Shown here: piece by piece, positions 1 to 64,000 of the stretch
Position numbering within the stretch: the stretch's first letter is position 1
How the letters are laid out: each line of letters starts with the position of its first letter
Assembly (NCBI GenBank): GCA_947478865.1
Contig: CANJXF010000012.1
Span: 1-64,000 of the forward strand
Direction of reading: 5' to 3'
Length of the DNA: 64,000 nt
DNA from: Verrucomicrobiales bacterium
GTDB lineage: Bacteria; Verrucomicrobiota; Verrucomicrobiia; Limisphaerales; CANJXF01
The notes under the pieces: generated by a model
What the model was told of the DNA's origin: nothing
The model's input: only the letters and a program-made list of their open reading frames with translations
Database searches by the model: none
Made by a program: the position numbers and the translations under genes

Positions 1-138
1 CGCCCCGGCCGCTCCGAACCCCGCGCGGTGAAACGCCGCCCCAAGAACTTTCGCTTGCTCACCAAACCGCGACACCAAATGGTGGTGGAGCGTTGTCGGA
101 AGTGGTCACAAAAACCATCGAAACAGGCCCTTATCTAA
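1..138 (+). mobile_element. C-terminal tail of an IS4-family transposase (partial)
   Basis: Frame 1 is open from the window edge to a TAA at 136-138. It reads an arginine-rich tail containing the string EPRAVKRRPKNFRLL followed by TKPRH. This pattern (RP-x-R-x-EPR-x-x-KRRPK, then a short spacer and PRH) is typical of the extreme C-terminus of IS4-family transposases, so the window appears to open inside the end of an insertion sequence. The body of the transposase lies outside the window and no terminal inverted repeat could be verified. The tail overlaps, in another frame, a fabG-like fragment that has lost its 5' part, so the element probably ends between about 110 and 147. Confidence 0.6.
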
Positions 139-344
139 GCGCCATTCCAGTCTGCCCCGGTTACGTGGAAACCGAAGCGCTGGCTGGGATGAGCGCCGAC
201 GAAAAGAAAACCATCACGTCAAGAATACCGATGCGCCGGGTTGGGCGTCCGGAAGAAGTCGCGGCGGCAATTCGCTTTCTGGCTTGTTCCGAAGCCAGTT
301 ACATCACAGGCTCCACGCTCAAAATTGATGGCGGAATTTTGTAA
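93..344 (+). pseudogene. 5'-truncated 3-oxoacyl-ACP reductase (FabG-like SDR)
   Basis: Only the C-terminal third of a short-chain dehydrogenase/reductase is present. From about position 147 it reads CPGYVETEAL, then RIPMRRVGRPEEVAAAIRFL and an ending ITGSTLKIDGGIL, which are the C-terminal landmarks of FabG-type reductases. The Rossmann glycine motif, catalytic Ser-Tyr-Lys and the usual region before the PG motif are missing. The first in-frame start is a TTG at 93 whose codons do not resemble any SDR and overlap the transposase tail. The fragment sits 57 bases before an acyl carrier protein gene, so the intact ancestor was probably part of a fatty-acid or polyketide-type synthesis operon. 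Unlikely to be functional. Confidence 0.7.
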
Positions 345-401
345 TCGCGGAAATATTTAAGGGCAGATTGCCAGCAGTCAGGAACGGATTGAAGGACCGA
401 T

Positions 402-665
402 ATGGAAGACGCAGAACTAAAGCAAAAGATAAAAGATTTAATGGTCGAGAACTTGATGTTGCAGGTCACTGCCGCCGAGATTGGCGATGACCAACTCTTG
501 TTTGGCCCTGGAAGTCTGGGACTCGACTCGGTGGACGCCCTGCAACTCGTTGTCGCACTCGACAAAAATTTCGGCTTGAAAATCCCCGACCCCGCTGCTG
601 CCAAGGAAATTCTGCAAAGCGTCAACACGATCGCAGCTGCCGTCCAAAAAGTTCAGCAGCCGTAA
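402..665 (+). CDS. Acyl carrier protein
   Basis: An 87-residue acidic protein with the carrier-protein signature LGLDSVDALQLVVAL around residues 38-52. The serine of the DSVD motif is the expected 4'-phosphopantetheine attachment site. Length and predicted four-helix layout fit a discrete cytosolic ACP. The DSV rather than DSL motif and the divergent sequence suggest a specialised ACP rather than the housekeeping AcpP. A GAAGGA ribosome-binding site lies just before the ATG. It follows the truncated fabG-like fragment, so it may have lost part of its original operon. The substrate is unknown. Confidence 0.85.
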   Translation: MEDAELKQKIKDLMVENLMLQVTAAEIGDDQLLFGPGSLGLDSVDALQLVVALDKNFGLKIPDPAAAKEILQSVNTIAAAVQKVQQP

Positions 666-672
666 TCACGTA

Positions 673-703
673 CAAAAAAAACACTCCGACGAATCGGAGT
701 GTT
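673..703 (-). terminator. Rho-independent terminator of typA
   Basis: A perfect 10-bp stem (AACACTCCGA / TCGGAGTGTT, 680-689 and 694-703) closes a CGAA tetraloop. Read on the minus strand, it is followed by a run of T, and it begins 23 bases after the typA stop codon. On the plus strand the U-tract is weak, so it should mainly serve typA, although it may also dampen read-through from the ACP gene. Confidence 0.85.
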
Positions 704-725
704 GGAGAGAGCCTGATTTTTTTGG

Positions 726-2570
726 TTAAGCAGCTACTTCGTCCGCGAGTTTAATGACGCGGCTTTGTGCGCTACGCTTGCGTTTGGTTTCGTCCAATTC
801 TTTCTTGCGCAGGCGCAAATTCTTCGGCGTCGCTTCCACGTATTCGTCGGAACTGATGTATTCCAACGCGCGTTCGAGCGACAATTTCATCGGCGCATCG
901 AGTTGAATGCCTTTGCCGTCACCTTGCGAACGCATGTTGGTCAGGCGCTTCGCTTTGCACGGATTGACCGGAATATCATTTTCACGCGCGTTCTCGCCGA
1001 CGATCATCCCGACGTAAACCATGTCGCCGGGTTCAATCATTAACTTACCGCGTTCCTGCGCCATATTCAGAGCGTAAGCCGTCGCTTCACCCGCATCCAT
1101 GCTCACGAGCGAACCGTTTTTGCGCGCAGCGATGTCGCCGCGATCCGCGCCGTATTCGTGGAACAAGTGGCTCATCACGCCCATGCCGCGAGTTTGATTG
1201 ACGAGGTCGGTTTCGAAACCAATCAACCCGCGCGTCGGAATAAAAGCCTCAATGGCCACCGTGTCGCCGATGTGATTCATGTTGGTGATTTCAGCGCGGC
1301 GGTTGGAGAGATTTTGCATCACGTCGCCCATCGCCTCTTTGGGGATATCGACAAACAATTTTTCAATTGGCTCCAACAAGTTTCCGTCGTCGTCCCGGCG
1401 ATACAGAACTTCCGGGCGCGACACCAAAACTTCGTGGCCTTCGCGGCGCATTTGCTCGACGAGAATAGCGATTTGCATTTCGCCACGACCTGCGACGTCG
1501 AAAATCTTCGGATCATTGGTCTGTTTGATCTTCAGAGCAACGTTGGTCCGGATTTCTTTCGTCAACCGTTCCCAAATGTGGCGCGCGGTGACGAGCTTTC
1601 CGTCCTGGCCGGCGAGCGGACCGTCGTTGACGGCGAACTGCATTTGAATCGTCGGCGGATCAATCGGCACGAACGGAATTTGTTCAGCGGATTCGGAATT
1701 GGTGATCGTTTCACCAATGAAAACATCTTCGAAACCAGCCACGCCGCAAATATCGCCCGCGTGCGCTTCGGTGATTTCAATCCGTTGCATCCCTTCAAAA
1801 TGGAATAGCATCGTGCATTTGCCTTTGGTCTTGCGACCGTCGCCGTGCATGCAAACCAGCGGGTCGCCCACTTTGATTTTGCCGCAAAGAATTTTCCCGA
1901 ACGCGATACGTCCGAGGTAATCCGAGTAATCCAGGTTCGCGACGAGCACTTTCAAATCAGTGCCGGCGGAAGCCCGGGGCGGAGGGATATGTTTGATGAT
2001 CGCATCGAAGAGCGGTTCCATCGTGGTGGTTTCATCCTTGATGTCCACCTTGGCATAACCACCTTTTGCGCTGCAATAAATCACCGGGAAATCGAGCTGC
2101 TCGTCGGTCGCGTGAAGCGCCATAAACAATTCAAAAACGGCGTCGAGCACTTTGTGGGGCGTCGCGTTCTCACGATCAATCTTGTTGATCACAACGATCG
2201 GTTTTGCGCCGGCTTCGAGCGCTTTGCGCAGCACGAAACGGGTCTGCGCCTGGGGACCGTCCACGGAATCCACGACGAGCAATACGCCGTCGATCATGTT
2301 CAGGATACGCTCCACTTCGCCGCCGAAATCCGCATGGCCGGGAGTGTCAACGATGTTGATGTGATAATCTTTGTATTTAAAAGCAGCGTTCTTGGCGCGA
2401 ATCGTGATGCCCTTCTCCTTTTCGAGATCCATTGAATCCATGAGGCGTTCGACCTGAGTTTCAGCCTGATTGGCGCGATAAGTGCCAGATTGTTTCAACA
2501 GACAATCGACGAGCGTGGTCTTGCCGTGATCGACGTGAGCGATAATTGCGATGTTCCGAATGTGTTCCAT
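726..2570 (-). CDS. typA: Ribosome-associated GTPase TypA/BipA
   Basis: A 614-residue translational GTPase. From the chosen ATG at 2570 it reads [20 protein letters not shown], with the G1 P-loop AHVDHGKTT at residues 11-19, then G3 [12 protein letters not shown] and G4 NKID. A C-terminal EF-G-like region follows, with [18 protein letters not shown] and the conserved [16 protein letters not shown]. TypA binds the ribosome and assists 50S assembly and translation under cold or other stress. An open frame extends 46 codons further upstream, but that extension has no family similarity and the family starts at this Met. The gene is monocistronic, ends at a strong terminator, and is divergent from the SPFH operon. 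Confidence 0.97.
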
Positions 2571-2765
2571 AAATCTATTTTCCAAACGAGCCGCGTAACA
2601 TGCCTTGAAATGGAAAAAGGTCAAGCTCCGCGGGTAAAGGAGGGATTCATCGCGGCAAAAACAGGTGGATCTCGCCAAATCGGCGCGGGTATTCCGCGCC
2701 TGATTCATTGCTTGCGGTTTTAGGGCCTTTGTCCTAATCAGGCTGCGTGTTCAACACTTCTCACT

Positions 2766-4289
2766 ATGCTCGCTAACGATTCAAATTCCAATCAAGCCGC
2801 AAGCGGTGGCGCACGCTATGGTTTTAACTTCGTTCGCTTCGGCCTGATCGGCGCGCTGGTTTTGGCTGTCATGCTCGTGGTTTTTGGTGGATATGTCTGG
2901 TTCTTCTGCCGCATCGAGCCACCTTCCGGCTTTTGTGCCGTACTGGTGCGCAAGGATGGAAAGACCATTCCCGCCAACGACATCATCGCCATTACCGCCG
3001 ATCAAAAAGGAATTCAATTGGAACCGCTGAGCGAAGGTCGCTATTTCTATAACCCAATCAACTGGTCATGGAAAATGGAGCCTTTGACCCAGATCAAAGA
3101 AGGCCAGGTCGGCATCATGGTTCGGCAATTCGGCGCTTCTCCTCCGGCAGGCAAATTTATTGTGCGGATGAAAGAACCAGACGGAACAATGCATCGCGGG
3201 ATTATCGATGAGCCGCTGCGTCCGGGAACCTACCGAATCAATCCAAGCGCTTATCGCGTGGAAAAACGGCCTGCGGTTAAGATTGAGCCCGGCGAAGTCG
3301 GGGTGGTGACCTTGCTCTATGGAAATACTCCAGCGCAACCGAACACCTTTCTCGTCAAAGAGAGCGAGCAAGGCGTTCAGGAAACGCCGCTGCGCCCCGG
3401 AACTTATTATTTAAATCCATATATTCAACGCGTTGATATCGTCGGCGTGCAGAGCCACAAGACGGAATTCGAAATCAGCTTTCTTTCAAAGGACGGATTC
3501 CGTTTTCCAGTGAAAGGCGCAGTCGAATGGGCCGTGGAAGAATTGCGCGCACCGGAAGTGCTGGTGATGATCGGCGACGGCGAAGACATCGTGAACAAAG
3601 TCATTTTGCGCTCGGCGCTTTCCATGAGCCGCGTGCAAGGTTCGAAATATAGTTCCGCCGACGTGATCAGCGGCACGGTTCGCAAATCGTTCCAGGACGA
3701 GTTCAGCAAACACATCGCCTCGGAGTCAGCACGAAAAGGAATACTCGTCAAAGCAGCGTTGATCAGCGAAATCGAGCCTCCCCAAAAAATCGCCGAACCG
3801 ATTCGCGAACGCGAAGTTGCCGTGCAAACGCGAACGAAATATGAGAGGGAAATCGAGCGTGCCATCACCGATGCCAACGTCGCCGAGCAAAAAAAACTAC
3901 AGGATCAGAAGGTGCGAATCGTCAAAGCCGATACCGCTCGCACGAACCAGATCCAGCGGGCAAACAAGGATCAGCAGGTCCAAATCATCGGCGCACAACG
4001 TGATTTGGCGGTCGCCAAAAAAGATTTGGAAACGGCGGAGAAATTGGCCCTCGCCATTGTTTCCACCGGACAGGGCGATGCCGACGTTATTTCCTACACG
4101 CGCAAAGCCGAAGCTGGCGCACTCAAAGCGATCATCACGCCGTTTGGAAGCGGTTCCTCTTACGCACGTTTTTTGTATCTGAACAAAGTTGCGCCGAACA
4201 TTGATTCGATCCTCGCCAACAGCGATGGCCCCCTCGCCGAGCCGTTTCGCGATCTCTCGAAGCCCGAAGTGAAAGGAGGTGCCAAATGA
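2766..4289 (+). CDS. Membrane-anchored SPFH/band 7 protein (first of pair)
   Basis: A 507-residue protein with a short cytoplasmic N-terminus and one strong membrane segment at about residues 25-47. A set of related beta-rich repeats follows, each with the pattern EPGEVGVV or EGQVGIM, then PG(T/R)Y and a (L/I)NP ending. These lead into a prohibitin-like SPFH core (about 225-340) and a long charged coiled coil (about 340-450) rich in Glu, Lys and Gln. This architecture fits flotillin/HflK-like scaffolds that oligomerise on the membrane and organise proteases or lipids. It overlaps the next gene, a paralogue, by four bases (ATGA), so the two are very likely translationally coupled partners. Exact function is unknown. 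Confidence 0.82.
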   Translation: MLANDSNSNQAASGGARYGFNFVRFGLIGALVLAVMLVVFGGYVWFFCRIEPPSGFCAVLVRKDGKTIPANDIIAITADQKGIQLEPLSEGRYFYNPINWSWKMEPLTQIKEGQVGIMVRQFGASPPAGKFIVRMKEPDGTMHRGIIDEPLRPGTYRINPSAYRVEKRPAVKIEPGEVGVVTLLYGNTPAQPNTFLVKESEQGVQETPLRPGTYYLNPYIQRVDIVGVQSHKTEFEISFLSKDGFRFPVKGAVEWAVEELRAPEVLVMIGDGEDIVNKVILRSALSMSRVQGSKYSSADVISGTVRKSFQDEFSKHIASESARKGILVKAALISEIEPPQKIAEPIREREVAVQTRTKYEREIERAITDANVAEQKKLQDQKVRIVKADTARTNQIQRANKDQQVQIIGAQRDLAVAKKDLETAEKLALAIVSTGQGDADVISYTRKAEAGALKAIITPFGSGSSYARFLYLNKVAPNIDSILANSDGPLAEPFRDLSKPEVKGGAK

Positions 4290-5893
4290 AAAAAAGCCCA
4301 CTCGCAGTTTTGACGGCGACCGCAGCGGTTCTGCTTTTCCTTTACCTATTTGTTTATGAAGGCATCTGGGTCTGGATCGTCGAAAACACGGATGTTCCTC
4401 CCAATAAGATGGTGATTCTCGTTGCGAAAACCGGGAAAGCCATGCCCGCCGGACAAATCATCGCCGGCCCCGGAGAAAAGGGGGTGCTGCTTGAACCGCT
4501 GGGAACCGGCCGCCATTTCATCAATCCGTTTCTTTTCGAACGCCAGCTTCGCGAGCAAGTCCTGGTCGGCCCCGGCGAGCTCGGCGTGGTGATCAATAAA
4601 AACGGCACCGATTTGCCACCTGGAGAATTTCTGGCGCAGCCCGGACAACGCGGCATTCAGCGCGAAGTCCTGTTGCCCGGCACCTACAAACTGAATCCGT
4701 ACGCTTACGAAATTCGCACGGTCAAGATGACTGAAATTGAGCCCGGCCACGTCGGCGTCATCGCCGCCCGCTCTGGCAAGGCGACGCAAAATCAATTAGC
4801 TGAACCGGGCGAACGTGGCGTGCAGAAAACCGTGTTGCAACCGGGGCTGTATGTTCTGAACCCAGAAGCGTATTCCGTCGAGAGCATTGAAGTCGGGTTC
4901 AATCAGATCACGATGGCGCACGGCGGAAAACTTCCTGAAACGCAAACCACTGGACAAACAGAGTTGAATCGCGAGAAGAAAGCGCCGTCGGGTTCGCTGA
5001 ACGCCAGTCAAACTCAATCCGGAGTCCCGGTGCTTCCAGCCGTGCGGTTTCCCTCCAGCGACGGGTTTGAAATCACCATCGACGTTACGTTACTCTGGCA
5101 ACTGTTGCCGCAGGATGCGCCCAGCGTGGTTTCGCGCTACGGCAACATTCGGAAAATCGAAGGCAACATTCTGATCCCGCAAATTAATTCTACCGCGCGC
5201 ATCAAAGGCTCCACGTTCGGGGCCGTTAATTTTATTGTCGGCGACAAGCGCGAAGAGTTTCAACGGGCTTTCCAGGAAACGATTGAAACCACATTAAAAG
5301 AGAAAAAACTGCAGGTGGATCTCGCGCTGGTTCAGGACACTTTGGTGCCGGACGACATTTCCGGGCCGATTCAGGATTCGCGCATCGCCGCCGAGTGGAA
5401 CATCACGAACACTGAGAAAACCAAGACCGAAGCCAAGAAAGCGCAACTGGACGAAAGCATGGGCAAGATCGCGCAAATTGAACAGGTCGTTGAATTTGAA
5501 ACGCAACGTTTGGAAGGAAATCTCGTGGCTGAGCAGGAAAAACAAGTAAATCAAATTGGAGCCGAAGCGCGTTTGAAAGTAGCTGAACTCGCGAGCGAAA
5601 CGGCGATTATGCGCGCCAACACGAATCGCAAGATTGGCAGCGCAGAAGCCAAGGTTCTCGAATTGAAAGGCAAAGCCGAAGGCGATGGATACGCGTTGCA
5701 AGTGCAAGCCGCCGGAAGCGCCGCGGATTACAACGCATTGCAATTCGCCAAGCAGTTGCCGGAACGAATCCGTTTATCCTTAATTTACGCTGGTTCCGGC
5801 ACCCTTTGGACCGATTTGGATAAGGCATCGCAACTCGCGCCTTTGGAATTGTTGAAACAAGTGAAGCAAGTCGAACTCGCACCGAAAAAATAG
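4286..5893 (+). CDS. Membrane-anchored SPFH/band 7 protein (second of pair)
   Basis: A 535-residue paralogue of the preceding gene. It has one N-terminal membrane helix (about residues 7-24), three beta-rich repeats with GPGELGVV, EPGHVGVI and similar turns, an SPFH core (about 255-360) and a long coiled-coil stalk (about 370-460). The stalk ends in the Ala/Glu-rich EAKVLELKGKAEGDGYALQ segment typical of prohibitin/stomatin tails. An insertion of about 40 residues with NREKKAPSGSLNASQTQSG is low complexity. The start is the ATG of the ATGA overlap with its partner. The two proteins probably form a hetero-oligomeric membrane assembly. The small membrane gene 1 base downstream is likely part of the same operon. 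Confidence 0.82.
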   Translation: MKKSPLAVLTATAAVLLFLYLFVYEGIWVWIVENTDVPPNKMVILVAKTGKAMPAGQIIAGPGEKGVLLEPLGTGRHFINPFLFERQLREQVLVGPGELGVVINKNGTDLPPGEFLAQPGQRGIQREVLLPGTYKLNPYAYEIRTVKMTEIEPGHVGVIAARSGKATQNQLAEPGERGVQKTVLQPGLYVLNPEAYSVESIEVGFNQITMAHGGKLPETQTTGQTELNREKKAPSGSLNASQTQSGVPVLPAVRFPSSDGFEITIDVTLLWQLLPQDAPSVVSRYGNIRKIEGNILIPQINSTARIKGSTFGAVNFIVGDKREEFQRAFQETIETTLKEKKLQVDLALVQDTLVPDDISGPIQDSRIAAEWNITNTEKTKTEAKKAQLDESMGKIAQIEQVVEFETQRLEGNLVAEQEKQVNQIGAEARLKVAELASETAIMRANTNRKIGSAEAKVLELKGKAEGDGYALQVQAAGSAADYNALQFAKQLPERIRLSLIYAGSGTLWTDLDKASQLAPLELLKQVKQVELAPKK

Positions 5894-5894
5894 T

Positions 5895-6302
5895 ATGGCC
5901 CGCCCCGCGCAAACTGAATTCAATTTTCCGGCATTTCATCGCCGGAGAAAATTTCTAAAAATCGGCGGCATCGCGCTCGTCATTCTCGGGCTTTTCACCA
6001 TCGTTGATATGATGTCGGAAATCCCCATTCCGCTGACTGGCGCAAGAGCGGTTTTTACGGGGTTGCTGCTGATGGTTTTCGGGTTGGTGTCGTTGTATAA
6101 TGGTTACAAATTGCCGCTCGCGGAAGCCATTGACCTGATCCACGGGCGAGGACGCGGCATCACCGCATCAGAACTCGTTCATTTGATGCGAGTCGATCGC
6201 CTAACCGCCGATAGGATTATCCAAGGTTTGATTAAGAAAGGTTTTCTCCGCTCCTCTTCGGACCGCAGCCAAGCGGAGGAAGTCTTCGACCCCGTCCAGT
6301 AG
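5895..6302 (+). CDS. Small membrane protein with winged-helix-like tail
   Basis: A 135-residue protein with two hydrophobic segments (about residues 23-39 and 50-70) and a soluble C-terminus. The C-terminus contains ITASELVHLMRVDRLTADRI and ends in a helix-turn segment followed by IQGLIKKGFL. That layout resembles a winged helix or FtsK-gamma-like fold. I do not recognise a named family. It begins one base after the second SPFH stop and ends directly before the dehydrogenase, so it probably belongs to the SPFH operon. It may be an accessory or regulator of that membrane assembly, but this is inference. Confidence 0.65.
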   Translation: MARPAQTEFNFPAFHRRRKFLKIGGIALVILGLFTIVDMMSEIPIPLTGARAVFTGLLLMVFGLVSLYNGYKLPLAEAIDLIHGRGRGITASELVHLMRVDRLTADRIIQGLIKKGFLRSSSDRSQAEEVFDPVQ

Positions 6303-6326
6303 TTGGCGAAATCGATTTCCGCAAAA

Positions 6327-7385
6327 ATGAAAGCAGCAGTTCTTTACGGCAAAGAAGAGGTTCGGATTGAAGAAATTGAGCCCGCGCAGTTGAAGCCAGG
6401 CGAAGTGCGTGTCGCCATCGAAGCAGCGCTGACTTGCGGCACGGACTTGAAAGTATTCAAGCGCGGTTATCACGCCAAAATGATCGTTCCTCCAGCTGTC
6501 TTTGGACACGAGCTGGCTGGACGAATTTCCGAAATAGCTCACGGAGTTTCTGGCTGGGAAATCGGCGCGCGCGTGGTCGTGGCTAACTCTGCGCCCTGCG
6601 GCGAATGTTTCTTCTGCAAAAATCAGCAGGAAAATCTCTGCGACGATCTGCTTTTTCTCAATGGCGCTTACGCCGAATCCATTGTGGTTCCCGCCCGGCT
6701 GGTTGAAAAAAATTTATTGCGACTGAACTCGGGAACCGAATTTCGCGATGCCGCTTTGACGGAACCGCTCGCCTGTGTCGTTCAAGGCGTGGAAGACTCC
6801 AGATTGCGCGCCGGGCAAAATGTTTTGGTGATTGGCGCCGGGCCGATTGGTCTGATGTTTGTCGCTTTGGCCAAACATCTCGGCTGCGCGGTGACGGTGA
6901 TTGGGCGCGGCGAAAAGCGGTTACAGGCAGCGCGACGGCTGGGCGCGGAAACGACTATCGATCAAAGCGGCGCCAACCTTCTGCCGGTAGGGGAGATTAC
7001 TTCCGGGCGACAGAACCCGGACCTTGACCGAGGGGCCAACAATTTTGATGTAGTCATCGAAGCCGTGGGAAAACCTGAAACCTGGGAAGCAGCGGTTAAA
7101 TTTGTTCGCAAAGGCGGCACTGTAAATTTTTTTGGCGGCTGCCCATCAGGGACAACCGTCTCGCTGGACACAGCATTGATCCACTATTCAAACCTCACGT
7201 TGCTGGCGAGTTTTCACCACACTCCGCGCACGATCAGACGAGCGCTGGAGTTTATTGAGGCTGGCGTTGTTCGAGCCGCGGATTTCGTCGATGGCGAATG
7301 CGCCCTGAGCCAATTGCCAAATCTGTTCAAAACCATGGCCGAAGGAAACCGCGCGGTTAAAACGTTGATTCGCGTCCGGGAATGA
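6327..7385 (+). CDS. Zinc-dependent medium-chain alcohol dehydrogenase
   Basis: A 352-residue MDR-family enzyme. The catalytic zinc site is visible as TCGTDLKVF and GHELAG. The structural zinc lobe is CGECFFCKNQQENLC, and the Rossmann nucleotide fold carries VIGAGPIGLMFVALAKHLG. The family includes sorbitol, threonine and glucose dehydrogenases, which oxidise secondary alcohols with NAD(P)+. The substrate cannot be assigned here. The ATG at 6327 gives the usual N-terminus MKAAVLYG; a TTG at 6303 right after the upstream stop would add eight unconvincing residues. It lies 24 bases downstream of the small membrane gene and could be co-transcribed. Confidence 0.9.
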   Translation: MKAAVLYGKEEVRIEEIEPAQLKPGEVRVAIEAALTCGTDLKVFKRGYHAKMIVPPAVFGHELAGRISEIAHGVSGWEIGARVVVANSAPCGECFFCKNQQENLCDDLLFLNGAYAESIVVPARLVEKNLLRLNSGTEFRDAALTEPLACVVQGVEDSRLRAGQNVLVIGAGPIGLMFVALAKHLGCAVTVIGRGEKRLQAARRLGAETTIDQSGANLLPVGEITSGRQNPDLDRGANNFDVVIEAVGKPETWEAAVKFVRKGGTVNFFGGCPSGTTVSLDTALIHYSNLTLLASFHHTPRTIRRALEFIEAGVVRAADFVDGECALSQLPNLFKTMAEGNRAVKTLIRVRE

Positions 7386-7445
7386 GAAGTTGGGGAATAA
7401 ATTTGCAGGTTCGCTCAAGATGCGTTACGAATCTGCGAACTGGCG

Positions 7446-7535
7446 GGAAGGGTGGCTGAGTGGTTAAAGGCATCTGACTCGAAATCAGAAGTAGGGGTAA
7501 CCCTACCGGAGGTTCGAATCCTCTCCCTTCCGCCA
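7446..7535 (+). tRNA. tRNA-Ser(CGA)
   Basis: A 90-base tRNA with acceptor stem GGAAGGG / CCCTTCC, discriminator G and an encoded CCA. The anticodon loop CTCGAAA is closed by TCTGA/TCAGA, giving anticodon CGA. A long variable arm (GTAGGGGTAACCCTAC) identifies a class II serine tRNA, and the T loop is TTCGAAT. It would read UCG codons. Confidence 0.95.
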
Positions 7536-7576
7536 AAGTCTTCCGCCTTGAGAAAGCGCCTCGTTTTGCAGTGAAA

Positions 7577-8401
7577 TCACGGAGTCGTTACACCTTGTCC
7601 ACTGCTGTCATCTTCGGACAAACTGTAAACATCATACCATTTTTTCCGCGGGACGAATGCAGCGTGTCCATCGGCGAAAACGACATTCGCTCCGTCAAGA
7701 CCGTGGCCATCGAATGGATTTGGCACGTTTTCTTTGTAAGGAGCGTGAGGGCTCAGTCGATCCATGATGGTGAAGACCGTGGCCGGGCTGGATTTTTGTC
7801 CACGGGCTGCTGGATTGGTGGTCGAAGCGTTGACGTGACTTTGGACGGTTTGAAGTGTTTTCCTTGGAAAATATCCAAGGTTATAGGTATGCCAAAAACC
7901 AAAAACCTCGTAGCTATGACCGTTGGTTGCGTTCCTATCGCTTCCTTTATCGGAAAGCTCGTTCAACAGGACGACGAGTTGTCCATTGTAGATCTGCGAG
8001 GCTTTATTACTTGGATTGACGTTGTTTTTCGTCGATGGACAGACAAAAGACTTCAGGGTGGGGACATAAGCAGGAGAATCTCCTACCCCATGAAGCCAGT
8101 TCATATCATCGTCAGACATTTCCGCTGAACTCCCATTTACACTTGCGCCGCTTCCGCCGGCCAAAGTGCCGGTTAAACTCCCACGAGGTCCTGCAAAAAT
8201 CGAATTTCCCTGCGAATGATCGTCGGCAAACATCTGCTGCCCAGTTCCCATTTGCCTGCAATTGTTCAAACAAGAGATCTTATGCGCCTTATCCTTCGCC
8301 TTGGACAAGGCCGGCAAGAGCAAGCCCGCGAGAATCGCAATGATGGCGATTACGACCAGAAGTTCGATGAGCGTAAACGCGTTGCGGCTAGACTGATGCA
8401 T
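7577..8401 (-). CDS. Pseudopilin-like protein with prepilin leader and H-x9-DG tail
   Basis: A 274-residue protein starting with a short basic leader and the type IV prepilin signature [16 protein letters not shown] (about residues 9-24), cleaved and methylated by prepilin peptidase. A globular domain with CLNNCRQMG follows, and near the C-terminus H[16 protein letters not shown], the H-x9-DG signature. This family is strongly expanded in Verrucomicrobia, Lentisphaerae and Planctomycetes. Such proteins are thought to be exported minor-pilin or secretion-associated factors, but their roles are unknown. The gene is monocistronic and divergent from the large secreted protein gene. Confidence 0.85.
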
Positions 8402-8502
8402 AAAAAATATAAAATCTTAAAAAGTTTCCTTGCCCACCGCTTGAAAGTCAAGAGAAGCATCGCTTATTCCCATCTTTTCACTCGTTCTAATGATAACCAC
8501 TG

Positions 8503-8572
8503 TTGACATCTTACTATGCATAGCAAAAAAACTTATCGAAATGTTGACAGCAGAAAAACGGTTTGAAAAAAT
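8503..8572 (+). promoter_or_regulatory. Candidate promoter region of the 1269-residue secreted protein
   Basis: Within the divergent gap 8402-8608 two perfect TTGACA boxes occur in direct orientation at 8503 and 8544. The second is followed 17 bases later by AAAAAT (8567-8572), a weak -10 match. A perfect 10-bp palindrome CTATGCATAG sits at 8514-8523 just after the first box and could be an operator. This rests on sequence appearance only. Confidence 0.35.
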
Positions 8573-8608
8573 ATCCTTTGAACTACGCAAATCTATCCAC
8601 CTGAATTT

Positions 8609-11600
8609 ATGAAAAAAAATCGTATCCTCATGGCCTCTTTGATGTGCCTCGGAGCTCTGCTTGGGTTTAACGCATCTGCGCAGGTTATGAAAACCTTAAC
8701 GCCGATCACGACCTTCGGCCCGCATGGCGATGGAAGTTACCAACCAGGGGATGCCAGCTTCATCACCTCAGCTTCATCCCAACGTGGCATCGCCTACAAT
8801 CCGGTTACCGGGCATATTATCTTCGTTGATCGGGAAATTGGCGGAGCCGTTTCGGCGAGCGTCACCGGAAACATTTATGTACTGGATGGAACCACGGGAA
8901 CCGTTCTTGGCACCCTTAATACCAATGGAATTTCTGGGGGCGACTATGCTGATTATGCAGTGCAGGTCGATGATGCGGGCGTCATTTACATCGGAAACTT
9001 CGTCAATACCGGCGCCTCCTTCTACAAACTTTATCGTTGGGACAGCGAAAGTTCAGCCACAAACGGCACTCCGCCCCTAATGGTTTACAACGCTGACCCC
9101 GGGAGCGGGCACGCCCAACGCTGGGGATCAACCATGGATCTGCGTAATTCAGGCGTTGCCACCCAGATAATTCTCGGCTCCCAAACTCAAAGCACGGGCT
9201 CTGCAACGAACATCGCGATCTTGACCACCATGGACGGAACCAATTTCACAGCAACCACTCTCACTACCGACATTCAGGAAAACGATTCCGCTTTTGGGAT
9301 CGCCTTCGGAACAGGCAACACTTTTTGGACCAAAAACATTGGAGGAAGACCATTGCGACAATTGAGTTTTGATCTGGGCACATCCAATGCCGTAACGGTT
9401 CGCAACCTGAATGCAACCAACCTTCCCTCCGGGGATAACCTGGGGCCAATCGCCATCGATTCCGCGAACAACCTGCTGGCAGCAATGGAAATAACCAGTT
9501 CGTTCGATGTGGTTCGTCTCTATGATATTTCCAACACCAACATCGCGCCTGTTCTCATGGACGTTAAGACTTTCCCGGTAAACTTCGCCAATGTGTCGGC
9601 TACGGCAGGATTTTTGGATTTTGGCGGAGGAAAACTGTATGCTCACAGCATTAACAATGGCCTGCTGGCGTTCACCGTGGGTTCGGTTGCCGCAACGACT
9701 CCAATCATCCTCTCGCACCCAGCTGGACCAGTGCGCAAGGCTTCGGGGCAAACGGCTTCGTTCAGTGTGCTAGCGTATCCTGGCACTTCCTATCAATGGC
9801 TCAAGGATTCCAACCCGATTTCTGGCGGAACCAATTCGGTTCTAAATCTGGCCAATCTTCAAACCAACCAAACAGGTTTCTATTCCGTCGTGGTGAGCAA
9901 TTCCGCCGGGACCGTGACAAGTTCGACGGCTCAATTGACCGTTCTTGATCCATCGAGCTTATTCCGTTTGACATCGCTCTGGAGCATTGCACCGAATAGC
10001 CGCACCTATGTGACTTCAACTGGCGGTGCGGGCACTCCGAACGAGCGTTTTATCGGCTACAGTGCGATTTCGAACGAAATTTATGTCGTTTCTCATAATG
10101 CAGCCAACTACGTGATCGCGGTCTTAAACGCAACCAACGGCGTTGAAAAAGGATTTCTCAATACCAACGGAGTCAACGGTGGAAGCGTGGTCTATCTGAA
10201 TGCCATCGCAGTCGCTTCAGATGGATCCATTTATATTGCGAACACCACCACCCCTGCGACCGAAGCCGCTCCAACGAAGATTTATCGCTGGGCCAATTCA
10301 AATCCCAGCACGGTTCCCGTACTTGTTTACTCCGGAGTTCCCGATTCATCAGTCCCAGGCGGGCCAAGCGGCACAAGATGGGGCGATGTGATGACAATCC
10401 GGGGATCCGGGCTGAACACCCAGATTCTCCTGGATAATTGGGTAACGACCTCTATTGCTGGCTCCTATGGAGCGGTCTTGAGGCCGACCGACGTCAATTT
10501 GACTAACTTCACCGCAACAGGAAACGTTCACGCAACCGCCCCTAATTTAAAAATCGGCCGAAGCATACAATGGGATCCCAACGGGAATGACTATTGGGCC
10601 AAGAAAGGCAGTAACCGGCTTGAAAAATTTACTTTTGATCTGGACGGTTCCAATGGCGGCCTTAGCGCAGGGCCAACGATGTACACGAATTTCCCCGTTT
10701 CACTCGGGTATGTAGCGATGGATTTCAGCAGAAATTTATTGGCGGGTGTCAATTATGCCGCCAGCACAGCTTCGCCACAGCAGGTTGTGCTCTACGAAGT
10801 CAGCGATTTAAATTCACCTCTTTTGTTAGATACAAAGAATTTTCCAGCCAATAAGTCCAACAACAACAACATCCTCGGGAATATAATTTTCGGGGCAAAC
10901 AATCTCCTGGTTGCCATGGACGGAAACAACGGCGTTGCAGCATTCGTCGTGGACCAAGGCCCTCCAGTGCCGCCCGCAATTCAGACCCAGCCTTCCGACC
11001 TTCGTTTAGTTATTGGAGGGACTGGAACTCTCAGCGTATCCACTCCAGACAGCGCAACCTTCCAGTGGCGGCTCGGCGGCACCAACATTCCGGGTGCCAC
11101 AGCAAATTCGTATACCATCGCCAATGCCCAATTCACCAACGCGGGAAATTATAGCGTGGTCTTGTCCAACGCCTATGGTGCGACGTTGTCGTCCAATGCA
11201 GCCGTGACCATCGTGTCTCCAAACGATGTCTACCAGCTTTCACCTGCGTGGAGCGCCGCGCCAGGAAGCCAGCCTTATGTGACCGATTCCGGCAACGCAA
11301 ACTCGCCCAATGAACGCACTCTCGCCTACAACTCCCTCTCCAATCAGGTGCTCGTGGTTCGAGCGCTTCCGAACAGCACGGATTATGGGATTCAAGTGGT
11401 AGACGCGACGACCGGCGTGAAACTTTACGACATGAACACGAACGGCGTCCAAACCGTCGTTTCTGAACTCAGCGGCTCCAGCGCCCTTTACCTTTGCGCC
11501 ATCGCGGTCGCTGACGACGGCGCGGTTTATGCCTGCAACGGGTCTCCTAACGCCTCGGGCGGCACCAATGCTGAAACGGCCAAGATGTTCCGGGTCTATC

Positions 11601-12418
11601 GCTGGGCCAATTCCGGCCCGTCCACTCTGCCGGTCAATATTTTCACCGGCGACCCTGCCAACCAGACGGCAAATGTTCGCTGGGGTGATGTCATGAGTGT
11701 GCGCGGCAGCGGCACCAATACCGAACTCGTGCTGGACTCCAAGACTGGAAGTTTTGCTGCTCTGCTCAAGCCGACGGATGCCAGCATGGCAACCTTCACC
11801 AACTATTCATGGGCAAGTCTCGCTGGCGACGGCTCAATTGGTCGAAGCCTCCAATTTGAAACCAACAACACGGTCTGGCAAAAACACAAAGGCACTGCGC
11901 TGAAGAAGTCCAGTTACAGCACCAACAGCCAAACCAGCGCTCTGTTAGCCAGCTATTCTTTCCCGTCCAGTTTGGGGCCGGTGGCAATTGATCACCCTCA
12001 CAATCTCATGGTGGGTTTGGATTTCTTCGGCTCGACCAACGGTCCCGATGCGGTTGCTCTCTATGAGATATCCAGCTTCTCTTCTCCCTTGCTGGTCGCA
12101 AAATACAACTTTCCACAAAATGCACGTTTGAACGACAATTTCATCGGCCAATGTGTAGTCGCGGGAACCAAGGTTTACGCACTTAATGGAAACAACGGAC
12201 TCCTTTCCTTCAACCTCGTTCCGCCAACTGGGCCAGCGTTGAGCATTGCGCGCCTCGGATCCACCGTCCAACTCACCTGGCCGGATGGAAGTTACATCCT
12301 GCAAGGCACGACGAATCTAAACCCAACCATAATCTGGTCGGACATTTCCACGGCCGGAGAAACCAACAAAACTGAAAGCGCTGCCAGCGGAAATAAATTC
12401 TACCGCTTGAAAAAATAG
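8609..12418 (+). CDS. Large secreted protein: three propeller-like units with Ig-like domains
   Basis: A 1269-residue protein with a signal peptide (basic MKKNR, hydrophobic core, cleavage near residue 25 after NASA). It contains three homologous units of roughly 330 residues (about 30-360, 450-785 and 873-1207). They share features such as RTYVTSTGGAGTPNERF / QPYVTDSGNANSPNERT, AIAVA(S/D)DG and R(W/R)GD(V/M)M. Two Ig-like domains separate them (about 367-447 and 790-871, each with Y/F-QW and N-Y-SVV-SN-G). The last 60 residues form a short module ending FYRLKK. It is probably a surface or extracellular beta-propeller-like protein; ligand unknown. Upstream are two TTGACA boxes, and a hairpin terminator follows. 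Confidence 0.8.
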   Translation: MKKNRILMASLMCLGALLGFNASAQVMKTLTPITTFGPHGDGSYQPGDASFITSASSQRGIAYNPVTGHIIFVDREIGGAVSASVTGNIYVLDGTTGTVLGTLNTNGISGGDYADYAVQVDDAGVIYIGNFVNTGASFYKLYRWDSESSATNGTPPLMVYNADPGSGHAQRWGSTMDLRNSGVATQIILGSQTQSTGSATNIAILTTMDGTNFTATTLTTDIQENDSAFGIAFGTGNTFWTKNIGGRPLRQLSFDLGTSNAVTVRNLNATNLPSGDNLGPIAIDSANNLLAAMEITSSFDVVRLYDISNTNIAPVLMDVKTFPVNFANVSATAGFLDFGGGKLYAHSINNGLLAFTVGSVAATTPIILSHPAGPVRKASGQTASFSVLAYPGTSYQWLKDSNPISGGTNSVLNLANLQTNQTGFYSVVVSNSAGTVTSSTAQLTVLDPSSLFRLTSLWSIAPNSRTYVTSTGGAGTPNERFIGYSAISNEIYVVSHNAANYVIAVLNATNGVEKGFLNTNGVNGGSVVYLNAIAVASDGSIYIANTTTPATEAAPTKIYRWANSNPSTVPVLVYSGVPDSSVPGGPSGTRWGDVMTIRGSGLNTQILLDNWVTTSIAGSYGAVLRPTDVNLTNFTATGNVHATAPNLKIGRSIQWDPNGNDYWAKKGSNRLEKFTFDLDGSNGGLSAGPTMYTNFPVSLGYVAMDFSRNLLAGVNYAASTASPQQVVLYEVSDLNSPLLLDTKNFPANKSNNNNILGNIIFGANNLLVAMDGNNGVAAFVVDQGPPVPPAIQTQPSDLRLVIGGTGTLSVSTPDSATFQWRLGGTNIPGATANSYTIANAQFTNAGNYSVVLSNAYGATLSSNAAVTIVSPNDVYQLSPAWSAAPGSQPYVTDSGNANSPNERTLAYNSLSNQVLVVRALPNSTDYGIQVVDATTGVKLYDMNTNGVQTVVSELSGSSALYLCAIAVADDGAVYACNGSPNASGGTNAETAKMFRVYRWANSGPSTLPVNIFTGDPANQTANVRWGDVMSVRGSGTNTELVLDSKTGSFAALLKPTDASMATFTNYSWASLAGDGSIGRSLQFETNNTVWQKHKGTALKKSSYSTNSQTSALLASYSFPSSLGPVAIDHPHNLMVGLDFFGSTNGPDAVALYEISSFSSPLLVAKYNFPQNARLNDNFIGQCVVAGTKVYALNGNNGLLSFNLVPPTGPALSIARLGSTVQLTWPDGSYILQGTTNLNPTIIWSDISTAGETNKTESAASGNKFYRLKK

Positions 12419-12436
12419 CCTTTTTCAGAAATTCAG

Positions 12437-12478
12437 ATCGCCGGCCTGAAAAATCAGTCCGGCGATTTTTATTTTTCC
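12437..12478 (+). terminator. Rho-independent terminator after the large secreted protein
   Basis: Stem ATCGCCGG / CCGGCGAT (12437-12444 and 12459-12466) with a 14-base loop, followed by TTTTATTTTT. It lies 18 bases after the stop codon. Its T-tract overlaps the last codons of the convergent RidA-triple gene. Confidence 0.8.
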
Positions 12479-13671
12479 GAGACGGCGATCATGTCCATCG
12501 TGACGGCCATTCCCGGAAACCCGACCGAACGGGTCAAGGCTTTCGAAGCCGCTGGCGGTCGATTGGGATTGTAGAACTTCGGGCGTAACTCATTCAACTT
12601 GTTGCTGGCGGCGGAATCCGAGACGTAATAAGTCGCCTTCGCCAGCGAATCAAAATTACTCCCGGTTTCTTGAGCGGCCTGCCTCAAAGAAGCGAAAATT
12701 TCCAAAACTTGTTGCTCCGCATTTCCCGGCGTTTTGCCGTAGAGTCCAGAGACGTAAACCAGCTTTCCGTAATTCACCCGCGCTACTTTGCTATAAACAT
12801 TTGAAACCTGAAACCCAGGAGGAGTGATGTAGCTGATCGACTCGCCGGCGGCACGATTTTCTGGAGCGGCTGCGATCAACTCGATTTCAATGGGAAGTTT
12901 GGGGCTGATCCAATCGACAAAGACCACCGGCGGAGCAGTTTCCCCCTGAAAAAAATCGGCGATTTGTTTCCGCGCAACCGCAGTGCCGGCCATCGGATCA
13001 ATGAACGCCTTGATCTGCACCACGTCTCTTTTACCCAAACCAAGAAAAGTCAACGTATCGCCCAAACTTTGCATCGTTTGCCTGGTGGCGTCAGCGAGTT
13101 CCCCTGGCTTCGCCTGGCCTGAGATATAAACCACGCCACCCTTTGGCAAAATGCTCACCTGCGCCCCGGAAACTTGGCCGCGCAAAGCGGAAACCTGGAT
13201 GCGTTTCGTTTTGGCTTCATTGAACTTTCTTGCGGGAGCGATTGCATCCATCGCAACCAAGGCGTTGGTATTATCCAAGGTGCCAACCACAAAACTCACG
13301 GCGGGCGCAGGTTTCTTATTCCATTTTTTTACCACCGCCATTTGCACCTCGGACACCGCCGTTTCGGTGGCGGCGTAAACATTGATTTTGACGGCGGTTT
13401 CGAGATCTGCGCCCGCCGCCTTGAGGGCTTGAGAAATGTTTTGGAATGTCTGAGCAATCTGCTTTTCGATATCACCTTTGCCGACGAGTTCGCCTTTTTC
13501 GTTGAGCGGCAGCAATTGTGCGGTGTGGGCCAGAGCCACTTTATCGGCAACAACGGCCAATGGAATTTCGCCAGCCCGTTTGAGCGTGGCGGAATCCGCC
13601 TTCCCATTTGCCGCCGGTGAAGTTGCCGAAATGGCGGCGACCAGAGCGCAAGTAGTGACGAGATATTTCAT
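12469..13671 (-). CDS. Exported protein with three tandem RidA/YjgF domains
   Basis: A 400-residue protein with an N-terminal signal peptide (about residues 1-20) and three successive RidA-type domains at about 35-146, 160-269 and 283-398. Each has the pattern (V)YISGQ / LVYVSGLYG, a helix with Q-x-x-x-x-(I/L)-x-x-x-L (for example TFQNISQALKAAGADLE), K-x-x-(V/A)-Y and a final (A/M)D-x-IA strand. RidA normally is a 130-residue cytosolic homotrimer that deaminates reactive enamines. Here three copies lie on one exported chain, and the conserved Arg of the PAR motif is not seen in any copy (KPAPAV, APPVVF, RPPAAS). Start chosen at ATG 13671 to give a signal peptide; a frame extends 45 codons upstream without similarity. 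Not a typical deaminase. Confidence 0.82.
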   Translation of the reverse strand: MKYLVTTCALVAAISATSPAANGKADSATLKRAGEIPLAVVADKVALAHTAQLLPLNEKGELVGKGDIEKQIAQTFQNISQALKAAGADLETAVKINVYAATETAVSEVQMAVVKKWNKKPAPAVSFVVGTLDNTNALVAMDAIAPARKFNEAKTKRIQVSALRGQVSGAQVSILPKGGVVYISGQAKPGELADATRQTMQSLGDTLTFLGLGKRDVVQIKAFIDPMAGTAVARKQIADFFQGETAPPVVFVDWISPKLPIEIELIAAAPENRAAGESISYITPPGFQVSNVYSKVARVNYGKLVYVSGLYGKTPGNAEQQVLEIFASLRQAAQETGSNFDSLAKATYYVSDSAASNKLNELRPKFYNPNRPPAASKALTRSVGFPGMAVTMDMIAVSEK

Positions 13672-13782
13672 GGGCAAGTTGTGGCGCATAAACTTTATTT
13701 GGTCCAGCGAGTAACTTGGCGGCGGGGCTTTGCGCAAGAGAAACTGCGTGCGCCAGCAATTCGGTTCTGCGTTAATTGAACC

Positions 13783-14319
13783 GTGAGCACGACTCGGAAC
13801 ATTCAAAACATCGCTCTCATTGGGTTCATGGGAACGGGCAAATCATCGGTTGGAAGGCTGTTGGCAGAGCAGTTTCAGTTCAAATTTCTCGACACCGACG
13901 AATTGATTGAGCAGCGGGCAGGAAAAAGCATCGCCCAGATTTTCGAGCAGGACGGCGAGGCCGCATTTCGAAAATATGAGCAGGACATCCTTCAGGAAAT
14001 CGGCGAGTTGAAACAAGTTGTGATTTCGACCGGCGGCGGTTTGGGCGCCAATCCCGCCAATTTGGCCAGCTTGAAGAAACACGCGCTGGTCATTTGCCTT
14101 TGGGCTCCGCCACAAGTCGTTTGGCAGCGGGTGCGGAACCAATCCCATCGCCCATTGCTACAAACGACAGATCCACAGGCGAAAATCAGGGAGCTGCTGG
14201 CAGAGCGCGAACCGGTTTATCGCGAAGCGGATATTCTGGTCAACACCGAGGTCCGCTCTCTCAAAGAAGTTGCGCAACACGTTGGCCACGAATTTTATTT
14301 GGCAACTCGACAGCGGTGA
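13783..14319 (+). CDS. aroK: Shikimate kinase
   Basis: A 178-residue P-loop kinase phosphorylating shikimate at the 3-hydroxyl in chorismate synthesis. The Walker A motif GFMGTGKS is at residues 14-21. FLDTDELIEQRAGKSIAQIF binds shikimate, AFRKYE supplies the conserved Arg-x-x-Glu, and the STGGGL Walker B-like motif and the lid Arg in HRPLL are present. Length fits the family. The start is a GTG at 13783. It overlaps queG by four bases (GTGA), suggesting co-translation, and is divergent from the RidA-triple gene. Confidence 0.96.
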   Translation: MSTTRNIQNIALIGFMGTGKSSVGRLLAEQFQFKFLDTDELIEQRAGKSIAQIFEQDGEAAFRKYEQDILQEIGELKQVVISTGGGLGANPANLASLKKHALVICLWAPPQVVWQRVRNQSHRPLLQTTDPQAKIRELLAEREPVYREADILVNTEVRSLKEVAQHVGHEFYLATRQR

Positions 14320-15386
14320 AAAAAGCCATCCAAAAAAGGGCGCTGGAACTTGGTTTTGATGCCTGCCGCTTCACCACAGCTCACGCGCCCGATCACGCCA
14401 GGCATTTTGAAAAATGGATTGATGGCCAAAACCATGGCGAAATGGGCTACTTGCAACGCAACGCCCATAAGCGAGCCGATCCGCAACTGGTTCTGGCTGG
14501 AGCGAAAACAATTATTAGCCTCGCTGTAAGTTATGGAGAACCCGCTTCTGCAATTGCGGAGGCTTCACGTCCAGAGAAGCAGCTTGCTGGCACGATCGCC
14601 CGTTATGCGCGCTTTTCCGACTACCACGATGTCATTGGAGACCGACTTAAAGCGCTGGTCGAATTTTTAAATCAACTCGGGCAACACGCGAAATCACTTT
14701 GGTATGTCGATACTGGACCGCTTTTGGAACGTGATCTCGCCCAACGCGCTGGATTGGGATTTGCCGGCAAACATACGAATTTGATCAGCCGCGGTTTAGG
14801 CAACTGGATTTTTCTCTCAGAAATCATCACCACGCTCGAACTCGAACCGGATTTGCCGGAAAAAAACCGTTGCGGTTCCTGCACTCGTTGCATCGAAGCG
14901 TGTCCCACGAGAGCCATCACTGCCCCTTTTCAACTCGATGCCCGCCGATGCATTTCTTACCTGACCATCGAGCTGAAAGGATCAATTCCGATCGAACTTC
15001 GCTCGGCCATTGGAAACCGGATTTACGGCTGCGATGATTGTTTGGCGGCATGTCCGTGGAACCGGTTCGCGAGAGCAGGAAAGATGATGAAACCTTTTGC
15101 CAAAGCTGGATTGGCTGCGCCTGATTTGCTTGAGTTGCTCGAATTGAGCGAAGCGGATTTTCGCGAACGATTCTCTGGAACACCGATCTTGCGAACCAAG
15201 CGACGGGGGTTTTTGCGCAACGTGTGCGTGGCACTCGGAAATGCCGGGGACGCTGAGTCGTTACCTGCCTTGGAACGAGCTGCGGCAGATATCGAACCCC
15301 TCATCTCAGAGCACGCGATCTGGGCCATTCTGGAAATTCAGAAACGAATGGCAACTCGGGAAATACCCGGTTCAAGCGATAATTGA
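14316..15386 (+). CDS. queG: Epoxyqueuosine reductase QueG
   Basis: A 356-residue cobalamin- and Fe-S-dependent enzyme that makes the last step of queuosine synthesis in tRNA, reducing epoxyqueuosine. Two ferredoxin-like clusters are visible: C186-G-S-C-T-R-C-I-E-A-C-P and a second with C239-D-D-C-L-A-A-C-P. Upstream is the conserved YVDTGPLLERDLAQRAGLGF segment, and a C-terminal HEAT-like piece (ALGNAGDAESLPALERA) follows. The GTG start at 14316 overlaps the aroK stop and gives the expected N-terminus. The reading frame is open further upstream within aroK, but that part is out-of-frame kinase sequence. Confidence 0.95.
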   Translation: MKKAIQKRALELGFDACRFTTAHAPDHARHFEKWIDGQNHGEMGYLQRNAHKRADPQLVLAGAKTIISLAVSYGEPASAIAEASRPEKQLAGTIARYARFSDYHDVIGDRLKALVEFLNQLGQHAKSLWYVDTGPLLERDLAQRAGLGFAGKHTNLISRGLGNWIFLSEIITTLELEPDLPEKNRCGSCTRCIEACPTRAITAPFQLDARRCISYLTIELKGSIPIELRSAIGNRIYGCDDCLAACPWNRFARAGKMMKPFAKAGLAAPDLLELLELSEADFRERFSGTPILRTKRRGFLRNVCVALGNAGDAESLPALERAAADIEPLISEHAIWAILEIQKRMATREIPGSSDN

Positions 15387-15441
15387 TTCTACGCTTGCCA
15401 AGATTTGGAAGAATGGCACTGTATTCGCCCTGCAAGTTTGT

Positions 15442-15516
15442 GCGCGGTTAGCTCAGTGGTAGAGCATTACCTTGACACGGTAGGGGTCACAGGTTCGAAC
15501 CCTGTACCGCGCACCA
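15442..15516 (+). tRNA. tRNA-Val(GAC)
   Basis: A 75-base tRNA including encoded CCA. The acceptor stem GCGCGGT pairs with ACCGCGC, the D arm is AGCTCAGTGGTAGAGC, and the anticodon loop TTGACAC gives GAC, decoding GUC/GUU valine codons. The T loop is TTCGAAC and the discriminator is A. Confidence 0.96.
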
Positions 15517-15652
15517 TTTTACGGAAGCTTTCTTTTTCAGCCTGTGAATAACTATTGCCAGAATTCGCAACTTTTGCATTGCTCCAATCAGAAAATGTTG
15601 ATACAAAACTCGAAGCCAAAAGACTAAATGTAGGGAAAAGGAATATTTAGGC

Positions 15653-16880
15653 ATGAATTTACCAGCCAATTTTTTGAAAAAGACAACGGCGAAACGGGCC
15701 ATTTCCTTTTTGATCTTTTCCCTACTTTCTGCTTCTCAACTATCCCATGCAACCACGTATACGTGGGACGGCACCGGCACCGGCTCTTCTCTAAATGCTT
15801 GGGATGCCAAGAAACTGGGGTAATGCTGCGGTTCCTGGAGTGGCTGATATCGGAAGCTTTGGCGCAGTTGCGCCCGGTAACAGCACTGTTCCGTCTGTAA
15901 ATTTAAACGCGTCTATTTCGAACATTGTTTTTAATTCCGGGGCTTCGACCTACACGTTTGGTGGAGCAGCGGTTCTCACGGTCGGCGCTACTATCCAAAA
16001 CAACAGCGCATCCATCCAAACAATCAACACTTCATTGGCTTTGGCCCGTGCTCAAACTTGGACCGCAAACACAGGAAACTTAGCCTTTGGAGGTCCAATC
16101 AACAATGGTGGCTTTGCCCTTACGATTGCCGGTGCTGCCAATACCTCGATTGCTGGAATTGTCAGTGGATCAGGTGCATTGAATAAAAGCGGGAACGGAG
16201 CGTTGACGATTACAGGAGCCAACTCTTACTCAGGCGGAACCACGGTCAGTGCGGGTCGGGTATTGGTCAACAATACCACGGGCAGCGGCACCGGAACGGG
16301 AGCAGTTACGGTAAACGGAGGCACTTTTGGCGGAAGCGGCAGCATAACGGGCGGGCTTACGTTGAATTCTACAGGTCGGATTTCTGCCGGGGATAGCGCA
16401 GGATCAAGCAGAGTTGGAACATTTACCTCTGGCAATCAAACATGGAACGGTGGAGCCGCGATGGATTTGGAAATTAAGGATGCCGCATCTACTGCTGGCA
16501 CCGGTTGGGATCTCCTGAGCATTAACGGCACACTTGCCATCAATGCCACATCCGGGAATAAATTCACCATCGACATTTCCACCCTGACTTTGGCTAACGT
16601 GGCTGGGAACGCGGCCAATTTTAATGACTCCACCGGCTATACTTGGACGATCGCCACAACGACTGGAGGAATTACCGGTTTTGATGCAAGCGCCTTCAAC
16701 TTGATTACTTCCGGTTTCAGCAATCCGCTGAACGGCTCTTCCCAATTTTTCATCTCTCTTGTAGATAGCGGCAATGGTTTGGCGATCACTTATGTTCCTG
16801 AGCCATCAACCATCGCGCTCGGATTAATTGGTGCTGGTGTGATTGCTGGACGATTTTTCCGTCGTCGCAACACAAAATAG
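15653..16880 (+). pseudogene. PEP-CTERM, autotransporter-type beta-strand repeat protein, frameshifted
   Basis: An ATG at 15653 opens a frame encoding a signal peptide (basic LKKTTAKRA, hydrophobic core, cleavage near SQLSHA) and then TTYTWDGTGTGSSLNAWDAKK, but it stops at 15824-15826. The continuation NWGNAAVPGVADIGSFG and the rest of the protein lie one frame over and are open to 16880. Removing one A from AAGAAAC near 15815 joins the two as WDAKNWGNAAVPG, the usual start of this family. The body holds Gly/Asn/Thr-rich repeats such as GTGALNKSGNGALTITGANS-like strands. The C-terminus VPEPSTIALGLIGAGV plus RRR is a PEP-CTERM sorting signal. The downstream frame alone (from 15795) would lack a signal peptide. 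It could also be a sequencing error. Confidence 0.8.
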
Positions 16881-17050
16881 TCGGCTGTTTTTCCTTTCGG
16901 TGGTTTCCTCTAAGCCGATCAGCGTTTTCTATTTCGTTTCGTCTTTTTCAGACTGTCTATGCCCGCTGCTTAAACCAGTTTAGAATTCAGAAAACTCGCC
17001 CGCTCAACAAAGTTGACGGCTTCAGCTCCCATCTCCAAAGTTCATCTTAC

Positions 17051-17533
17051 ATGGCGCACATTCATGAAAAAATCGATTTTACCGTTGCGATTTTTGTCGT
17101 TCACGATGAAAAGATTTTGGTTATTCACCATCGCAAATTGAACAAGTGGCTCCCACTGGGCGGGCATATCGAATTGGACGAAGATCCGGAAATTGCTGCT
17201 TTGCGCGAAGCCAAAGAGGAAAGCGGACTGGACGTTGAACTTATTGGTGAACGTCCACCCACCACAGAAACGGGCACGCGCGCCTTGATTGCCCCACGCT
17301 TTCTCGATATTCACCGGATCAGCGAAACGCATGAGCATATCGGAATGATTTACTGGGCTCGTCCAAAGACATCTGAGGTTCGCTGCGCTGAACAGGAACA
17401 TCATGCCATTCGCTGGTGTTCGAAAAGCGAATTACCCGGTCTGGAGCCGCCAATGTCCAATGCCGTGCTATGGTATTGTTACAAGGCGATCGAAGAGGTC
17501 ACCCTCCATTCGGTTTCTGTTCAACAGTCCTAA
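17051..17533 (+). CDS. Nudix hydrolase
   Basis: A 160-residue protein with a complete Nudix box at residues 38-60: G38-x5-E44-x7-R52-E53-x2-E56-E57-x-G59, within GHIELDEDPEIAALREAKEE. Nudix enzymes hydrolyse nucleoside diphosphates linked to another moiety using divalent metal bound by the REuxEE glutamates. The substrate is not predictable here. It shares TAATG with the following MFS gene, so the pair is co-translated. The C-terminus HAIRWCSKSELPGLEPPM is typical for the fold. Confidence 0.88.
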   Translation: MAHIHEKIDFTVAIFVVHDEKILVIHHRKLNKWLPLGGHIELDEDPEIAALREAKEESGLDVELIGERPPTTETGTRALIAPRFLDIHRISETHEHIGMIYWARPKTSEVRCAEQEHHAIRWCSKSELPGLEPPMSNAVLWYCYKAIEEVTLHSVSVQQS

Positions 17534-18744
17534 TGAACGGGCGCGCCATTTCTTTTCGACAGCTCAAATTTGCCGTTTTTACTCTGGAAGGGCTGAATGC
17601 CTTCGCCACAGGACTCTATTTCAATTGGCTGTTCTTTTTCACAGAGAGCCAACTCCATTTCGGCGTTTCCGAGAACCTCAGTTTAGTCGCGCTGCACGGG
17701 TTGGTTTATACCGGCTCGGCCTGGTTCGGTGGATGGTGCGCGCATCGGTTTGGCAATTTCCCGGCGCTAAAAATCGGGTTCAGCATAATGCTGTTGGCAC
17801 TCAGCGCCGGCGCGTTTTTGCATTTAGCCGCAGCCCAAGTCGCCGTCATGCTAGTTTGGACCTTCGGCGTATGTTTCACATGGCCAACCTTGCAATCTCT
17901 CATCAGCAACGAAGAGCCAAGCTCTCGGATGCCACGGATGGCGGGCATTTACAATATTGTTTGGTCCGGCGTAAGTGCTGTTTCCTACTTCGTTGGCGGA
18001 GCGTTGTTTGAAAAACTTGGCGTTGCCTCAATGTTTTGGATTCCTGCGCTCATTCATATCGGGCAACTGGGAATCGTTTTCTGGCTGGAGCAGAATACAA
18101 TCCTCGCTCAAGCGCCTTATGGTCTAGCAGCAACCCCTGATCCGCCTGAAACCCCCGCCATCGCCCTTAACGAAGCAGATTCTGCCGCTCGAAAAGTATT
18201 CTTGCGCTTCGCTCTACTCACCAATCCATTTGCCTACGTGGCAATCAACACCGCGATCCCGATGATTCCCGAGGTGGCAACGCGGTTCAAATTGTCGCCG
18301 ATGTGGGCCGGATTTTTCTGCTCGCTCTGGTTATTTGTGCGAATGGCGGCATTTATTTTATTCTGGCTCTGGCCGGGCTGGCATTATCGCTTCGGGTTTT
18401 TGTTCAGCGCAACAATCCTGCTCGTCACCAGTTTTCTGGGAATGCTCCTGGCGAGCCAGCTCTGGATCATGCTCATCGCGCAAGTTGTTTTCGGCATATC
18501 GGTCGGACTGATTTATTATTCGTCGCTCTATTACTCGATGGACGGCGGCTCCGCAAAAAGCGAGCACGGTGGGCTGCATGAAGCCATGATTGGCCTGGGC
18601 ACTTTTGTGGGCGCGACGGTTGGGGTGAGCGCAAAATTTTTCTTCCCAGCCGTCGCCGGCATCAGCATCTGGGCCGTCGCCGGACTATTATTGCTGGGCC
18701 TTTGCGCATTGATTTGGTTGCGTTACCGAAAAGAAACCAGTTAA
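17533..18744 (+). CDS. MFS transporter
   Basis: A 403-residue integral membrane protein with about 12 hydrophobic helices and a central hydrophilic loop (QNTILAQAPYGLAATPDPPE). Layout and length fit the major facilitator superfamily, but no substrate motif is recognised. The ATG overlaps the Nudix stop (TAATG); an open frame runs 39 codons further upstream inside the Nudix gene and is rejected. Coupling to a Nudix hydrolase suggests transport of a nucleotide-like or sugar compound, but that is only inference. Confidence 0.82.
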   Translation: MNGRAISFRQLKFAVFTLEGLNAFATGLYFNWLFFFTESQLHFGVSENLSLVALHGLVYTGSAWFGGWCAHRFGNFPALKIGFSIMLLALSAGAFLHLAAAQVAVMLVWTFGVCFTWPTLQSLISNEEPSSRMPRMAGIYNIVWSGVSAVSYFVGGALFEKLGVASMFWIPALIHIGQLGIVFWLEQNTILAQAPYGLAATPDPPETPAIALNEADSAARKVFLRFALLTNPFAYVAINTAIPMIPEVATRFKLSPMWAGFFCSLWLFVRMAAFILFWLWPGWHYRFGFLFSATILLVTSFLGMLLASQLWIMLIAQVVFGISVGLIYYSSLYYSMDGGSAKSEHGGLHEAMIGLGTFVGATVGVSAKFFFPAVAGISIWAVAGLLLLGLCALIWLRYRKETS

Positions 18745-18771
18745 AACTCCCTTTAGTTCAAACTCAAAACT

Positions 18772-19542
18772 ATGTCATCACTTGCTGGAAAAATTGGAAT
18801 TGTGTTCGGTGTCGCGAATAAACGCTCGATCGCATGGGCGATTGCTCAAGCCTGGCACAAAGCTGGTGCGAAACTCGCATTCACCTATCAAGGCGAACGC
18901 TTGAAGGAAAACGTCGAGGAGCTCGCCGGAACATTTGGCTCCGATACGTTACTCATGCCGTGCGACGTGACCAAAGATGACGACATCGCGAAAGTTTTCA
19001 GCGAAGTGCCCCAGAAATTTGGCAAGTTGCATTTGCTCCTTCACTCCGTTGCCTTTGCCCCGAAAGATGCGCTCGAAGGAGAATTCGTGAATACCAGTCG
19101 TGAAGCATTTCGAATTGCCCACGACGTGAGCTCTTATTCCCTGATCGCATTGTCACGGGCCGCAGCACCCTTGATGACTGACGGTGGCAGCATTGTGGCC
19201 ATGTCTTACTATGGTGCGGAGAAAGTGGTTCCTCATTACAACGTGATGGGCGTTGCCAAAGCGTCGCTCGAATGCAGCACTCGATATCTGGCTTATGATT
19301 TGGGTCCGAAGAAAATCCGGGTGAATTGCATCAGCGCCGGTCCGGTGAATACCCTGGCTGCACGGGGCATCTCTGGTTTCACGGAAATGCTCAAGCATTA
19401 CGAAGCACACTCTCCGCTCAAACGAAATGTCCTTCCAGAAGAGCTGGGTGCGACAGGCACCTTTCTGGCAAGCGACGGCGCCGCCGCCATCACGGGCCAG
19501 GTTCTCTACGTTGATTGCGGTTACCAGATCATGGGAATGTAA
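18772..19542 (+). CDS. fabI: Enoyl-[acyl-carrier-protein] reductase (NADH) FabI
   Basis: A 256-residue SDR-fold enoyl-ACP reductase, the last step of each fatty-acid elongation cycle. The N-terminal NAD motif GVANKRSIAWAIA is diagnostic. The catalytic residues fall exactly on Escherichia coli numbering: Y146, Y156 and K163 in SYYGAEKVVPHYNVMGVAK. The active-site SVAFA and C-terminal ITGQVLYVDCGYQIMGM complete the match. It is preceded by 27 untranslated bases after the MFS gene. A TTTAGTTCAAACTC stretch gives no strong ribosome-binding site. Confidence 0.96.
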   Translation: MSSLAGKIGIVFGVANKRSIAWAIAQAWHKAGAKLAFTYQGERLKENVEELAGTFGSDTLLMPCDVTKDDDIAKVFSEVPQKFGKLHLLLHSVAFAPKDALEGEFVNTSREAFRIAHDVSSYSLIALSRAAAPLMTDGGSIVAMSYYGAEKVVPHYNVMGVAKASLECSTRYLAYDLGPKKIRVNCISAGPVNTLAARGISGFTEMLKHYEAHSPLKRNVLPEELGATGTFLASDGAAAITGQVLYVDCGYQIMGM

Positions 19543-19611
19543 TTGTGCTGAACGGCCCACCATCTGATTCGGTTTCTAAATCCTTGGAGAGCCAATCGAG
19601 GTGCCGTTGAC

Positions 19612-21024
19612 ATGCAGCCCGCTCAGATCACCAACACCGTTGCTTGCAAAACAAGCATTGGGACTGAACTGCATACCACTTTGCTGCGTTTGTCCCGGCG
19701 ACAGATCGTGCTGGAAATCTACGACCCGCACATCGTGCTGCAGATGTCGGAGGTATTGACCCTCGAGATTGCCGCTGGCACCCGGTCCGTCTATTCCGGC
19801 CGGGCAGTGATCCGCAATTTGGTAAACACCGGGGCAACGATGGTTTGTGAAGTTACGCTGGACGATAAATGGCGCGACGAAAACTCCCCGAACGAAAGTC
19901 TCGTGGCCAATTTGCATGGAGGCTTTAATAGCTTTCTCATTAAATGGCAGAAAGTTCATAAAATTGATCCCGATTACAAGATTCTGATCGCGGACATGCA
20001 AAGCTTTCTGATGGATTTGCGCCTCTGGCTGGAGGACGTGGAATTGGAAATCGGCGCTTCCCCGCTTGAAAACCGGATACAACTTGAAGAAAAAGTCATT
20101 CAAGAACTCGCCTCACCGGTGCTCCAGGTCATCAACGGTTTTTTCGATAAATTCGAGAGGATTGCCGCAAGTCTCGAGACTGAGCTCCGCGATGCACACC
20201 ACGCCTACATGCGACGGCAACTTCACTCCGTCATTTTGTGTTCGCCCTTCGCCTATCGCACCTTTCAAAAACCGCTGGGTTATGCCGGTGATTATGAAAT
20301 GGTCAACATGATGATGCGGAAAACCGAAGGAAATTCGCTGTTCGCAAAAATCGTGAATCTCTGGTTTCTCAATCAACCGCCTGCCGAAGCGCACCGCAAC
20401 CGCGTGTTGTTCCTGACCGAAAAGCTGGTTGAGGAAACCGCTCGCGTCCTTCCGCAAAAACGATTGATGCAAACTTTCAATCTCGGCTGCGGCCCTGCCT
20501 GGGAGATCCAGAAGTTCCTGAGAGAAAAAGAAGTCAGCAACCACGCGCAATTCGCTCTCTTTGATTTCAACGAAGAAACGCTTCTGCACACGCGTGAAAC
20601 GTTGCAGGAAATAATACATAAATCCGGACGCAGAACCAAAGTGCAGTTCCTGAAAAAATCCGTTCAGCAAATTTTGAAGGAAGGAAGCCACGTGAACAAA
20701 CCCGCCAACGCAAATCAGTATGATTTTGTTTATTGCGCTGGCCTGTTCGATTATCTTTCCGATCAGGTCTGCAAGCGCCTGATGAACATTTTTTATGAAA
20801 TGGTCCGTCCCGGCGGACTCTTGTTGGCGACGAATGTCGATTGCAGCAACCCCCTCCGCCACGGCATGGAGCACCTGCTCGATTGGCATTTGATCTATCG
20901 CACGTCCAAACAGGCGCGCACCCTGATTCCAGACAAAGCTTCGGCTGACAATTTTTCCGTCAAATCAGATATCACAGGAGTTAATATTTTCATTGAAGTT
21001 AGAAAGCCCAGCGACCACGAGTGA
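19612..21024 (+). CDS. PhcB-like SAM-dependent methyltransferase with N-terminal PilZ-like region
   Basis: A 470-residue protein. Residues about 15-90 look like a PilZ-type beta barrel. A helical middle contains AYRTFQKPLGYAGDYEMVNMM, a segment I associate with PhcB-type (3-hydroxy fatty acid methyl ester) synthases. A class I methyltransferase domain (about 280-465) follows, with motif I FNLGCGPAWE near residue 291, the acidic strand FALFDFNEETL and post-motif RPGGLLLATNV. In Ralstonia, PhcB methylates 3-hydroxy fatty acids to make a quorum signal sensed by the kinase PhcS. Here the gene overlaps a membrane histidine kinase by 32 bases, which fits that pairing. Chemistry and signal are inferred, not shown. 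Confidence 0.75.
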   Translation: MQPAQITNTVACKTSIGTELHTTLLRLSRRQIVLEIYDPHIVLQMSEVLTLEIAAGTRSVYSGRAVIRNLVNTGATMVCEVTLDDKWRDENSPNESLVANLHGGFNSFLIKWQKVHKIDPDYKILIADMQSFLMDLRLWLEDVELEIGASPLENRIQLEEKVIQELASPVLQVINGFFDKFERIAASLETELRDAHHAYMRRQLHSVILCSPFAYRTFQKPLGYAGDYEMVNMMMRKTEGNSLFAKIVNLWFLNQPPAEAHRNRVLFLTEKLVEETARVLPQKRLMQTFNLGCGPAWEIQKFLREKEVSNHAQFALFDFNEETLLHTRETLQEIIHKSGRRTKVQFLKKSVQQILKEGSHVNKPANANQYDFVYCAGLFDYLSDQVCKRLMNIFYEMVRPGGLLLATNVDCSNPLRHGMEHLLDWHLIYRTSKQARTLIPDKASADNFSVKSDITGVNIFIEVRKPSDHE

Positions 21025-23056
21025 CGAAATCCTGAATTCCTCTGAATTTCAGGAAGCATTCCGCACTCACGAACGGCTCGACCGAATTAACACCGGCAAA
21101 GTCGCCTCTGCCCTCGTGTTTTTCTTGATGCCCGCAGGCGTCACGTTGGATTTTTTCGCTTCCCGCAATGAACTGCCGGCTTTTCTGGCATTGCGCCTGG
21201 CTTGCTCCTTCCTGGCAGCAATCATTTGGTTTCTATACAGGACGGACTTCGGCCGGAGACATTACCGATGGCTCGGCCCACAAATTGCCCTCTGGCCCGC
21301 CTTCTTCATCGCGTGGATGATCTTTATCAAAGACGGTGCAGCCTCGCCCTACTACGCCGGACTCAATCTAATTCTATTGGCCATCAGCGTGGTGGTGCAT
21401 TGGAGCGTCTTGGAATCCTTGCTTTGCGTTTCAGCGGTTTTGTTGATGTATCTGGCGGCCTGCTTTTTGCATGGAGATCCAATGGGCATCTTCGGAAGGC
21501 TTTTTAACAACCTCTATTTCCTGATCCTGACCGGAATCATTATCACGACTGGAAATTACTTTTTCAACCGCCTCCGCTTCCGCGAGTTCGTCCTGCGTTT
21601 TGAACTGGAAAAGAATCGCCAGAAGCTGGCCGCCACCAACGAAAAGCTGGTGGAGTTAGGGCAAGTCAAGGATCGCTTCTTTGCCAATATCAGCCATGAA
21701 TTGCGAACGCCCCTAACTTTGCTGCTCTCGCCGTTGGAAACAATGCTCCATCGTCCGCGCGGAAACTTCGACGAAGAAACCAAGAGCCTTCTGAGAATCA
21801 TGCATTCCAACGGGATGCGATTGCTCAAATTGATCAATGACCTGCTGGATCTTGTGCGGCTGGAATCCGGTCGCATGGAAGTCAAACGCGAGCCGATGGA
21901 AATGGGCGCGTTCATCCATGGAATCGTCAACGCAGCGCAACAAATGGCCGACAATAAAAAAATCGGCCTGGAAGAATACGTGGAACCGGATTTCGGCGCC
22001 GTCCTGGTGGACCGTGACAAGCTGGAAAAAGTCACGTTAAACCTGGTCTTCAACGCGTTGAAATTCACGCCAGCCGGGGGGCGCGTCGAGATCCACGTCA
22101 AAAGGGAAGGAAACAATTTCGTCCTCTCCGTCAAAGATACCGGCATTGGGATCGCCAAGAAGAACTTGCCGTTTGTCTTTGATCGCTTCTGGCAAGCCGA
22201 CGGTTCCTCCAAGCGGAAATTCCAAGGTGTCGGCATTGGATTGTCGCTGGTAAAAGAGCTGGTTGAAATCCATGGCGGCAAAGTTCTGGCGGAGAGTGAG
22301 GAAGGCAAGGGCACAACCTTCAGCGTAGTCATGCCCTATTTGGCCGCAGACATCGTCGCTACTCCGGAATCGGGGGATGGAGAACCATCCGATGCCCCAG
22401 CCCCTCAGGCCTCAGAGTCGGAGGAATGGGTGGCCAATCTTTATCGGCGCGCGGCTCTCTTTCCGGTCGGCGCCGTCGAGGAACCAGACCAAACGGGCGA
22501 ACTTTCGCGCAATGTGAATCTTGTCCATGTTCTGATTGCTGATGATGAACCCGACATGCTGCGCTTCCTGAAATCGCAGCTGAAAAATAAATTTCAAATC
22601 ATTGAGGCGATCGATGGAAAAGAAGCCTTCGAAAAAGCTTTGGAAAATATCCCTGACATCATCCTGCTGGATATGAACATGCCGGAAAAAGATGGCCTGC
22701 AGGTCTGCCGCGAATTGCGAGAGCACAGTGCCACGCGAAACATACCCATTATCATCCTGACGGCTCGGCCCTCGCCAAAATTGAGGCAAGCGCCACCGAC
22801 GTCGTGCTTAATCGCGATGGATTTAAGAATTCGGGCGCAGTTTTACTGTTATCCGTGCAAGACACCGGCCCGGGGATTCCGCCGGAAATCATTTCAAGAA
22901 TCTTTGATCCTTATTTTTCCACCAAGCCCACTGGCAAAGGCACGGGATTGGGTCTCTCGATCGTCCATCGGTTGCTCAAGGAGGCGCACGGTCTTCTGCA
23001 TTTGCATTCCCGCGCGGGCGAAGGGACCAGCTTCAATCTCTACTTCCCCGTGCTGA
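20993..23056 (+). CDS. Membrane hybrid histidine kinase, 3' end scrambled
   Basis: A 687-codon frame. Residues 1-220 hold about six membrane helices including SPYYAGLNLILLAISVVVHW. A HisKA domain has FFANISHELRTP with the phospho-acceptor H235. A HATPase domain shows LVFNALKFTPAGG, DTGIGIAKKN and GVGIGLSLV. A receiver begins near residue 507 (VLIADDEPDML, phospho-Asp D560 in LLDMNMPEKDG) and is normal to IPIIILTAR (about residue 590), after which the frame reads nonsense to 23056. The TTG start at 20993 has AGGAG 12 bases upstream and lies inside the methyltransferase gene. The kinase core appears intact, but the receiver is truncated. Pairing with the PhcB-like enzyme suggests a PhcS-type sensor. 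Confidence 0.8.
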   Translation: MKLESPATTSDEILNSSEFQEAFRTHERLDRINTGKVASALVFFLMPAGVTLDFFASRNELPAFLALRLACSFLAAIIWFLYRTDFGRRHYRWLGPQIALWPAFFIAWMIFIKDGAASPYYAGLNLILLAISVVVHWSVLESLLCVSAVLLMYLAACFLHGDPMGIFGRLFNNLYFLILTGIIITTGNYFFNRLRFREFVLRFELEKNRQKLAATNEKLVELGQVKDRFFANISHELRTPLTLLLSPLETMLHRPRGNFDEETKSLLRIMHSNGMRLLKLINDLLDLVRLESGRMEVKREPMEMGAFIHGIVNAAQQMADNKKIGLEEYVEPDFGAVLVDRDKLEKVTLNLVFNALKFTPAGGRVEIHVKREGNNFVLSVKDTGIGIAKKNLPFVFDRFWQADGSSKRKFQGVGIGLSLVKELVEIHGGKVLAESEEGKGTTFSVVMPYLAADIVATPESGDGEPSDAPAPQASESEEWVANLYRRAALFPVGAVEEPDQTGELSRNVNLVHVLIADDEPDMLRFLKSQLKNKFQIIEAIDGKEAFEKALENIPDIILLDMNMPEKDGLQVCRELREHSATRNIPIIILTARPSPKLRQAPPTSCLIAMDLRIRAQFYCYPCKTPARGFRRKSFQESLILIFPPSPLAKARDWVSRSSIGCSRRRTVFCICIPARAKGPASISTSPC

Positions 23057-23073
23057 AGGTTCACGACCAATAA
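22741..23073 (+). pseudogene. C-terminal half of a second kinase HATPase domain, out of frame
   Basis: In a frame different from the upstream kinase, the sequence reads a clean HATPase C-terminal half: LLLSVQDTGPGIPPEIISRI, FDPYFSTKP, then GKGTGLGLSIVHRLLKEAHG and GEGTSFNLYFPVLKV. The frame has no start of its own before a GTG at 22804, and the N box and H box are absent. It is an NtrB-type kinase end, different from the HATPase already in the upstream gene. It is best read as the downstream edge of a deletion that joined a receiver to another kinase near 22755-22775. Confidence 0.75.
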
Positions 23074-23179
23074 TTATCCCAGCTCAGACCTGCCAAAGGA
23101 GATTCAACTAAACTGGAGCTGAAAACGGGTTTGAAATTCGTGTTCATTCCCGCAAATCGTGTCTATTTTCTCTCCGTGA

Positions 23180-24412
23180 ATGTCTGATCAAAACGCCACC
23201 CAACTTACCTATCGTTACGAACGGTGGCGGGCGTTGAGTGCTGGAATTCTCGAAACCGCCAGCACCACATTTCTCCTCCTCATTGCCGTGCGTTGGTTTC
23301 ACGCGGATTCCTTTTCAAAGGCGGTCATCGCCGGCGGCGGTGCTTTTGGGCTGGTTATTTCACCTTGGATTGTCTCAGCAGTGGCCAATCTCGGGTGGCC
23401 AACTTCGATCGCAGCTTCCCGTCTAGCCGCAGTTGGCGCAGGAAGTTTTGTCATCGCCGCGATTTTTCCATTTCTTCCTGTTTTCGTGATCGCCTGCGTC
23501 TGCGGCATGTCCACCTCGTCCGCGATGATTCCGCTGCTCACGCAGATGTATCAGGAAAACTATCCAGAGTCGGAGCGGGGCCGCCGGTTTTCTCGCACGC
23601 TAATGATTCGCATCGCCGCGGCAGCTCTCTTCAGCCAGGTCGCGGGACGGGCTCTGACCGGTCGAATCGAACAATTTCAATGGTTGCTGCTGATCTTTGC
23701 CGCCGCATTTGCCTCCGCAAGCATTTGCCTCTCCCGCTGCCCGACGCGACGCCTCACCCGCACTGCGGGAACCCATCCTTTCCGAGCGCTCCGCTATGTG
23801 CGACACGATCCGCTGTTCCGGCTCACCCTCATCTGCTGGATGCTCATGGGTTCTGGCACATTGATGATGCAGCCCTTGCGCGTCGAATACCTGGCCAATC
23901 CAAAGTATAAAATGGAACTGACGGTCGGAATGATTGCCTTGTTAACCGGCGTGATTCCCAATCTGGCCCGACTGGTTTTAAGCCCCGTCTGGGGCTGGCT
24001 CTTCGATCATGTGAATTTTTTTATCCTGCGCGTCACGCTAAACCTGGGATTTGCTCTCGGCATTTTGTCGTTTTTCACCAGCGACAGCTTGAATGGATTA
24101 ATCTTTGCCGCAGTCATTTTCGGAATATCGAATGCCGGCGGCGACGTCGCGTGGAGCCTTTGGGTCACGAAATTTGCCCCTGCGGATCGCGTGGCCGACT
24201 ACATGTCGGTGCACACTTGTTTCACGGGCATTCGCGGGATCATCGCGCCGTTGTGCGCGTTCCACCTTATCACAAAAATTAGTCTCGTGAGCCTTGGTTG
24301 GATCAGCGCATCGCTGATTTTGACGGCAACGCTATTATTGTTGCCGGAAGTGAAGTTTGGACGAAACGCCCGACGCGCCACACCCATTCTGGCAGAAGAA
24401 GTTTCGGAGTGA
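23180..24412 (+). CDS. MFS transporter
   Basis: A 410-residue polytopic membrane protein with about 11-12 hydrophobic segments. It has the MFS-like inter-helix loop ESERGRRFSRTLMIRIAAAA after helix 4 and a second half starting near residue 215. The substrate is not recognisable. It begins with MSDQNATQ at an ATG following a TGA, 107 bases after the kinase remnant, and ends two bases from a convergent small gene. Confidence 0.8.
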   Translation: MSDQNATQLTYRYERWRALSAGILETASTTFLLLIAVRWFHADSFSKAVIAGGGAFGLVISPWIVSAVANLGWPTSIAASRLAAVGAGSFVIAAIFPFLPVFVIACVCGMSTSSAMIPLLTQMYQENYPESERGRRFSRTLMIRIAAAALFSQVAGRALTGRIEQFQWLLLIFAAAFASASICLSRCPTRRLTRTAGTHPFRALRYVRHDPLFRLTLICWMLMGSGTLMMQPLRVEYLANPKYKMELTVGMIALLTGVIPNLARLVLSPVWGWLFDHVNFFILRVTLNLGFALGILSFFTSDSLNGLIFAAVIFGISNAGGDVAWSLWVTKFAPADRVADYMSVHTCFTGIRGIIAPLCAFHLITKISLVSLGWISASLILTATLLLLPEVKFGRNARRATPILAEEVSE

Positions 24413-24413
24413 C

Positions 24414-24647
24414 TCAGTCTTCGGCGGCAGAGTCTGAATTGAATTTTTCCGGGACGAAATTCTTAAACATCGACAACCCTTCGCGGACCACTTGCATCGT
24501 GTCTTTGTCCACGACCTGATAATACCGGTTGCGCTCCATCAGGATATTTTCCAGCGCTTCATCGACCGTATCGAACGTGTCGAGGAAATCTTTAATTCCT
24601 CCAAACGAGCGGCCAACGTAATAAGTGAAAACCAAATACTTCTTCAT
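24414..24647 (-). CDS. Small conserved-looking protein of unknown function
   Basis: A 77-residue soluble protein with MKKYLVFTYYVGRSFGG at the start and a helical DTVDEALENILMERNRYYQV middle, ending in an acidic tail. No family is recognised. It is believed real because of its balanced composition, an ATG start and a tight two-base convergence with the MFS stop. The alternating beta-alpha layout hints at a small domain for binding or masking, but no function is offered. Confidence 0.55.
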   Translation of the reverse strand: MKKYLVFTYYVGRSFGGIKDFLDTFDTVDEALENILMERNRYYQVVDKDTMQVVREGLSMFKNFVPEKFNSDSAAED

Positions 24648-24770
24648 AAAAATATCGCTGATAATCTCGGGCGTCCTCTGACGCTTTCTGATTCAGCAAC
24701 CGTTATGCCGTGAAGCATTTCCCTAGGGATCTATGGGGGGATATTTAACTTATGCCTCGCTTATGGACAG

Positions 24771-24788
24771 TTTTGTCTTGTGACAAAA
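24771..24788 (-). other. Hairpin downstream of the sulfatase operon
   Basis: TTTTGTC / GACAAAA (7 bp) around the loop TTGT, 67 bases past the sulfatase stop. It lacks a following T-tract on either strand, so it may be an RNA-stabilising or weak terminator hairpin. The rest of the gap 24648-24854 shows nothing else. Confidence 0.3.
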
Positions 24789-24854
24789 GGAAGAGAAAAG
24801 ACACAGACGTGACCTGGAGATCGACCAAATGCAAAAAGCCCAGCTTTCTTTGCG

Positions 24855-26447
24855 TCATGGACTCGTCGCCATGACACGGTAAAAAAAGGCCCCATTCGTC
24901 GCCTTTGTGTCCGTCAGCGTGACCGTCGAAGCACCATTCGTCATGATAACCGCATTCGTCACGGGAGCCCACGCAAGGTCATCAAGAACAGTCGCGCCCC
25001 ACAGCGCGTAGCTGATGTTCGTCGTCCGCAGCACGGTCACGGCGAACTGGCCATTGCTGCTGCCCAGGCTTGTCAGGGTCGGCGGAGAAAGAATGCTTTG
25101 ATAATCTCCGAGCCGCATCACCAGCGCGTTGTAGTTCGACTGAGCAGTCGGCGACAGCGAGTTGAGCAACAAATTCGTCTTCTCATAAGGATCGGACGCG
25201 AGATTAAAAAACAGCGTCGTGCCATTGGTCAACGTGATGAACTTGTAGTCGCTGTTGCGGATCGTACGGCCCGAATTGGCCGCAACTCCAGCGCCCGGAC
25301 TATAATATTCGCTGAACGTGTAGCGCGCCACGTCCGGCTGATTTTGCAAAATCGACAACAAACTCTTGGAATCCACAGCGTTGGTCGTATTCGCCAAGGT
25401 CGTGGCGACGTTCATTCCAGCGAGTTCCAAAATGGTGGCGAAGAGGTCCACGAGATGAACCGGCGTGTGGTTCGTCCGGCCCGCATTGACCACCGCCGGT
25501 CCGGCGATAACCAGCGGCACTTTTATCCCACCCTCATAAAGCGTGCTCTTGCCTCTATTCGCCGGATAGGGCGGCTGTAGGAGGGAGTTGATCGTGCCGT
25601 TGTCTCCAAGAAAAATAATGTGCGTGTTGTTGGTGTCCACCACGCTGAGCAAGCGGGCCATCTCCGTATCCATTGATTCGGTCATCGCCTCAAACTGGCG
25701 TCGACCCGCTGGGTTGGTGTTGGTCGCGTAGCCCGGCGCCAGATTGAGCGGCGGCACATGCGAAGGAGTGTGCGGCGCGTTGAATGCCACCCAACAGAAC
25801 CACGGATTCGTGCCACGCGCTCCAATCCAATTCGTCGCATCGTTCACCAGGTCAGTGGTGGCGTAATTGGTGTAGTTGCTGTAACTGGTGCCGTTGACGG
25901 TCTTGGTCCAATTGCTATAGGCGTTGGTCTCGGTCGGGCCCCCGAGTTGGCCCAGCAGGCTGCCGGCATAGTTGGTCCATCCGCCGAGGGTTCTGGGCGA
26001 GTCAGGCACGCTGGCTCCGCTGCCGAGATGCCATTTGCCGAATTGCGCCAGGTGGTAACCAAGCGTCGGGTTGTTCGAGAACGCCTTGGGCAACGTGAAC
26101 TCCGACGCTGACAGCGGTGGAACCCCCGCCCCAATGACGCTGCCGATGCCGGTTCGAAACGGGTAGCGCCCCGTGAGGATGGCCGCGCGCGATGGCGAGC
26201 ATTCCGGACACGCCCATGCGTTGCGGAAAACGACACCTCGACCCGCCAGCGAGGTGATGGTCGGCGTCGGTGGTAGCGACGCGCCGTTGCTCGTGGAGTT
26301 GTAAAGCGAACTGCCATCGGCGCCGTAGTCATCGGCAATTATGAGTAAAATATTCTTCGCCGCGGCCGCAATAGCCGAGGAGCCGGTTCCAACCATGAAT
26401 AGCAGGAGACATAGCTGAACGGCAGATTTCATGTTTTTTCTAATCAT
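24855..26447 (-). CDS. Exported sulfatase (formylglycine-dependent)
   Basis: A 530-residue protein with a signal peptide ending near residue 30. The metal-binding D39-D40 (IIADDYG) and formylglycine motif C83-S-P-S-R87 in ECSPSRAAILTGR are intact, followed by GKWHLG and FLGDNG. These are hallmarks of type I sulfatases, which cleave sulfate esters of polysaccharides. The last 70 residues form an extra beta module ending AFFYRVMATSP, like the ends of the multicopper oxidase and the 1269-residue protein. The start could also be the Met at residue 6. It is the third gene of an operon behind the oxidase and the metal adaptor, 24 bases after the latter. Substrate unknown. Confidence 0.9.
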   Translation of the reverse strand: MIRKNMKSAVQLCLLLFMVGTGSSAIAAAAKNILLIIADDYGADGSSLYNSTSNGASLPPTPTITSLAGRGVVFRNAWACPECSPSRAAILTGRYPFRTGIGSVIGAGVPPLSASEFTLPKAFSNNPTLGYHLAQFGKWHLGSGASVPDSPRTLGGWTNYAGSLLGQLGGPTETNAYSNWTKTVNGTSYSNYTNYATTDLVNDATNWIGARGTNPWFCWVAFNAPHTPSHVPPLNLAPGYATNTNPAGRRQFEAMTESMDTEMARLLSVVDTNNTHIIFLGDNGTINSLLQPPYPANRGKSTLYEGGIKVPLVIAGPAVVNAGRTNHTPVHLVDLFATILELAGMNVATTLANTTNAVDSKSLLSILQNQPDVARYTFSEYYSPGAGVAANSGRTIRNSDYKFITLTNGTTLFFNLASDPYEKTNLLLNSLSPTAQSNYNALVMRLGDYQSILSPPTLTSLGSSNGQFAVTVLRTTNISYALWGATVLDDLAWAPVTNAVIMTNGASTVTLTDTKATNGAFFYRVMATSP

Positions 26448-26471
26448 GGTTTTGCACCGACCTTAGCTGCG

Positions 26472-27764
26472 TTATTTCATCGGCGTCAGCGATTCGGCGC
26501 TGAGTTGAATCCGTTTCAAACCCGGGGCAACGCCACACCAATCTTCTTTGGCCATAGGGCTGTGGTGTATTTCCGAGTTCATTACCATCGTGCCAAGCTG
26601 AGCCTGAGCATCGATGAGCATATTGCCTGCGAGCACGATACGTTCGCCAGCTTTCAATCCCTCGATCACCTCCCAGCAAAGATCGCCCGCGCGGCCTAGC
26701 TTTACGGTCCGCTGCTGGTAAACACCCGGCGCATCCTCCACGTAAACGCGCGGGGTGCTGCCTGGCCAGAGCACGGCGCCTCGCGGCACGGTTAGGGCTT
26801 CAGGCGCGTCGGTTTGCACCAATCCCTCGGCCAGGGTCTTGTTCTTGAGACGCCGGTCTGGGTTCTCCAAGACGACGCGCACGTGGGCAGAGCGCGTCAT
26901 TTCGTCCAGGTTGGGGCTGATAAACGACACGCGAGCTTTTAGTAATTGGCCGGGCAACGAGGGCGTTTTGACTTCAACAATTTGCCCCACTTGAAGAAGC
27001 GGCAAATCCTGCTCGTAGGCGGTGAACATGAACCACATTTTGGTGAAGTCAGCGATTTCAAAGAGCTTGTCCCCTTCCTCCACATACTGGCCTTCACTGA
27101 CGTAACTTTTCACAATCGTGCCGCTCAGCGGCGCCACAATGCCAAAATGAATATCATCCGGCTGCCGCGTGGGAATGGCGGCGATCTGCTCCCAGACCAA
27201 GCCGAATTGCATCAGGCGATTCCTGGCGAGCGCAACCGCCGCCTCACCCTGGTTCAAAGCACGTTTATATTCCTCCGCGGCCGTCAGTAGCGTGCGGCTG
27301 AAAATTGTAACCAGCGGCTGTCTCCGCGTGACTGGCTCCCCATCGCAACTCATGCCCAATCCGTCAATGCGCCCTTCCACCGAAGCGGTGATGACGCCAT
27401 GGCGCGACTCATCTTCGCCGATCATGCCAGCCACGCGCAGAGTGCGGACGAGCGGCTGCTTCCTGACCTCGGTCGTCTGAACGGCAATCGCATTGATGCT
27501 CTCAGGTGGCAGCAGAACGGTGCCGCGGGTCGCGTGGCTGAGGCTGGCGCCACCTTCTGGAACCGCCACCAGATTCATGCCGCATACCGTGCATTGCCCG
27601 GCCTTGATAGACTTCACCCATGGATGCATTGGGCACTGGCTGGGACCGCCCGCCCGACCTCCAGCCGCGGCAACTGCTGCGCCGGAATTTCCGTGAAAAC
27701 CCATCGCAGCAACCCAGCCTCCTGCGGCGGCAATTACAGCAACGATAAAATAGCCGGGCTTCAT
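26472..27764 (-). CDS. RND-type periplasmic adaptor with heavy-metal-binding domain (CusB-like)
   Basis: A 430-residue membrane-fusion protein. An N-terminal membrane anchor (about residues 5-24) precedes a heavy-metal-binding segment with C44-P-M-H-P and C58-T-V-C61-G-M, then the adaptor hairpin and barrel domains, including GTIVKSYVSEGQYVEEGDKLF. In Cus-type systems such adaptors link an inner-membrane RND pump to an outer-membrane channel for Cu/Ag export. No pump or channel gene is adjacent here. ATG 27764 is chosen because it gives the anchor at the N-terminus; the open frame 43 codons upstream lies in the oxidase gene. It starts 8 bases past the oxidase stop. Confidence 0.87.
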   Translation of the reverse strand: MKPGYFIVAVIAAAGGWVAAMGFHGNSGAAVAAAGGRAGGPSQCPMHPWVKSIKAGQCTVCGMNLVAVPEGGASLSHATRGTVLLPPESINAIAVQTTEVRKQPLVRTLRVAGMIGEDESRHGVITASVEGRIDGLGMSCDGEPVTRRQPLVTIFSRTLLTAAEEYKRALNQGEAAVALARNRLMQFGLVWEQIAAIPTRQPDDIHFGIVAPLSGTIVKSYVSEGQYVEEGDKLFEIADFTKMWFMFTAYEQDLPLLQVGQIVEVKTPSLPGQLLKARVSFISPNLDEMTRSAHVRVVLENPDRRLKNKTLAEGLVQTDAPEALTVPRGAVLWPGSTPRVYVEDAPGVYQQRTVKLGRAGDLCWEVIEGLKAGERIVLAGNMLIDAQAQLGTMVMNSEIHHSPMAKEDWCGVAPGLKRIQLSAESLTPMK

Positions 27765-27772
27765 AATCGGGG

Positions 27773-29458
27773 TTATGGAATTGTCGGAATTTTCACACGG
27801 TAAAAGCCCCTCGCCTGCGCCAATCGGGCGGAATCTGTTTCCGTGAAGCCAGCGGAATTGCCATCGCTGGTCACCGAACCAATGTCGATCCAACTGCCGG
27901 TGGTGAGCGTGGTGGAATATTGCAGCGTGTAGGTCGTGCCGACGGTTGATTTGAACTGAAGGGCAATGTTGCCGTTCGTGCCCGTGCGCGTGTAGCTGGC
28001 AATCGCCAGATCCTCGACCGCATTGTTCACAACGAGGAACTGCCCCATCAGACCTTCATCCTCATGATTCGAGAAATGGCAATGATACATGAACGGATTC
28101 GACGGGCTGGCAAAACCATCGAATTTGGCGATGAAAGTCACCGCTTGGTTCTGGCCAACGAATAAGGTGTCCTTCCATCCTTGTTCAAAGGTTTTGATTC
28201 CCGAGTTGTTACCTCCGGTCCGGGAGATGAGGTTGAACTGAATATCGTGGATGTGAAATGAATGACTAAATCCGGAGGCGTTGGTGATCGTCCATTTCTC
28301 GACCGCATTCAGGTTCAACGTCTGATTGAACACCGTCGGGCTGAAGGACATGTTATCAAACGTGAACAACGGGGTGGCGGTGTTAGGGAATCCTCCCGTG
28401 ATGCTAACAGTGCGGCTGTGGGTGACGTCGTTGGTCGTCCAGAACGAATTGGTCTTCAAGACCGTCGGCAGCGTGGTGATAGGATTGGCAGTGGCAGCGA
28501 TAACATCGATGTGCAGCACATTGAAGTTGGTGTTATTCAACAAACTGCCGAATTGCCCGGCCGTCGCGGGCTCTCCACCCGGGAAATCGCGCGCCTGACC
28601 CGAATTAAATGCCTGCAGATTCAACGACGAACCCACCGTATTGGTGGTCAAATTCAACAGCAGCTCGACCCGCTCTCCGACCGCCAGCACTACGCGCGTC
28701 ACCGCAATGGGCGCATTGACCAGGCCGCCATCCGTGGCAATCACATGGAAGGTGCGACCGTCGCTGAAACCCAGATTGTAGCTGCGCTCGATTTCCGCAT
28801 TGAGAATCCGCAGCCGGACAAACTGCGCCGGCAGGCTGACCTGAGCGCTGAGGGTGCCGTTGGCGAGCAGCGAGTCGCCATAGGCGGAGTTAACCGTAAC
28901 GAACTGATTGGCGCTGAACCGGCGGCTGGTCAACGCCAGAGGAATGTCATCCACGCCATAGGTGCGCGGCAAACTCAAGGCGGCTTCCTGAGCGTCCCGA
29001 ATGATGATCATGCCACCGGCGCCACGCGTAAGTTGCTCCTGCGTCTTTTCATGCAAATGGGGATGATACCAATAGGTGGCGGCATCGTTCTGGACATAAA
29101 ACATCGGCGACCACGTGGTGCCAGGGGGGATCGTCTGATGCGGGCCGCCATCCATAATTGCCGGGATGTGAAAGCCGTGCCAGTGAGTCGTTGTCGTATC
29201 GATCAAATTATTCGTGACATTGATCTGAACCAAATCGCCTTTGTTCATGATCAAGGTGGGACCCCAGAACTCGTTATTATTGTAAGCGTAAGTGGTTGTT
29301 TTCGTGCCAGCGAGCAATTGCTTGTTGGTCTGGTTCAAGGAGAGATTAAAGTTCGTTCCCGAGAGAGTCGGCGGTATCCAGAGGGTGTTATAAGTTTGGC
29401 CAACCGCGCTCATCAGAGCCAATCCAAACAACCCAAAGCAAAGCATCACTTTTTTCAT
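27773..29458 (-). CDS. Exported multicopper oxidase
   Basis: A 561-residue protein with a signal peptide (MKKVMLCFGLFGLALMSAVG). Copper sites are visible: H92-W-H-G-F-H, Y131-H-P-H-L-H, a third HSFHIHDIQF near residue 400 and HCHFSNHEDEG near 458. These are the four motifs of a three-cupredoxin oxidase such as CueO/CotA, which oxidises Cu(I), phenols or similar with reduction of O2 to water. Here HEDEGLM carries the type 1 ligands. A C-terminal beta module with YTLQYSTTLTTGSW and a FYRV ending is added. ATG 29458 fits the signal peptide. First gene of an oxidase-adaptor-sulfatase operon; a CCTTAAGG box lies just upstream. Confidence 0.93.
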   Translation of the reverse strand: MKKVMLCFGLFGLALMSAVGQTYNTLWIPPTLSGTNFNLSLNQTNKQLLAGTKTTTYAYNNNEFWGPTLIMNKGDLVQINVTNNLIDTTTTHWHGFHIPAIMDGGPHQTIPPGTTWSPMFYVQNDAATYWYHPHLHEKTQEQLTRGAGGMIIIRDAQEAALSLPRTYGVDDIPLALTSRRFSANQFVTVNSAYGDSLLANGTLSAQVSLPAQFVRLRILNAEIERSYNLGFSDGRTFHVIATDGGLVNAPIAVTRVVLAVGERVELLLNLTTNTVGSSLNLQAFNSGQARDFPGGEPATAGQFGSLLNNTNFNVLHIDVIAATANPITTLPTVLKTNSFWTTNDVTHSRTVSITGGFPNTATPLFTFDNMSFSPTVFNQTLNLNAVEKWTITNASGFSHSFHIHDIQFNLISRTGGNNSGIKTFEQGWKDTLFVGQNQAVTFIAKFDGFASPSNPFMYHCHFSNHEDEGLMGQFLVVNNAVEDLAIASYTRTGTNGNIALQFKSTVGTTYTLQYSTTLTTGSWIDIGSVTSDGNSAGFTETDSARLAQARGFYRVKIPTIP

Positions 29459-29478
29459 ATCCCGCCACCATAACAGCC

Positions 29479-29491
29479 GAACCTTAAGGAA
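29479..29491 (-). promoter_or_regulatory. TTCCTTAAGG box before the oxidase operon
   Basis: Read on the minus strand, TTTCCTTAAGG occurs about 35 bases before the oxidase ATG and contains the palindrome CCTTAAGG. It resembles the CCTTAATCC boxes found at 37329-37400 between the YHYH operon and the response-regulator gene. It could be a binding site of that regulator. Based on appearance only. Confidence 0.35.
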
Positions 29492-29636
29492 ACATGAAGC
29501 GGGAGCTTTTCGTGGGGAATTATGCAACTTTGCCAGATGACACGGACGAAATGGAGGTATCAGTCCAGGCATTGCAGCGCGCCTTCGCCCCGCCGGTGGG
29601 CCGCGCCTCGAAATCTTGCGCGATGCAGCCGCTTTC

Positions 29637-31739
29637 TTAAGGTGCCTTCTTCAACCCCTCCCTCTTCACCACCCAGCTTCCATCAGCAGGAAAGCCGGGG
29701 GCAGATTTGTCCGGACAACCATCCCAGCCCGCTGCCATCATTGCGACGGCATAAAGGAGGCCGCCGTTGCCGGGCAGATACCAACCACCGTTGAGACCGC
29801 GAGGGTCGTAGCGATTGTTGTCGCCGCCATCCTTCAGCAACGCTTCGATGGCGATTTGAGGTTCGCCGTTGCGTGCGGCGGCCATGGCCATCCACGGAAA
29901 ATCCCAGCCCCAACAGCTGTTCCAATTCCACGTCTGCCAAACTTTCTTCACCGTGCGATGGGCAATCTCGCCGTCAACGCCTTTAATGGGCGGCAGCATT
30001 CCAAAGACGCCAACCGGGTCAGGATGGCCCGACGCACGGTTGGTAAACGTATCCAGCCATTCCGGCGAGTGGACAAACACGCCGTCATGCACCGGCAGCG
30101 GCGCCAGGTGCTCGCGGACTTCATCCCAATGCGGTTCGCGGGCAAGGCCGAGGCGTTGCCGCCATACCTGTGCCTCATCGAGTGCCCAGCGCCAATAGGC
30201 GAGATCAAAAACGACATCATGCGTGACGCCCTGCTCGCTGGGCGGCATATCAGGAGCAAGCGAATACAGGCCGGTCTTCGCGTCGCGTGTGACATAGTCC
30301 GCCATGTATTCCGCCGTGCCGAAAACGGTGTCGCGCCATTTCTCCAGCGTCGCGCGACTGGGTTTGAGACGGTATTCCAGTTCGGCAAAAAACATGGGAT
30401 GCGGTTCTTTCCAGAGCAAAACCTGGTTGCCATTCCAAGGGGCGCTGCGACCTTCCGGCCCGACTGATTTTGGCCATTGCAATCCGCGATAGCTGAGTTG
30501 TTCAGCCAATGCACGGGCGGCGGGTGTGAACCGTTGATAGCAACCAAGGGCTTGCTCCGCCATTGGCCAGCGATCCCACAACGCGTAATGCGCGAGATGC
30601 CACCAAACCATTTCCATGTGAAATTGCCCCCGCCAAGGATCAACCTGCATCAGGCCTGATTCCGACGACGGATAACTCCCGGCGGACTGCGCCGCCATCA
30701 GGTATTGCGAAAGCACGATCCGACGCTCCAGTTCAAACCAGCGCGCGTCTTTGCTGCCCGAAAGATCGATGGCGCCGCCAGTGCTCCAGAAATTTCTCCA
30801 ATGGCGGGAAGTTGCGGCGAAGGATTTTTCTACCTTTGGCAATGAGCCTGGAATTTTTGCGGTTGAAAATACCAAGACAAATTCCAGCCGTTTGCTTCCT
30901 GTCGCCGACAGGAGAAAACGATGCGGTGAGCCGTTGGTTGATGCGGCCAGTTTTCCACCGACGGACCAAGCGAGGCTGGCGCGATAAGTCGTGGAATCGA
31001 CAACCCGGAGAAAATCGGAGCGCAATTTTCCATGCTCTATGATTTCGGTTTTGTGTCCTTGTATCCGGGCGAAATCCCCAACCGATCCATGGTTTTGGAT
31101 TGCGGGGTATGGAAAATCCAGAGCCACCTGCAAATTGCCACGTGTAATCAGCGGCGATTCAATCCGCACCACCACCGCGTCCAAAGCCGAATCGACACAG
31201 GTCTCGACGCGCACCGGCTCGCCGTCAATTTGATAGCTGGCGGTTTGTTTGCCTGACCACAAATCCAGTTTGCGAGTGAGACCGAAGATTTCTGTTTTCT
31301 TTAATTCCACTTCCCCGGACCGGCATAGGCGCAACCGGCCGAGATTCATGATGTGCGGGTTGTCGAACATCCATTGGCGGAGATCATCCTTGTCCGGAGG
31401 AAACTCATCCAGGCCTTGATTGCGCCCCTTTTGAAACGTGCCGGTGGGTGGAATGTCCGCAGCGGATCGTCCCATGGGCAGCGGAAAGGAATGCCAGGCC
31501 CAGTGTGACATGGAATTGCCGCCGAACGTCTGAAGTCCAGTGCCGTCCGCAGTGAAACAGAACTCCCCGTTGCCAAGTGGAATCTTTCCGGTCAGGTCGT
31601 TCCACTCGATGTTGTGCCGAGTTACGAGTGCAAGACGGTCGATGCGAGGATCCACGGCTGGCTTCGACGTCTCACCTGCGCACAATCCGGCTAGCGACTT
31701 GAGGAGCAAGGCGGCGATCAATTTGCCAGTGACGTTCAT
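29637..31739 (-). CDS. Exported six-hairpin glycosidase-like protein
   Basis: A 700-residue protein with a signal peptide (MNVTGKLIAALLLKSLAGLCAG). The N-terminal half is a beta-sandwich-like region with DLTGKIPLGNGEFCFTADGTGLQTFGG. The C-terminal half looks like an (alpha/alpha)6 barrel as in GH65/GH95-type enzymes, for example WRGQFHMEMVWWHLAHYALW, RYDPRGLNGGWYLPGNG and CWGWDFPWMAMAAARNG. No catalytic residue can be assigned with certainty. Exact glycoside hydrolase family and substrate are unknown. The 178-base gap 29459-29636 before the oxidase holds the box above and nothing else recognised. It may act with the neighbouring sulfatases on sulfated polysaccharides. Confidence 0.72.
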   Translation of the reverse strand: MNVTGKLIAALLLKSLAGLCAGETSKPAVDPRIDRLALVTRHNIEWNDLTGKIPLGNGEFCFTADGTGLQTFGGNSMSHWAWHSFPLPMGRSAADIPPTGTFQKGRNQGLDEFPPDKDDLRQWMFDNPHIMNLGRLRLCRSGEVELKKTEIFGLTRKLDLWSGKQTASYQIDGEPVRVETCVDSALDAVVVRIESPLITRGNLQVALDFPYPAIQNHGSVGDFARIQGHKTEIIEHGKLRSDFLRVVDSTTYRASLAWSVGGKLAASTNGSPHRFLLSATGSKRLEFVLVFSTAKIPGSLPKVEKSFAATSRHWRNFWSTGGAIDLSGSKDARWFELERRIVLSQYLMAAQSAGSYPSSESGLMQVDPWRGQFHMEMVWWHLAHYALWDRWPMAEQALGCYQRFTPAARALAEQLSYRGLQWPKSVGPEGRSAPWNGNQVLLWKEPHPMFFAELEYRLKPSRATLEKWRDTVFGTAEYMADYVTRDAKTGLYSLAPDMPPSEQGVTHDVVFDLAYWRWALDEAQVWRQRLGLAREPHWDEVREHLAPLPVHDGVFVHSPEWLDTFTNRASGHPDPVGVFGMLPPIKGVDGEIAHRTVKKVWQTWNWNSCWGWDFPWMAMAAARNGEPQIAIEALLKDGGDNNRYDPRGLNGGWYLPGNGGLLYAVAMMAAGWDGCPDKSAPGFPADGSWVVKREGLKKAP

Positions 31740-31783
31740 GGGTGTGGCAATATCAAGTCGTGGACACGGGTGCAACTGACAAC

Positions 31784-32071
31784 TTACGGAAGCGTTGGGA
31801 TTACTGACAACAAGAGCCGATTCAGATCCTTCTGTTGCGCCGGGTTTTGAACAGTGCCGGTCGGCGGTTCCCCGCTTAGCCCAGCCCACTTCCACTTCTC
31901 CGCATGGCTATCGGCGTAGGCAAATGTGCCGCCGTTCGCGTGCCGGGTCGGCGGCGTATTTTTCCAAGCCCAGACAGAGGAAGTCCGGCCTCCATTGAGG
32001 ATGCGGACCAGTCCCTTCCGAATCCCCGGGTCGTCTTCAACAATCGAAATTCCAATGCTCATTTTGCGCAA
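31784..32071 (-). pseudogene. Fused fragments: response-regulator start joined to a pseudopilin tail
   Basis: The 95-codon frame begins ISIVEDDPGIRKGLVRILN, the start of a NarL/LuxR-type receiver domain. After about 25 residues it switches to WKNTPPTRHANGGTFAYADS, then HAEKWKWAGLSG and QNPAQQKDLNRL, the C-terminal end of a pseudopilin of the H-x9-DG family. Neither part alone is functional: the receiver lacks its phospho-Asp strand and the pseudopilin lacks its leader. The switch lies near 31980-31995 and is best explained by a deletion joining two genes. It follows kinase fragments in the same direction. Confidence 0.72.
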
Positions 32072-32318
32072 GTCGGATCAAATTCCCATTCTCAATCTCA
32101 CAACAGGCTACAATCCGAAACCTCGCTCGGTGAGGCGTGCAATCGTTCAGCCGCACTTCAAATTCAATTCTCGCCCCCTCGCCAGGCGCGCTGGTCAATG
32201 TAAAAAGACCTCCGATGTCCTGCACCCGCCGGCGCATATTTTGCAGCCCGTTGCCGCGGCGGCCCCGCGGCACCGGGCCGGGGTATTGGGCGGCAATTTC
32301 AGATTCCACTCGAGCCAA
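32037..32318 (-). pseudogene. C-terminal HATPase fragment of a propeller histidine kinase
   Basis: Reads GNGLQNMRRRVQDIGG and SAPGEGARIEFEVRL, the G2 box and last strand of a NarX/DesK-type kinase ATPase domain. Nothing upstream supplies the histidine or N box. It lies in a different frame from the kinase N-terminal fragment at 32290-32545, and the two meet near 32290-32300. It precedes the response-regulator fragment, as expected for the kinase-regulator gene order. Confidence 0.72.
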
Positions 32319-32545
32319 AGCCGCCCGCTCGAGTCGGCCAGCAGGCTGCGCGCTTCACCCATCGGGAGTTGAGCCTCAGGAACCTGACTTAATTGTCCGT
32401 TTTCCATGACCCACAGTCCCTCCCGCACGGCGCCAACCCAAATGCGTTTCATAATTTTTTTTCTTCCTTCCGTTTGTGCGATGGCAAAGAGCAGAACACT
32501 GCCGAGGACTGCCGCAAAAATCAGGCCTGCGACAACAAGCTTCAT
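32195..32545 (-). pseudogene. N-terminal fragment of a two-component regulator propeller protein
   Basis: Begins with a hydrophobic signal or anchor (MKLVVAGLIFAAVLGSVLLF) and then one propeller blade: RIWVGAVREGLWVMENGQL and SLLADSSGRLWLEWN. This matches the start of periplasmic-propeller histidine kinases. After the blade the frame becomes nonsense (CRGAAAATGCKICAGGC), where the neighbouring frame carries the end of the kinase. The ATG overlaps the stop of the phosphatase gene (ATGA), so it once was the next gene of that operon. Confidence 0.7.
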
Positions 32546-34083
32546 GGCTTTCCATCCCGCTTCTTTTCGCCATTAAAGACACCAACCGTATAGCTATGTG
32601 TCGCCGCACCCGTCTTGTGGTTGCTTCCTTCAACATTCGCCGGATAAGCCCGGACGTATTCCACTGTGGACTTTTCAGGAGAAACCGTCACGCGCATGAT
32701 GCCGGAGCTGCCTTGGATAACCCCGGTTTTGTAGCCGTATTCCTCGGCACTCCGGATGTTGTCAGAACGCACGTGGCCGGGCTGCGGGACTTCCTGATAA
32801 ATAATCCCATCACGTTCCTGCTGCACGTAGAGGTGATCGTGGCCGTGGAAAACGATACTCACCCCGTGCTTAACCAGCAGGTTATGGATCGGCAAAGCCC
32901 ATCCAGGCCGCTTCTGCGCAAAGGAGTCCTTACCGTCCAAATCCTTGCCACCCCATTCGAAGAAATGCGATGCCTCCGAGCCTCCTCGCCCTTCAGAGGT
33001 CTCGCCGCCAACCAGGTGGTGGATAAAGACGAACTTGAACTTTGCCCGACTGGTCTCCAGCGTGCGCTTGAGCCACTCATATTGCTCCGATCCCAGCGTG
33101 CGACTCCAGTTGTCGCCTCCGCCACGACGCTGGCGGGGTGAATACCAGAATGGATCCAGCACGACGAACAGCGCGTCGCCCCATGACCACGCGTAATAAT
33201 CTTCCAGCAAGCCCGCGGATTTATCCAGCGTCTGGTTGCCCGAGTAGAAGTCATTCGGGAACGGGTTTGGAAAATACTTCTTCCGCATCGTGTTTGACCA
33301 GACAGCCATGGAGTCGGCGCCACTTTCCCCCTTGGACGCTTGCTCGCCGTCGTGGTTTCCGAGGACCAGGAACACCGGCGCGCTGTGGCCGACAATTCCA
33401 AAGTAGTAGCGCTGCGCGAGATATTGCGGTGCGGCCAGATTGTAATCGGTGTATTTGTCGGTCATGAATGTGTCGCCGAGGTCGATGTGAAAATCAGTCT
33501 TCGCAGCCAGGACGTTGGCGAGAGATTTCTTGTAAACCTCTGGTTCAGTGCCGTAGTCAAGGTGCGGGTCGGCCTGAACGGTGAATGTAAAAGGGCTGCC
33601 GGGCGGGCGGGCGGTCATGAAGGTGTATTCCGCACTGCTTTGGAAGCTTGTCACACCCGAGGATCGCGAGCGGAATTGATAGTAGTAACGGGTGTTGGGC
33701 TGGAGCGGGCTGATCAGCAACTCGATTGGTTGACCGTTCGCCAACTTTAGCTTGGGCGTCTCACTTGGGTGGCTGCCCTTCTATGTTCCATAGGCAACAT
33801 AACCCTCCATGTCCTCATAAGCGAGCACACTCAATGTAACGGAATTCTTCGTCGGTCGGCCTAGGATCAAGTCCAGGGAATGCGAAGGCACCTCGGTGCG
33901 AAAGGCCGGAGTAGGCATTTTAATTTCGCCTCGGCCCTGACCACCGCCGGAACCACGCGGGCTTTGCTCTTCTTTGTTCAAACCAGGGGCAGGTGGATTC
34001 TGTTGGGCCGGAGAAACACCCGAGCAGACAGCTAACCCCACGGCAAGGGGGAACAGGATCGAGATAATTGGAAACTGTTTCAC
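32542..34083 (-). pseudogene. Purple-acid-phosphatase-like metallophosphoesterase interrupted by in-frame TAG
   Basis: From a GTG at 34083, preceded by GAAAGGAA, the frame encodes a signal peptide (IISILFPLAVGLAVCSG), a Gly-rich linker and the start of an N-terminal beta domain (SLDLILGRPTKNSVTLSVL), then hits TAG at 33781-33783 after GYVAYGT. The very same frame continues KGSHPSETPKLKLANGQPIE into the remainder of that domain and a full metallophosphoesterase domain: ADPHLDYG, DLGDTFMTD, LVLGNHDGE, FVFIHH and FHGHDHLYVQQ. Total would be about 513 residues. The downstream part alone, from a TTG at 33744, lacks the export signal. Probably a nonsense mutation; enzyme would hydrolyse phosphate esters in the periplasm. 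Confidence 0.85.
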
Positions 34084-34096
34084 GTTTAGATTCCTT

Positions 34097-35527
34097 TCAG
34101 TTCTTCTGCGCGGACGTCGAGGTCGTATCATTGCCTCGCCTTCCTCCTTTACCTCCCCTTCCGTTGCCGCCGCGGTTCTCGCCCGGAAGTGTAATCGCAG
34201 CTTTGTTAGGGTCGAAGTTTGGATTGAGCAACGGCATTTGGGCATTCACGGCCTTGAGGTAGTCGGTCAGCCGTTGATCCAGTTCGGCAACTTTCTTCGG
34301 CAACTGCTGCGAAAGATCGTTTTGTTCGCTGAAGTCTTTGGACAGGTCGAACAACTCCCGCCTGCCGGTCTCATAAACATGAATCAGTTTGTAGTCGCCA
34401 AGCAGGATGGCGGAGGCCGGATCTATCTGGTCCTTGTCATAATGCGGAAAATGAATGACAAATTCTTCCCGTGGACGCTTCACCGCACCCGAGCCGCCGT
34501 TTTTCAATTGCGTGGCGAAGCTGCCGCCTTCGACACCTTTGGGCAGCGGTTCCTTGATCCCAGCAAGTTCCGCGAAAGTGGGCAACCAATCGGTCGCACT
34601 CACCCGCACATGCGAGCATGAACCCGCCTTGATGCCTGGTCCGCTCACAATGAAGGGCACGCGCAAGCCTCCTTCCCAAACTGTTCCCTTCCCCCCGGCG
34701 AGCGGGGTATTCCGTCCGGGCGTGCCATGGTCGGTCGTATAAATGAGGTAGGTTTTTCCCTTGAGGCCCAGCCGCTCTATGGCATCCAATATCTGGCCGA
34801 TCGTGTGATCCACATTACTGATTTCCTCGTCGGTAGCCGCTGGCTGTCGCTTCTTACCTCCCCCACCCTTCTCCTCCTGATTCGGGTAGTGCGACATCTG
34901 GAGGTAGAACGGACGGCCCCCTTTGACTTGCCGTTCCATGAATTCAATTCCGTGCGCGGTCATGGCGAGCGCCTGCTTCGGGTTTGGAGCAGCAACGTTG
35001 TCAGGCCCACCGTTGCCGGTAGGACCGTCGCTCTCATCAAAACCGTGCTTGCCTGGGCTCACGCGCCCGACATGCCACTTACCAAAGTGCGCTGTCGCAT
35101 AGCCTGAGCGCTTGAGCAGTTCGGCGATGGTCGTCTCAGCATCTGGCAATTCAAGCAACGCCTGGGGCGGAATAACTTTGGTGGTCACCCCTTCAGCGCC
35201 GCCTCGTTTACCGTCACCGATGAACGTCATGTGGAGCGCCGCCGGACTCCGTCCCGTGAAAAGAGCCGCGCGCGATGGCGTGCAGCGCGGTGATGCCGCA
35301 TAGCCATCAGAGAATCGTATTCCGTTCGCGGCAAGTCGTTCCAGGCTCGGCGTCTTTACGCCGATACCCTTTGAGGCGGGAATACGGTCATCCATTTGCA
35401 CCGACGAACTGGTCCAACCCGCGCCTTCGCCAAGAATAACAACGAAGTTCGGCGGCAACGTTGGCTCGGCATCAAGGATGCGCTGCCCTCCGCCGAGGAG
35501 AAGGAGACCAAGTAAGATTCTTTTCAT
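34097..35527 (-). CDS. Exported sulfatase with atypical N-terminal metal site
   Basis: A 476-residue protein with a signal peptide (MKRILLGLLLLGGGQRILDA). The formylglycine motif C82-T-P-S-R86 (RCTPSRAALFTGR), GKWHVG and a DHGTPGRNTPLAGGKGT metal segment are present. The usual N-terminal metal-binding pair in DDLGWGD is replaced by GEGAGW at residues 33-38 (FVVILGEGAGWTSSS). The C-terminus is Gly/Arg-rich (GGNGRGGKGGRRG). It lies 2 bases after the YHYH-PEBP gene and 13 bases before the phosphatase gene, in one operon. Substrate unknown; the metal-site change may alter or abolish sulfatase activity. Confidence 0.87.
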   Translation of the reverse strand: MKRILLGLLLLGGGQRILDAEPTLPPNFVVILGEGAGWTSSSVQMDDRIPASKGIGVKTPSLERLAANGIRFSDGYAASPRCTPSRAALFTGRSPAALHMTFIGDGKRGGAEGVTTKVIPPQALLELPDAETTIAELLKRSGYATAHFGKWHVGRVSPGKHGFDESDGPTGNGGPDNVAAPNPKQALAMTAHGIEFMERQVKGGRPFYLQMSHYPNQEEKGGGGKKRQPAATDEEISNVDHTIGQILDAIERLGLKGKTYLIYTTDHGTPGRNTPLAGGKGTVWEGGLRVPFIVSGPGIKAGSCSHVRVSATDWLPTFAELAGIKEPLPKGVEGGSFATQLKNGGSGAVKRPREEFVIHFPHYDKDQIDPASAILLGDYKLIHVYETGRRELFDLSKDFSEQNDLSQQLPKKVAELDQRLTDYLKAVNAQMPLLNPNFDPNKAAITLPGENRGGNGRGGKGGRRGNDTTSTSAQKN

Positions 35528-35529
35528 AG

Positions 35530-37296
35530 TTAAGGATTTTCTTTTCGCGAGCGGCCGGGGCGTTCCGGACCACCGGTTTCACCTGTTTCATTGGACCGTG
35601 TGTAAACGACCTTCAGCTCTGCGCGATCAAGAATCGAATCTTTCATCGCCGCGAGCAAAACTTCGCGGGTCACTTCGCGCTTCGGGCGCTGCAAATGCAA
35701 TGGAGCGGAGAGCGCGTAGATCGTGAGGACGTAAGTCTTCTGCCCGGGGCCCTGCGAGTGGGGAGGTTCATAGCCGAGCTTGCCTTTGAAACTGGGACCA
35801 AGCTGGCCGACGCCCTGCACATTTTTCGGCAGATTCGTGAGAGTCACGGGGATGTCCCACATCGTCCAATAACATTTCATCACGTTGCCGGGTGCGAGGT
35901 GATCCATGATGAGCGCGTAAGACTTCGTAGCCTGTGGTGCGCCTTTCCATTGGAGTGGTAAGGTTGCACCGCTGCCATCGCCCGTGAAGTCTTTTGGTAG
36001 CGCGCCACCATCAACCACCTCGGGACTGCTCAGGACAAAGGTTCCGCTCTTCCTGGGGTTGAGACTCGGCAACGTTTCAGCCGCACCGCTCCTTTGCGGG
36101 GCTCTTTCCCCCGAGCGATCCGGAATCGGTTGGTGGCCGTCGGGTTGCGGGTTGGCCGGACGATTGCCTTCACGGCGACCGGACCCACCACCTCCCTGGC
36201 GCCCGTTGGCACGGTAGGTTTCATCGCGCGACGTTCCGTCCACGTTGATGAACTGAAACTTCCAGTTCCCATCGCCGCTCGTAGAATAGTTCACTGCTCC
36301 CGATTTCCCGTTGACGGTATATTTGAGCGCAAAAGTTTTTTCATCGGGCGTGGCAGTGAATGCGGTGATCTTTGCGCCGCGCAAGGGAGGCTGGTCCCGC
36401 CGCACTGATTGCGCGCGAGGCTGCGGGTCCACTTGCCCATCGGCTTCGACAACTTCGCCATGGAAACCGCCGTTCACATAAGGGTATTTTGTCGAGGCAT
36501 GGTAGTGATATCCAAGCGCAGCGGTAGTGTGGCCATTGAATGAATCAAGCCCCGCTGGTTCCGAGCCATCTGGTTCGCTCAATCCGTAAATCGCGTATCC
36601 ATCCAGTGCGTAAGCGATCGGTAGCGCCTTGCCGACGACGCTTTGCAGATGTAGCGGTGCGGCGTGGTAGTGGTAGTCATCCGCGCGACCGCAGTGCCCG
36701 CCCCATTGATCTAACTCGCCAATTTCCTGAGAGATTTCGCCGCGATTATTTTGCGGATTAAAAATAGGAATGCCATTCGCCGCCAGCGCGATGGCGCCGC
36801 GCAGGAAACGTCCCTTGATCGAAGCCGGGGGTTTTGAAGGCTGCGGCGCAAGGGGTATCTGCCACGCGTTGTTTCCGGTGTAGGCTTGCGGCAAGGGCAC
36901 CTGTTGTTGCCAGGCGGTGATCCCTACCATCATTCCGTGCGCGGGCAGGCCGCCGCTTTCGACGTTGAGAAAGGAATTGTCCCAGCGCACTTTCACCCGT
37001 GGCGCGAATGACTCAAATGGGATCGCCTGCCTGGGGTGGCTCAGGCTGGGCGTCTGGCTGGACTTGCGGGCGCGAGCTTGGTCCGGGTCTACCTGGGCCA
37101 GCAACCACGAGGGGTCGGCGACGGTTTCCGGTGGACGCACAGAACGATCGTAGTGCGGATGCGCCGGGTCGCCGGTCAAGTCATGAGCCGCCGCCGTGGT
37201 GGCGAAGGTCAAAAGTGCAACGCTGATTCCGGCAGCCAGAGTTGAAATCGAAAGGCGCGAAGAATCGCCCGCGTTGCGTTCACAATTCACTTTCAT
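35530..37296 (-). CDS. Exported YHYH-domain protein fused to a PEBP (YbhB/YbcL) domain
   Basis: A 588-residue protein with an N-terminal signal or anchor (about residues 17-37, ending AAAHD). A YHYH domain (about 95-320) contains GRADDYHYHAAPLH with the motif at 208-211, LDGYAIYG, and a second LGYHYHAST. A linker rich in Gly/Arg/Pro (about 375-420) leads to a phosphatidylethanolamine-binding domain (about 425-575) with FVLSSPEVVDGG, ATLPLQWKGAP, YALIMDHLAPG and PHSQGPG. YHYH proteins are periplasmic and of poorly known function, often near copper or oxidase genes. PEBP domains bind phospholipid or small anionic ligands. First gene of a minus-strand operon, divergent from a two-component pair. 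Confidence 0.85.
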   Translation of the reverse strand: MKVNCERNAGDSSRLSISTLAAGISVALLTFATTAAAHDLTGDPAHPHYDRSVRPPETVADPSWLLAQVDPDQARARKSSQTPSLSHPRQAIPFESFAPRVKVRWDNSFLNVESGGLPAHGMMVGITAWQQQVPLPQAYTGNNAWQIPLAPQPSKPPASIKGRFLRGAIALAANGIPIFNPQNNRGEISQEIGELDQWGGHCGRADDYHYHAAPLHLQSVVGKALPIAYALDGYAIYGLSEPDGSEPAGLDSFNGHTTAALGYHYHASTKYPYVNGGFHGEVVEADGQVDPQPRAQSVRRDQPPLRGAKITAFTATPDEKTFALKYTVNGKSGAVNYSTSGDGNWKFQFINVDGTSRDETYRANGRQGGGGSGRREGNRPANPQPDGHQPIPDRSGERAPQRSGAAETLPSLNPRKSGTFVLSSPEVVDGGALPKDFTGDGSGATLPLQWKGAPQATKSYALIMDHLAPGNVMKCYWTMWDIPVTLTNLPKNVQGVGQLGPSFKGKLGYEPPHSQGPGQKTYVLTIYALSAPLHLQRPKREVTREVLLAAMKDSILDRAELKVVYTRSNETGETGGPERPGRSRKENP

Positions 37297-37318
37297 GTTA
37301 ACAGCTTACGCGAGACCA

Positions 37319-37400
37319 GATTAACGCCGGATTAAGGGAAACTGATTTCGAAAAATATTTTCCCGGAAAAAATCTCCCGCCATTCATCTCTCCTTAATCC
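37319..37400. promoter_or_regulatory. Divergent regulatory region with TTAATCC boxes
   Basis: Between the YHYH operon (minus) and the response-regulator gene (plus), GATTAA occurs at 37319 and again at 37330, 11 bases apart, as expected for tandem OmpR-family half-sites on one face of the helix. A 9-bp inverted repeat GGATTAAGG (37329-37337) / CCTTAATCC (37392-37400) brackets the gap. A similar TTCCTTAAGG box precedes the oxidase operon. Likely autoregulation and control of both operons by the neighbouring response regulator, by inference. Confidence 0.45.
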
Positions 37401-37482
37401 AGCCACCATTACAATTCACCTCATGATAACGCGACAAACGACGTGTCAAAGTGCGTCGGGCGTGCTAGAGAATAGAACTGCG

Positions 37483-38133
37483 ATGCGACTTCTTGTGGTG
37501 GAGGATGAACCTGACCTGCTCGCCGGCCTCGTCAGAGCGCTGCGCAAGCAAGGTTACGCTGTGGACACGGCCGTCGAGGGAGAGGACGGTCTCTACAAGG
37601 CGCAGTCCATCGACTACGACGCCATCGTTCTTGACGTGATGCTTCCCGGCCTCGATGGATGGCAAGTCCTATCCCGGCTTCGGGAGAGCAAGCCTACTCC
37701 CGTTCTCATGCTTACGGCGCGCGATAGCAGCGCCGACCGCGTTCGCGGCCTCGATACCGGTGCGGATGATTATCTGGTCAAACCATTCGATAGCGCCGAA
37801 CTTTTCGCCCGACTTCGCGCTCTCATTCGCCGGAGCGCCCAGCAAACCCGCAGTTTTATCGAGATTGGTGAAGTGCGGATTGACACCGCATCCCGCACCG
37901 TTACCCGGCTGAACCAGCCTGTTACCCTCACGGCGCGCGAATACGTTGTGCTGGAGTACCTCGCGCTCCATCGCGGCGAACTGGTGACCCGTACGGATCT
38001 TTACGAGCACCTGTTTGACGAAAACGAATCCACGCTTTCCAACATTCTCGACGTCCACGTTTTTAATCTTCGCAAAAAGCTTGGGCAGGATTTCATCGTT
38101 ACCCGCCGCGGCCACGGCTATTGTATCGAATGA
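37483..38133 (+). CDS. OmpR/PhoB-family response regulator
   Basis: A 216-residue DNA-binding regulator. The receiver (about 1-115) has the acidic pair VEDEPD, the phospho-acceptor in AIVLDVMLPGLDGW, LTARD and KPFD. The C-terminal winged helix (about 125-215) shows LTAREYVVLEYLALHRGELVTR-like recognition elements and SNILDVHVFNLRKKL. The ATG at 37483 starts the receiver; an ATG at 37423 would add 20 non-homologous residues. It overlaps its kinase by ATGA. Close kin include copper and phosphate regulators; its site between exported copper-related genes suggests metal or envelope sensing, but the signal is unknown. Confidence 0.92.
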   Translation: MRLLVVEDEPDLLAGLVRALRKQGYAVDTAVEGEDGLYKAQSIDYDAIVLDVMLPGLDGWQVLSRLRESKPTPVLMLTARDSSADRVRGLDTGADDYLVKPFDSAELFARLRALIRRSAQQTRSFIEIGEVRIDTASRTVTRLNQPVTLTAREYVVLEYLALHRGELVTRTDLYEHLFDENESTLSNILDVHVFNLRKKLGQDFIVTRRGHGYCIE

Positions 38134-39506
38134 AGTTTTTCCAATCCATCCGGTGGCGGCTGCAGCTCTGGCATGGGGCGCTTCTTCTGGCGGTGTTGAG
38201 CGGCTTTGGGATTGCCGTCTTTGAGATGGAAAGCGGGCGGCAATCTCGGCGGATCGACGAGGGATTGCAACAACGGCTTCCCGTGTTGGTGACCTCGCAG
38301 CACCCCGTGCGCGGTGGCGATGGGCAGCTGCGCGAATTCACCATCTCGCCCAAAGATGCCGCGCTCTTTGATCGTGAAGCCGACGGAGCGTTCTACTACG
38401 TCGTGTGGCTTCGTCACAGCGATCAACCGGTAACTTACTCAGCCACTGCGCCGCGCGACGTGCCCGCGCCCAAGCCGGGCGAGCCTCCCATCCGCCAGAG
38501 AGGCAACTTGCGGGAGACGTTTCTTTTCCCTGGGCCCGGCGACTGCGTCCTGGTCGGCCGCTCCATTGCTGCCGATCTCACCGAACTCCGCCAATTGGCC
38601 TGGTGGCTTGGCGGAGTCGGCGCGGCCGTATTGTTGGTTGGACTCGCCGGTGGCGCATGGCTCGTCACCCGCGCCTTGAGTCCCATTCAGGATATCAGTT
38701 CCGCCGCGGGAAAAATCGCCACGGGCAATCTGGCCCAGCGCATTAGCACGGCGGATACCGACAGCGAACTTGGCCAACTCGCCGATGTCTTGAACTCCAC
38801 TTTTGCCCGCCTGGACTCGGCCTTCACGCAACAGGCTCGTTTCACCGCCGATGCCGCACACGAACTGCGCACGCCTGTCACAGTGATGCTGACCCATGCC
38901 GAGAACGGGCTGGCGAGCGAATGCCAGAATGAGGAACACCGGGAAGCATTCGAAGCGAGCCAGCGCGCCGCTCAACGCATGCGCCGCCTCATCGCATCAC
39001 TGCTGGAACTCGCCCGCCTGGACGCCGGCCAGGAATCTTTCCAGCGCGGACGCGTCGATCTCAGCCGAGTTGCGCACGATTGCATTGAACTAGTGCGCCC
39101 GCTAGCGAAGGAGCGCCGCATTACTATTTATCACGACCTTCCTCCGACCGAGTGTTTCGGCGACTCGGAGCGGATTGGCCAGGTCATCACCAACCTTCTG
39201 ACTAACGCCATTATCTACAACCAGCCCGGCGGCGAAGCGCGTGTAACCGCCTGTTCTGAGAACGATTTTGCCCGATTGACCGTTTCCGACACCGGGCCGG
39301 GTATCTCGACCGAGGATCAGCCGCGCATTTTCGAGCGGTTCTATCGCGCCGATAAGTCACGCAGCTCGACTGGGGGTTCCGGACTGGGCCTCGCAATTTC
39401 AAAAGCGATTGTGGAAGCCCACCACGGCACGTTAGAAGTCGAAAGCGAAACGGCTACTGGCACCCGTTTCACCCTCCGTTTACCCATCACTGCCGGGAAC
39501 GGATAG
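38130..39506 (+). CDS. Sensor histidine kinase
   Basis: A 458-residue membrane kinase. Two membrane helices (about 12-30 and 165-190) flank a periplasmic sensor. A HAMP linker with RALSPIQDISSAAGKIATGN comes next, then HisKA with AHELRTPVTVMLTHAE (phospho-acceptor His), and HATPase with NLLTNAIIYNQPGG, DTGPGI and GGSGLGLAI. ATG 38130 overlaps the response-regulator stop. The cognate pair resembles CusS/CusR-type systems in architecture, though no metal-binding motif was identified in the sensor. Confidence 0.92.
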   Translation: MKFFQSIRWRLQLWHGALLLAVLSGFGIAVFEMESGRQSRRIDEGLQQRLPVLVTSQHPVRGGDGQLREFTISPKDAALFDREADGAFYYVVWLRHSDQPVTYSATAPRDVPAPKPGEPPIRQRGNLRETFLFPGPGDCVLVGRSIAADLTELRQLAWWLGGVGAAVLLVGLAGGAWLVTRALSPIQDISSAAGKIATGNLAQRISTADTDSELGQLADVLNSTFARLDSAFTQQARFTADAAHELRTPVTVMLTHAENGLASECQNEEHREAFEASQRAAQRMRRLIASLLELARLDAGQESFQRGRVDLSRVAHDCIELVRPLAKERRITIYHDLPPTECFGDSERIGQVITNLLTNAIIYNQPGGEARVTACSENDFARLTVSDTGPGISTEDQPRIFERFYRADKSRSSTGGSGLGLAISKAIVEAHHGTLEVESETATGTRFTLRLPITAGNG

Positions 39507-39596
39507 GTGAACACAATGGCAACCGGTGCCGGGCGAAATCGGTTTTTATCCTGAATTTTCAGAATCGGGCTTGAGTCAAAACGCGCCCGCCGCAAA

Positions 39597-40568
39597 ATGA
39601 ACCGGATGTCACCTCACATTCTAGTCACAGGCGGCGCCGGGTTCATCGGCTCGCATTTGGTCGAACGGCTGTTGGCCGACGGAAAACGCGTGGTCGTGAT
39701 TGATGATTGCTCAACTGGAAACCTGGAGAATCTGGCGAACGTTCGCGCCAATCCGTCCCTCAGAATCATCGTCAGCAAGGTTTCTGAATGTGCGGAACTA
39801 GACGCACTGGCGGCCAATTCTGAATCCATTTACCACCTTGCGGCAGCCGTGGGCGTGGATCTGATTTTGAAATCCGGCATCGAGACGATCAAAACGAATT
39901 TGCATGAAACGGAATGCATGCTCGAGGCCGCCGGCAAAGTCCACGCGCCGTTTCTGTTGACCTCGACTTCGGAAGTTTATGGCAAGAGCGCAAAGCCCGC
40001 GTTCTCGGAGAAAGATGACTTGTTGATCGGGCCGCCGCATTTGAGCCGCTGGAGCTACGCATGTTCCAAGTTGATGGATGAATTTCTGGCGCTGGCCTAT
40101 GCGAAGGAAAAGCAATTGCCCGTGGTCATTGCCCGCTTGTTCAACACGGTTGGCCCGCGCCAGACCGGACGTTACGGCATGGTGGTGCCCCGGTTTATTG
40201 CGGCAGCCAAGCGGGGCGAACCGCTCCAGGTTTTTGGCGATGGCCAGCAAACGCGCTGCTTTTGCTACGTGCAGGACACAGTCGAGGCGCTGGTCAGACT
40301 GCAGACGTGTGCATCGGCCAAAGGAGAGGTTTTCAACATCGGCAGCTCCGAAGAAATCAGCATTCTCGCGCTTGCTCAACTGGTCTTGCAAACCGTGGGC
40401 TCCCGTTCACCGATTGAATTTGTTCCCTACGAGAAGGCGTATGTGCCCGGTTTTGAAGACATGCTGCGCCGCAAACCTATTTTGGAAAAACTGGAGAAGA
40501 GCATCGGTTTCCTTCCCGCAACGTCGCTTCGATCCATCGTCGAAGTAACGGCGTCGAGTGTGCAATAA
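39597..40568 (+). CDS. NAD-dependent nucleotide-sugar epimerase/dehydratase
   Basis: A 323-residue extended SDR. The NAD motif is TGGAGFIGSH near residue 12, the conserved HLAAAVGV and STSEVYG follow, and the catalytic YACSK (Tyr-x3-Lys) near residue 153. The string ARLFNTVGPRQTGRYGMVVPRF matches UDP-glucuronate decarboxylase and dTDP-glucose dehydratase-like enzymes. It likely makes a UDP- or GDP-sugar for surface polysaccharide. The exact reaction is unresolved. Starts at ATG 39597; an inner Met at codon 4 is also possible. It stands alone, 90 bases behind the kinase. Confidence 0.88.
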   Translation: MNRMSPHILVTGGAGFIGSHLVERLLADGKRVVVIDDCSTGNLENLANVRANPSLRIIVSKVSECAELDALAANSESIYHLAAAVGVDLILKSGIETIKTNLHETECMLEAAGKVHAPFLLTSTSEVYGKSAKPAFSEKDDLLIGPPHLSRWSYACSKLMDEFLALAYAKEKQLPVVIARLFNTVGPRQTGRYGMVVPRFIAAAKRGEPLQVFGDGQQTRCFCYVQDTVEALVRLQTCASAKGEVFNIGSSEEISILALAQLVLQTVGSRSPIEFVPYEKAYVPGFEDMLRRKPILEKLEKSIGFLPATSLRSIVEVTASSVQ

Positions 40569-40594
40569 AAAAAGGCGCCCTTTCGGACGCCTTT
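40564..40594 (-). terminator. Rho-independent terminator of the pseudopilin gene
   Basis: AAAGGCG / CGCCTTT stem (40571-40577, 40588-40594) around a CCCTTTCGGA apical part. On the minus strand it is followed by a run of seven T. It starts about 25 bases after the pseudopilin stop and also ends the epimerase gene on the other side, with weaker T content. Confidence 0.8.
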
Positions 40595-40618
40595 GTGAAA
40601 TGAGCTGAGAACAGCCGA

Positions 40619-41359
40619 CTATGGGAACAGGATACGAATGCTGTTTGCGCTTTCGATCTGGCCTGCGTCAACATTCTTCAACAATTCCGTGCGAAAACGA
40701 GCCGAGCTGACCTGTTGAACACTGCCGTCACCCAAGGCGATGTTGCCTTGCTTCAAATGGATCTTGTCGGAGAAGCTGGCCGTTGCATTGTTCGTCGCAA
40801 GCAGCACCGAAGCGCCAGCCGTGGAGGTGTAAGTTGTACCGGAGTAGCCGTAGTCCGTCGCGGTCGATGTGGAAGCGATATTCCGGTCGCCCGAGAGCAG
40901 GGACTGCGGAAGGTTTTCGTTCGCCGCTGAACCGATGAAGTAGGAAACAGCCGTGTTGTCTTTGAAATCCCATGATGCGTTCTGGGCCGCATTGGTGAAG
41001 AAGTTCAAGCGAGCCTGGCGTTCATCACTTGGGCAAACCACGACTTTGGGTGTTCCCAATTCGTTTTGCAGCACAGCAAAGTGCCTGTAGGTGTTTGCTG
41101 GAGTCGTGATGTAATCCGAGCTCCCGCCTTCTGCGACGGTAACCTGCATCGGATAGCGATCATTGTTGTCGCCCGCCCAAATGCGGAAGGACAAGCCGAC
41201 CTGCTTGAGATTGTTCACGCACGTGATGCGTTGCGCTTTTTGTTTAGCTTTGGCGAGCGCTGGCAAGAGCAGACCAGCCAAAATAGCGATGATTGCGATA
41301 ACGACCAACAGCTCGATGAGCGTGAAAGCCGCGGATGTTTTTGTACGAATATTTTTCAT
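40619..41359 (-). CDS. Pseudopilin-like protein with prepilin leader
   Basis: A 246-residue protein with the prepilin signature [16 protein letters not shown] at about residues 12-27, then [20 protein letters not shown], typical of verrucomicrobial pseudopilins. The C-terminus has [19 protein letters not shown], a variant of the H-x9-DG motif (H, nine residues, DG). Exported via prepilin peptidase; role unknown. Divergent from the GntP-type permease. Confidence 0.83.
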
Positions 41360-41506
41360 AACTTGATTGGTTTATATGGCAAATGGAGTGCGCACTTTAT
41401 TGAATTGATTTTTAGTGTCAACTCCATTTGAAAAAACATTTAGCACAGATGGTGCCACAACGATTTTCCCAATAAAACGGCCCTTTTTCGCACGGAAAAG
41501 CGCTCG

Positions 41507-41547
41507 ATGCGTGAAAAATTCCACGCATAGTGCGTGAACTTCACGCA
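41507..41547 (+). promoter_or_regulatory. Double dyad (TGCGTGA/TCACGCA) before the gluconate-type permease
   Basis: ATGCGTG (41507-41513) pairs with CACGCAT (41522-41528), and immediately after TGCGTGA (41531-41537) pairs with TCACGCA (41541-41547). Four GCGTG/CACGC half-sites alternate within 41 bases, about 110 bases before the permease start. This looks like a tandem operator for a dimeric regulator. The remaining 41360-41654 gap holds AT-rich sequence and no gene. Confidence 0.5.
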
Positions 41548-41654
41548 TGCGCGGTCGGCGCGAATCGTTTGCCCGCGCAATCGCTAGCCAGTTTGTCTTG
41601 AGTCGCGATTTCATCTTGCCCGCAGAATCAGCTTGTTTAATCTCGCCCAACTCA

Positions 41655-43082
41655 ATGCAACCCACCTTTTGCCTAGCCGTTTTCAGCCACGCCTGGCCCT
41701 TCGTCATCCTGACCGTTTGCGTCGCCGCCATCGTACTGCTGATCACGAAACTGCGCGTGCATCCGTTTCTGGCGCTGCTCGGCGTCGCCATTCTGGCCGG
41801 GCTTCTCGCCACGCGCGGCTCGCTGCCGGGCGAACCGGAAAAAAGTCATTGGGTGCAAGCCGTAGAAACGGCAGCAACCGAACTCGGCTTCGTTTGCGGC
41901 CGGGTCGGAATCGTTATCGCCCTGGCCTCAATTATTGGCGTCTGCATCATGGAAAGCGGCGCGGCGGACAAGGTGGTGCGCCGGTTTATCGCCGTGTTCG
42001 GCGAGGAACGGGCGGGCCTGGCGCTGCTGCTGAGCGGGTTTCTCCTTGGGCTGCCGATTTTCTTCGACACGTTGTTTATGTTGCTCGTGCCGCTGGCGCG
42101 CGCGCTGCGAGTGCGGCTGGGGAAAGATTACACGTTATTCGTGCTCGCGGTTTGCTGTGCTGGCGCGGTGACGCATTCGCTGGTCGCCCCGCATCCCGGC
42201 CCGCTGGCGATGGCGGAGGCGCTGAAAGTGGATCTCGGCTGGTCGGTCATTGTCGGCACGCTGATTTCCATTCCGCCGGTGATTTTCGGCTGGCAACTGA
42301 CCAAGTGGATCAATCGCCGCATCGACATTCCGCTGCGCGAAACCGCGGGACTTTCCATCGCCGAGCTGCAAGCGATCACGGACAGGCCTGAAAGCGAATT
42401 GCCATCGTTCATGGCCTCCGTTTTGCCGGTTTTATTGCCGATCCTGCTCGTATCCAGCGCTTCGCTGGCAGCGGCATTCGGTTTCAAGGAAACCTTGGGC
42501 GGCCTCTACACGTGGCTGGAGTTTCTCGGCAATCGCAACATTGCCTTGTTGATCGGCGCGTTGCTGGCAATGGCGTTGGTCGCGCGCCAAAAACGAGAGA
42601 ATGCCGCTGGCCTGGCCGTCTTGCTCGGCCCGGCCCTGGAGACGGCCGGGGTCATCATTCTCATCACGAGCGCTGGCGGCGCATTCGGCCTGATGCTCAA
42701 ACATGCCGGCGTCGGCGAAGCCATCCGAACCGCTGCCACGGGCCGTGAAATCAATTTGATTCTGCTCTCCTGGGCTGTGGCGCTGATCATGAAGTTTGCC
42801 CAAGGTTCAGCAACGGTGGCCATGCTCACAACTGCCGCGATGGTGGTCGGCGTCACGCAAGGAACCCAACTGCCGTATCATCCGATGTATTTGTTCGTGG
42901 CGATCGGCTTTGGCGCGCTCGGTTTTTCCTGGATGAACGACAGCGGGTTCTGGGTAATCAGCCGGCTCAGCGGTTTTACGACTCGAGAAACATTGCGCAC
43001 CTGGACCGTGCTGGCCTTTGCCATGTCCTGTTTTGGCCTGCTCGAAACGTTGCTGCTGGCAAAGATGTTTCCGTTCAAATGA
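41655..43082 (+). CDS. GntP-family gluconate/organic acid permease
   Basis: A 475-residue inner-membrane protein with about 12-13 hydrophobic segments. Family strings include ALLLSGFLLGLPIFFDTLFM, SLVAPHPGPLAMAE and FAQGSATVAMLTTAAMV, which match the GntP transporters that bring in gluconate or related hydroxy acids with protons. ATG 41655 gives the family N-terminus; the frame upstream contains the double dyad and is rejected. A regulator-like operator upstream suggests induction by the substrate. It is followed by a convergent SDR gene 34 bases away. Confidence 0.92.
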   Translation: MQPTFCLAVFSHAWPFVILTVCVAAIVLLITKLRVHPFLALLGVAILAGLLATRGSLPGEPEKSHWVQAVETAATELGFVCGRVGIVIALASIIGVCIMESGAADKVVRRFIAVFGEERAGLALLLSGFLLGLPIFFDTLFMLLVPLARALRVRLGKDYTLFVLAVCCAGAVTHSLVAPHPGPLAMAEALKVDLGWSVIVGTLISIPPVIFGWQLTKWINRRIDIPLRETAGLSIAELQAITDRPESELPSFMASVLPVLLPILLVSSASLAAAFGFKETLGGLYTWLEFLGNRNIALLIGALLAMALVARQKRENAAGLAVLLGPALETAGVIILITSAGGAFGLMLKHAGVGEAIRTAATGREINLILLSWAVALIMKFAQGSATVAMLTTAAMVVGVTQGTQLPYHPMYLFVAIGFGALGFSWMNDSGFWVISRLSGFTTRETLRTWTVLAFAMSCFGLLETLLLAKMFPFK

Positions 43083-43116
43083 TCCCAATCCGCCCCAGGA
43101 TTCCAGTCGGGAAACT

Positions 43117-43827
43117 CTAGCGCGGGCGCACGAGCATTTCTTCCACGATCACGTTCTGAGGAAGGTTGATGCAGAACACCGCGCAATTCGCCACGTCCTC
43201 GGCACGCATCATCCTGGCCCGCGCGGCGGCGTCAGGCGGTTGCGGACGAAGGGTGAGAAGCGGCGTATCGATGTCGCCGGGGAAAATTCCGCAGGCGCGA
43301 ATTCCATTGGCGCGCTCTTCGACATTGATGCTCTGGGTCAATCCCGCCAGGCCGAACTTGCTCATGACATAAGCCGGTCCCGCCTTGGGCGAGGCCTGCT
43401 TGCCGGCATCGGAAATGATGTTGATAATCGTGCCGCTCTGGCGAAGACGCATCTGCGGCAAAAATGCCTGCACACAATAGTATGCGCCGTTCAGATTCGT
43501 GTTGATCATCGCGTGATAATCTTCCAGCGAAAGGACGTTGAGCAAGCGCCTGGGCGCGTTGGTGCCGGCGGCATTGACGAGAAGTTCAACTTCCCCTAAT
43601 TGCGCGGCGACACGTCGGCCCATCTCAGCCACGGAGGAAGAGTCACCAATGTCGCACGGGGCAACGATCAAATCTTCGGGCGCGGCTCCTGAAAGTTTTG
43701 CGGTTTCGTTAAGCGCTTCCGCACGACGGCCAACCAGCGCCATGCGCCATCCTTGTTGGGCCAGTTGCAACGCAATCGCGCGCCCAACGCCGCTCCCGGC
43801 TCCGGTGATTACTGCGGATCTTTTCAT
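43117..43827 (-). CDS. Short-chain dehydrogenase/reductase
   Basis: A 236-residue classical SDR. TGAGSGVGRAIA binds NAD(P), NAAG is the structural motif, and the catalytic Ser-Tyr-Lys lie in IISDAG and YVMSKFG. GIFPGDIDTPLL follows. The ATG at 43827 gives the usual start (MKRSAVITGAG); the upstream open frame overlaps the neighbouring oxidoreductase. The substrate is unknown. It is 35 bases downstream of the Gfo/Idh/MocA gene on the same strand, so the two dehydrogenases may form a sugar-acid pathway with the convergent GntP permease; this is inference. Confidence 0.88.
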   Translation of the reverse strand: MKRSAVITGAGSGVGRAIALQLAQQGWRMALVGRRAEALNETAKLSGAAPEDLIVAPCDIGDSSSVAEMGRRVAAQLGEVELLVNAAGTNAPRRLLNVLSLEDYHAMINTNLNGAYYCVQAFLPQMRLRQSGTIINIISDAGKQASPKAGPAYVMSKFGLAGLTQSINVEERANGIRACGIFPGDIDTPLLTLRPQPPDAAARARMMRAEDVANCAVFCINLPQNVIVEEMLVRPR

Positions 43828-43862
43828 AAAGTTTTTTTGCGACCTTTGCGTGAACTCTGCGT

Positions 43863-44942
43863 TTAACCAGGAATTTCCACCCACTGCCGCGTTTCCGATG
43901 ATTGCACAGCCGCATCGATCACCGCCTGTGCTCTCGCGCCGTCGTGAAAGTCCGGTGAGCATGGACGCCGATTGCGAATCGCGTCCACAAATTCCCAAGC
44001 TTGGTCATAGCGAAACGTCACGAGCGGATCACCCTGGGATATGTCGCGTGGCGATCCTGGAAGTTTCCAAAATTCTCTCGGCACCTCAATGGTTTCCAAA
44101 CCGGGGCCGCCAACTTTGCCGGTTTGCAATTTATTCCATTCACCGGTGATGAAAACGAATGACTGTTCTGAACCGTTGATTTCGGCGTAGTCGAGGCTGC
44201 GCCAGCTTTCATTCCGGCCGCTCGCGAGCTTGCTGCTTTCCAACACGCCGGTCGCGCCGTTCTGAAAATCGGCCAGGATCGACACGCAATCGTCGAGTTC
44301 ATTCGGCTGTCCGCCACGGATGGGATGGAAAATCTTGGTGTTCGCCACCAACCGCTTTATTGGTCCAACCAAAAGATGCGCGAAATCGATCCGATGACTC
44401 AACATGTCGCCAAGTTCGCCGGTGCCGGAAAGTTTTTTGACCTGGCGCCAGCCGAGACCGCGCGTGCCCCAATCCTGCAAACGACAGGATCGATAATGAA
44501 ACGGCTGCCCGAGATCACCGCGTTGAACTAGATGGGAAAGATAACGCATCGCCGGCACAAACCGGTAAGTGAACGCGGTCATGTGCCGGATATCCGCCCG
44601 ATCCGCGGCCAGCGCCATGGCGTGAGCGTCAGCGTAATTCAGGGCGATCGGTTTTTCGCACAAAACATGTTTGCCGCGAGCGATGGAGTCCAAGGCGATT
44701 TGCGGGTGGGTGAAGTTTGGGGTCGCGATGATCACAGCATGCACGTCATCACGCTGCACGATTTCTTCGTGGCGGGTGGAGGTGATGCTGATGCCGGTTT
44801 GCTGGCGCGCTTTTTCCAAAACGACGGCATCACTGTCGCAAAGCGCGACCACTTTTACATCGGGGCACAGCGCGAATCCGGGCAAATGGTTTTGCAGCGC
44901 AACACCTCCGCAGCCGATGATGGCAATGTTGATCGCACTCAT
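43863..44942 (-). CDS. Gfo/Idh/MocA-family oxidoreductase
   Basis: A 359-residue NAD(P)-dependent enzyme with IAIIGCGGVALQNHLPGF at the N-terminus, IATPNFTHP, the family EKPIA motif (HVLCEKPIALN) and the C-terminal alpha/beta domain with GTGELGDMLSHRIDFAHLL. These enzymes oxidise sugars, inositols or sugar derivatives. The exact substrate is unknown. The start is the ATG at 44942; a 33-codon upstream extension has no similarity. Transcribed with the SDR. Confidence 0.92.
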   Translation of the reverse strand: MSAINIAIIGCGGVALQNHLPGFALCPDVKVVALCDSDAVVLEKARQQTGISITSTRHEEIVQRDDVHAVIIATPNFTHPQIALDSIARGKHVLCEKPIALNYADAHAMALAADRADIRHMTAFTYRFVPAMRYLSHLVQRGDLGQPFHYRSCRLQDWGTRGLGWRQVKKLSGTGELGDMLSHRIDFAHLLVGPIKRLVANTKIFHPIRGGQPNELDDCVSILADFQNGATGVLESSKLASGRNESWRSLDYAEINGSEQSFVFITGEWNKLQTGKVGGPGLETIEVPREFWKLPGSPRDISQGDPLVTFRYDQAWEFVDAIRNRRPCSPDFHDGARAQAVIDAAVQSSETRQWVEIPG

Positions 44943-45059
44943 AAATCTGCGGGGCAACGACGGAAATTCATTCCGTAAATTGCGTGGATGCTCGCTCGGC
45001 TGGCAAGCGGATTCCCCCTTTTCATTGGCCGATTCGTGCATTAGCTTTCGCCCACTTTA

Positions 45060-46418
45060 ATGCCGAGCGTCTTTATCAAAACCTACGGATGCCAGATGAA
45101 CGAGCGCGACTCGGAAGCCGTCGCCGCCCAGCTCGTTTCCAAAGGCTATTCCCTTGCGGAAACCGAAGCGGTGGCGGACGTCATTTTGCTGAACACCTGC
45201 AGTGTTCGCGACATGGCGGAGCAAAAAGCCATCAACAAAATGGAGAACCTCGCCGGGCAATTCCGCAAGTCGCGCCCGAACGTCATTCTCGGCTTCATGG
45301 GTTGCATGGCTCAGAGCCGCGGACAGCAACTCATCGATAAGCTGCCCGACGTCGATCTCGTTCTCGGCACGCAAAAATTTCATCGCGCGGCTGATTACCT
45401 GGATGAACTCATCGCCGGCAAGCGCGACAAGATCGTCGATGTCGCTGAGGAAAAAGGAAGCGAAGCCACGATCAAGGAACACATTCTTTCCGGCAGCGCC
45501 AAAGACAAATCCGTCAGCGCATTCGTCAGCATCATGCAAGGCTGCAATCAATACTGCACTTTCTGCATCGTGCCCTACACGCGCGGCGAAGAACGAAGCC
45601 GCTCCATTGCTGACGTGGTCGCCGAGTGCCGCGATCTGGTCGCGCGCGGCGTGAAGGAAATCACGTTGCTCGGCCAAATTGTGACGAGCTACGGCAAGCG
45701 CGAGATCAAAATCCAGGACGGCAAATCGGCGTTTGTGCAATTGCTCGAAGCGGTCCACGAGATTGAGGGGCTGGAGAGAATTCGTTTCACCTCACCTCAT
45801 CCGAAGGGCTATGGCGACGATTTGGTCGAGGCTTACGGTCGCTTGCCCAAGCTCGTCGAGAGCGCCCATCTTCCGCTGCAAAGCGGCAGCGATCGGTTGT
45901 TGAAATTGATGCATCGCGGTTACACCCGGGAACGGTTCAGCAAAATCATTCACGATTTGCGCCGGGTTCAGCCGTCGATTGGAATTACGACCGACATCAT
46001 CGTTGGATTTCCGGGAGAAACTGAAGCTGACTTCGAAGAGACGCTCTCGCTGGTTCGCGAAATCGAATTCGATAACGCCTTCATTTTCAAATATTCACAG
46101 CGCAAAGACACCCCGGCAGCGGCAATGCCCGGCCAGATTCCGCTAGAAATGATCGAAGAACGCCACAGCAGGCTGCTGACTTGCATCAACGCGATCGCGG
46201 CGAAAAAATACGAAAACTTTGTCGGGCGCCACACCCAAATCCTCGTCGAAGGCGCGAGCAAGAAAAACCCGGCGCGCATGACCGGCCGCACGCGTTGCAA
46301 CAAAATCGTCGTGTTCGACGGCGGCGAACGGCATCGCGCCCAAATCATGGATTTGAAGATCGAACGAGCCAGCAATTTCACGCTCTACGGCGACCCTGCC
46401 ATCCTGAACGTCAATTAA
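45060..46418 (+). CDS. miaB: tRNA-2-methylthio-N6-dimethylallyladenosine synthase MiaB
   Basis: A 452-residue radical-SAM methylthiotransferase that modifies A37 of UNN-decoding tRNAs. The N-terminal domain has KTYGCQMNERDSE (C11) and LNTCSVRDMAEQK, with a third Cys in GFMGCMAQ. The radical-SAM cluster is C162-N-Q-Y-C166-T-F-C169, and the central HLPLQSGSDRLLKLMHRGYT and FPGETEADF motifs follow, ending with a TRAM domain. The usual LLGQNVNSYG is LLGQIVTSYG here. ATG 45060 fits. It has no obvious operon partner. Confidence 0.95.
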   Translation: MPSVFIKTYGCQMNERDSEAVAAQLVSKGYSLAETEAVADVILLNTCSVRDMAEQKAINKMENLAGQFRKSRPNVILGFMGCMAQSRGQQLIDKLPDVDLVLGTQKFHRAADYLDELIAGKRDKIVDVAEEKGSEATIKEHILSGSAKDKSVSAFVSIMQGCNQYCTFCIVPYTRGEERSRSIADVVAECRDLVARGVKEITLLGQIVTSYGKREIKIQDGKSAFVQLLEAVHEIEGLERIRFTSPHPKGYGDDLVEAYGRLPKLVESAHLPLQSGSDRLLKLMHRGYTRERFSKIIHDLRRVQPSIGITTDIIVGFPGETEADFEETLSLVREIEFDNAFIFKYSQRKDTPAAAMPGQIPLEMIEERHSRLLTCINAIAAKKYENFVGRHTQILVEGASKKNPARMTGRTRCNKIVVFDGGERHRAQIMDLKIERASNFTLYGDPAILNVN

Positions 46419-46485
46419 CCTGTGAACCGCGCCACCCCGAAATTCAGTTTGTCTTTTCCGCCCTTCGTGTTCTCCTAAACAGATT

Positions 46486-47037
46486 ATGCAGATCAAACTT
46501 TCGACGCTGGCCATTGCCCTTGGGTCGCTGACCGCGTTAATTAATTTATTCGGATTGCTGAAACCGGCGGAGTTCGGCGCGGCGCTGCGAAAGTTCCCCC
46601 GCTCCGTTCCCATCGGCTATTTGCTCATGCTGTCCGGCACCGCCTGGTTCGTCTGGAATCTAAAACAGGAATCGATCTCAGATTTTGAATCGCTGAAACC
46701 AATTCTTTACGGGTTGTTCATCGCCGTGGGAGTTGGCGCCTGCATCTTTGTCAAAGATTTTTTGTCCGTGCGCGGCCTCGCGATCCTGATGCTGCTCCTC
46801 GCCAAACTCATGGTGGACACCGGGCGCCCGCGGCTCGGCGAAACGCCTTGGGTTCTCGTGATGCAAACCTGGGCTTACGTTTTGGTGGTGGCCGGAATTT
46901 GGTTCACGGTTTCACCCTGGCGCATGCGCGACCTGATCCAGTGGGCCACCGGAAACGAAAAGCGCATTCGGCTCACCAGCGGTTTACGTCTGGCGTTTGG
47001 ACTGCTCGTCCTCGCCTTAGGCCTGACGGTTTTTTAA
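46486..47037 (+). CDS. Polytopic membrane protein of unknown function
   Basis: A 183-residue protein with about five hydrophobic segments (near residues 5-24, 42-60, 70-88, 94-112 and 121-140), and another at the end (GLRLAFGLLVLALGLTVF). No family is recognised. It starts at an ATG 67 bases after miaB. The regular pattern of helices and charged loops argues it is real. Confidence 0.65.
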   Translation: MQIKLSTLAIALGSLTALINLFGLLKPAEFGAALRKFPRSVPIGYLLMLSGTAWFVWNLKQESISDFESLKPILYGLFIAVGVGACIFVKDFLSVRGLAILMLLLAKLMVDTGRPRLGETPWVLVMQTWAYVLVVAGIWFTVSPWRMRDLIQWATGNEKRIRLTSGLRLAFGLLVLALGLTVF

Positions 47038-47052
47038 TCCGCTCCAGGCTGC

Positions 47053-47082
47053 CGGGGCCAAAGGCATTGAGGGAAGGCCCCG
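47053..47082. terminator. GC-rich hairpin between convergent genes
   Basis: CGGGGCC (47053-47059) pairs with GGCCCCG (47076-47082) around a 16-base loop, lying between the membrane protein stop and the convergent pseudopilin stop. It has no T-tract on either side, so it is at best an imperfect terminator. Confidence 0.35.
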
Positions 47083-47092
47083 AGGAAACTAT

Positions 47093-47797
47093 CTATCTAA
47101 TCAAGTCTGCGCCCGAGAGTCCGCCCGCAGTCCAGTCCAGGTTGTAGATCTTCTGCGCTCCGCTTCCGAAGGTGTTATTCAATTGCTGGTAGAGGGCGAA
47201 CTGCGAGTGCCCGTCCGCGAACAACAGCGACATGCCCTTGACCCCATGCCCGCCGGTCGTCGTGCCTTGGACGATGTCGTAGGCCGAATTGGGCGTGCTG
47301 GCAAAGCAGGGCGAGATAGCCTTCTTCGTTGGAAAGCGGACATCCGAAACTTTGCGCAGTTTTAAAGCACTTCCGGCGTCGTCATTATAGAATTGAAAGT
47401 AGTAATAGTAGGAACAAGGAAACAGCAATTGATTGGTCGTGATCCCGGCACCGCTGCCGTTGCGAATTACCCACTCCATGTTAAATCCGCGCCCGCGGTC
47501 AGCGGGGCAGAGGAAGAAAGCGCGATTGTTCGTGCTGACGTAAGGGTTGAACATTTTCAAAATGTCCACAAACGGCATTTGTGGCCAGCCGCGACCCGAA
47601 TAAGGGAACTGATCCCGGTTGTCGCCGGTGTACATCGCCATGGTGAGCCCTGACTGCTTCAGGTTGGAGAGGCAATTGGCCAGGTGCGCTCTCTGTTTCG
47701 CTTTGGAGAGAACAGGCAATAACAAGCTGGCAAGGATTGCAATGATGGCGATAACAACCAGCAATTCGATGAGTGTGAATCCGCGCCGTGCTTTCAT
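47093..47797 (-). CDS. Pseudopilin-like protein with prepilin leader and H-x9-DG tail
   Basis: A 234-residue protein with [16 protein letters not shown] at residues 7-22, [20 protein letters not shown] after it and [19 protein letters not shown] near the end (the H-x9-DG signature). It is a third intact member of the pseudopilin family in this window. Probably exported and processed by prepilin peptidase; role unknown. It is 130 bases from the giant dehydrogenase gene and not clearly an operon partner. Confidence 0.84.
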
Positions 47798-47926
47798 GGG
47801 TTACGCTCTTATATGAGTCCGGAGAGCGGACCATGGCAATTTCTTTTTCCTGCTTCTCACGAAATCGCCTTTCGACAACCGCCGGTTTTTGCGACGAAGA
47901 GGGGCTAGCGATTGCTCTCGGGGCAG

Positions 47927-50900
47927 TTATTTCGCGCTCGCGCTTTTCGTCTCGGGCCACAGATAAATCCCGAACCAACGCTGGCTATTTGCGGCTGAAC
48001 CCGTCACGTCGAAATTCACTGGCTTCCCGGCTTGCAATAAATCTCCACGCACGGAAATCGTCAGAACCCCGTTGCTGTCTTCGGAATTATTCTCCATCAC
48101 TTGATAATTCATGGATGCTCGTCCATCCGCGCTTTTCCAGATTGCATCCGCCAGCGGGACGGAAAAATTAACCGCTGATTTCCCGTTGATGCCCAACGTG
48201 AATTTACCCGCTGCATCGGAAAAAAATCCCACCGCCGCCGCCACCCGAAAATTGTAAAACTCGTTTGTCCTAATTCCTTCCGGCGCGGGCGCGCTCGTCC
48301 AAGTTACCTTCCCTTTTCCATCGGCTTGCCGGCAAAAGGCCATCGTCTGGTTTCCCAGCCAGCTCGGGTAATCGATTTTCTCGAAGGCGTTGATCAACCG
48401 GGCAAAACCGGTTGCTCCGCCCGCCTCGAACTTCTTCCGCGCGGCCGCCGCCTGCTCGGAAGTCGCCGTGCCGAAAGCGGCCGGACGCGCCTTCAAATAG
48501 GCGATCAAATCGGCAAAATCCTGTGCGCTAGCCCCTTCTTCCAGCCCCTCCGGCATCAGCGATAAGCCGGACGCTCTCAGTTGCTGGATGTCGGATCGCA
48601 GAATTTTCTCACGCACACCGCCGCCTTGCACGAGCGTCACGCTGCTGGCCGTTTCCGCCTGAACCACGCCGGAGATCGACCGGCCATCTTTGGTGTCGAT
48701 GTTGTATTGCACGAAACGCGGCTCCACGACTGAACTCGGATCCAAAATCGCGACGAGAAAATCCTGCGGCGATTTGTCGCCCAACGCCATCAAGTCGGGA
48801 CCGACTCCCACGCCCTGGCCGCGAAAGGCATGACAGCTTGCGCACGCCCGCGCGAAAACCGCCGCGCCTTTATCCGGATTGCCCAACAACTTCGAGACGT
48901 CGGAAAATTTTGCAACCACCTTGGCGCGATCCTGGTTTTGCGGGAACAACACCACCGCGCGGTCGCGAATCTTTTTGTGCGCGTGCTTGAGCAGCAACTG
49001 GCGATGGCCCACCGGCACTTGCGCTGGCTGAATCAATCCTTGATCCACGGCATCGAAAACCTTTTCGATTCCCTCGTCGCGGCTCAACAGAATTTCCAAA
49101 ATGCCGGACCGAACGGATACCGGGTAATTTGTCCAGCCGGCCATCAGAAGCTCGGGGACTTTCGGATTGCGCTGAAGCCGCAGGACGTCCTGCGCCGACT
49201 TCTGCAATCTCAGGTTCTCCACCTGAGTCGAAAGAACGATCAAGGCGCGCAGTTGTTTTTCCGTGTGGCTCCAGCTCAGCAATCGAATGGCGGCCTGCCG
49301 ATCCGGCAACGATGCCTTCTCGTTTTGGGCGATCTCGTCCGCCGTGTTCATCGACTCCCCGATGGCCAGAGCTGCCGCCCGAACCTCGGCGTCTTTGGAG
49401 CTTTCAAAATTTGCGACCGAAAGATTTTTCCGATGCAGCGCTTCCTGCAAACTGGCCAGCGCCGCCAGTTGCCACGAGGTCAATGGTCGATCCTTTCGCG
49501 GCGCAATCGCAACCAACGTGGAGTCGAAGACAGCGGTGTTTTCCGAAGCAACCGCCGTGGCAACTAGCGCGCTGATCGCTTCGTCACGACCCGCGGCCTC
49601 CAGCGGCAGAGCTAAAACAGCCGGCAATATTTCACCGGGAACGTGGCTGGCTGAACTCAAGATGGCCGCGCGAAACCACGGGTCTGCTGCGTGCGATTTC
49701 AGCAAACCACCCAGCGCTCGACCAGCGCGTGCGTCATCCCATTCGCCCAGGCTCAGAGCAACCTGGAATTGAACTCGAACCGCCGCGTCACCGGCCAGTG
49801 CCAGAACGGCTTCGCCCACCGTAGAATTGCCCGATCTCAAAAACGGTTCGCTTAATCGAATCGCGTGCTCGCGAACGTCCGCCGACGCATCGCGCAACGC
49901 GGCCACAACAACTTCAGCGTTGAGCGCTTTCAGTCCATCGAGTGCGGAAAGCGCCTGAATTTTCACCGCCGGATTCTTCGCGGCTCCCATCAGTTTTATC
50001 AACGGGTCAATCGCCGCCCGGTCGCCGCGCTGGAACAATTCCCGATGCACCAGATCGCGTTCGGTTCCGTTGCTGGTCTCCATAGCGAGGACGAGTGGCG
50101 CAGTTTTCATCTTCGTTAGATCTGGAACTGGTCGAAGTTTCGTGTCCTTGGGATAAACCCGGAAAATGCGCCCTTTGTCTTCGCCCGCGCGAACATCCAG
50201 TTTTGCGAGGCGTTCGGCGGGAATCCATTTCGGGTGCTCGATGACAAACCGGTACATATCGACCACCCAAAGCGCGCCATCCGGACCGGTGCGCGTTTCC
50301 ACGGGGCGGAACCAATTATCGGTCGAGGCGAGGAATTCGGATTTCGTTTCATCGGCGGGACGATGCGCCACAAAAGTAATCCCGCTGCTTTTCACGTCGT
50401 AACGATGAACGAGGTTATGCACCGGTTCGCCGATGAACGAGTTGCCGTAGAAATCCTTCCCGAGCAATTCGTCGCGGTAGGTCTCGACGCCGCACGCCGA
50501 CGTGGTGCGATTGGCCGAGTTGGGGACATTGAAGCGTTCGAGCGTCCGGCTGGCGGGAAAGAGCAAATTCGGATCTGCATCGCTGCCGAGCGCAAGGCTC
50601 GGCTCAGGGGAAGTGACGTGCAGGTTGCGGCGTAAATATTTTTCGGGCAGCGGGAAATGCAAAAGCAAAACGCTGTTGTTACAGCCAAACCAATTTCCAA
50701 AATCATCGCGCACGCGGCCCTGCTGGCTCACGCCGCTGGAAGATTCCAATTCGCCGGTGTCGGGATTGAATCGAAAGTCCCGCCCGCTGCATTCGATATC
50801 TTTGCCGGTAATTTCACTGTGGATCTTTCCGCCGAAAAGTCCCCCTGAGCCGTAAACCCAGTTATCCAAACCCCAGCGCAGCGAATTGACGCGCGCCTGA

Positions 50901-52705
50901 AAATTGTGCGTGGCGAATCCGGTAAAAAGTTTTTTGACGACGTCCGCCTTTCCATCGCCGTCCGTATCTTCGGCGTAAAAAATGTCAGGCGCGGCGCAAA
51001 TCAAAACGCCTTTACGCCATTGCATCAGCCCGGTGGGAAACGAGAGCTGGTCGAGGAACACCGTGGATTTTTCAAATTTGCCGTCGTGATTCCGATCTTC
51101 CAAAATCTTCACGCGTCCGCCCGGCACTTTGAAATTCCCGTCCATTCCGCTCGGATAATCGCGCATCTCCAGCACCCACAATTTACCGTCGGTGCCGAAA
51201 TCAATCGCAACCGGATCAACAATCTGCGGCTCGCTCGCGGCCAGATCGACGGTGAAACCGGGTTTGGTGCGGAAACTTTTCAGCGCCTCTTCCGGCGATT
51301 TTGGATCGGGATATTCCAGCTTGTGCTGTTCGAGCGCCGCCTTCTTTTCGTCGAACAAAAATGATTTTGGCATCAGATCATGAACCGCGCCGATGATCGA
51401 TTCCTCCGTGTTCTCCGCCAACCTTGTGGGGCGATCGTAATAAATCATCGCGCCGCCTCCTTCGTAACCGCCCTCCCGCCAAACCCGTTTGGACGGAATG
51501 TAGCAAGGCACACCGTTGGCGTAGCCATTGACCCACAGGCGGGCGGAATCAAATTCCTTTTTCAACCGCAGCGAGTAATCCACCACCACTTCGCCAGGCA
51601 AAAAAACCAGCGCGAGATCGTCGCCGAAATTCCAGGTCTGCACGAGATACGGCAATTCGGCTGGCAGTTTTTCGCCCCGATCCAGTCGAGAAACGTTTTT
51701 CTGGGCGGCGTAACGGGCGGCGAAATGCGAGTTCGTATCGGCGGCTTTCGCCTCGTATTCCTGCCGCGTTGGCAAGGTGTCGAACGGCAAGGCAATCTGT
51801 TTGGCGTTCCCCGTCAATTTTCCGTGAAGCGGCGTGAGTTTTTTGGAAAGTATTTCCTGCACTGCCGTCGCGATGCTTTGCCCGTGTTGCTTGACCAGGT
51901 CAACCGTGCCCCGCGGTGCGGGATTGGAATCCGCGCCGCACCCCACAATCGTCATGGCAATCGCTCCCGGAAAATCTCGCTCCAGATATTCCTGCGCGTA
52001 ACCCGCCCAGTCGCCGGAGATTTGATTGGGCTCCCCGCCCAGCGTCGTGCAATGGCAGGCGTAATTGACGAGTAGCGCGCGAATTTTTTTTCCGCTCTTG
52101 TCGGTGACGCGCAGGAGCGGCACATCGTGATCGACCGGCCCGCCTTTGGTCCGACGATTCGCCGCGAATGCCGCCGCGCCTTTTCCCCAGGAGAGTTGCG
52201 CGGGCTGGCGGTCTTTCAACGCGGCAAGCGTGACCTGCTCCAATTTGTCGATCAGTTCCCGCGTGTAACGGTCGATGTGTGCTTGCTCGGCGGGAGCGAT
52301 GTCTTTTCCAAAAATGTTATCAGCGGCTCCCGTTAATTTAGGTGCGGAATGGGTGTGGGAAACCGCGATGGCAAATTTGTCCGACGTAATTTTCTTCTTC
52401 GCCAACCGGTTCAATAACTCACCGCGCAAATATCCAGGAAGGATGCAGTTATCCAGCGAGATTAGAATTGCCGGCCCTTCCTTGTCGCTGCCGATGGCCA
52501 GTGCCTTCGCGTAAACGTGCTGGAGAACTCCTTCTGATTCACCGTTGCGGGCGAGGTAGCCGTTGAGGCGAATCGGGTAATCGGGCGTGACGTCGATCTT
52601 CGCCACGCCGACCGTGTAGATCGTTTCAGCGGAGTGGGCAAATGGTTGAACGAGAAAAACAAAAGCGGTGCAAATCAGCGCACGAAAGCTGGCGTGAAAA
52701 TTCAT
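47927..52705 (-). CDS. Giant ceramidase/PVC dehydrogenase/HEAT/cytochrome c fusion
   Basis: A 1592-residue exported protein. After a signal peptide, residues about 25-445 resemble neutral ceramidase (VGVAKIDVTPDYPIRLNGY, SHTHSAPKLTG, YACHCTTLGG, VGCGADSNPAPRG). About 460-860 is a PVC-type membrane-bound dehydrogenase propeller (VDPVAIDFGTDGKLWVLEMR, HNFQARVNSLRWGLDNWVYG). About 880-1250 is a HEAT solenoid (DASADVREHAIRL). A class I cytochrome c follows with heme site C1288-A-S-C-H1292 and GVGPDLMALG. Beyond about 1430 is a beta domain. PVC bacteria often carry the dehydrogenase-cytochrome c unit; the joined ceramidase-like domain is unusual. Physiological substrate unknown. No joint or frameshift was seen inside. 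Confidence 0.85.
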   Translation of the reverse strand: MNFHASFRALICTAFVFLVQPFAHSAETIYTVGVAKIDVTPDYPIRLNGYLARNGESEGVLQHVYAKALAIGSDKEGPAILISLDNCILPGYLRGELLNRLAKKKITSDKFAIAVSHTHSAPKLTGAADNIFGKDIAPAEQAHIDRYTRELIDKLEQVTLAALKDRQPAQLSWGKGAAAFAANRRTKGGPVDHDVPLLRVTDKSGKKIRALLVNYACHCTTLGGEPNQISGDWAGYAQEYLERDFPGAIAMTIVGCGADSNPAPRGTVDLVKQHGQSIATAVQEILSKKLTPLHGKLTGNAKQIALPFDTLPTRQEYEAKAADTNSHFAARYAAQKNVSRLDRGEKLPAELPYLVQTWNFGDDLALVFLPGEVVVDYSLRLKKEFDSARLWVNGYANGVPCYIPSKRVWREGGYEGGGAMIYYDRPTRLAENTEESIIGAVHDLMPKSFLFDEKKAALEQHKLEYPDPKSPEEALKSFRTKPGFTVDLAASEPQIVDPVAIDFGTDGKLWVLEMRDYPSGMDGNFKVPGGRVKILEDRNHDGKFEKSTVFLDQLSFPTGLMQWRKGVLICAAPDIFYAEDTDGDGKADVVKKLFTGFATHNFQARVNSLRWGLDNWVYGSGGLFGGKIHSEITGKDIECSGRDFRFNPDTGELESSSGVSQQGRVRDDFGNWFGCNNSVLLLHFPLPEKYLRRNLHVTSPEPSLALGSDADPNLLFPASRTLERFNVPNSANRTTSACGVETYRDELLGKDFYGNSFIGEPVHNLVHRYDVKSSGITFVAHRPADETKSEFLASTDNWFRPVETRTGPDGALWVVDMYRFVIEHPKWIPAERLAKLDVRAGEDKGRIFRVYPKDTKLRPVPDLTKMKTAPLVLAMETSNGTERDLVHRELFQRGDRAAIDPLIKLMGAAKNPAVKIQALSALDGLKALNAEVVVAALRDASADVREHAIRLSEPFLRSGNSTVGEAVLALAGDAAVRVQFQVALSLGEWDDARAGRALGGLLKSHAADPWFRAAILSSASHVPGEILPAVLALPLEAAGRDEAISALVATAVASENTAVFDSTLVAIAPRKDRPLTSWQLAALASLQEALHRKNLSVANFESSKDAEVRAAALAIGESMNTADEIAQNEKASLPDRQAAIRLLSWSHTEKQLRALIVLSTQVENLRLQKSAQDVLRLQRNPKVPELLMAGWTNYPVSVRSGILEILLSRDEGIEKVFDAVDQGLIQPAQVPVGHRQLLLKHAHKKIRDRAVVLFPQNQDRAKVVAKFSDVSKLLGNPDKGAAVFARACASCHAFRGQGVGVGPDLMALGDKSPQDFLVAILDPSSVVEPRFVQYNIDTKDGRSISGVVQAETASSVTLVQGGGVREKILRSDIQQLRASGLSLMPEGLEEGASAQDFADLIAYLKARPAAFGTATSEQAAAARKKFEAGGATGFARLINAFEKIDYPSWLGNQTMAFCRQADGKGKVTWTSAPAPEGIRTNEFYNFRVAAAVGFFSDAAGKFTLGINGKSAVNFSVPLADAIWKSADGRASMNYQVMENNSEDSNGVLTISVRGDLLQAGKPVNFDVTGSAANSQRWFGIYLWPETKSASAK

Positions 52706-52791
52706 AAATTAATACAGGTAAATCAGCGTTGAACTCTGTGCCGGTCACGATAGACGCAACCGACCGCGAAAGTCATCACCGTAAGCGAAGT

Positions 52792-53565
52792 TCAAATTTC
52801 GAAGACGACGATTTCCGGGCGGCAACGGAATCGGATGTTGAAAACGAACCAGCCTATTCCCGAGCTGACATAAAACGGCCCCGAATCCGTCTGAAAGAGT
52901 CCCAAGTCATATTTGCCCGTGCCCGAGGGCAAAACGACTGGTCCATAAAAGGGAATTCTTACCTGCCCCCCATGCGAATGCCCGGCAAGCACGGCATCAA
53001 ATTTATTTGATCCCAGGCGATCCACCCATTGCGGATAATGGATCAGCATCACATTTTTTGTTTGGGCATTCGGCGACAGATTCTTGGGAGGGTATTTCCC
53101 CGCACCATGGAGGGTGACTTTGCCGTCTCGGGTTGTCGCCTGCTTGTCCTCGAGCCAGGCACCACCCGTTTTCTCAAGTGCTTTCGAGATTTCTTCAAAG
53201 TCTGCGTGAGCCCAATAATCGTGATTTCCGGGAACGCCATAAACCGGCGATTTAATCCCGCCCATGATTTGCAACGCTTCCGTCAGATGCGAACTTTCCT
53301 CGACGATGTCGCCGGTCATGCAGACAAAATCCGGCGAAACCTTGTTGATTTCCTCCACCACCGATTCGAGATATTTCTTGTCGCCCTTGTGATGCAGGTC
53401 GGTGAAGTGGACGAAACGGTGCGTCGGCTTTCCGGCGGCGAGCCGAATTTTTCGCACCCTTAGCCAGTTGGGTTCCACCCAGTAGGAATCAGCAAAGACC
53501 GTGCTCGGCAGGCCGAAAAACAACGACCAGAAGAATTTTCGCCGATTAATTTTCGGAACCCTCAT
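52792..53565 (-). CDS. YaeI-type metallophosphoesterase
   Basis: A 257-residue protein with an N-terminal basic stretch and hydrophobic segment (INRRKFFWSLFFGLPSTVFA), possibly a Tat-like or anchor signal. The metallophosphoesterase motifs are FTDLHHKGD, CMTGDIVE, GVPGNHDYWAH, LIHYPQ and LAGHSHGGQV. Family members hydrolyse phosphodiesters, some acting on lipid A or UDP-diacylglucosamine-like substrates. The substrate is unknown. It is a separate gene, 87 bases from the giant fusion gene on the same strand. Confidence 0.88.
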   Translation of the reverse strand: MRVPKINRRKFFWSLFFGLPSTVFADSYWVEPNWLRVRKIRLAAGKPTHRFVHFTDLHHKGDKKYLESVVEEINKVSPDFVCMTGDIVEESSHLTEALQIMGGIKSPVYGVPGNHDYWAHADFEEISKALEKTGGAWLEDKQATTRDGKVTLHGAGKYPPKNLSPNAQTKNVMLIHYPQWVDRLGSNKFDAVLAGHSHGGQVRIPFYGPVVLPSGTGKYDLGLFQTDSGPFYVSSGIGWFVFNIRFRCRPEIVVFEI

Positions 53566-53626
53566 ACGGATGTTTCGCAGATTACGGCTTGTGCAATAAA
53601 TTGGCTACTGCTTTGGTTTCTTGAGT

Positions 53627-54490
53627 ATGAAAATTATCACCGACGCTCGCTGCACGGAATATCGCAAGGCAGGACATCCTGAGCGACCGCAACGGATTTC
53701 CGGCGCGGTGACGAAATTAAAAACCCAGACCGATTTGAAAATCGATTGGCTGGAACCGCTGCCGGTTTCCGACGAGCAAATCTTGCGCGCACATTCCCGA
53801 GCCCATCTGGTCTCGCTGTCGGAACCGCACGATTTCGATCCGGACACCCCCGCGCATCCCGGAATCGCGGAGCACGCTCGGCGCTCGGCCGGTGCAGCCC
53901 TTCACGCGCTGCAGCTTTGTCGCGACGGCCAAATTACCTTCAGCCTGATGCGTCCACCGGGCCATCACGCCACCAAGAACCATCCGATGGGTTTCTGCTA
54001 TCTGAACAATATCGCCATTGCCGTCCTGGAGGCGCGCGCGAACGGATTTAAACGCGTCGCGGTGTTTGACTTCGATGTTCATCACGGCAACGGCACCGAG
54101 GATATTTTGCTGGATCGCGACGGCTGCGCCTTTTTTTCCGTCCACCAGTGGCCGGCCTATCCCGGCAGCGGACAAGATCATCGCGGCCAGAATTGTTTTA
54201 ACTATCCCGTCTCGCCAAACATGCCCGCCGAAGCGTATCGCGCCGCGTGCTCCATGGCCCTGGATGAATTAAAAAAATTCAGGCCCGACTTGATCGCCGT
54301 CTCCGCCGGATTCGATTCCTACAAAGGCGATTTTCTCTGCCAGGAAAACATGGAGGTTGAAGATTTCAATTGGCTCGGAAAATCCATTCGCGATCTGAAA
54401 ATACCCGCCTTCAGTCTGCTCGAGGGCGGCTACAGCAAGGCGCTGCCGGAATTGATTCTGTCCTACTTGAAGGGGCTGAATGGTTTGTAA
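53627..54490 (+). CDS. Histone deacetylase family (acetoin utilisation-type) hydrolase
   Basis: A 287-residue zinc amidohydrolase. Motifs are GHPERPQRISG near the start, RPPGHHAT (active-site His pair), GFCYLNNIAIAV, FDFDVHHGNGT (metal ligands Asp-His) and VSAGFDSYKGD. The C-terminal LLEGGYS completes the fold. These enzymes remove acetyl or similar acyl groups from lysine or polyamines. The substrate is unknown. ATG 53627 is chosen; a TTG two codons upstream is possible. Followed 40 bases later by ubiX. Confidence 0.92.
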   Translation: MKIITDARCTEYRKAGHPERPQRISGAVTKLKTQTDLKIDWLEPLPVSDEQILRAHSRAHLVSLSEPHDFDPDTPAHPGIAEHARRSAGAALHALQLCRDGQITFSLMRPPGHHATKNHPMGFCYLNNIAIAVLEARANGFKRVAVFDFDVHHGNGTEDILLDRDGCAFFSVHQWPAYPGSGQDHRGQNCFNYPVSPNMPAEAYRAACSMALDELKKFRPDLIAVSAGFDSYKGDFLCQENMEVEDFNWLGKSIRDLKIPAFSLLEGGYSKALPELILSYLKGLNGL

Positions 54491-54529
54491 ACTTGCCCGG
54501 ACCAGACCCGCTCGCCATAGTTTGCGCGC

Positions 54530-55087
54530 TTGAGAATTCTTGTTGCCATCACCGGAGCCAGCGGGTCGCTTTACGCCCAGCGTCTGCTCGACAATCTCGA
54601 TCCGCGTGAACACGAAATTCACGTCGTGATGAGCAATTACGCCCATCAAGTGATTGCGGAAGAATTGCCGGAAGGCTTGAAATTTCCTGAAGGCGTCAAG
54701 CCGCACGGACTCAAAAGCATGAACGCGCCGTTCGCCAGCGGATCCAATCCCCCGGACGCGATGGTCGTCATTCCCTGCACGATGGGAACGCTCGGAAGAA
54801 TCGCCCACGGTTTCAGCGAAGATGTTCTTTTGCGGGCGGCGGATGTGGTCTTGAAGGAAAAAAAGAAGCTGATTCTCGTTCCGCGCGAGACGCCGCTGAG
54901 CTTGATTCACGTGAGAAACTTTGAACTTCTCCTCCTTGCCGGCGCGACAATCATTCCGGCGAATCCAAGTTTTTACACGAATCCAAAAACGATCATCGAA
55001 GTGGTTGACACCGTGGTCGCCAGAGTTCTCGACCATCTCGGGGTGCCGCAGAAATTGGTTGCTCGCTGGGCGGAAGAAAACGACTGA
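54530..55087 (+). CDS. ubiX: Flavin prenyltransferase UbiX
   Basis: A 185-residue enzyme that prenylates FMN for UbiD-type decarboxylases. Landmarks are ITGASGSLYAQRLL, VVIPCTMGTLGRIAHG, RAADVVLKEKKKLILVPRETPL and TIIPANPSFY. The start is TTG at 54530 (family begins MRILVAITGASG). TGATG overlap with the prenyltransferase shows co-translation. In the futalosine pathway the same enzyme type supports the decarboxylation step; adjacency to mqnP and mqnE in this window supports that. Confidence 0.95.
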   Translation: MRILVAITGASGSLYAQRLLDNLDPREHEIHVVMSNYAHQVIAEELPEGLKFPEGVKPHGLKSMNAPFASGSNPPDAMVVIPCTMGTLGRIAHGFSEDVLLRAADVVLKEKKKLILVPRETPLSLIHVRNFELLLLAGATIIPANPSFYTNPKTIIEVVDTVVARVLDHLGVPQKLVARWAEEND

Positions 55088-55989
55088 TGTTTGCCACCCT
55101 TTCCAAGTGGGCTTCGTTCGTAAAACTGTCCCACACAGTTTTCGCGCTGCCGTTCGCGCTGGCGGCCATGATTGTCGCGGCCCGCGAGAATCGCGGGTGG
55201 CCGGGCTGGAAATCATTCCTGCTGATTCTCGCCGCCATGGTTTGCGCCCGGACGTGCGCCATGGCGTTCAACCGCATCGTGGACCGCAAGTTCGACGCGA
55301 AAAATCCCCGGACCAACCTGCGCCATCTGCCCACGGGAGCGATCTCTCTCGCCAGCGCCTGGGCGCTTTGCCTCCTGAGCGGTGCCGGATTAATCGCGGC
55401 CAGCTTCTTTCTCAATCCGATCTGCTTTTATCTTTCGCCGGTCGCACTGTTCGTCGTTTGTTTTTATTCCCTGACAAAACGATTTACCGATTTCACGCAC
55501 GTCTTTCTCGGAATCGCCCTGGCCCTGGCCCCGGTCGGCGCGTGGCTGGCGGTGAAAGGCGAAGTCGTCTTTTGGCCGATGCGAGAAAGCTTTCTCCTTC
55601 CGCTGCTCCTGGCCGTTGCGGTCGTGTTCTGGCTGGTCGGCTTCGATCTGATTTACGCGATTCAAGATTACGAATTCGACCGGGAAAACAGATTGCATTC
55701 GCTCGTCGTGCGCTGGGGCATCAACAACGCGTTGGCCGCAGCCTTTCTATCGCACATGGTCATGGTCGGCGTGCTGTTGGTCTTCGGTTTGCTGAGCGGA
55801 TTTCGCCTGGCCTACATGGTGGGAATTGTGATCATCACTTTTTCGTTCATCGTGGAACATTGGCTGGCGCGGCGCCGCAGTTTGAACTGGGTGCAAAACG
55901 CATTTTTCCGGCTCAATGCGCTCGTCAGCCTCGTGTTTCTCGCCGTGACCGCAACCGAGGTGGTGTTTCCCTTTTTCCGGATGAAATGA
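55087..55989 (+). CDS. mqnP: UbiA-family prenyltransferase, MqnP type
   Basis: A 300-residue membrane prenyltransferase with about eight helices. The first polyprenyl-diphosphate motif is FNRIVDRKFDAKNPRT plus RHLPTG, an N-x-x-x-D-x-x-x-D pattern with the NPRT string of the futalosine (MqnP) branch rather than UbiA's NDYADRKFD. The second motif is DLIYAIQDYEFDRENRLHS. It would attach the polyprenyl side chain to the naphthoquinone acid. It overlaps ubiX by one base; mqnE lies 4.5 kb downstream. Confidence 0.82.
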   Translation: MFATLSKWASFVKLSHTVFALPFALAAMIVAARENRGWPGWKSFLLILAAMVCARTCAMAFNRIVDRKFDAKNPRTNLRHLPTGAISLASAWALCLLSGAGLIAASFFLNPICFYLSPVALFVVCFYSLTKRFTDFTHVFLGIALALAPVGAWLAVKGEVVFWPMRESFLLPLLLAVAVVFWLVGFDLIYAIQDYEFDRENRLHSLVVRWGINNALAAAFLSHMVMVGVLLVFGLLSGFRLAYMVGIVIITFSFIVEHWLARRRSLNWVQNAFFRLNALVSLVFLAVTATEVVFPFFRMK

Positions 55990-56076
55990 GTTAGCTCTTT
56001 TCCTCGACAAATCGGCCGCACGCCGTCAAACCATCAGCAGCCAATCCAATTTTCCATTTACCCGGGAGTCATCATT

Positions 56077-58308
56077 ATGACGAAATTTATTATCTCAAGT
56101 GTCTTGATTGCCACGCTGGCGTTCGGTGGAGGTTACTTCGTCGCGCATCAGGGCGCGGCGTCGAACCGCAGCACGCCTTCAGTTCAAAACGTCTCAGCCG
56201 ATACCGAACCGCTCTCGAACAGCCCGGCGATTCGTCAAAAAAAACCCACCAAGGACACAACCGCAAAACCAGCGGTTTCCGGCCGGCCCAGCCTTGATGA
56301 AATCGAAGCGCGAATCCGCGAGATGAGCGCCGGAGGGATGAATTACGGCAATCGCCGCCGCTACACCGAGTGGCAGAAGTTCATTGATTCCATTGATCCC
56401 GCCGACCTGCCGCAGGCGCTGGCGATCCTGGAAAATTCCGGCTCTAAAAACACCCGAGACAATCTGCGCGGAATGCTTTTGAGCAAATGGACCGAGACAG
56501 ATTTGCACGCGGCCATGGCTTACGCGAATGCGCTGCCGAACCGGCAGTCCCGCGAGAACGCCATTTCTCAAGTCGTGCAGAGCTGGGCCGAAACGGATTC
56601 GGCGGCCGCGACCAAATGGGCGCAACAACTTGCGCCCGGCCAACTCCGCACGCGCGTGTTGAGTTCCGCAATCAATTCGATGGCGAGCAAAGATCCCGAA
56701 GCAGCCTTCGAGTTGATGAAAACTCAGGGGACGAGCGACCATTATGGCGGCGGAATGTATCAAATCTTTAGCGCGTGGGCGGAAAAGGATCCCGCCGGCG
56801 CCGCAGCCAAAGCAGCCGAACTTTCCGGCCAGCAACGTTCGCAAGCCTTTCAATCCATCGCCTCGAATTGGGCCGGAAAAGATCCGCAGGCGGCGATTAC
56901 CTGGGCGAACACATTGCCCAACGGCAATGACAAGCGGAACGTCATCAGCTCGATCGTTTCACAATGGTCAGGCAGCGATGTGAACGGCGCGGCAGCCTGG
57001 GTGCAGCAGTTGCCCGAGGGCCAAACAAAGCAGCAGGCCATGAGCAGCCTGGGAAGCCAATGGGCGCAAAGTGATCCGAAGTCCGCGATGGATTTCGCGC
57101 AAACGCTTGCTCCGGGCAGCGCGAAAAACAGCTTGGTGGGCACCATCATCGGCCAATGGGCGCAGCAAGACGCCGCGACCGCGATGAAATTTGTCGATAC
57201 CCTGCCCGCCGGAGCGGAGCGCAACCGGGTTTTGCAGAATATCGTGAGCCAGCTCTCCTATCAGGACCCAAAAACCGCCGAGGCTTTTGTGAATGCAATG
57301 CCGCCGGGGAATGCCCAGATGCAAGCCATCAGCCAGCTCGCCAATGGCCTGGCGAATAAAGATCCGAAGGCCGCGATGGAATGGATTCAGACTCTTCCCG
57401 AGGGCAGTGCGAAGCGAAACGCGATGCAAAACATCTCGTGGCAACTCGCGCGCGAGGATCCAAAAGCCGCCGCGGATTTCGCGAGCACCATGACGGCCGG
57501 TCGCGAGCGCGACAACTTCATCAGCAGCATCGCCAGCCAGTGGGGGCAATCGGATTTGAACAGCGCCGTCGCATGGGCATCGCAATTGCCCGAAGGTCGC
57601 TCCAAGCAAAACGCATTACAAAATCTCGGCCCGCAATGGGCGCAAACCGACCCGGACGGCGCGCTCGCCTACGGCCAATCACTCACGCCGGGCAGCGCGC
57701 AAAACAGCTTTCTCAGCAGCATCGCCAACGCCCTCGGCTCGAGTGATCCCGACAAAGCCATGCTCTGGGCGAACAAGTTTCCCGATGGCAAGGCGCATGA
57801 TTCATTTATCTCGGGAATCGCTTCAGGCATCGCCCAGAATTCCCCGAGCAGTGCGGCCGATTTCATTTCCAAACTGCCGCCGGGCGATTCGCAAAACAGA
57901 GCGATCTCTTCGGTCGCATCGACATGGGCCTCCTCGGATCCAGAAGCCGCCGCCACCTGGGTTAACTCGATTCCATCCGGCCAAGCCCGCGACAGCGCCG
58001 TGAATACCGTCCTTTCCCAATGGGCCAACAACGACCCCACCGCCGCCGGCAAATGGCTCGCCACATTTCCCGCCGGCGCATCGCAGGAGCAGGCCGTTCA
58101 TCAATACGTCAATTCCATCTCCTGGCAGTATCCTCAACTCGCTGCGCCCTGGGTGGATTCGATCAAAGAACCGAACCAGCGCAATTCAATGAGCGAAAAT
58201 ATTGCCCGCCAATGGCTTGAATCCGATCCTGCTGCCGCCAAACAATGGATCGCGCAGAGCAGCCTCCCGGAAGACCGGAAAAAGCGTTTACTGAAAGCCG
58301 ACCAATAG
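56077..58308 (+). CDS. Membrane-anchored protein with 19 tandem 32-residue repeats
   Basis: A 743-residue protein. An N-terminal membrane segment (about residues 4-22) and a polar linker (about 30-134) precede 19 near-perfect tandem repeats to the C-terminus (31 or 32 residues each, 96 bases). Each has the pattern W-(A/G)-x-x-D-P-x-x-A-A-x-x-W-(A/V)-x-x-L-P-x-G, followed by about 12 residues of amphipathic helix. Examples are WAQSDPKSAMDFAQTLAPG and WASSDPEAAATWVNSIPSG. Two helices per repeat predict an alpha-solenoid. It is likely periplasmic or surface-exposed scaffold. No named function is known to me. Starts at ATG 56077 with GGGAG upstream. Confidence 0.82.
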   Translation: MTKFIISSVLIATLAFGGGYFVAHQGAASNRSTPSVQNVSADTEPLSNSPAIRQKKPTKDTTAKPAVSGRPSLDEIEARIREMSAGGMNYGNRRRYTEWQKFIDSIDPADLPQALAILENSGSKNTRDNLRGMLLSKWTETDLHAAMAYANALPNRQSRENAISQVVQSWAETDSAAATKWAQQLAPGQLRTRVLSSAINSMASKDPEAAFELMKTQGTSDHYGGGMYQIFSAWAEKDPAGAAAKAAELSGQQRSQAFQSIASNWAGKDPQAAITWANTLPNGNDKRNVISSIVSQWSGSDVNGAAAWVQQLPEGQTKQQAMSSLGSQWAQSDPKSAMDFAQTLAPGSAKNSLVGTIIGQWAQQDAATAMKFVDTLPAGAERNRVLQNIVSQLSYQDPKTAEAFVNAMPPGNAQMQAISQLANGLANKDPKAAMEWIQTLPEGSAKRNAMQNISWQLAREDPKAAADFASTMTAGRERDNFISSIASQWGQSDLNSAVAWASQLPEGRSKQNALQNLGPQWAQTDPDGALAYGQSLTPGSAQNSFLSSIANALGSSDPDKAMLWANKFPDGKAHDSFISGIASGIAQNSPSSAADFISKLPPGDSQNRAISSVASTWASSDPEAAATWVNSIPSGQARDSAVNTVLSQWANNDPTAAGKWLATFPAGASQEQAVHQYVNSISWQYPQLAAPWVDSIKEPNQRNSMSENIARQWLESDPAAAKQWIAQSSLPEDRKKRLLKADQ

Positions 58309-58455
58309 AACCGAAGCGAACCCCGGCAACCTGTCGCATTTTCTACGAACGACAAATTGGCCGGGCATTCTGCCGCAACACCGCCGCGAGATCTTTTTGA
58401 AAAAACTTCACCGCCGCCCGTAACATCTTTGCAGATTTGCTTCTGAGGTAAGTGT

Positions 58456-60132
58456 ATGAATGACGCCGAAGCGAATCCGACGATGCCCGAACTCAATCAA
58501 TGCCCGCAATGCGGCACGGCCCTGAAAAGCGCGGCACTCGGCGGCCTTTGTCCGGCGTGCCTCCTCCAGCAGGGCGCCGCGGCGGACACCGTCACCGATG
58601 CGAAACAAACCCCGTTCCATCCACCGCCGGTGACGGAACTCGCCGCGCTCTTTCCGCAGCTCGAAATTCTCGAGCTGGTTGGCAAAGGAGGCATGGGCGC
58701 GGTTTACAAGGCGCGCCAGAAACAACTGGATCGAATTGTTGCCCTGAAAATTCTTCCGCCCGGCATCGGCGACGACCCCGCATTCGCCGAGCGTTTTACC
58801 CGCGAAGCCAAAGCCTTGGCGAAACTCAATCACCCCAACATCGTCACGCTTTTCGAGTTTGGCAGGGCCGAGCTGCCGCTTGGCCAGGACACACAGCAGG
58901 GCGTCCCCGCCAGCCAGCTTTACTTCTTCCTCATGGAATTTGTGGACGGCGTCAATTTGCGACAACTGTTGCAAACCAGCCGCATCTCCGCCCGCGAAGC
59001 CCTCGCCATCGTTCCGCAAATCTGCGACGCGCTGCAATTCGCCCACGATCACGGCATCGTCCATCGCGACATCAAACCGGAGAATATTTTGATGGACCGG
59101 CGTGGCCGAGTGAAGGTGGCCGATTTCGGGCTGGCGAAGATTGTCGGCAACGACGGCAGGGCGGACCTGCCGGTCAGCCGGGAAGAAGGGGCGGCGCAGC
59201 AGCACCCCCCTACCAGCGAATTGACTGACGCGGGCAAGGTGATGGGCACGCCGAACTACATGGCCCCGGAACAATTCTCGCATCCCGCTGACGTGGATCA
59301 TCGCGCCGATATTTACGCGCTGGGCGTGGTCTTCTACCAAATGCTCACCGGCGAACTGCCCGGCAAACGCCTCGAACCGCCATCGAGCAAGGTTCAAATC
59401 GACGTGCGCCTCGACGAAGTCGTTCTGCGCGCGTTGGAAAAGAAGCCCGAACTCCGCTTCCAGCAAGTCAGCGAAGTGAAGACCTGCGTCGAGACGATTG
59501 CGGGAAAGCCCGATCTGCGTAGCAGCCGGCGTCAGGAGGCTCAAACTGAAGAAATAGAGATCAAAAACCGGAGGCCAGGGACCGGAGATCAACCGCAGAG
59601 CCTAGCGCTCCTCCCTGTGGCGAAATGGGTGGCGGTTTCGCTGGCGGTATTGCTCTTTGCTTGGTTCGTTGCAGGAGCTTACTTCTCCTTCACCCGAAAA
59701 CACTACTCTGCCACCGCCGTCATCGGGCTAGTCAAGCAGCCTGTCAAGGTCACCGCGCCGACCCGGGTTTTTGACGGGGACATTCAATCACTCGTCAAAT
59801 CGCCGCTCGTTCTGGACGTGGTTGTATCAAACCTGAATCTCTCCGCTGTTTATGCCAGGAACATCAAACAACCCAAGTTATCACCAAGCGAAGCACGCCA
59901 ACACCTGGCAAGCCGAGTATTGGTTAGTCAGATTCCCCGAACCACCAGCTATTCTGTAACGGCGGTTGGCGATTCGCCGGAGGAAGCGACGTCCGTCGCG
60001 GGGGCGGTGGCGGAACGATTGGTTTCGGTAACGCGCGACGAGATTCGGTTGCCTGACAATCGCGCGATCGAAGTCAGCGATCAGGTCGCGCTGACCGGTT
60101 GGCTCTTATTCCCGACCTTCGTCATGTCATAA
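58456..60132 (+). CDS. Ser/Thr protein kinase with zinc ribbon and Wzz-like exterior segment (3' truncated)
   Basis: A 558-residue protein. A zinc ribbon (C16-P-Q-C and C32-P-A-C35) precedes a kinase domain (about 72-350) with glycine loop GKGGMGAVY, Lys98, HRDIKPEN (205 catalytic Asp), DFG (223-225) and GTPNYMAPEQ. A membrane helix (391-411) leads to an exterior region with FTRKHYSATAVIGLV that resembles the N- and middle part of Wzz chain-length regulators. The natural end is missing: after AIEVSDQVAL the frame reads out into the opposite strand's DUF1338 gene and stops at 60132. So the C-terminus is probably lost by a joint near 60085-60100. GAGG ribosome site precedes ATG 58456. Confidence 0.85.
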   Translation: MNDAEANPTMPELNQCPQCGTALKSAALGGLCPACLLQQGAAADTVTDAKQTPFHPPPVTELAALFPQLEILELVGKGGMGAVYKARQKQLDRIVALKILPPGIGDDPAFAERFTREAKALAKLNHPNIVTLFEFGRAELPLGQDTQQGVPASQLYFFLMEFVDGVNLRQLLQTSRISAREALAIVPQICDALQFAHDHGIVHRDIKPENILMDRRGRVKVADFGLAKIVGNDGRADLPVSREEGAAQQHPPTSELTDAGKVMGTPNYMAPEQFSHPADVDHRADIYALGVVFYQMLTGELPGKRLEPPSSKVQIDVRLDEVVLRALEKKPELRFQQVSEVKTCVETIAGKPDLRSSRRQEAQTEEIEIKNRRPGTGDQPQSLALLPVAKWVAVSLAVLLFAWFVAGAYFSFTRKHYSATAVIGLVKQPVKVTAPTRVFDGDIQSLVKSPLVLDVVVSNLNLSAVYARNIKQPKLSPSEARQHLASRVLVSQIPRTTSYSVTAVGDSPEEATSVAGAVAERLVSVTRDEIRLPDNRAIEVSDQVALTGWLLFPTFVMS

Positions 60133-60425
60133 AAGTTGTGCGGCTCCATTCCAAACGCCGCGAAGAAACCGGCAATCCATCGATATTCCTCCGGCTTGCC
60201 AATGCGAATCGCGCCATGCCGTTCGCCGCTGGTTTTGTCGAGCTGCGCCTCCGATAGATTGAACCCGGCATACATTTGCGACAGCAGCGCGCAAACGACC
60301 TTGTTGCATTCCTTGTTCACCAGCAGCGACTTGCCGTAGAGCGGAACTTCCTGGCCGAACAGGCGGGATAATTCGGAAAACAACCGGCGCTGCATTTCGA
60401 TCTTGTTGGCGAAAGGCGTGTTCAT
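60081..60425 (-). pseudogene. 5' part of a DUF1338 (2-oxoadipate dioxygenase/decarboxylase-like) gene
   Basis: A 114-residue N-terminal piece. It contains GERHGAIRIGKPEEYRW, AAFGMEPHNFYDMTKVG and KSQPVSAT, matching the first metal-binding region of DUF1338/HglS-type enzymes, in which the downstream AFRP strand and the rest of about 350 further residues would follow. The frame stops at 60081 where the kinase gene's truncated end lies. The enzyme is a non-heme iron protein in lysine or amino-acid degradation in other bacteria. Here it is inactive by truncation. Confidence 0.75.
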
Positions 60426-60522
60426 AATTCGCTGCTAAACGATGGCATCGTTTTATATTGCGAACAAGCGAAGCAAAACTCGCCTTTTGCCAGCAGCGTT
60501 CCTCTGTTATTCATAAGAAGGA

Positions 60523-61695
60523 ATGAATTTCCTCATCCAACGCAGCGACCTCCGCGACCTCTACGAAAAAGTGGCGGCGAACCAACGCATCTCCGACGCC
60601 GACGCGCTCCGCCTTTTTGAAACGCGCGATTTGAACGCGCTCGGCGCCATCGCCGACCTTGTTTGCCAGCGAAAAAATGCGAATCGCGCCAGCTACATCA
60701 TCAATCGTTACATCAACTACTCGAACTACTGCATCCTGAGCTGCCAGTTTTGCGCATTCTCGAAGAAGAAGCGCGACGCGGATGGCTTTCAATTCACCGT
60801 TGAGGAAATTGTGCAGAAGGCCCGGGAGGCGTTGGCGCTTGGCATCACGGAATTGCACATCGTAGGCGGGCTGCACCCGTCGCTGCCATTTAGTTATTAC
60901 ACCGACATGTTGCGCGCGTTGAAGAATCTCGATGCTCGCCTACAGCTCAAATGTTTTACCGCGATTGAAATTCTGCACCTCGCATGGATGGCAAAAAAGT
61001 CGGTGCGCGAAACGTTGGTTGAATTGAAAGAGGCCGGCTTGGAATCGCTCACCGGCGGCGGCGCGGAAATTTTTCGCAAAGAAATCCGCTCGCAAATCGC
61101 CAAGGGCAAGGAATCCGCCGAAGAATATCTCGACGTGCATCGCACCTGGCATCAACTCGGCGGACGCAGCACCTGCACGATGCTTTTCGGCCACGTCGAA
61201 TCGCTCGCCGACCGCGTGAATCATTTGAGTTACCTGCGCAATCTCCAGGACGAAACGCGCGGCTTCGTCGGCTTCGTGCCGTTGCCGTATCAGCCCGAGA
61301 ACAACCGCATCGCCGTGGAAAATCCGCCGACCGGTTTCGATTCGCTTCGCACCATTGCGGTGAGCCGGATTTATTTGGACAACTTCGATCACATCACCGC
61401 GTATTGGGTTGGGCTGGGATTGAAACTCGCGCAAGTCGCCTTGAGCTACGGCGCGGACGACATCCACGGCACGATCATCGAAGAAAACATTTTTCGCATG
61501 GCCGGAACCAAAGCGCCGCAACTCCAAACCGAAACCGAAATGGTCAAAGCTATCCGCGAAGCGGGCCGCACACCGGTGCAACGAAATACTTTTTACGAAC
61601 CGATTAAAGTTTGGGAGTCTTTGCAGACGGCCACAGAAGCTGAATCGCCAACGAGTAAATCCAAGATATTGGAAGATAATTTGGCGACGGCGTAA
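60523..61695 (+). CDS. mqnE: Aminodeoxyfutalosine synthase MqnE
   Basis: A 390-residue radical-SAM enzyme of menaquinone synthesis by the futalosine route. It has the radical-SAM cluster C70-I-L-S-C74-Q-F-C77 followed by AFSKK, and ELHIVGGLHPSLPFSYY. Characteristic FTAIEI, GGGAEIF and TSTMLFGH-like (RSTCTMLFGHVES) segments follow, as does the C-terminal DDIHGTIIEENIF. The starting ATG 60523 is preceded by AAGAAGG. It is unlinked by operon to ubiX-mqnP but in the same neighbourhood. Confidence 0.93.
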   Translation: MNFLIQRSDLRDLYEKVAANQRISDADALRLFETRDLNALGAIADLVCQRKNANRASYIINRYINYSNYCILSCQFCAFSKKKRDADGFQFTVEEIVQKAREALALGITELHIVGGLHPSLPFSYYTDMLRALKNLDARLQLKCFTAIEILHLAWMAKKSVRETLVELKEAGLESLTGGGAEIFRKEIRSQIAKGKESAEEYLDVHRTWHQLGGRSTCTMLFGHVESLADRVNHLSYLRNLQDETRGFVGFVPLPYQPENNRIAVENPPTGFDSLRTIAVSRIYLDNFDHITAYWVGLGLKLAQVALSYGADDIHGTIIEENIFRMAGTKAPQLQTETEMVKAIREAGRTPVQRNTFYEPIKVWESLQTATEAESPTSKSKILEDNLATA

Positions 61696-61744
61696 AAACT
61701 CAATCTAACCTCTCGGTTGACAATGGTAACATATAAGGCACTAT

Positions 61745-62077
61745 ATGGACGGGCCGTTTGAAATCCGCGAATATTCCGAAACCGGACGGTCGCCATTCGC
61801 AGAATGGTTTGACGATCTTGATCCAGTAACGGCAGCGCGGGTGGATCGTTACATCCGCCGCTTGGAATCCGGCAATTTCGGTACAGCCAAAGTGTTGCGC
61901 GAGGGCGTGTCGGAATTGCGGTTGGATTTTGGACCGGGCTACCGCGTGTATTTCGGGCGCGACGGAAAAACGCTCATTATTCTGCTGGGCGGCGGGAGCA
62001 AACGACGGCAGGCCTTAGACATCGCAACAGCGATTGCGCGCTGGCAGCGATACCGGCAAGCGAAGAAAGAAAAATGA
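61745..62077 (+). CDS. HigB/RelE-type toxin (phage Gp49-like)
   Basis: A 110-residue basic protein with EYSETGRSPFAEWFDDL, RLESGNFG, LREGVSELRLDFGPGYRVYF and a GGGSKRRQALDIATA end, matching the phage-derived Gp49/HigB toxin family. Members are mRNA interferases acting at the ribosome. The following gene encodes a helix-turn-helix partner. Begins with an ATG at 61745; typical length. Confidence 0.87.
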   Translation: MDGPFEIREYSETGRSPFAEWFDDLDPVTAARVDRYIRRLESGNFGTAKVLREGVSELRLDFGPGYRVYFGRDGKTLIILLGGGSKRRQALDIATAIARWQRYRQAKKEK

Positions 62078-62078
62078 T

Positions 62079-62402
62079 ATGGCTTTGACCTGCGAATATA
62101 AAAAGACAGTTGTGGCCCGCATCCAGCGGGACAAAAAATTTGCGCGCGCGCTTTATGCCGAGGCAATGAACGCTATGCTTGAAGGCGAAACGGAAGAAGG
62201 GCTTTCCATGCTCCGCGATCTCGTCCATGCCGAAATCTCATTCAAGGAACTGGCGCAACAGACCGGCTTGGGCGAAAAAGCGTTGCATCGGATGTTGAGC
62301 CGCCGCGGCAATCCCACCACCCGCAATCTCTTCGCCGTGACAAAAGCGATTTGTGAATGTCTCTCCATCAAGCCACATGTGGCAGTGGGAGCGCATTCGT
62401 GA
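62079..62402 (+). CDS. HigA-like helix-turn-helix antitoxin
   Basis: A 107-residue protein with SFKELAQQTGLGEKALHRML, a lambda-repressor-like helix-turn-helix near residues 58-80, and a C-terminal NLFAVTKAICECLSIKP. It starts one base after the toxin stop, so the pair is a HigBA-type toxin-antitoxin operon (toxin first). The antitoxin would neutralise the toxin and repress the operon. The ATG at 62079 is chosen; an earlier in-frame codon at 62034 lies within the toxin. Confidence 0.83.
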   Translation: MALTCEYKKTVVARIQRDKKFARALYAEAMNAMLEGETEEGLSMLRDLVHAEISFKELAQQTGLGEKALHRMLSRRGNPTTRNLFAVTKAICECLSIKPHVAVGAHS

Positions 62403-62431
62403 AAGACGACATGACAACGGCGTGAAATTGC

Positions 62432-64000
62432 ATGCCAAAAAGCAAGAGCCAGTCGGAGGTTATTGCCAGCTTTCGTAAAGTTCACGAAGGTTATTACGAC
62501 TATTCTCTGGTTAGATATGCAGGTTCGAAATCAAAGGTTGATGTTTTGTGTCCTGTTCACGGTAAGTTTTCAATCACTCCCAATCACCATTGTCGAGGAG
62601 TAGGCTGCCCCGATTGTTGGTACGAAGCTCAACGGACGACAAAAGAAGAATTTATCGCTCGATCAAGACGGCATTTTGGTGACCGGTACGATTACTCGTT
62701 ATTTGATCAACTCCCTCCTTTTGGACAGAAGGTGCAAATACTCTGCCGCACACATCATGAAGTTTTTCATCAAGAGCCACGGAATCACATAAAAGGGCAA
62801 ACCGGATGTCCCAAATGCAAATCAATCAGGCTCGCGGGCACGCGGAATGCAAGAGGCACTATTAAAACTTGCGAAGAATTGTCTTCTTCCTTCGCCAAAC
62901 GCGCCAAGGAAATTCATGGCGACGCATACGATTACAGCGAGTTTCTCTATGTCAACGTGAACACGAAAGGGAAAATTATTTGTTCCTCGCATGGAGAATT
63001 TTCGCAGTCCCCCAGTAATCATTTGAAAACAAACAAGGGGAGCAAGTGCCCAGGTTGTATCCGAGACAAACGAAAGGCGAACACGTTCAGCGAAAAATGT
63101 GAAGCTTTGGGCGTGGATTATTGGCGGGCACTCAAACGACGTGAAGCCGGGCTTTCCGAAGAGAAAGTTTTTGAGAAAGGATATGTTCGGGGTTCTCGGC
63201 TGGTTATTGAGATAACCGTCTTTGGAGTCAAATATCCGAACCTTGAAGAAGCTGTCAGAATTCTGAAGCCACCCGGCACGTGCGCTACAATCCGACGCTG
63301 GATCACAAATGGCATGAAGCCCGAAGAGGCTTTTGAGCGCATTCCCAATCCGGGGTATGCAAACGGCATCATTTACCTGATTACTCACAAGGAGTCTGGA
63401 AAACAATATGTTGGATTGACGATCCAAATGTTAGAACGGCGGTGGCGATACCATATTGAGCAGGCATTGGGTGGGCACATTAAAGGCGCTGAATCTTTAC
63501 ATGCGGCACTCCGAAAATATGGACGCGATGCCTTTGATATTTGTCCAATTGATGAAGGCACAACAAAAAAGGGCCTCGAACAAAAAGAACGAGACTGGAT
63601 CAAGAAGCTCAGCACGCTGACGCCTCACGGATACAACATTTCCCCCGGCGGTGAATGCGGCGGTTCAGGCAGAAAACCGACATTCGTGGATGGAATCCGA
63701 TTTGAAAGCGTAAGGAAGGCAGTTGAATATGTCTCCAAAACCAGATGCATCACCTTAGAGGCTGCTCAAGGGAGAGTTCAGCACAATCGAATTGATGTTA
63801 AGACACCAGCAAAGCCGGGCGAGAGCTTGGTTAAAACGCAGGTTTATAAAACATGGAGCCGTATTGTTCATGGTGTCATTAATCCAAAATCAACGCGTGA
63901 ATATATTCCCGGCGTACGGCTTCACTCTCCTTGGCGAGAATTCGCAACATTTTTCAAAGACGTTGGGCATCCACCAACAAAGGGTATGGCGTTTACTCGA
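62432..64000 (+). CDS. Modular GIY-YIG nuclease with three zinc-ribbon repeats (3' end outside window)
   Basis: A frame open from ATG 62432 to the window edge (523 codons, no stop seen). Residues about 8-65, 72-130 and 146-210 are three copies of a module with (Y)DYS and C-x2-HG-x2-F, ending in GCP-x-C or KCPGC: YYDYSLVRYAG, RYDYSLFDQL, AYDYSEFLYV. This resembles DUF723-type zinc modules. Residues about 311-400 form a GIY-YIG nuclease (GIIYLITHKESGKQYVGLTI, then LEQKERDWIKKL, YNISPGGEC). Near residue 473 is KTWSRIVHGVINPKSTREYI then GVRLHSPWREFATFF, a motif common in phage homing proteins. Base composition is visibly richer in A/T than in nearby genes. Probably a mobile or phage-derived nuclease. 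Confidence 0.8.
   Translation, partial: MPKSKSQSEVIASFRKVHEGYYDYSLVRYAGSKSKVDVLCPVHGKFSITPNHHCRGVGCPDCWYEAQRTTKEEFIARSRRHFGDRYDYSLFDQLPPFGQKVQILCRTHHEVFHQEPRNHIKGQTGCPKCKSIRLAGTRNARGTIKTCEELSSSFAKRAKEIHGDAYDYSEFLYVNVNTKGKIICSSHGEFSQSPSNHLKTNKGSKCPGCIRDKRKANTFSEKCEALGVDYWRALKRREAGLSEEKVFEKGYVRGSRLVIEITVFGVKYPNLEEAVRILKPPGTCATIRRWITNGMKPEEAFERIPNPGYANGIIYLITHKESGKQYVGLTIQMLERRWRYHIEQALGGHIKGAESLHAALRKYGRDAFDICPIDEGTTKKGLEQKERDWIKKLSTLTPHGYNISPGGECGGSGRKPTFVDGIRFESVRKAVEYVSKTRCITLEAAQGRVQHNRIDVKTPAKPGESLVKTQVYKTWSRIVHGVINPKSTREYIPGVRLHSPWREFATFFKDVGHPPTKGMAFTR

Follow-up and report, generated by a model that had tools for sequence, protein, structure and literature searches.

Our analysis shows that the gene at positions 12469..13671 (minus strand) of the window, i.e., the whole 64,000-nucleotide stretch of verrucomicrobial DNA that was analyzed, belongs to a distinct, old and sporadically occurring family of three-domain Rid proteins that lack the active-site arginine of RidA. 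Its product is very likely an exported chain of three diverged Arg-less Rid domains which would adopt a covalent pseudo-trimer fold, and the family probably does a different job outside the cell interior than classical Rid proteins. Imine deamination is the known activity of Rid proteins; a widespread exported branch with fixed replacements and fusions gives concrete functional clues and supplies defined residues to mutate as well as candidate substrates.

Read on the minus strand, the gene runs from an ATG at 13671 to a stop codon at 12471-12469 and encodes a product of 400 aa, whereas translation of the same span on the plus strand is interrupted by stops. The coordinates given in a sequence-only reading of this DNA were right, and the strand, which it had left unstated, is minus. 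PF01042 matches the protein in three stretches (Pfam, whole protein: E 5e-36, 123.8 bits, cut-off 27.3), and in a whole-genome search the separate domains score 52.1, 42 and 40.8 bits, each above the PF01042 cut-off, so that chance cannot account for the three-domain match. With the RidA model of NCBIfam, TIGR00004, the protein scores 76.3 bits, below the cut-off of 106.25, and the best-matching solved proteins in a sequence search are Rid proteins with a single domain (YabJ, E 5.5e-07). Domain D1 covers about residues 36-148 (13228..13566), D2 about residues 153-272 (12856..13215), and D3, the best conserved of the three, about residues 274-400 (12472..12852), all on the minus strand. They are preceded by a predicted leader of about residues 1-25 (13597..13671, minus) that resembles a signal peptide, with Lys2 followed by a hydrophobic stretch, and a simple hydrophobic-window criterion detects an export-type N-terminus in 75 of 80 relatives. 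The description of three Rid-type domains on one chain with a signal peptide, made earlier from the letters, is borne out by the three profile matches and the leader. The source genome also carries three single-domain Rid genes, all of them Arg-bearing (FPARST, LPARTT and GARSAV).

Within the window the Rid gene has no close co-oriented neighbor: a convergent gene, which adjoins it, ends at 12418, and a divergent gene, shikimate-kinase-like by reading, begins at 13783. As the gene stands alone, its own genomic context lends no support to the function proposed below. The convergent gene (8609-12418, plus) encodes a 1269-aa protein with a leader and, by eye, some three repeats separated by Ig-like segments. 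Elsewhere in the window, inspection by eye indicates a Gly/Ser/Thr-rich repeat protein ending in a PEP-CTERM-like sorting tail (15795-16880, plus) and two adjacent, related, large membrane-anchored proteins that are band-7/flotillin-like (2766-4289 and 4286-5893, plus).

AlphaFold2, supplied with an 86-row alignment, predicts the 400-aa sequence as one compact chain (mean pLDDT 92.8, pTM 0.90), with low confidence over residues 1-30; a pTM of this height indicates that the relative placement of the three domains is confidently predicted. Chorismatases rank first in a Foldseek search with this model, and a Toblerone-fold enzyme is found among the matches at rank 30. The best whole-chain match in the PDB according to VIA-align is a chorismatase as well (5a3k_C; Z 12.6, rmsd 3.5 A, 195 aligned residues, model 43-397), and single Rid chains align to the domains of the model with Z of about 9-10.8 and an rmsd of 1.7. 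No AtzD-type chain appears among the 50 VIA-align rows listed, which is no evidence against kinship. The single-chain pseudo-trimer that the sequence-only reading had envisaged is consistent with the confident, compact model and with a single-chain chorismatase as best whole-chain match, and from these we infer the ring itself. Covariation analysis (APC-corrected mutual information, 109 sequences, Neff 77) gave signals for both possible orders of the domains round the ring. The alignment of single RidA chains over residues 25-399 of the model hinted that the mature N-terminal strand might lie against D3 and so complete the ring. This idea was set aside: residues 21-30 are of low confidence, and the row for 5v4f_A (25-147) disagrees.

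RidA of the source genome (L001) served as the reference to which all three domains were aligned and as anchor for E. coli RidA numbering (Tyr17, Gln19, Ser30, Asn88, Tyr91, Cys107 and so forth). Arg105, Tyr17 and Glu120 are residues of RidA that PMC4433059 names. The arginine of the PAR motif is missing from every domain, as had been noticed earlier: its position is occupied by Val125 in D1, Val249 in D2 and Ala375 in D3, and in none of the 86 members of the family does an Arg lie within ±2 alignment columns of the Arg105 site in D1, D2 or D3. Throughout these 86 sequences, D1 has mainly Val, Ile or Leu at this site, D2 mainly Val, Leu, Cys or Ile, and D3 has Ala in 85/86. An arginine in a structurally equivalent place, which by the sequence-only reading would refute its idea, may still be present: there is none within those columns, but D3 has the basic residues Arg363, Arg/Lys295 and Lys377 at pocket-aligned positions. 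Because basic residues arose nearby in D3, the suggestion that loss of the arginine means a ligand without a carboxylate is unestablished.

The three domains have diverged unequally. The catalytic Glu120 is retained in D2 alone, as Glu262 in all 86 members, and is gone from D1 and D3. D1 has mostly Ala, Gly or Ser at this position and mostly hydrophobic residues at the Arg105 and Cys107 positions, and its conserved residues are His49 (78/86), Gln52 (85/86) and Asp142 (86/86). D2 has, besides its Glu, Trp254 and Lys221, each present in 86/86, and also Ser184-Gly185. In D3, as aligned, Cys107 is replaced by Lys377 (84/86; codon 12541..12543, minus) and Tyr91 by Arg363 (85/86; codon 12583..12585, minus), Asn88 is retained as Asn360 (73/86) and Gly31 as Gly309 (82/86), Ser376 is found in 85/86, and the Glu120 position is mostly Thr or Ser. 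Moreover, Tyr17 is retained as Tyr/Phe293 (86/86) and approximately the Gln19 position is taken by Arg/Lys295 (86/86), an equivalence which presupposes, on our reading of the sequences, a D3 hairpin two residues longer; in the automatic alignment without this gap, Arg/Lys295 falls at Tyr17. Relatives had to match a short pattern around the KATYY motif of D3, so that residues 342-350 owe some of their conservation to the way the sequences were selected, and that of the search-pattern residues K345, T347, Y348 and Y349 is to be discounted. One divergent fusion to DUF7133 (L122:1-2784, minus) reads PAASGF, not PAASKA, with Gly at the Lys377 position, which means that Lys377 is not universal; the genome of L122 (G677) has a second copy, L106. 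The arginine was lost and yet basic residues were gained, and judged from this pattern a rebuilt site appears likelier than a dead one; the near-invariant polar residues at pocket positions argue against a dead fold.

A scan of named genomes yielded 159 relatives, 80 of which were kept; the cultivable Singulisphaera acidiphila DSM 18658 and Adhaeribacter aerolatus are among the genomes with a match. Counted from deposited titles, which belong to mostly metagenome-assembled and possibly in some cases mis-binned genomes, these comprise about 49 Planctomycetota, 17 Verrucomicrobiota, 9 Bacteroidota, 4 Acidobacteriota and 1 Omnitrophota. The 86 proteins of the family alignment, from which L009, L010 and L013 (likely duplicates of L033, L066 and L070) and L019 (the outgroup) were excluded, form 63 clusters at 60% identity. 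Of 57 further genomes from the same order, 8 contain a full-length relative (40-47% identity), and full-length relatives are also present in 21 of 391 further genomes from the phylum to which a Singulisphaera (G443, genome of L036) belongs. Among 386 other genomes drawn from the source phylum none was found, and the result was again 0/386 when the alignment was used as query.

In a tree of 60 domains, D1, D2 and D3 each form one clade (support 0.79, 0.97 and 0.99), indicating that fusion of the domains predates the spread of the family. Arg-bearing RidA and the exported Arg-bearing 3x proteins (L019, L090 and L095) lie outside these clades. Proteins of the 3x-RidA type have already been published (PMC4433059), and exported Arg-bearing ones exist in related genomes, which would suit an ordinary 3x-RidA member that has drifted at the arginine and kept its function. 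We consider this hardly credible, as the domain clades of the family are separate from the domains of the Arg-bearing 3x proteins and as the family has a fixed set of other residues in a fixed replacement pattern. In two Acidobacteriota loci (L090:4706-5917 and L095:4703-5917, one sequence cluster) an exported three-domain Rid gene with Arg in all domains lies directly upstream of the Arg-less gene; the two coding regions abut, which offers a natural pair in which functions can be compared. Another Arg-bearing exported three-domain Rid gene (L019:1252-2484) is found in the same genome as L008. The Acidobacteriota genome of L090 (G447) contains 27 PF01042 matches, several of them in long open frames, a large Rid expansion.

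Neighborhood analysis compared 176 operon-like neighbor genes with 376 other flank genes, each of at least 110 aa. Genes for DUF7133/TIGR02604 PVC-type heme-binding proteins, which we take to be putative periplasmic dehydrogenases, make up 10/176 of the former and 1/376 of the latter, an enrichment whose p of 7e-05 treats genes as independent and which by sequence cluster amounts to 5 versus 1. Sulfatases account for 24/176 versus 13/376 (p 3e-05 by gene; clusters 8 versus 7). In a smaller sample of 63 of 120 upstream and 47 of 85 downstream operon-like genes, from which near-identical Bacteroidota loci, more distant genes and very short genes were left out, set against 110 of 359 control genes, Pfam and phmmer identified sulfatases in 16/110 versus 2/110. 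A motif-based count (9/170 versus 10/367, p 0.14) had missed true sulfatases and was replaced by the Pfam/phmmer assignments. The sulfatase link is significant by gene count but not by independent clusters, and we regard it as weak support. DegT-type aminotransferases (9/176 versus 1/376) stem from 8 loci in 3 clusters, and 3-keto-disaccharide hydrolases (2/176 versus 0/376) have a p of 0.10. In 28 of the 80 loci there is no co-oriented gene within 260 bp upstream.

The Bacteroidota loci, except L093, share a gene order in which a heme-binding-protein gene and a small gene (HiPIP-like in L021) precede the Rid gene, and in 7/8 of these loci (two sequence clusters) an aminotransferase gene follows. 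Such a neighbor, together with three pocket positions that are basic in nearly every member, would fit a protein that is still an imine/enamine deaminase, acting on exported imino acids with a relocated D3 base (Arg363, Arg/Lys295 or Lys377) in place of Arg105 as carboxylate binder. Thr167 of plant RidA contacts a 2-oxoacid ligand according to PMC4960622, which points the same way if, as we read it, this residue is at the Cys107 position. We nevertheless hold continued deamination of this kind to be improbable: exchange of the Arg for Ala nearly abolishes RidA activity (PMC4433059), Glu120 survives in a single domain, and the aminotransferase neighbor is confined to a particular lineage.

Partners are also found within the same polypeptide. 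The Rid chain is fused in frame to DUF7133 plus cytochrome c in L035 and to DUF7133 in L122, where the stretch covered contains no cytochrome c. It is further fused to a 3-keto-disaccharide hydrolase (L072 and L091), to BNR/sialidase-like repeats (L087), to a BD-FAE/alpha-beta esterase-like domain (L114) and to Sel1 (L030). In L093 a tyrosine-phosphatase-like part is N-terminal to the Rid chain, and in L079:5797-8619 and L097:5782-8619 the chain continues into some 500 C-terminal residues without a Pfam match. L012 and its relative L056 adjoin genes for an amidohydrolase and a 3-keto-disaccharide hydrolase, and L013 sits after a DUF1501 gene. The most consistent partners, and the best functional link, are the heme-binding proteins (DUF7133), with 5 independent operon lineages and 2 fusions, followed by sugar-degradation domains. 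The range of partners (aminotransferase, phosphatase, Sel1) and the 28 loci that lack a close co-oriented upstream gene would suit an accessory or broad role equally well. The chain might accordingly be a non-catalytic exported pseudo-trimer that binds a ligand, docks or acts in a chaperone-like manner to aid partners such as the fused PVC heme-binding proteins. The loss of the essential Arg from all domains and of the catalytic Glu from D1 and D3 would agree with such a module, as would the variety of its fusion partners, Sel1 repeats among them, and one Rid protein has a reported chaperone activity (PMC4433059). We judge it rather unlikely, as the invariant polar residues at pocket positions of D2 and D3, seen over 86 sequences, exceed the needs of a scaffold.

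Enzymatic activity at a rebuilt, asymmetric site has, in our judgment, about an even chance. The three domains would fold into a covalent pseudo-trimer in which three once-identical inter-subunit clefts specialized separately, with the former Arg side of D1 turning hydrophobic. One or two of the clefts would then carry the rebuilt catalytic site, to which D2 may contribute Glu262, Trp254 and Lys221, and D3 Lys377, Arg363, Arg/Lys295, Asn360, Tyr/Phe293 and Ser376. The target might be a reactive carbonyl, enol or imine released outside the cytoplasm by PVC-type heme-binding proteins and sugar-degrading enzymes, rather than one of the cytoplasmic 2-iminoacids. From the neighbors and fusions a carbohydrate-derived substrate may be suggested, if somewhat doubtfully. 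A precedent for a Rid protein required in the catabolism of sugar acids is OngD, a RidA-family protein described in PMC9537276 as essential for growth on oxidized GlcNAc, with its role unknown, and DUF1080 (PF06439) proteins are tied to periplasmic 3-keto-sugar hydrolysis in PMC9007349. In its most specific and, to us, unlikely form, the model would describe a new extracytoplasmic enzyme class, a covalent Rid pseudo-trimer in which a single composite, asymmetric site, built of Lys377 and Arg363 from D3 with Glu262 and Trp254 from D2, acts on unstable keto, enol or imine compounds that arise when sugars or amino sugars undergo heme-linked oxidation in the periplasm. If true, four phyla would have in common a Rid-fold enzyme devoted to such chemistry outside the cytoplasm.

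Comparison with known systems places the family beside several groups. Niehaus et al. 2015 (PMC4433059) named the 3x-RidA proteins, presumed covalent trimers exemplified by EF_0115 of Enterococcus faecalis, and described Arg-lacking Rid subfamilies without known function. Like 3x-RidA, the present proteins carry three Rid domains in tandem on a single chain and are presumed to be covalent trimers; unlike 3x-RidA, which is placed in the RidA subfamily, the family is exported and lacks the Arg in all three domains, and each of its domains forms its own clade, the distinction from EF_0115 resting on the description of the latter. Rid4 to Rid7, compared by their description in the same paper, also have the Arg replaced, but are said there to have the Glu in all, whereas here it is found in D2 only, on an exported chain of three domains. 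With RidA and YabJ (PF01042) the family shares fold and sequence profile; these are single-domain trimers with Arg105, in contrast to one chain without Arg105 and with Lys at the D3 Cys107 position. In openly licensed full texts we found no published description of an exported, Arg-less three-domain family with unequal domains and fusions. What is new here is this exported family, the inequality of its domains and its partners and fusions; 3x-RidA and the Arg-less subfamilies have been known since 2015.

Structurally, the family is closest to the chorismatases (Hyg5 and FkbO; 5a3k, 5ag3 and 4bps), the best whole-chain match and likewise a Rid-like fold in a single chain, of which 195 of about 332 residues superpose. 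No chorismatase is among the sequence-profile matches at E 0.001, and chorismatases feature an acidic active-site Glu (Glu-334 in Hyg5) and, to judge from the titles of structure entries, accommodate several reaction types in one fold. Cyanuric acid hydrolase AtzD, with its Toblerone fold, is a single-chain enzyme made of three joined YjgF-like units according to PMC3758960. Its site is near-symmetric, with three Ser-Lys dyads, whereas the three domains of our family are unequal: Ser376-Lys377 are adjacent in D3 only, and no Lys is found at that position in D1 or D2. Chorismatases and cyanuric acid hydrolase indicate that single-chain Rid-like folds can turn into new enzymes, and the exported Arg-less family would add to the examples of homotrimers that became a single chain and whose once-equal sites have diverged.

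Follow-up and report, generated by a model that had tools for sequence, protein, structure and literature searches.

Two independent selfish insertions at a single gene junction, and not an island, best explain the DNA found behind mqnE in the genome analysed here (G000), a reading to which we give a probability of about two in three. The first insertion would be that of a toxin–antitoxin (TA) cassette and the second that of a gene for a modular GIY-YIG nuclease.

Organization of the locus

The window, i.e., the whole stretch of DNA that was analysed, comprises the first 64,000 bases of an 80,433-bp contig (C12) of G000. Its relevant features are the following:

60523..61695, +: mqnE, aminofutalosine synthase, 390 aa (TIGR03700, 461 bits, above cut-off)
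61717..61744, +: putative TA promoter/operator-like element, TTGACAATGGTAACATATAAGGCACTAT, immediately 5' of the toxin ATG
61745..62077, +: toxin, HI1419 / RelE-ParE-like, 110 aa (TIGR02683; PHROG 3445 'toxin', 5e-25)
62079..62402, +: antitoxin, HI1420-like HTH protein, 107 aa (TIGR02684, 2.4e-6, under cut-off; PHROG 4268 repressor, 1e-7)
62401..62425, +: what is left of a native mqnE 3' terminus (...DDMTTA-stop), a putative footprint left when the TA inserted (best matched by the end of mqnE in genome G027)
62432..64000 in the window and on to contig position 64153, +: GIY-YIG nuclease gene, 573 aa (profile matches, contig reading)
62432..62626, +: treble-clef module 1 of the nuclease, CPVH...CPDC (DUF723 match, alignment)
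62627..62836, +: treble-clef module 2, CRTH...CPKC (DUF4379 match, alignment)
62870..63067, +: treble-clef module 3, CSSH...CPGC (alignment)
63203..63340, +: stretch 5' of the catalytic domain, conserved among homologues, putatively wHTH-like
63362..63658, +: GIY-YIG catalytic domain (Pfam, 5e-11; fold match to the I-TevI catalytic domain)
63683..63796, +: stretch 3' of the catalytic domain, conserved among homologues, putatively wHTH-like
63827..64000, +: C-terminal tail module, W..F..F..DVG...RIDKSKGFYPDNCAW, running past the window end (weak match to PHROG 8790/3377)

The nuclease ATG (62432) lies 29 bp 3' of the antitoxin stop. The gene is complete: its stop, at 64153, is found 153 bp past the window end and shares bases with the start codon of a threonine-dehydratase-like gene, which begins at 64150. 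The latter is followed by genes for an M6-type protease-like protein, a MogA-like protein and glutaminyl-tRNA synthetase, and by mqnA; for those among them that the profile scan did not cover, the names were assigned from the sequence itself. On the other side of the locus, a 114-aa open frame on the minus strand (60081-60425) matches the N-terminal part only of HGLS (2-oxoadipate dioxygenase) and is probably a truncated gene.

The TA cassette and the 3' end of mqnE

The toxin passes the curated cut-off of TIGR02683 (100 versus 62.85 bits), whereas the antitoxin, of fitting position, size and HTH, stays under that of TIGR02684 (27.7 versus 53.7 bits). The toxin is therefore a member of the family and the pair is termed HI1419/HI1420-like. 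The preliminary description had announced a TA pair here, which is supported. A PDB sequence search found no relative of the toxin. The TTGACAATGGTAACATATAAGGCACTAT element also precedes the toxin gene at about nine other loci of the same TA subgroup.

Eight further genomes of the order contain relatives of the toxin, 63-81% identical over the gene. In three of the eight (G154, G014, and G027) the cassette lies directly behind mqnE, as in G000, so that four lineages carry it at the 3' end of this gene, its putative insertion target. In G014 and G027, the antitoxin gene is followed by a copy of the mqnE end, stop codon included, of 168 and 164 bp, respectively. This copy starts 15-21 bp past the last aligned antitoxin base and is 97.6% (G014) and 91% (G027) identical to the intact mqnE end. 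No such copy is found at about 35 mqnE loci devoid of the TA, and G154 carries the TA at mqnE with no flanking repeat. While long bracketing repeats are clear in G014 and G027, G000 displays only a remnant of about 25 bp: the 25 bp GAAAGACGACATGACAACGGCGTGA at the antitoxin end match an mqnE end, and their stop is in register with that of the gene; the best match is to G027 (P ~0.003-0.005 against random 31-mers of the window). The nuclease ATG begins 6 bp past this remnant, which places the nuclease after the former stop of mqnE and before the dehydratase-like gene.

The origin of the copies can be approached by comparing identities within and between genomes. The mqnE-end copies of G014 and G027 are 91-98% identical to the mqnE end of their own genome, versus about 75-80% to mqnE, and at most about 84% to the mqnE ends, of the relatives compared, two members of the G014 family included, and the two TA cassettes are 83% identical to each other. 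The copies thus look local, and mqnE ends carried along from a donor are disfavored, although gene conversion between the two mqnE ends is a possible way to keep them alike. As far as sequences can tell, this fits a spread of TA cassettes in which the target end is copied on the spot. As a separate observation, the mqnE genes of G014 and G027 (L157, L159) contain in-frame, low-complexity, repeat-like inserts at the same place, around residue 138; mqnE matches are broken at residue 132-139 in many other genomes of the order, which suggests that such inserts are widespread there.

The TA could also be old at mqnE and vertically inherited, with no repeated insertion; recombination between the repeats would then have removed it on many occasions. 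Its presence at the same place in four families, the nearly identical start of the right copy in G014 and G027, and the clean exit offered by the repeats would all be accounted for in this way. However, the TA is missing from genomes closely related to G014 and G154, other members of the family lie at unrelated genes, and cassettes are more alike than the genes that host them: 83% versus 76% for mqnE between G014 and G027, and 87% versus 79% for trpA between G287 and G558, where both cassettes measure 652 bp. We consider this scenario unlikely, although it keeps an appreciable chance.

Gene-end copies at related TA loci

Of the TIGR02683 loci of the order, 42 were read, and 40 of these had enough flanking sequence to be counted. 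We looked for direct repeats (E <= 1e-8) in the 450 bp adjoining the cassette on either side; 487 shifted windows, from the same and neighboring loci, were used as controls. Direct repeats flank 14 of the 40 cassettes versus 8 of the 487 shifted windows (Fisher 4e-12). These controls give no more than an approximate null, since TA genes may simply occupy repeat-rich gaps, and it is thus not this raw count but the gene-end cases that carry the argument. Copies of a gene end were found at 8/40 TA loci and at 0/487 control windows, where the repeats are of other kinds (dispersed, internal, or formed by tandem genes). The gene-end cases were called after the data had been seen, on our own judgement of each match, and dispersed intergenic repeats were set apart from gene-end copies by reading each case.

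Six of the eight involve 3' ends, i.e., those of mqnE (twice), hisD, trpA (in G287), a gene for an SNF2-type helicase, and a convergent gene; the two others, in two genomes, involve the 5' end of a moaD-like gene. The names hisD, trpA, helicase and moaD-like come from reading the sequences, without profile scan. A further trpA case, with a 42-bp copy, was seen in G558, and copies of a guaA end lie near a TA in G017. The length of the gene-end copies goes from 42 to 258 bp. For the HigB pairs of the PF05015 type, in the same order, repeats were found at 7/34 loci, which is not significantly fewer (P = 0.2), though none of them is at a gene end. Two of these pairs (L191 and L210) show direct repeats of 50 and 48 bp, which begin at most 14 bp from the antitoxin stop and where no gene end was recognized. 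Outside the order, the gene-end pattern is seen at no more than 1 of 15 TIGR02683 loci, a signal that is weak or absent.

Gene-end copies might alternatively be left by an integrase-type element whose attachment site contains the 3' end of a gene, the integrase having since been lost or acting in trans. The attachment site of e14 at icd carries the gene's 3' end in this manner. Such an origin is favored by the recurrent use of gene 3' ends and by copies that begin at one and the same point of mqnE in two families, as do three TA relatives (L054, L055, and L056) lying directly 3' of a gene named, from its sequence, tyrosine-recombinase-like. On the contrary, no integrase was seen in the repeat-flanked loci that were read, the length of the copies varies as given above, some of them derive from 5' ends, and they are more alike within than between genomes even though the cassettes are shared. 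We hold this origin to be doubtful.

A modular GIY-YIG nuclease of foreign origin

The nuclease matches GIY-YIG (5e-11), DUF4379 and two stretches of DUF723 in Pfam, and three treble-clef-type CxxH...CxxC modules can be recognized by eye at about residues 1-65, 66-135, and 147-212. The modular GIY-YIG nuclease with three zinc modules of the preliminary description is hence recovered; of the modules for which it advised a domain search, DUF723 and GIY-YIG are there, but no search made identified the tail as an AP2 domain. The last ~60 residues of the tail weakly match PHROG phage families described as 'HNH/restriction endonuclease'. In seven aligned sequences, Y315, R337, E386, and N402 of the GIY-YIG active site are invariant; from what is known of the superfamily, we take them to be the catalytic positions, and the domain thus has the Y, R, E and N expected of a homing endonuclease of this class. 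The best PDB fold match of the AlphaFold model is the catalytic domain of I-TevI (TM 0.77 on target, E 5e-4), and a PDB sequence search found no relative of the nuclease. With a mean pLDDT of 72 and a pTM of 0.33, the placement of the domains in this model is unreliable.

The composition of the gene is deviant (GC 46.6%, GC3 44.6%; z = -2.9 and -3.1 against 32 ORFs of the window), whereas the TA genes are average among those of the window. The different base composition announced beforehand therefore holds for the nuclease only.

Among the 293 genomes of the order, the nuclease is present in G000 alone. Its homologue in Phormidesmis priestleyi (L044) is 61% identical over the full length. Full-length homologues with the same module order (three zinc modules, wHTH-like stretches, GIY-YIG, tail) were found in Phormidesmis, Lyngbya, Anabaena, Calothrix, and Tolypothrix, on cyanobacterial plasmids and chromosomes, those of Tolypothrix and Calothrix plasmids being 37-39% identical. 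Since this architecture recurs, the nuclease is not unique, and the earlier impression that its arrangement is not a standard one is not supported. Phage sequences match parts of it in 661 records, none over 80% of its length. The alignment scan of genome contigs gave nine nuclease loci; that of viral contigs gave no match, nor did single-protein scans of genome and viral contigs. Judging from sequence comparison, the nuclease gene is a horizontal acquisition from a distant lineage. Its distribution across distant hosts is patchy (1/293 genomes of the order, a 61% identical homologue in Phormidesmis). The mobile traits suspected at the outset are supported, and so is the foreign composition of the nuclease.

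Among the homologues, the tail module is tandemly repeated in Calothrix (L035/L046) and Anabaena (L047), and a relative on a Cupriavidus necator megaplasmid (L036) is apparently split by ~1.4 kb of other DNA into two parts (1731-2561 and 4001-4810) that cover residues 1-280 and 278-548.

The GIY-YIG protein may instead be a nuclease kept by the host for defence or repair, and not a selfish homing gene. Its open frame is intact, and the GIY-YIG domain gives a weak match to UzuA in PADLOC (2.7e-6). However, it is a singleton of foreign composition in the order, its closest homologues belong to another phylum, the Microcystis copy is broken, and the protein matches homing-endonuclease families, which together make this role improbable.

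An occupied and an empty junction

In G062, the TGA of mqnE is followed by 'ac' and by the ATG of the threonine-dehydratase-like gene, then by mqnA. As the two genes are only 2 bp apart there, the insert of G000 amounts to no more than ~2.4 kb, i.e., the TA and the nuclease. The junction devoid of the nuclease gene is clear but is a single comparison, since the dehydratase-like gene is rare (5/293 genomes of the order). In cyanobacteria, no empty site of the nuclease could be demonstrated, the neighbors in Phormidesmis relatives being not syntenic.

The preliminary description considered the locus as the possible start of an island and advised reading the sequence beyond position 64,000, which located both the end of the nuclease gene and the border of the insert at 64153. 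With housekeeping genes on both flanks and the junction joined in G062, there is therefore no island: where a genomic island would be a multi-gene insert with an integrase or att repeats, we find ~2.4 kb and three genes.

That the TA and the nuclease arrived jointly, whether as a single mobile unit or at the border of some larger island, with the TA stabilizing the element, would agree with their being 29 bp apart on the same strand and both missing from the G062 junction, but this is very improbable, because they differ in composition, the mqnE-end remnant lies between them, the nuclease is missing where the TA adjoins mqnE in G154, G014, and G027, the insert extends no further than 64153, and the contexts of the homologues speak against a unit (no nuclease homologue is accompanied by this TA, and none of the ~30 TA relatives searched by the nuclease).

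Proposed sequence of events

According to the reading with two independent insertions, a HI1419/HI1420-type cassette of ~0.7 kb would have entered the 3' end of mqnE and duplicated the end of its target, leaving mqnE whole and a truncated end copy behind the cassette, of which all but ~25 bp would have been lost in G000. The copy would presumably go back to a long staggered break or to a duplication linked to repair. Recombination between the two copies could excise the cassette cleanly, and the toxin, if active, would select against this loss. The nuclease gene, acquired from a distant lineage, would have come to lie in the gap from this former stop of mqnE to the start codon of the dehydratase-like gene. 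By analogy with free-standing homing endonucleases, the zinc and helix modules of the nuclease may recognize an extended site, and the enzyme may cut the junction in DNA devoid of the gene, the gene then being copied in by repair.

One may go further and see the TA cassettes of this family as recombinase-free mobile units that repeatedly enter the ends of important biosynthetic genes (mqnE, hisD, trpA), duplicate the gene end and are thereby tied to a gene that the host cannot easily lose, the copies being a clean exit penalized by the toxin. We put this generalization forward tentatively and think it rather unlikely to hold as a whole. A readable footprint, an empty site and several different targets in one order make TA movement without transposase testable.

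Comparison with known systems

As in the HI1419/HI1420 family (TIGR02683/TIGR02684), the gene of a RelE/ParE-like toxin comes first and that of a short HTH antitoxin second; unlike in the family, the antitoxin of G000 is below the model cut-off, and the activity of the pair is a prediction.

The cyanobacterial GIY-YIG proteins (Phormidesmis L044, Tolypothrix WP_263420152.1, Calothrix BDA76450.1) share the full-length module order at 37-61% identity. They differ in that, in some of them, the core is preceded by two complete wHTH-like stretches and the tail module occurs several times in tandem, and in that none is adjoined by this TA. With free-standing GIY-YIG homing endonucleases (the I-TevI domain; phage genes of the seg/mob type), the nuclease shares a GIY-YIG core whose key residues are intact and which is flanked on either side by DNA-binding modules, as well as insertion in an intergenic gap. 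Unlike them, it has three N-terminal zinc modules and resides in a bacterial chromosome, and its cleavage and homing are predicted. It illustrates well how phyla can share a free-standing homing-type gene.

Genome comparison has led to the proposal that restriction-modification genes insert with a long and variable target duplication (Nobusato et al. 2000, Gene 259:99, as cited in PMC3031569). Our literature search, which covered few subscription papers, returned no report of such an insertion for TA pairs, only papers citing the restriction-modification work. As in that system, a selfish addiction-type gene pair lies between long direct copies of the target of variable length, clearly so in G014 and G027 and with a remnant of only ~25 bp in G000, and the inserted unit has no recombinase of its own. 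Here, on the other hand, the pair belongs to the type II TA, what is copied is mostly the end of a gene, and several lineages make use of one and the same end (mqnE, trpA). The gene-end copies connect the mobility of TA pairs with the insertions by long target duplication put forward for restriction-modification systems.
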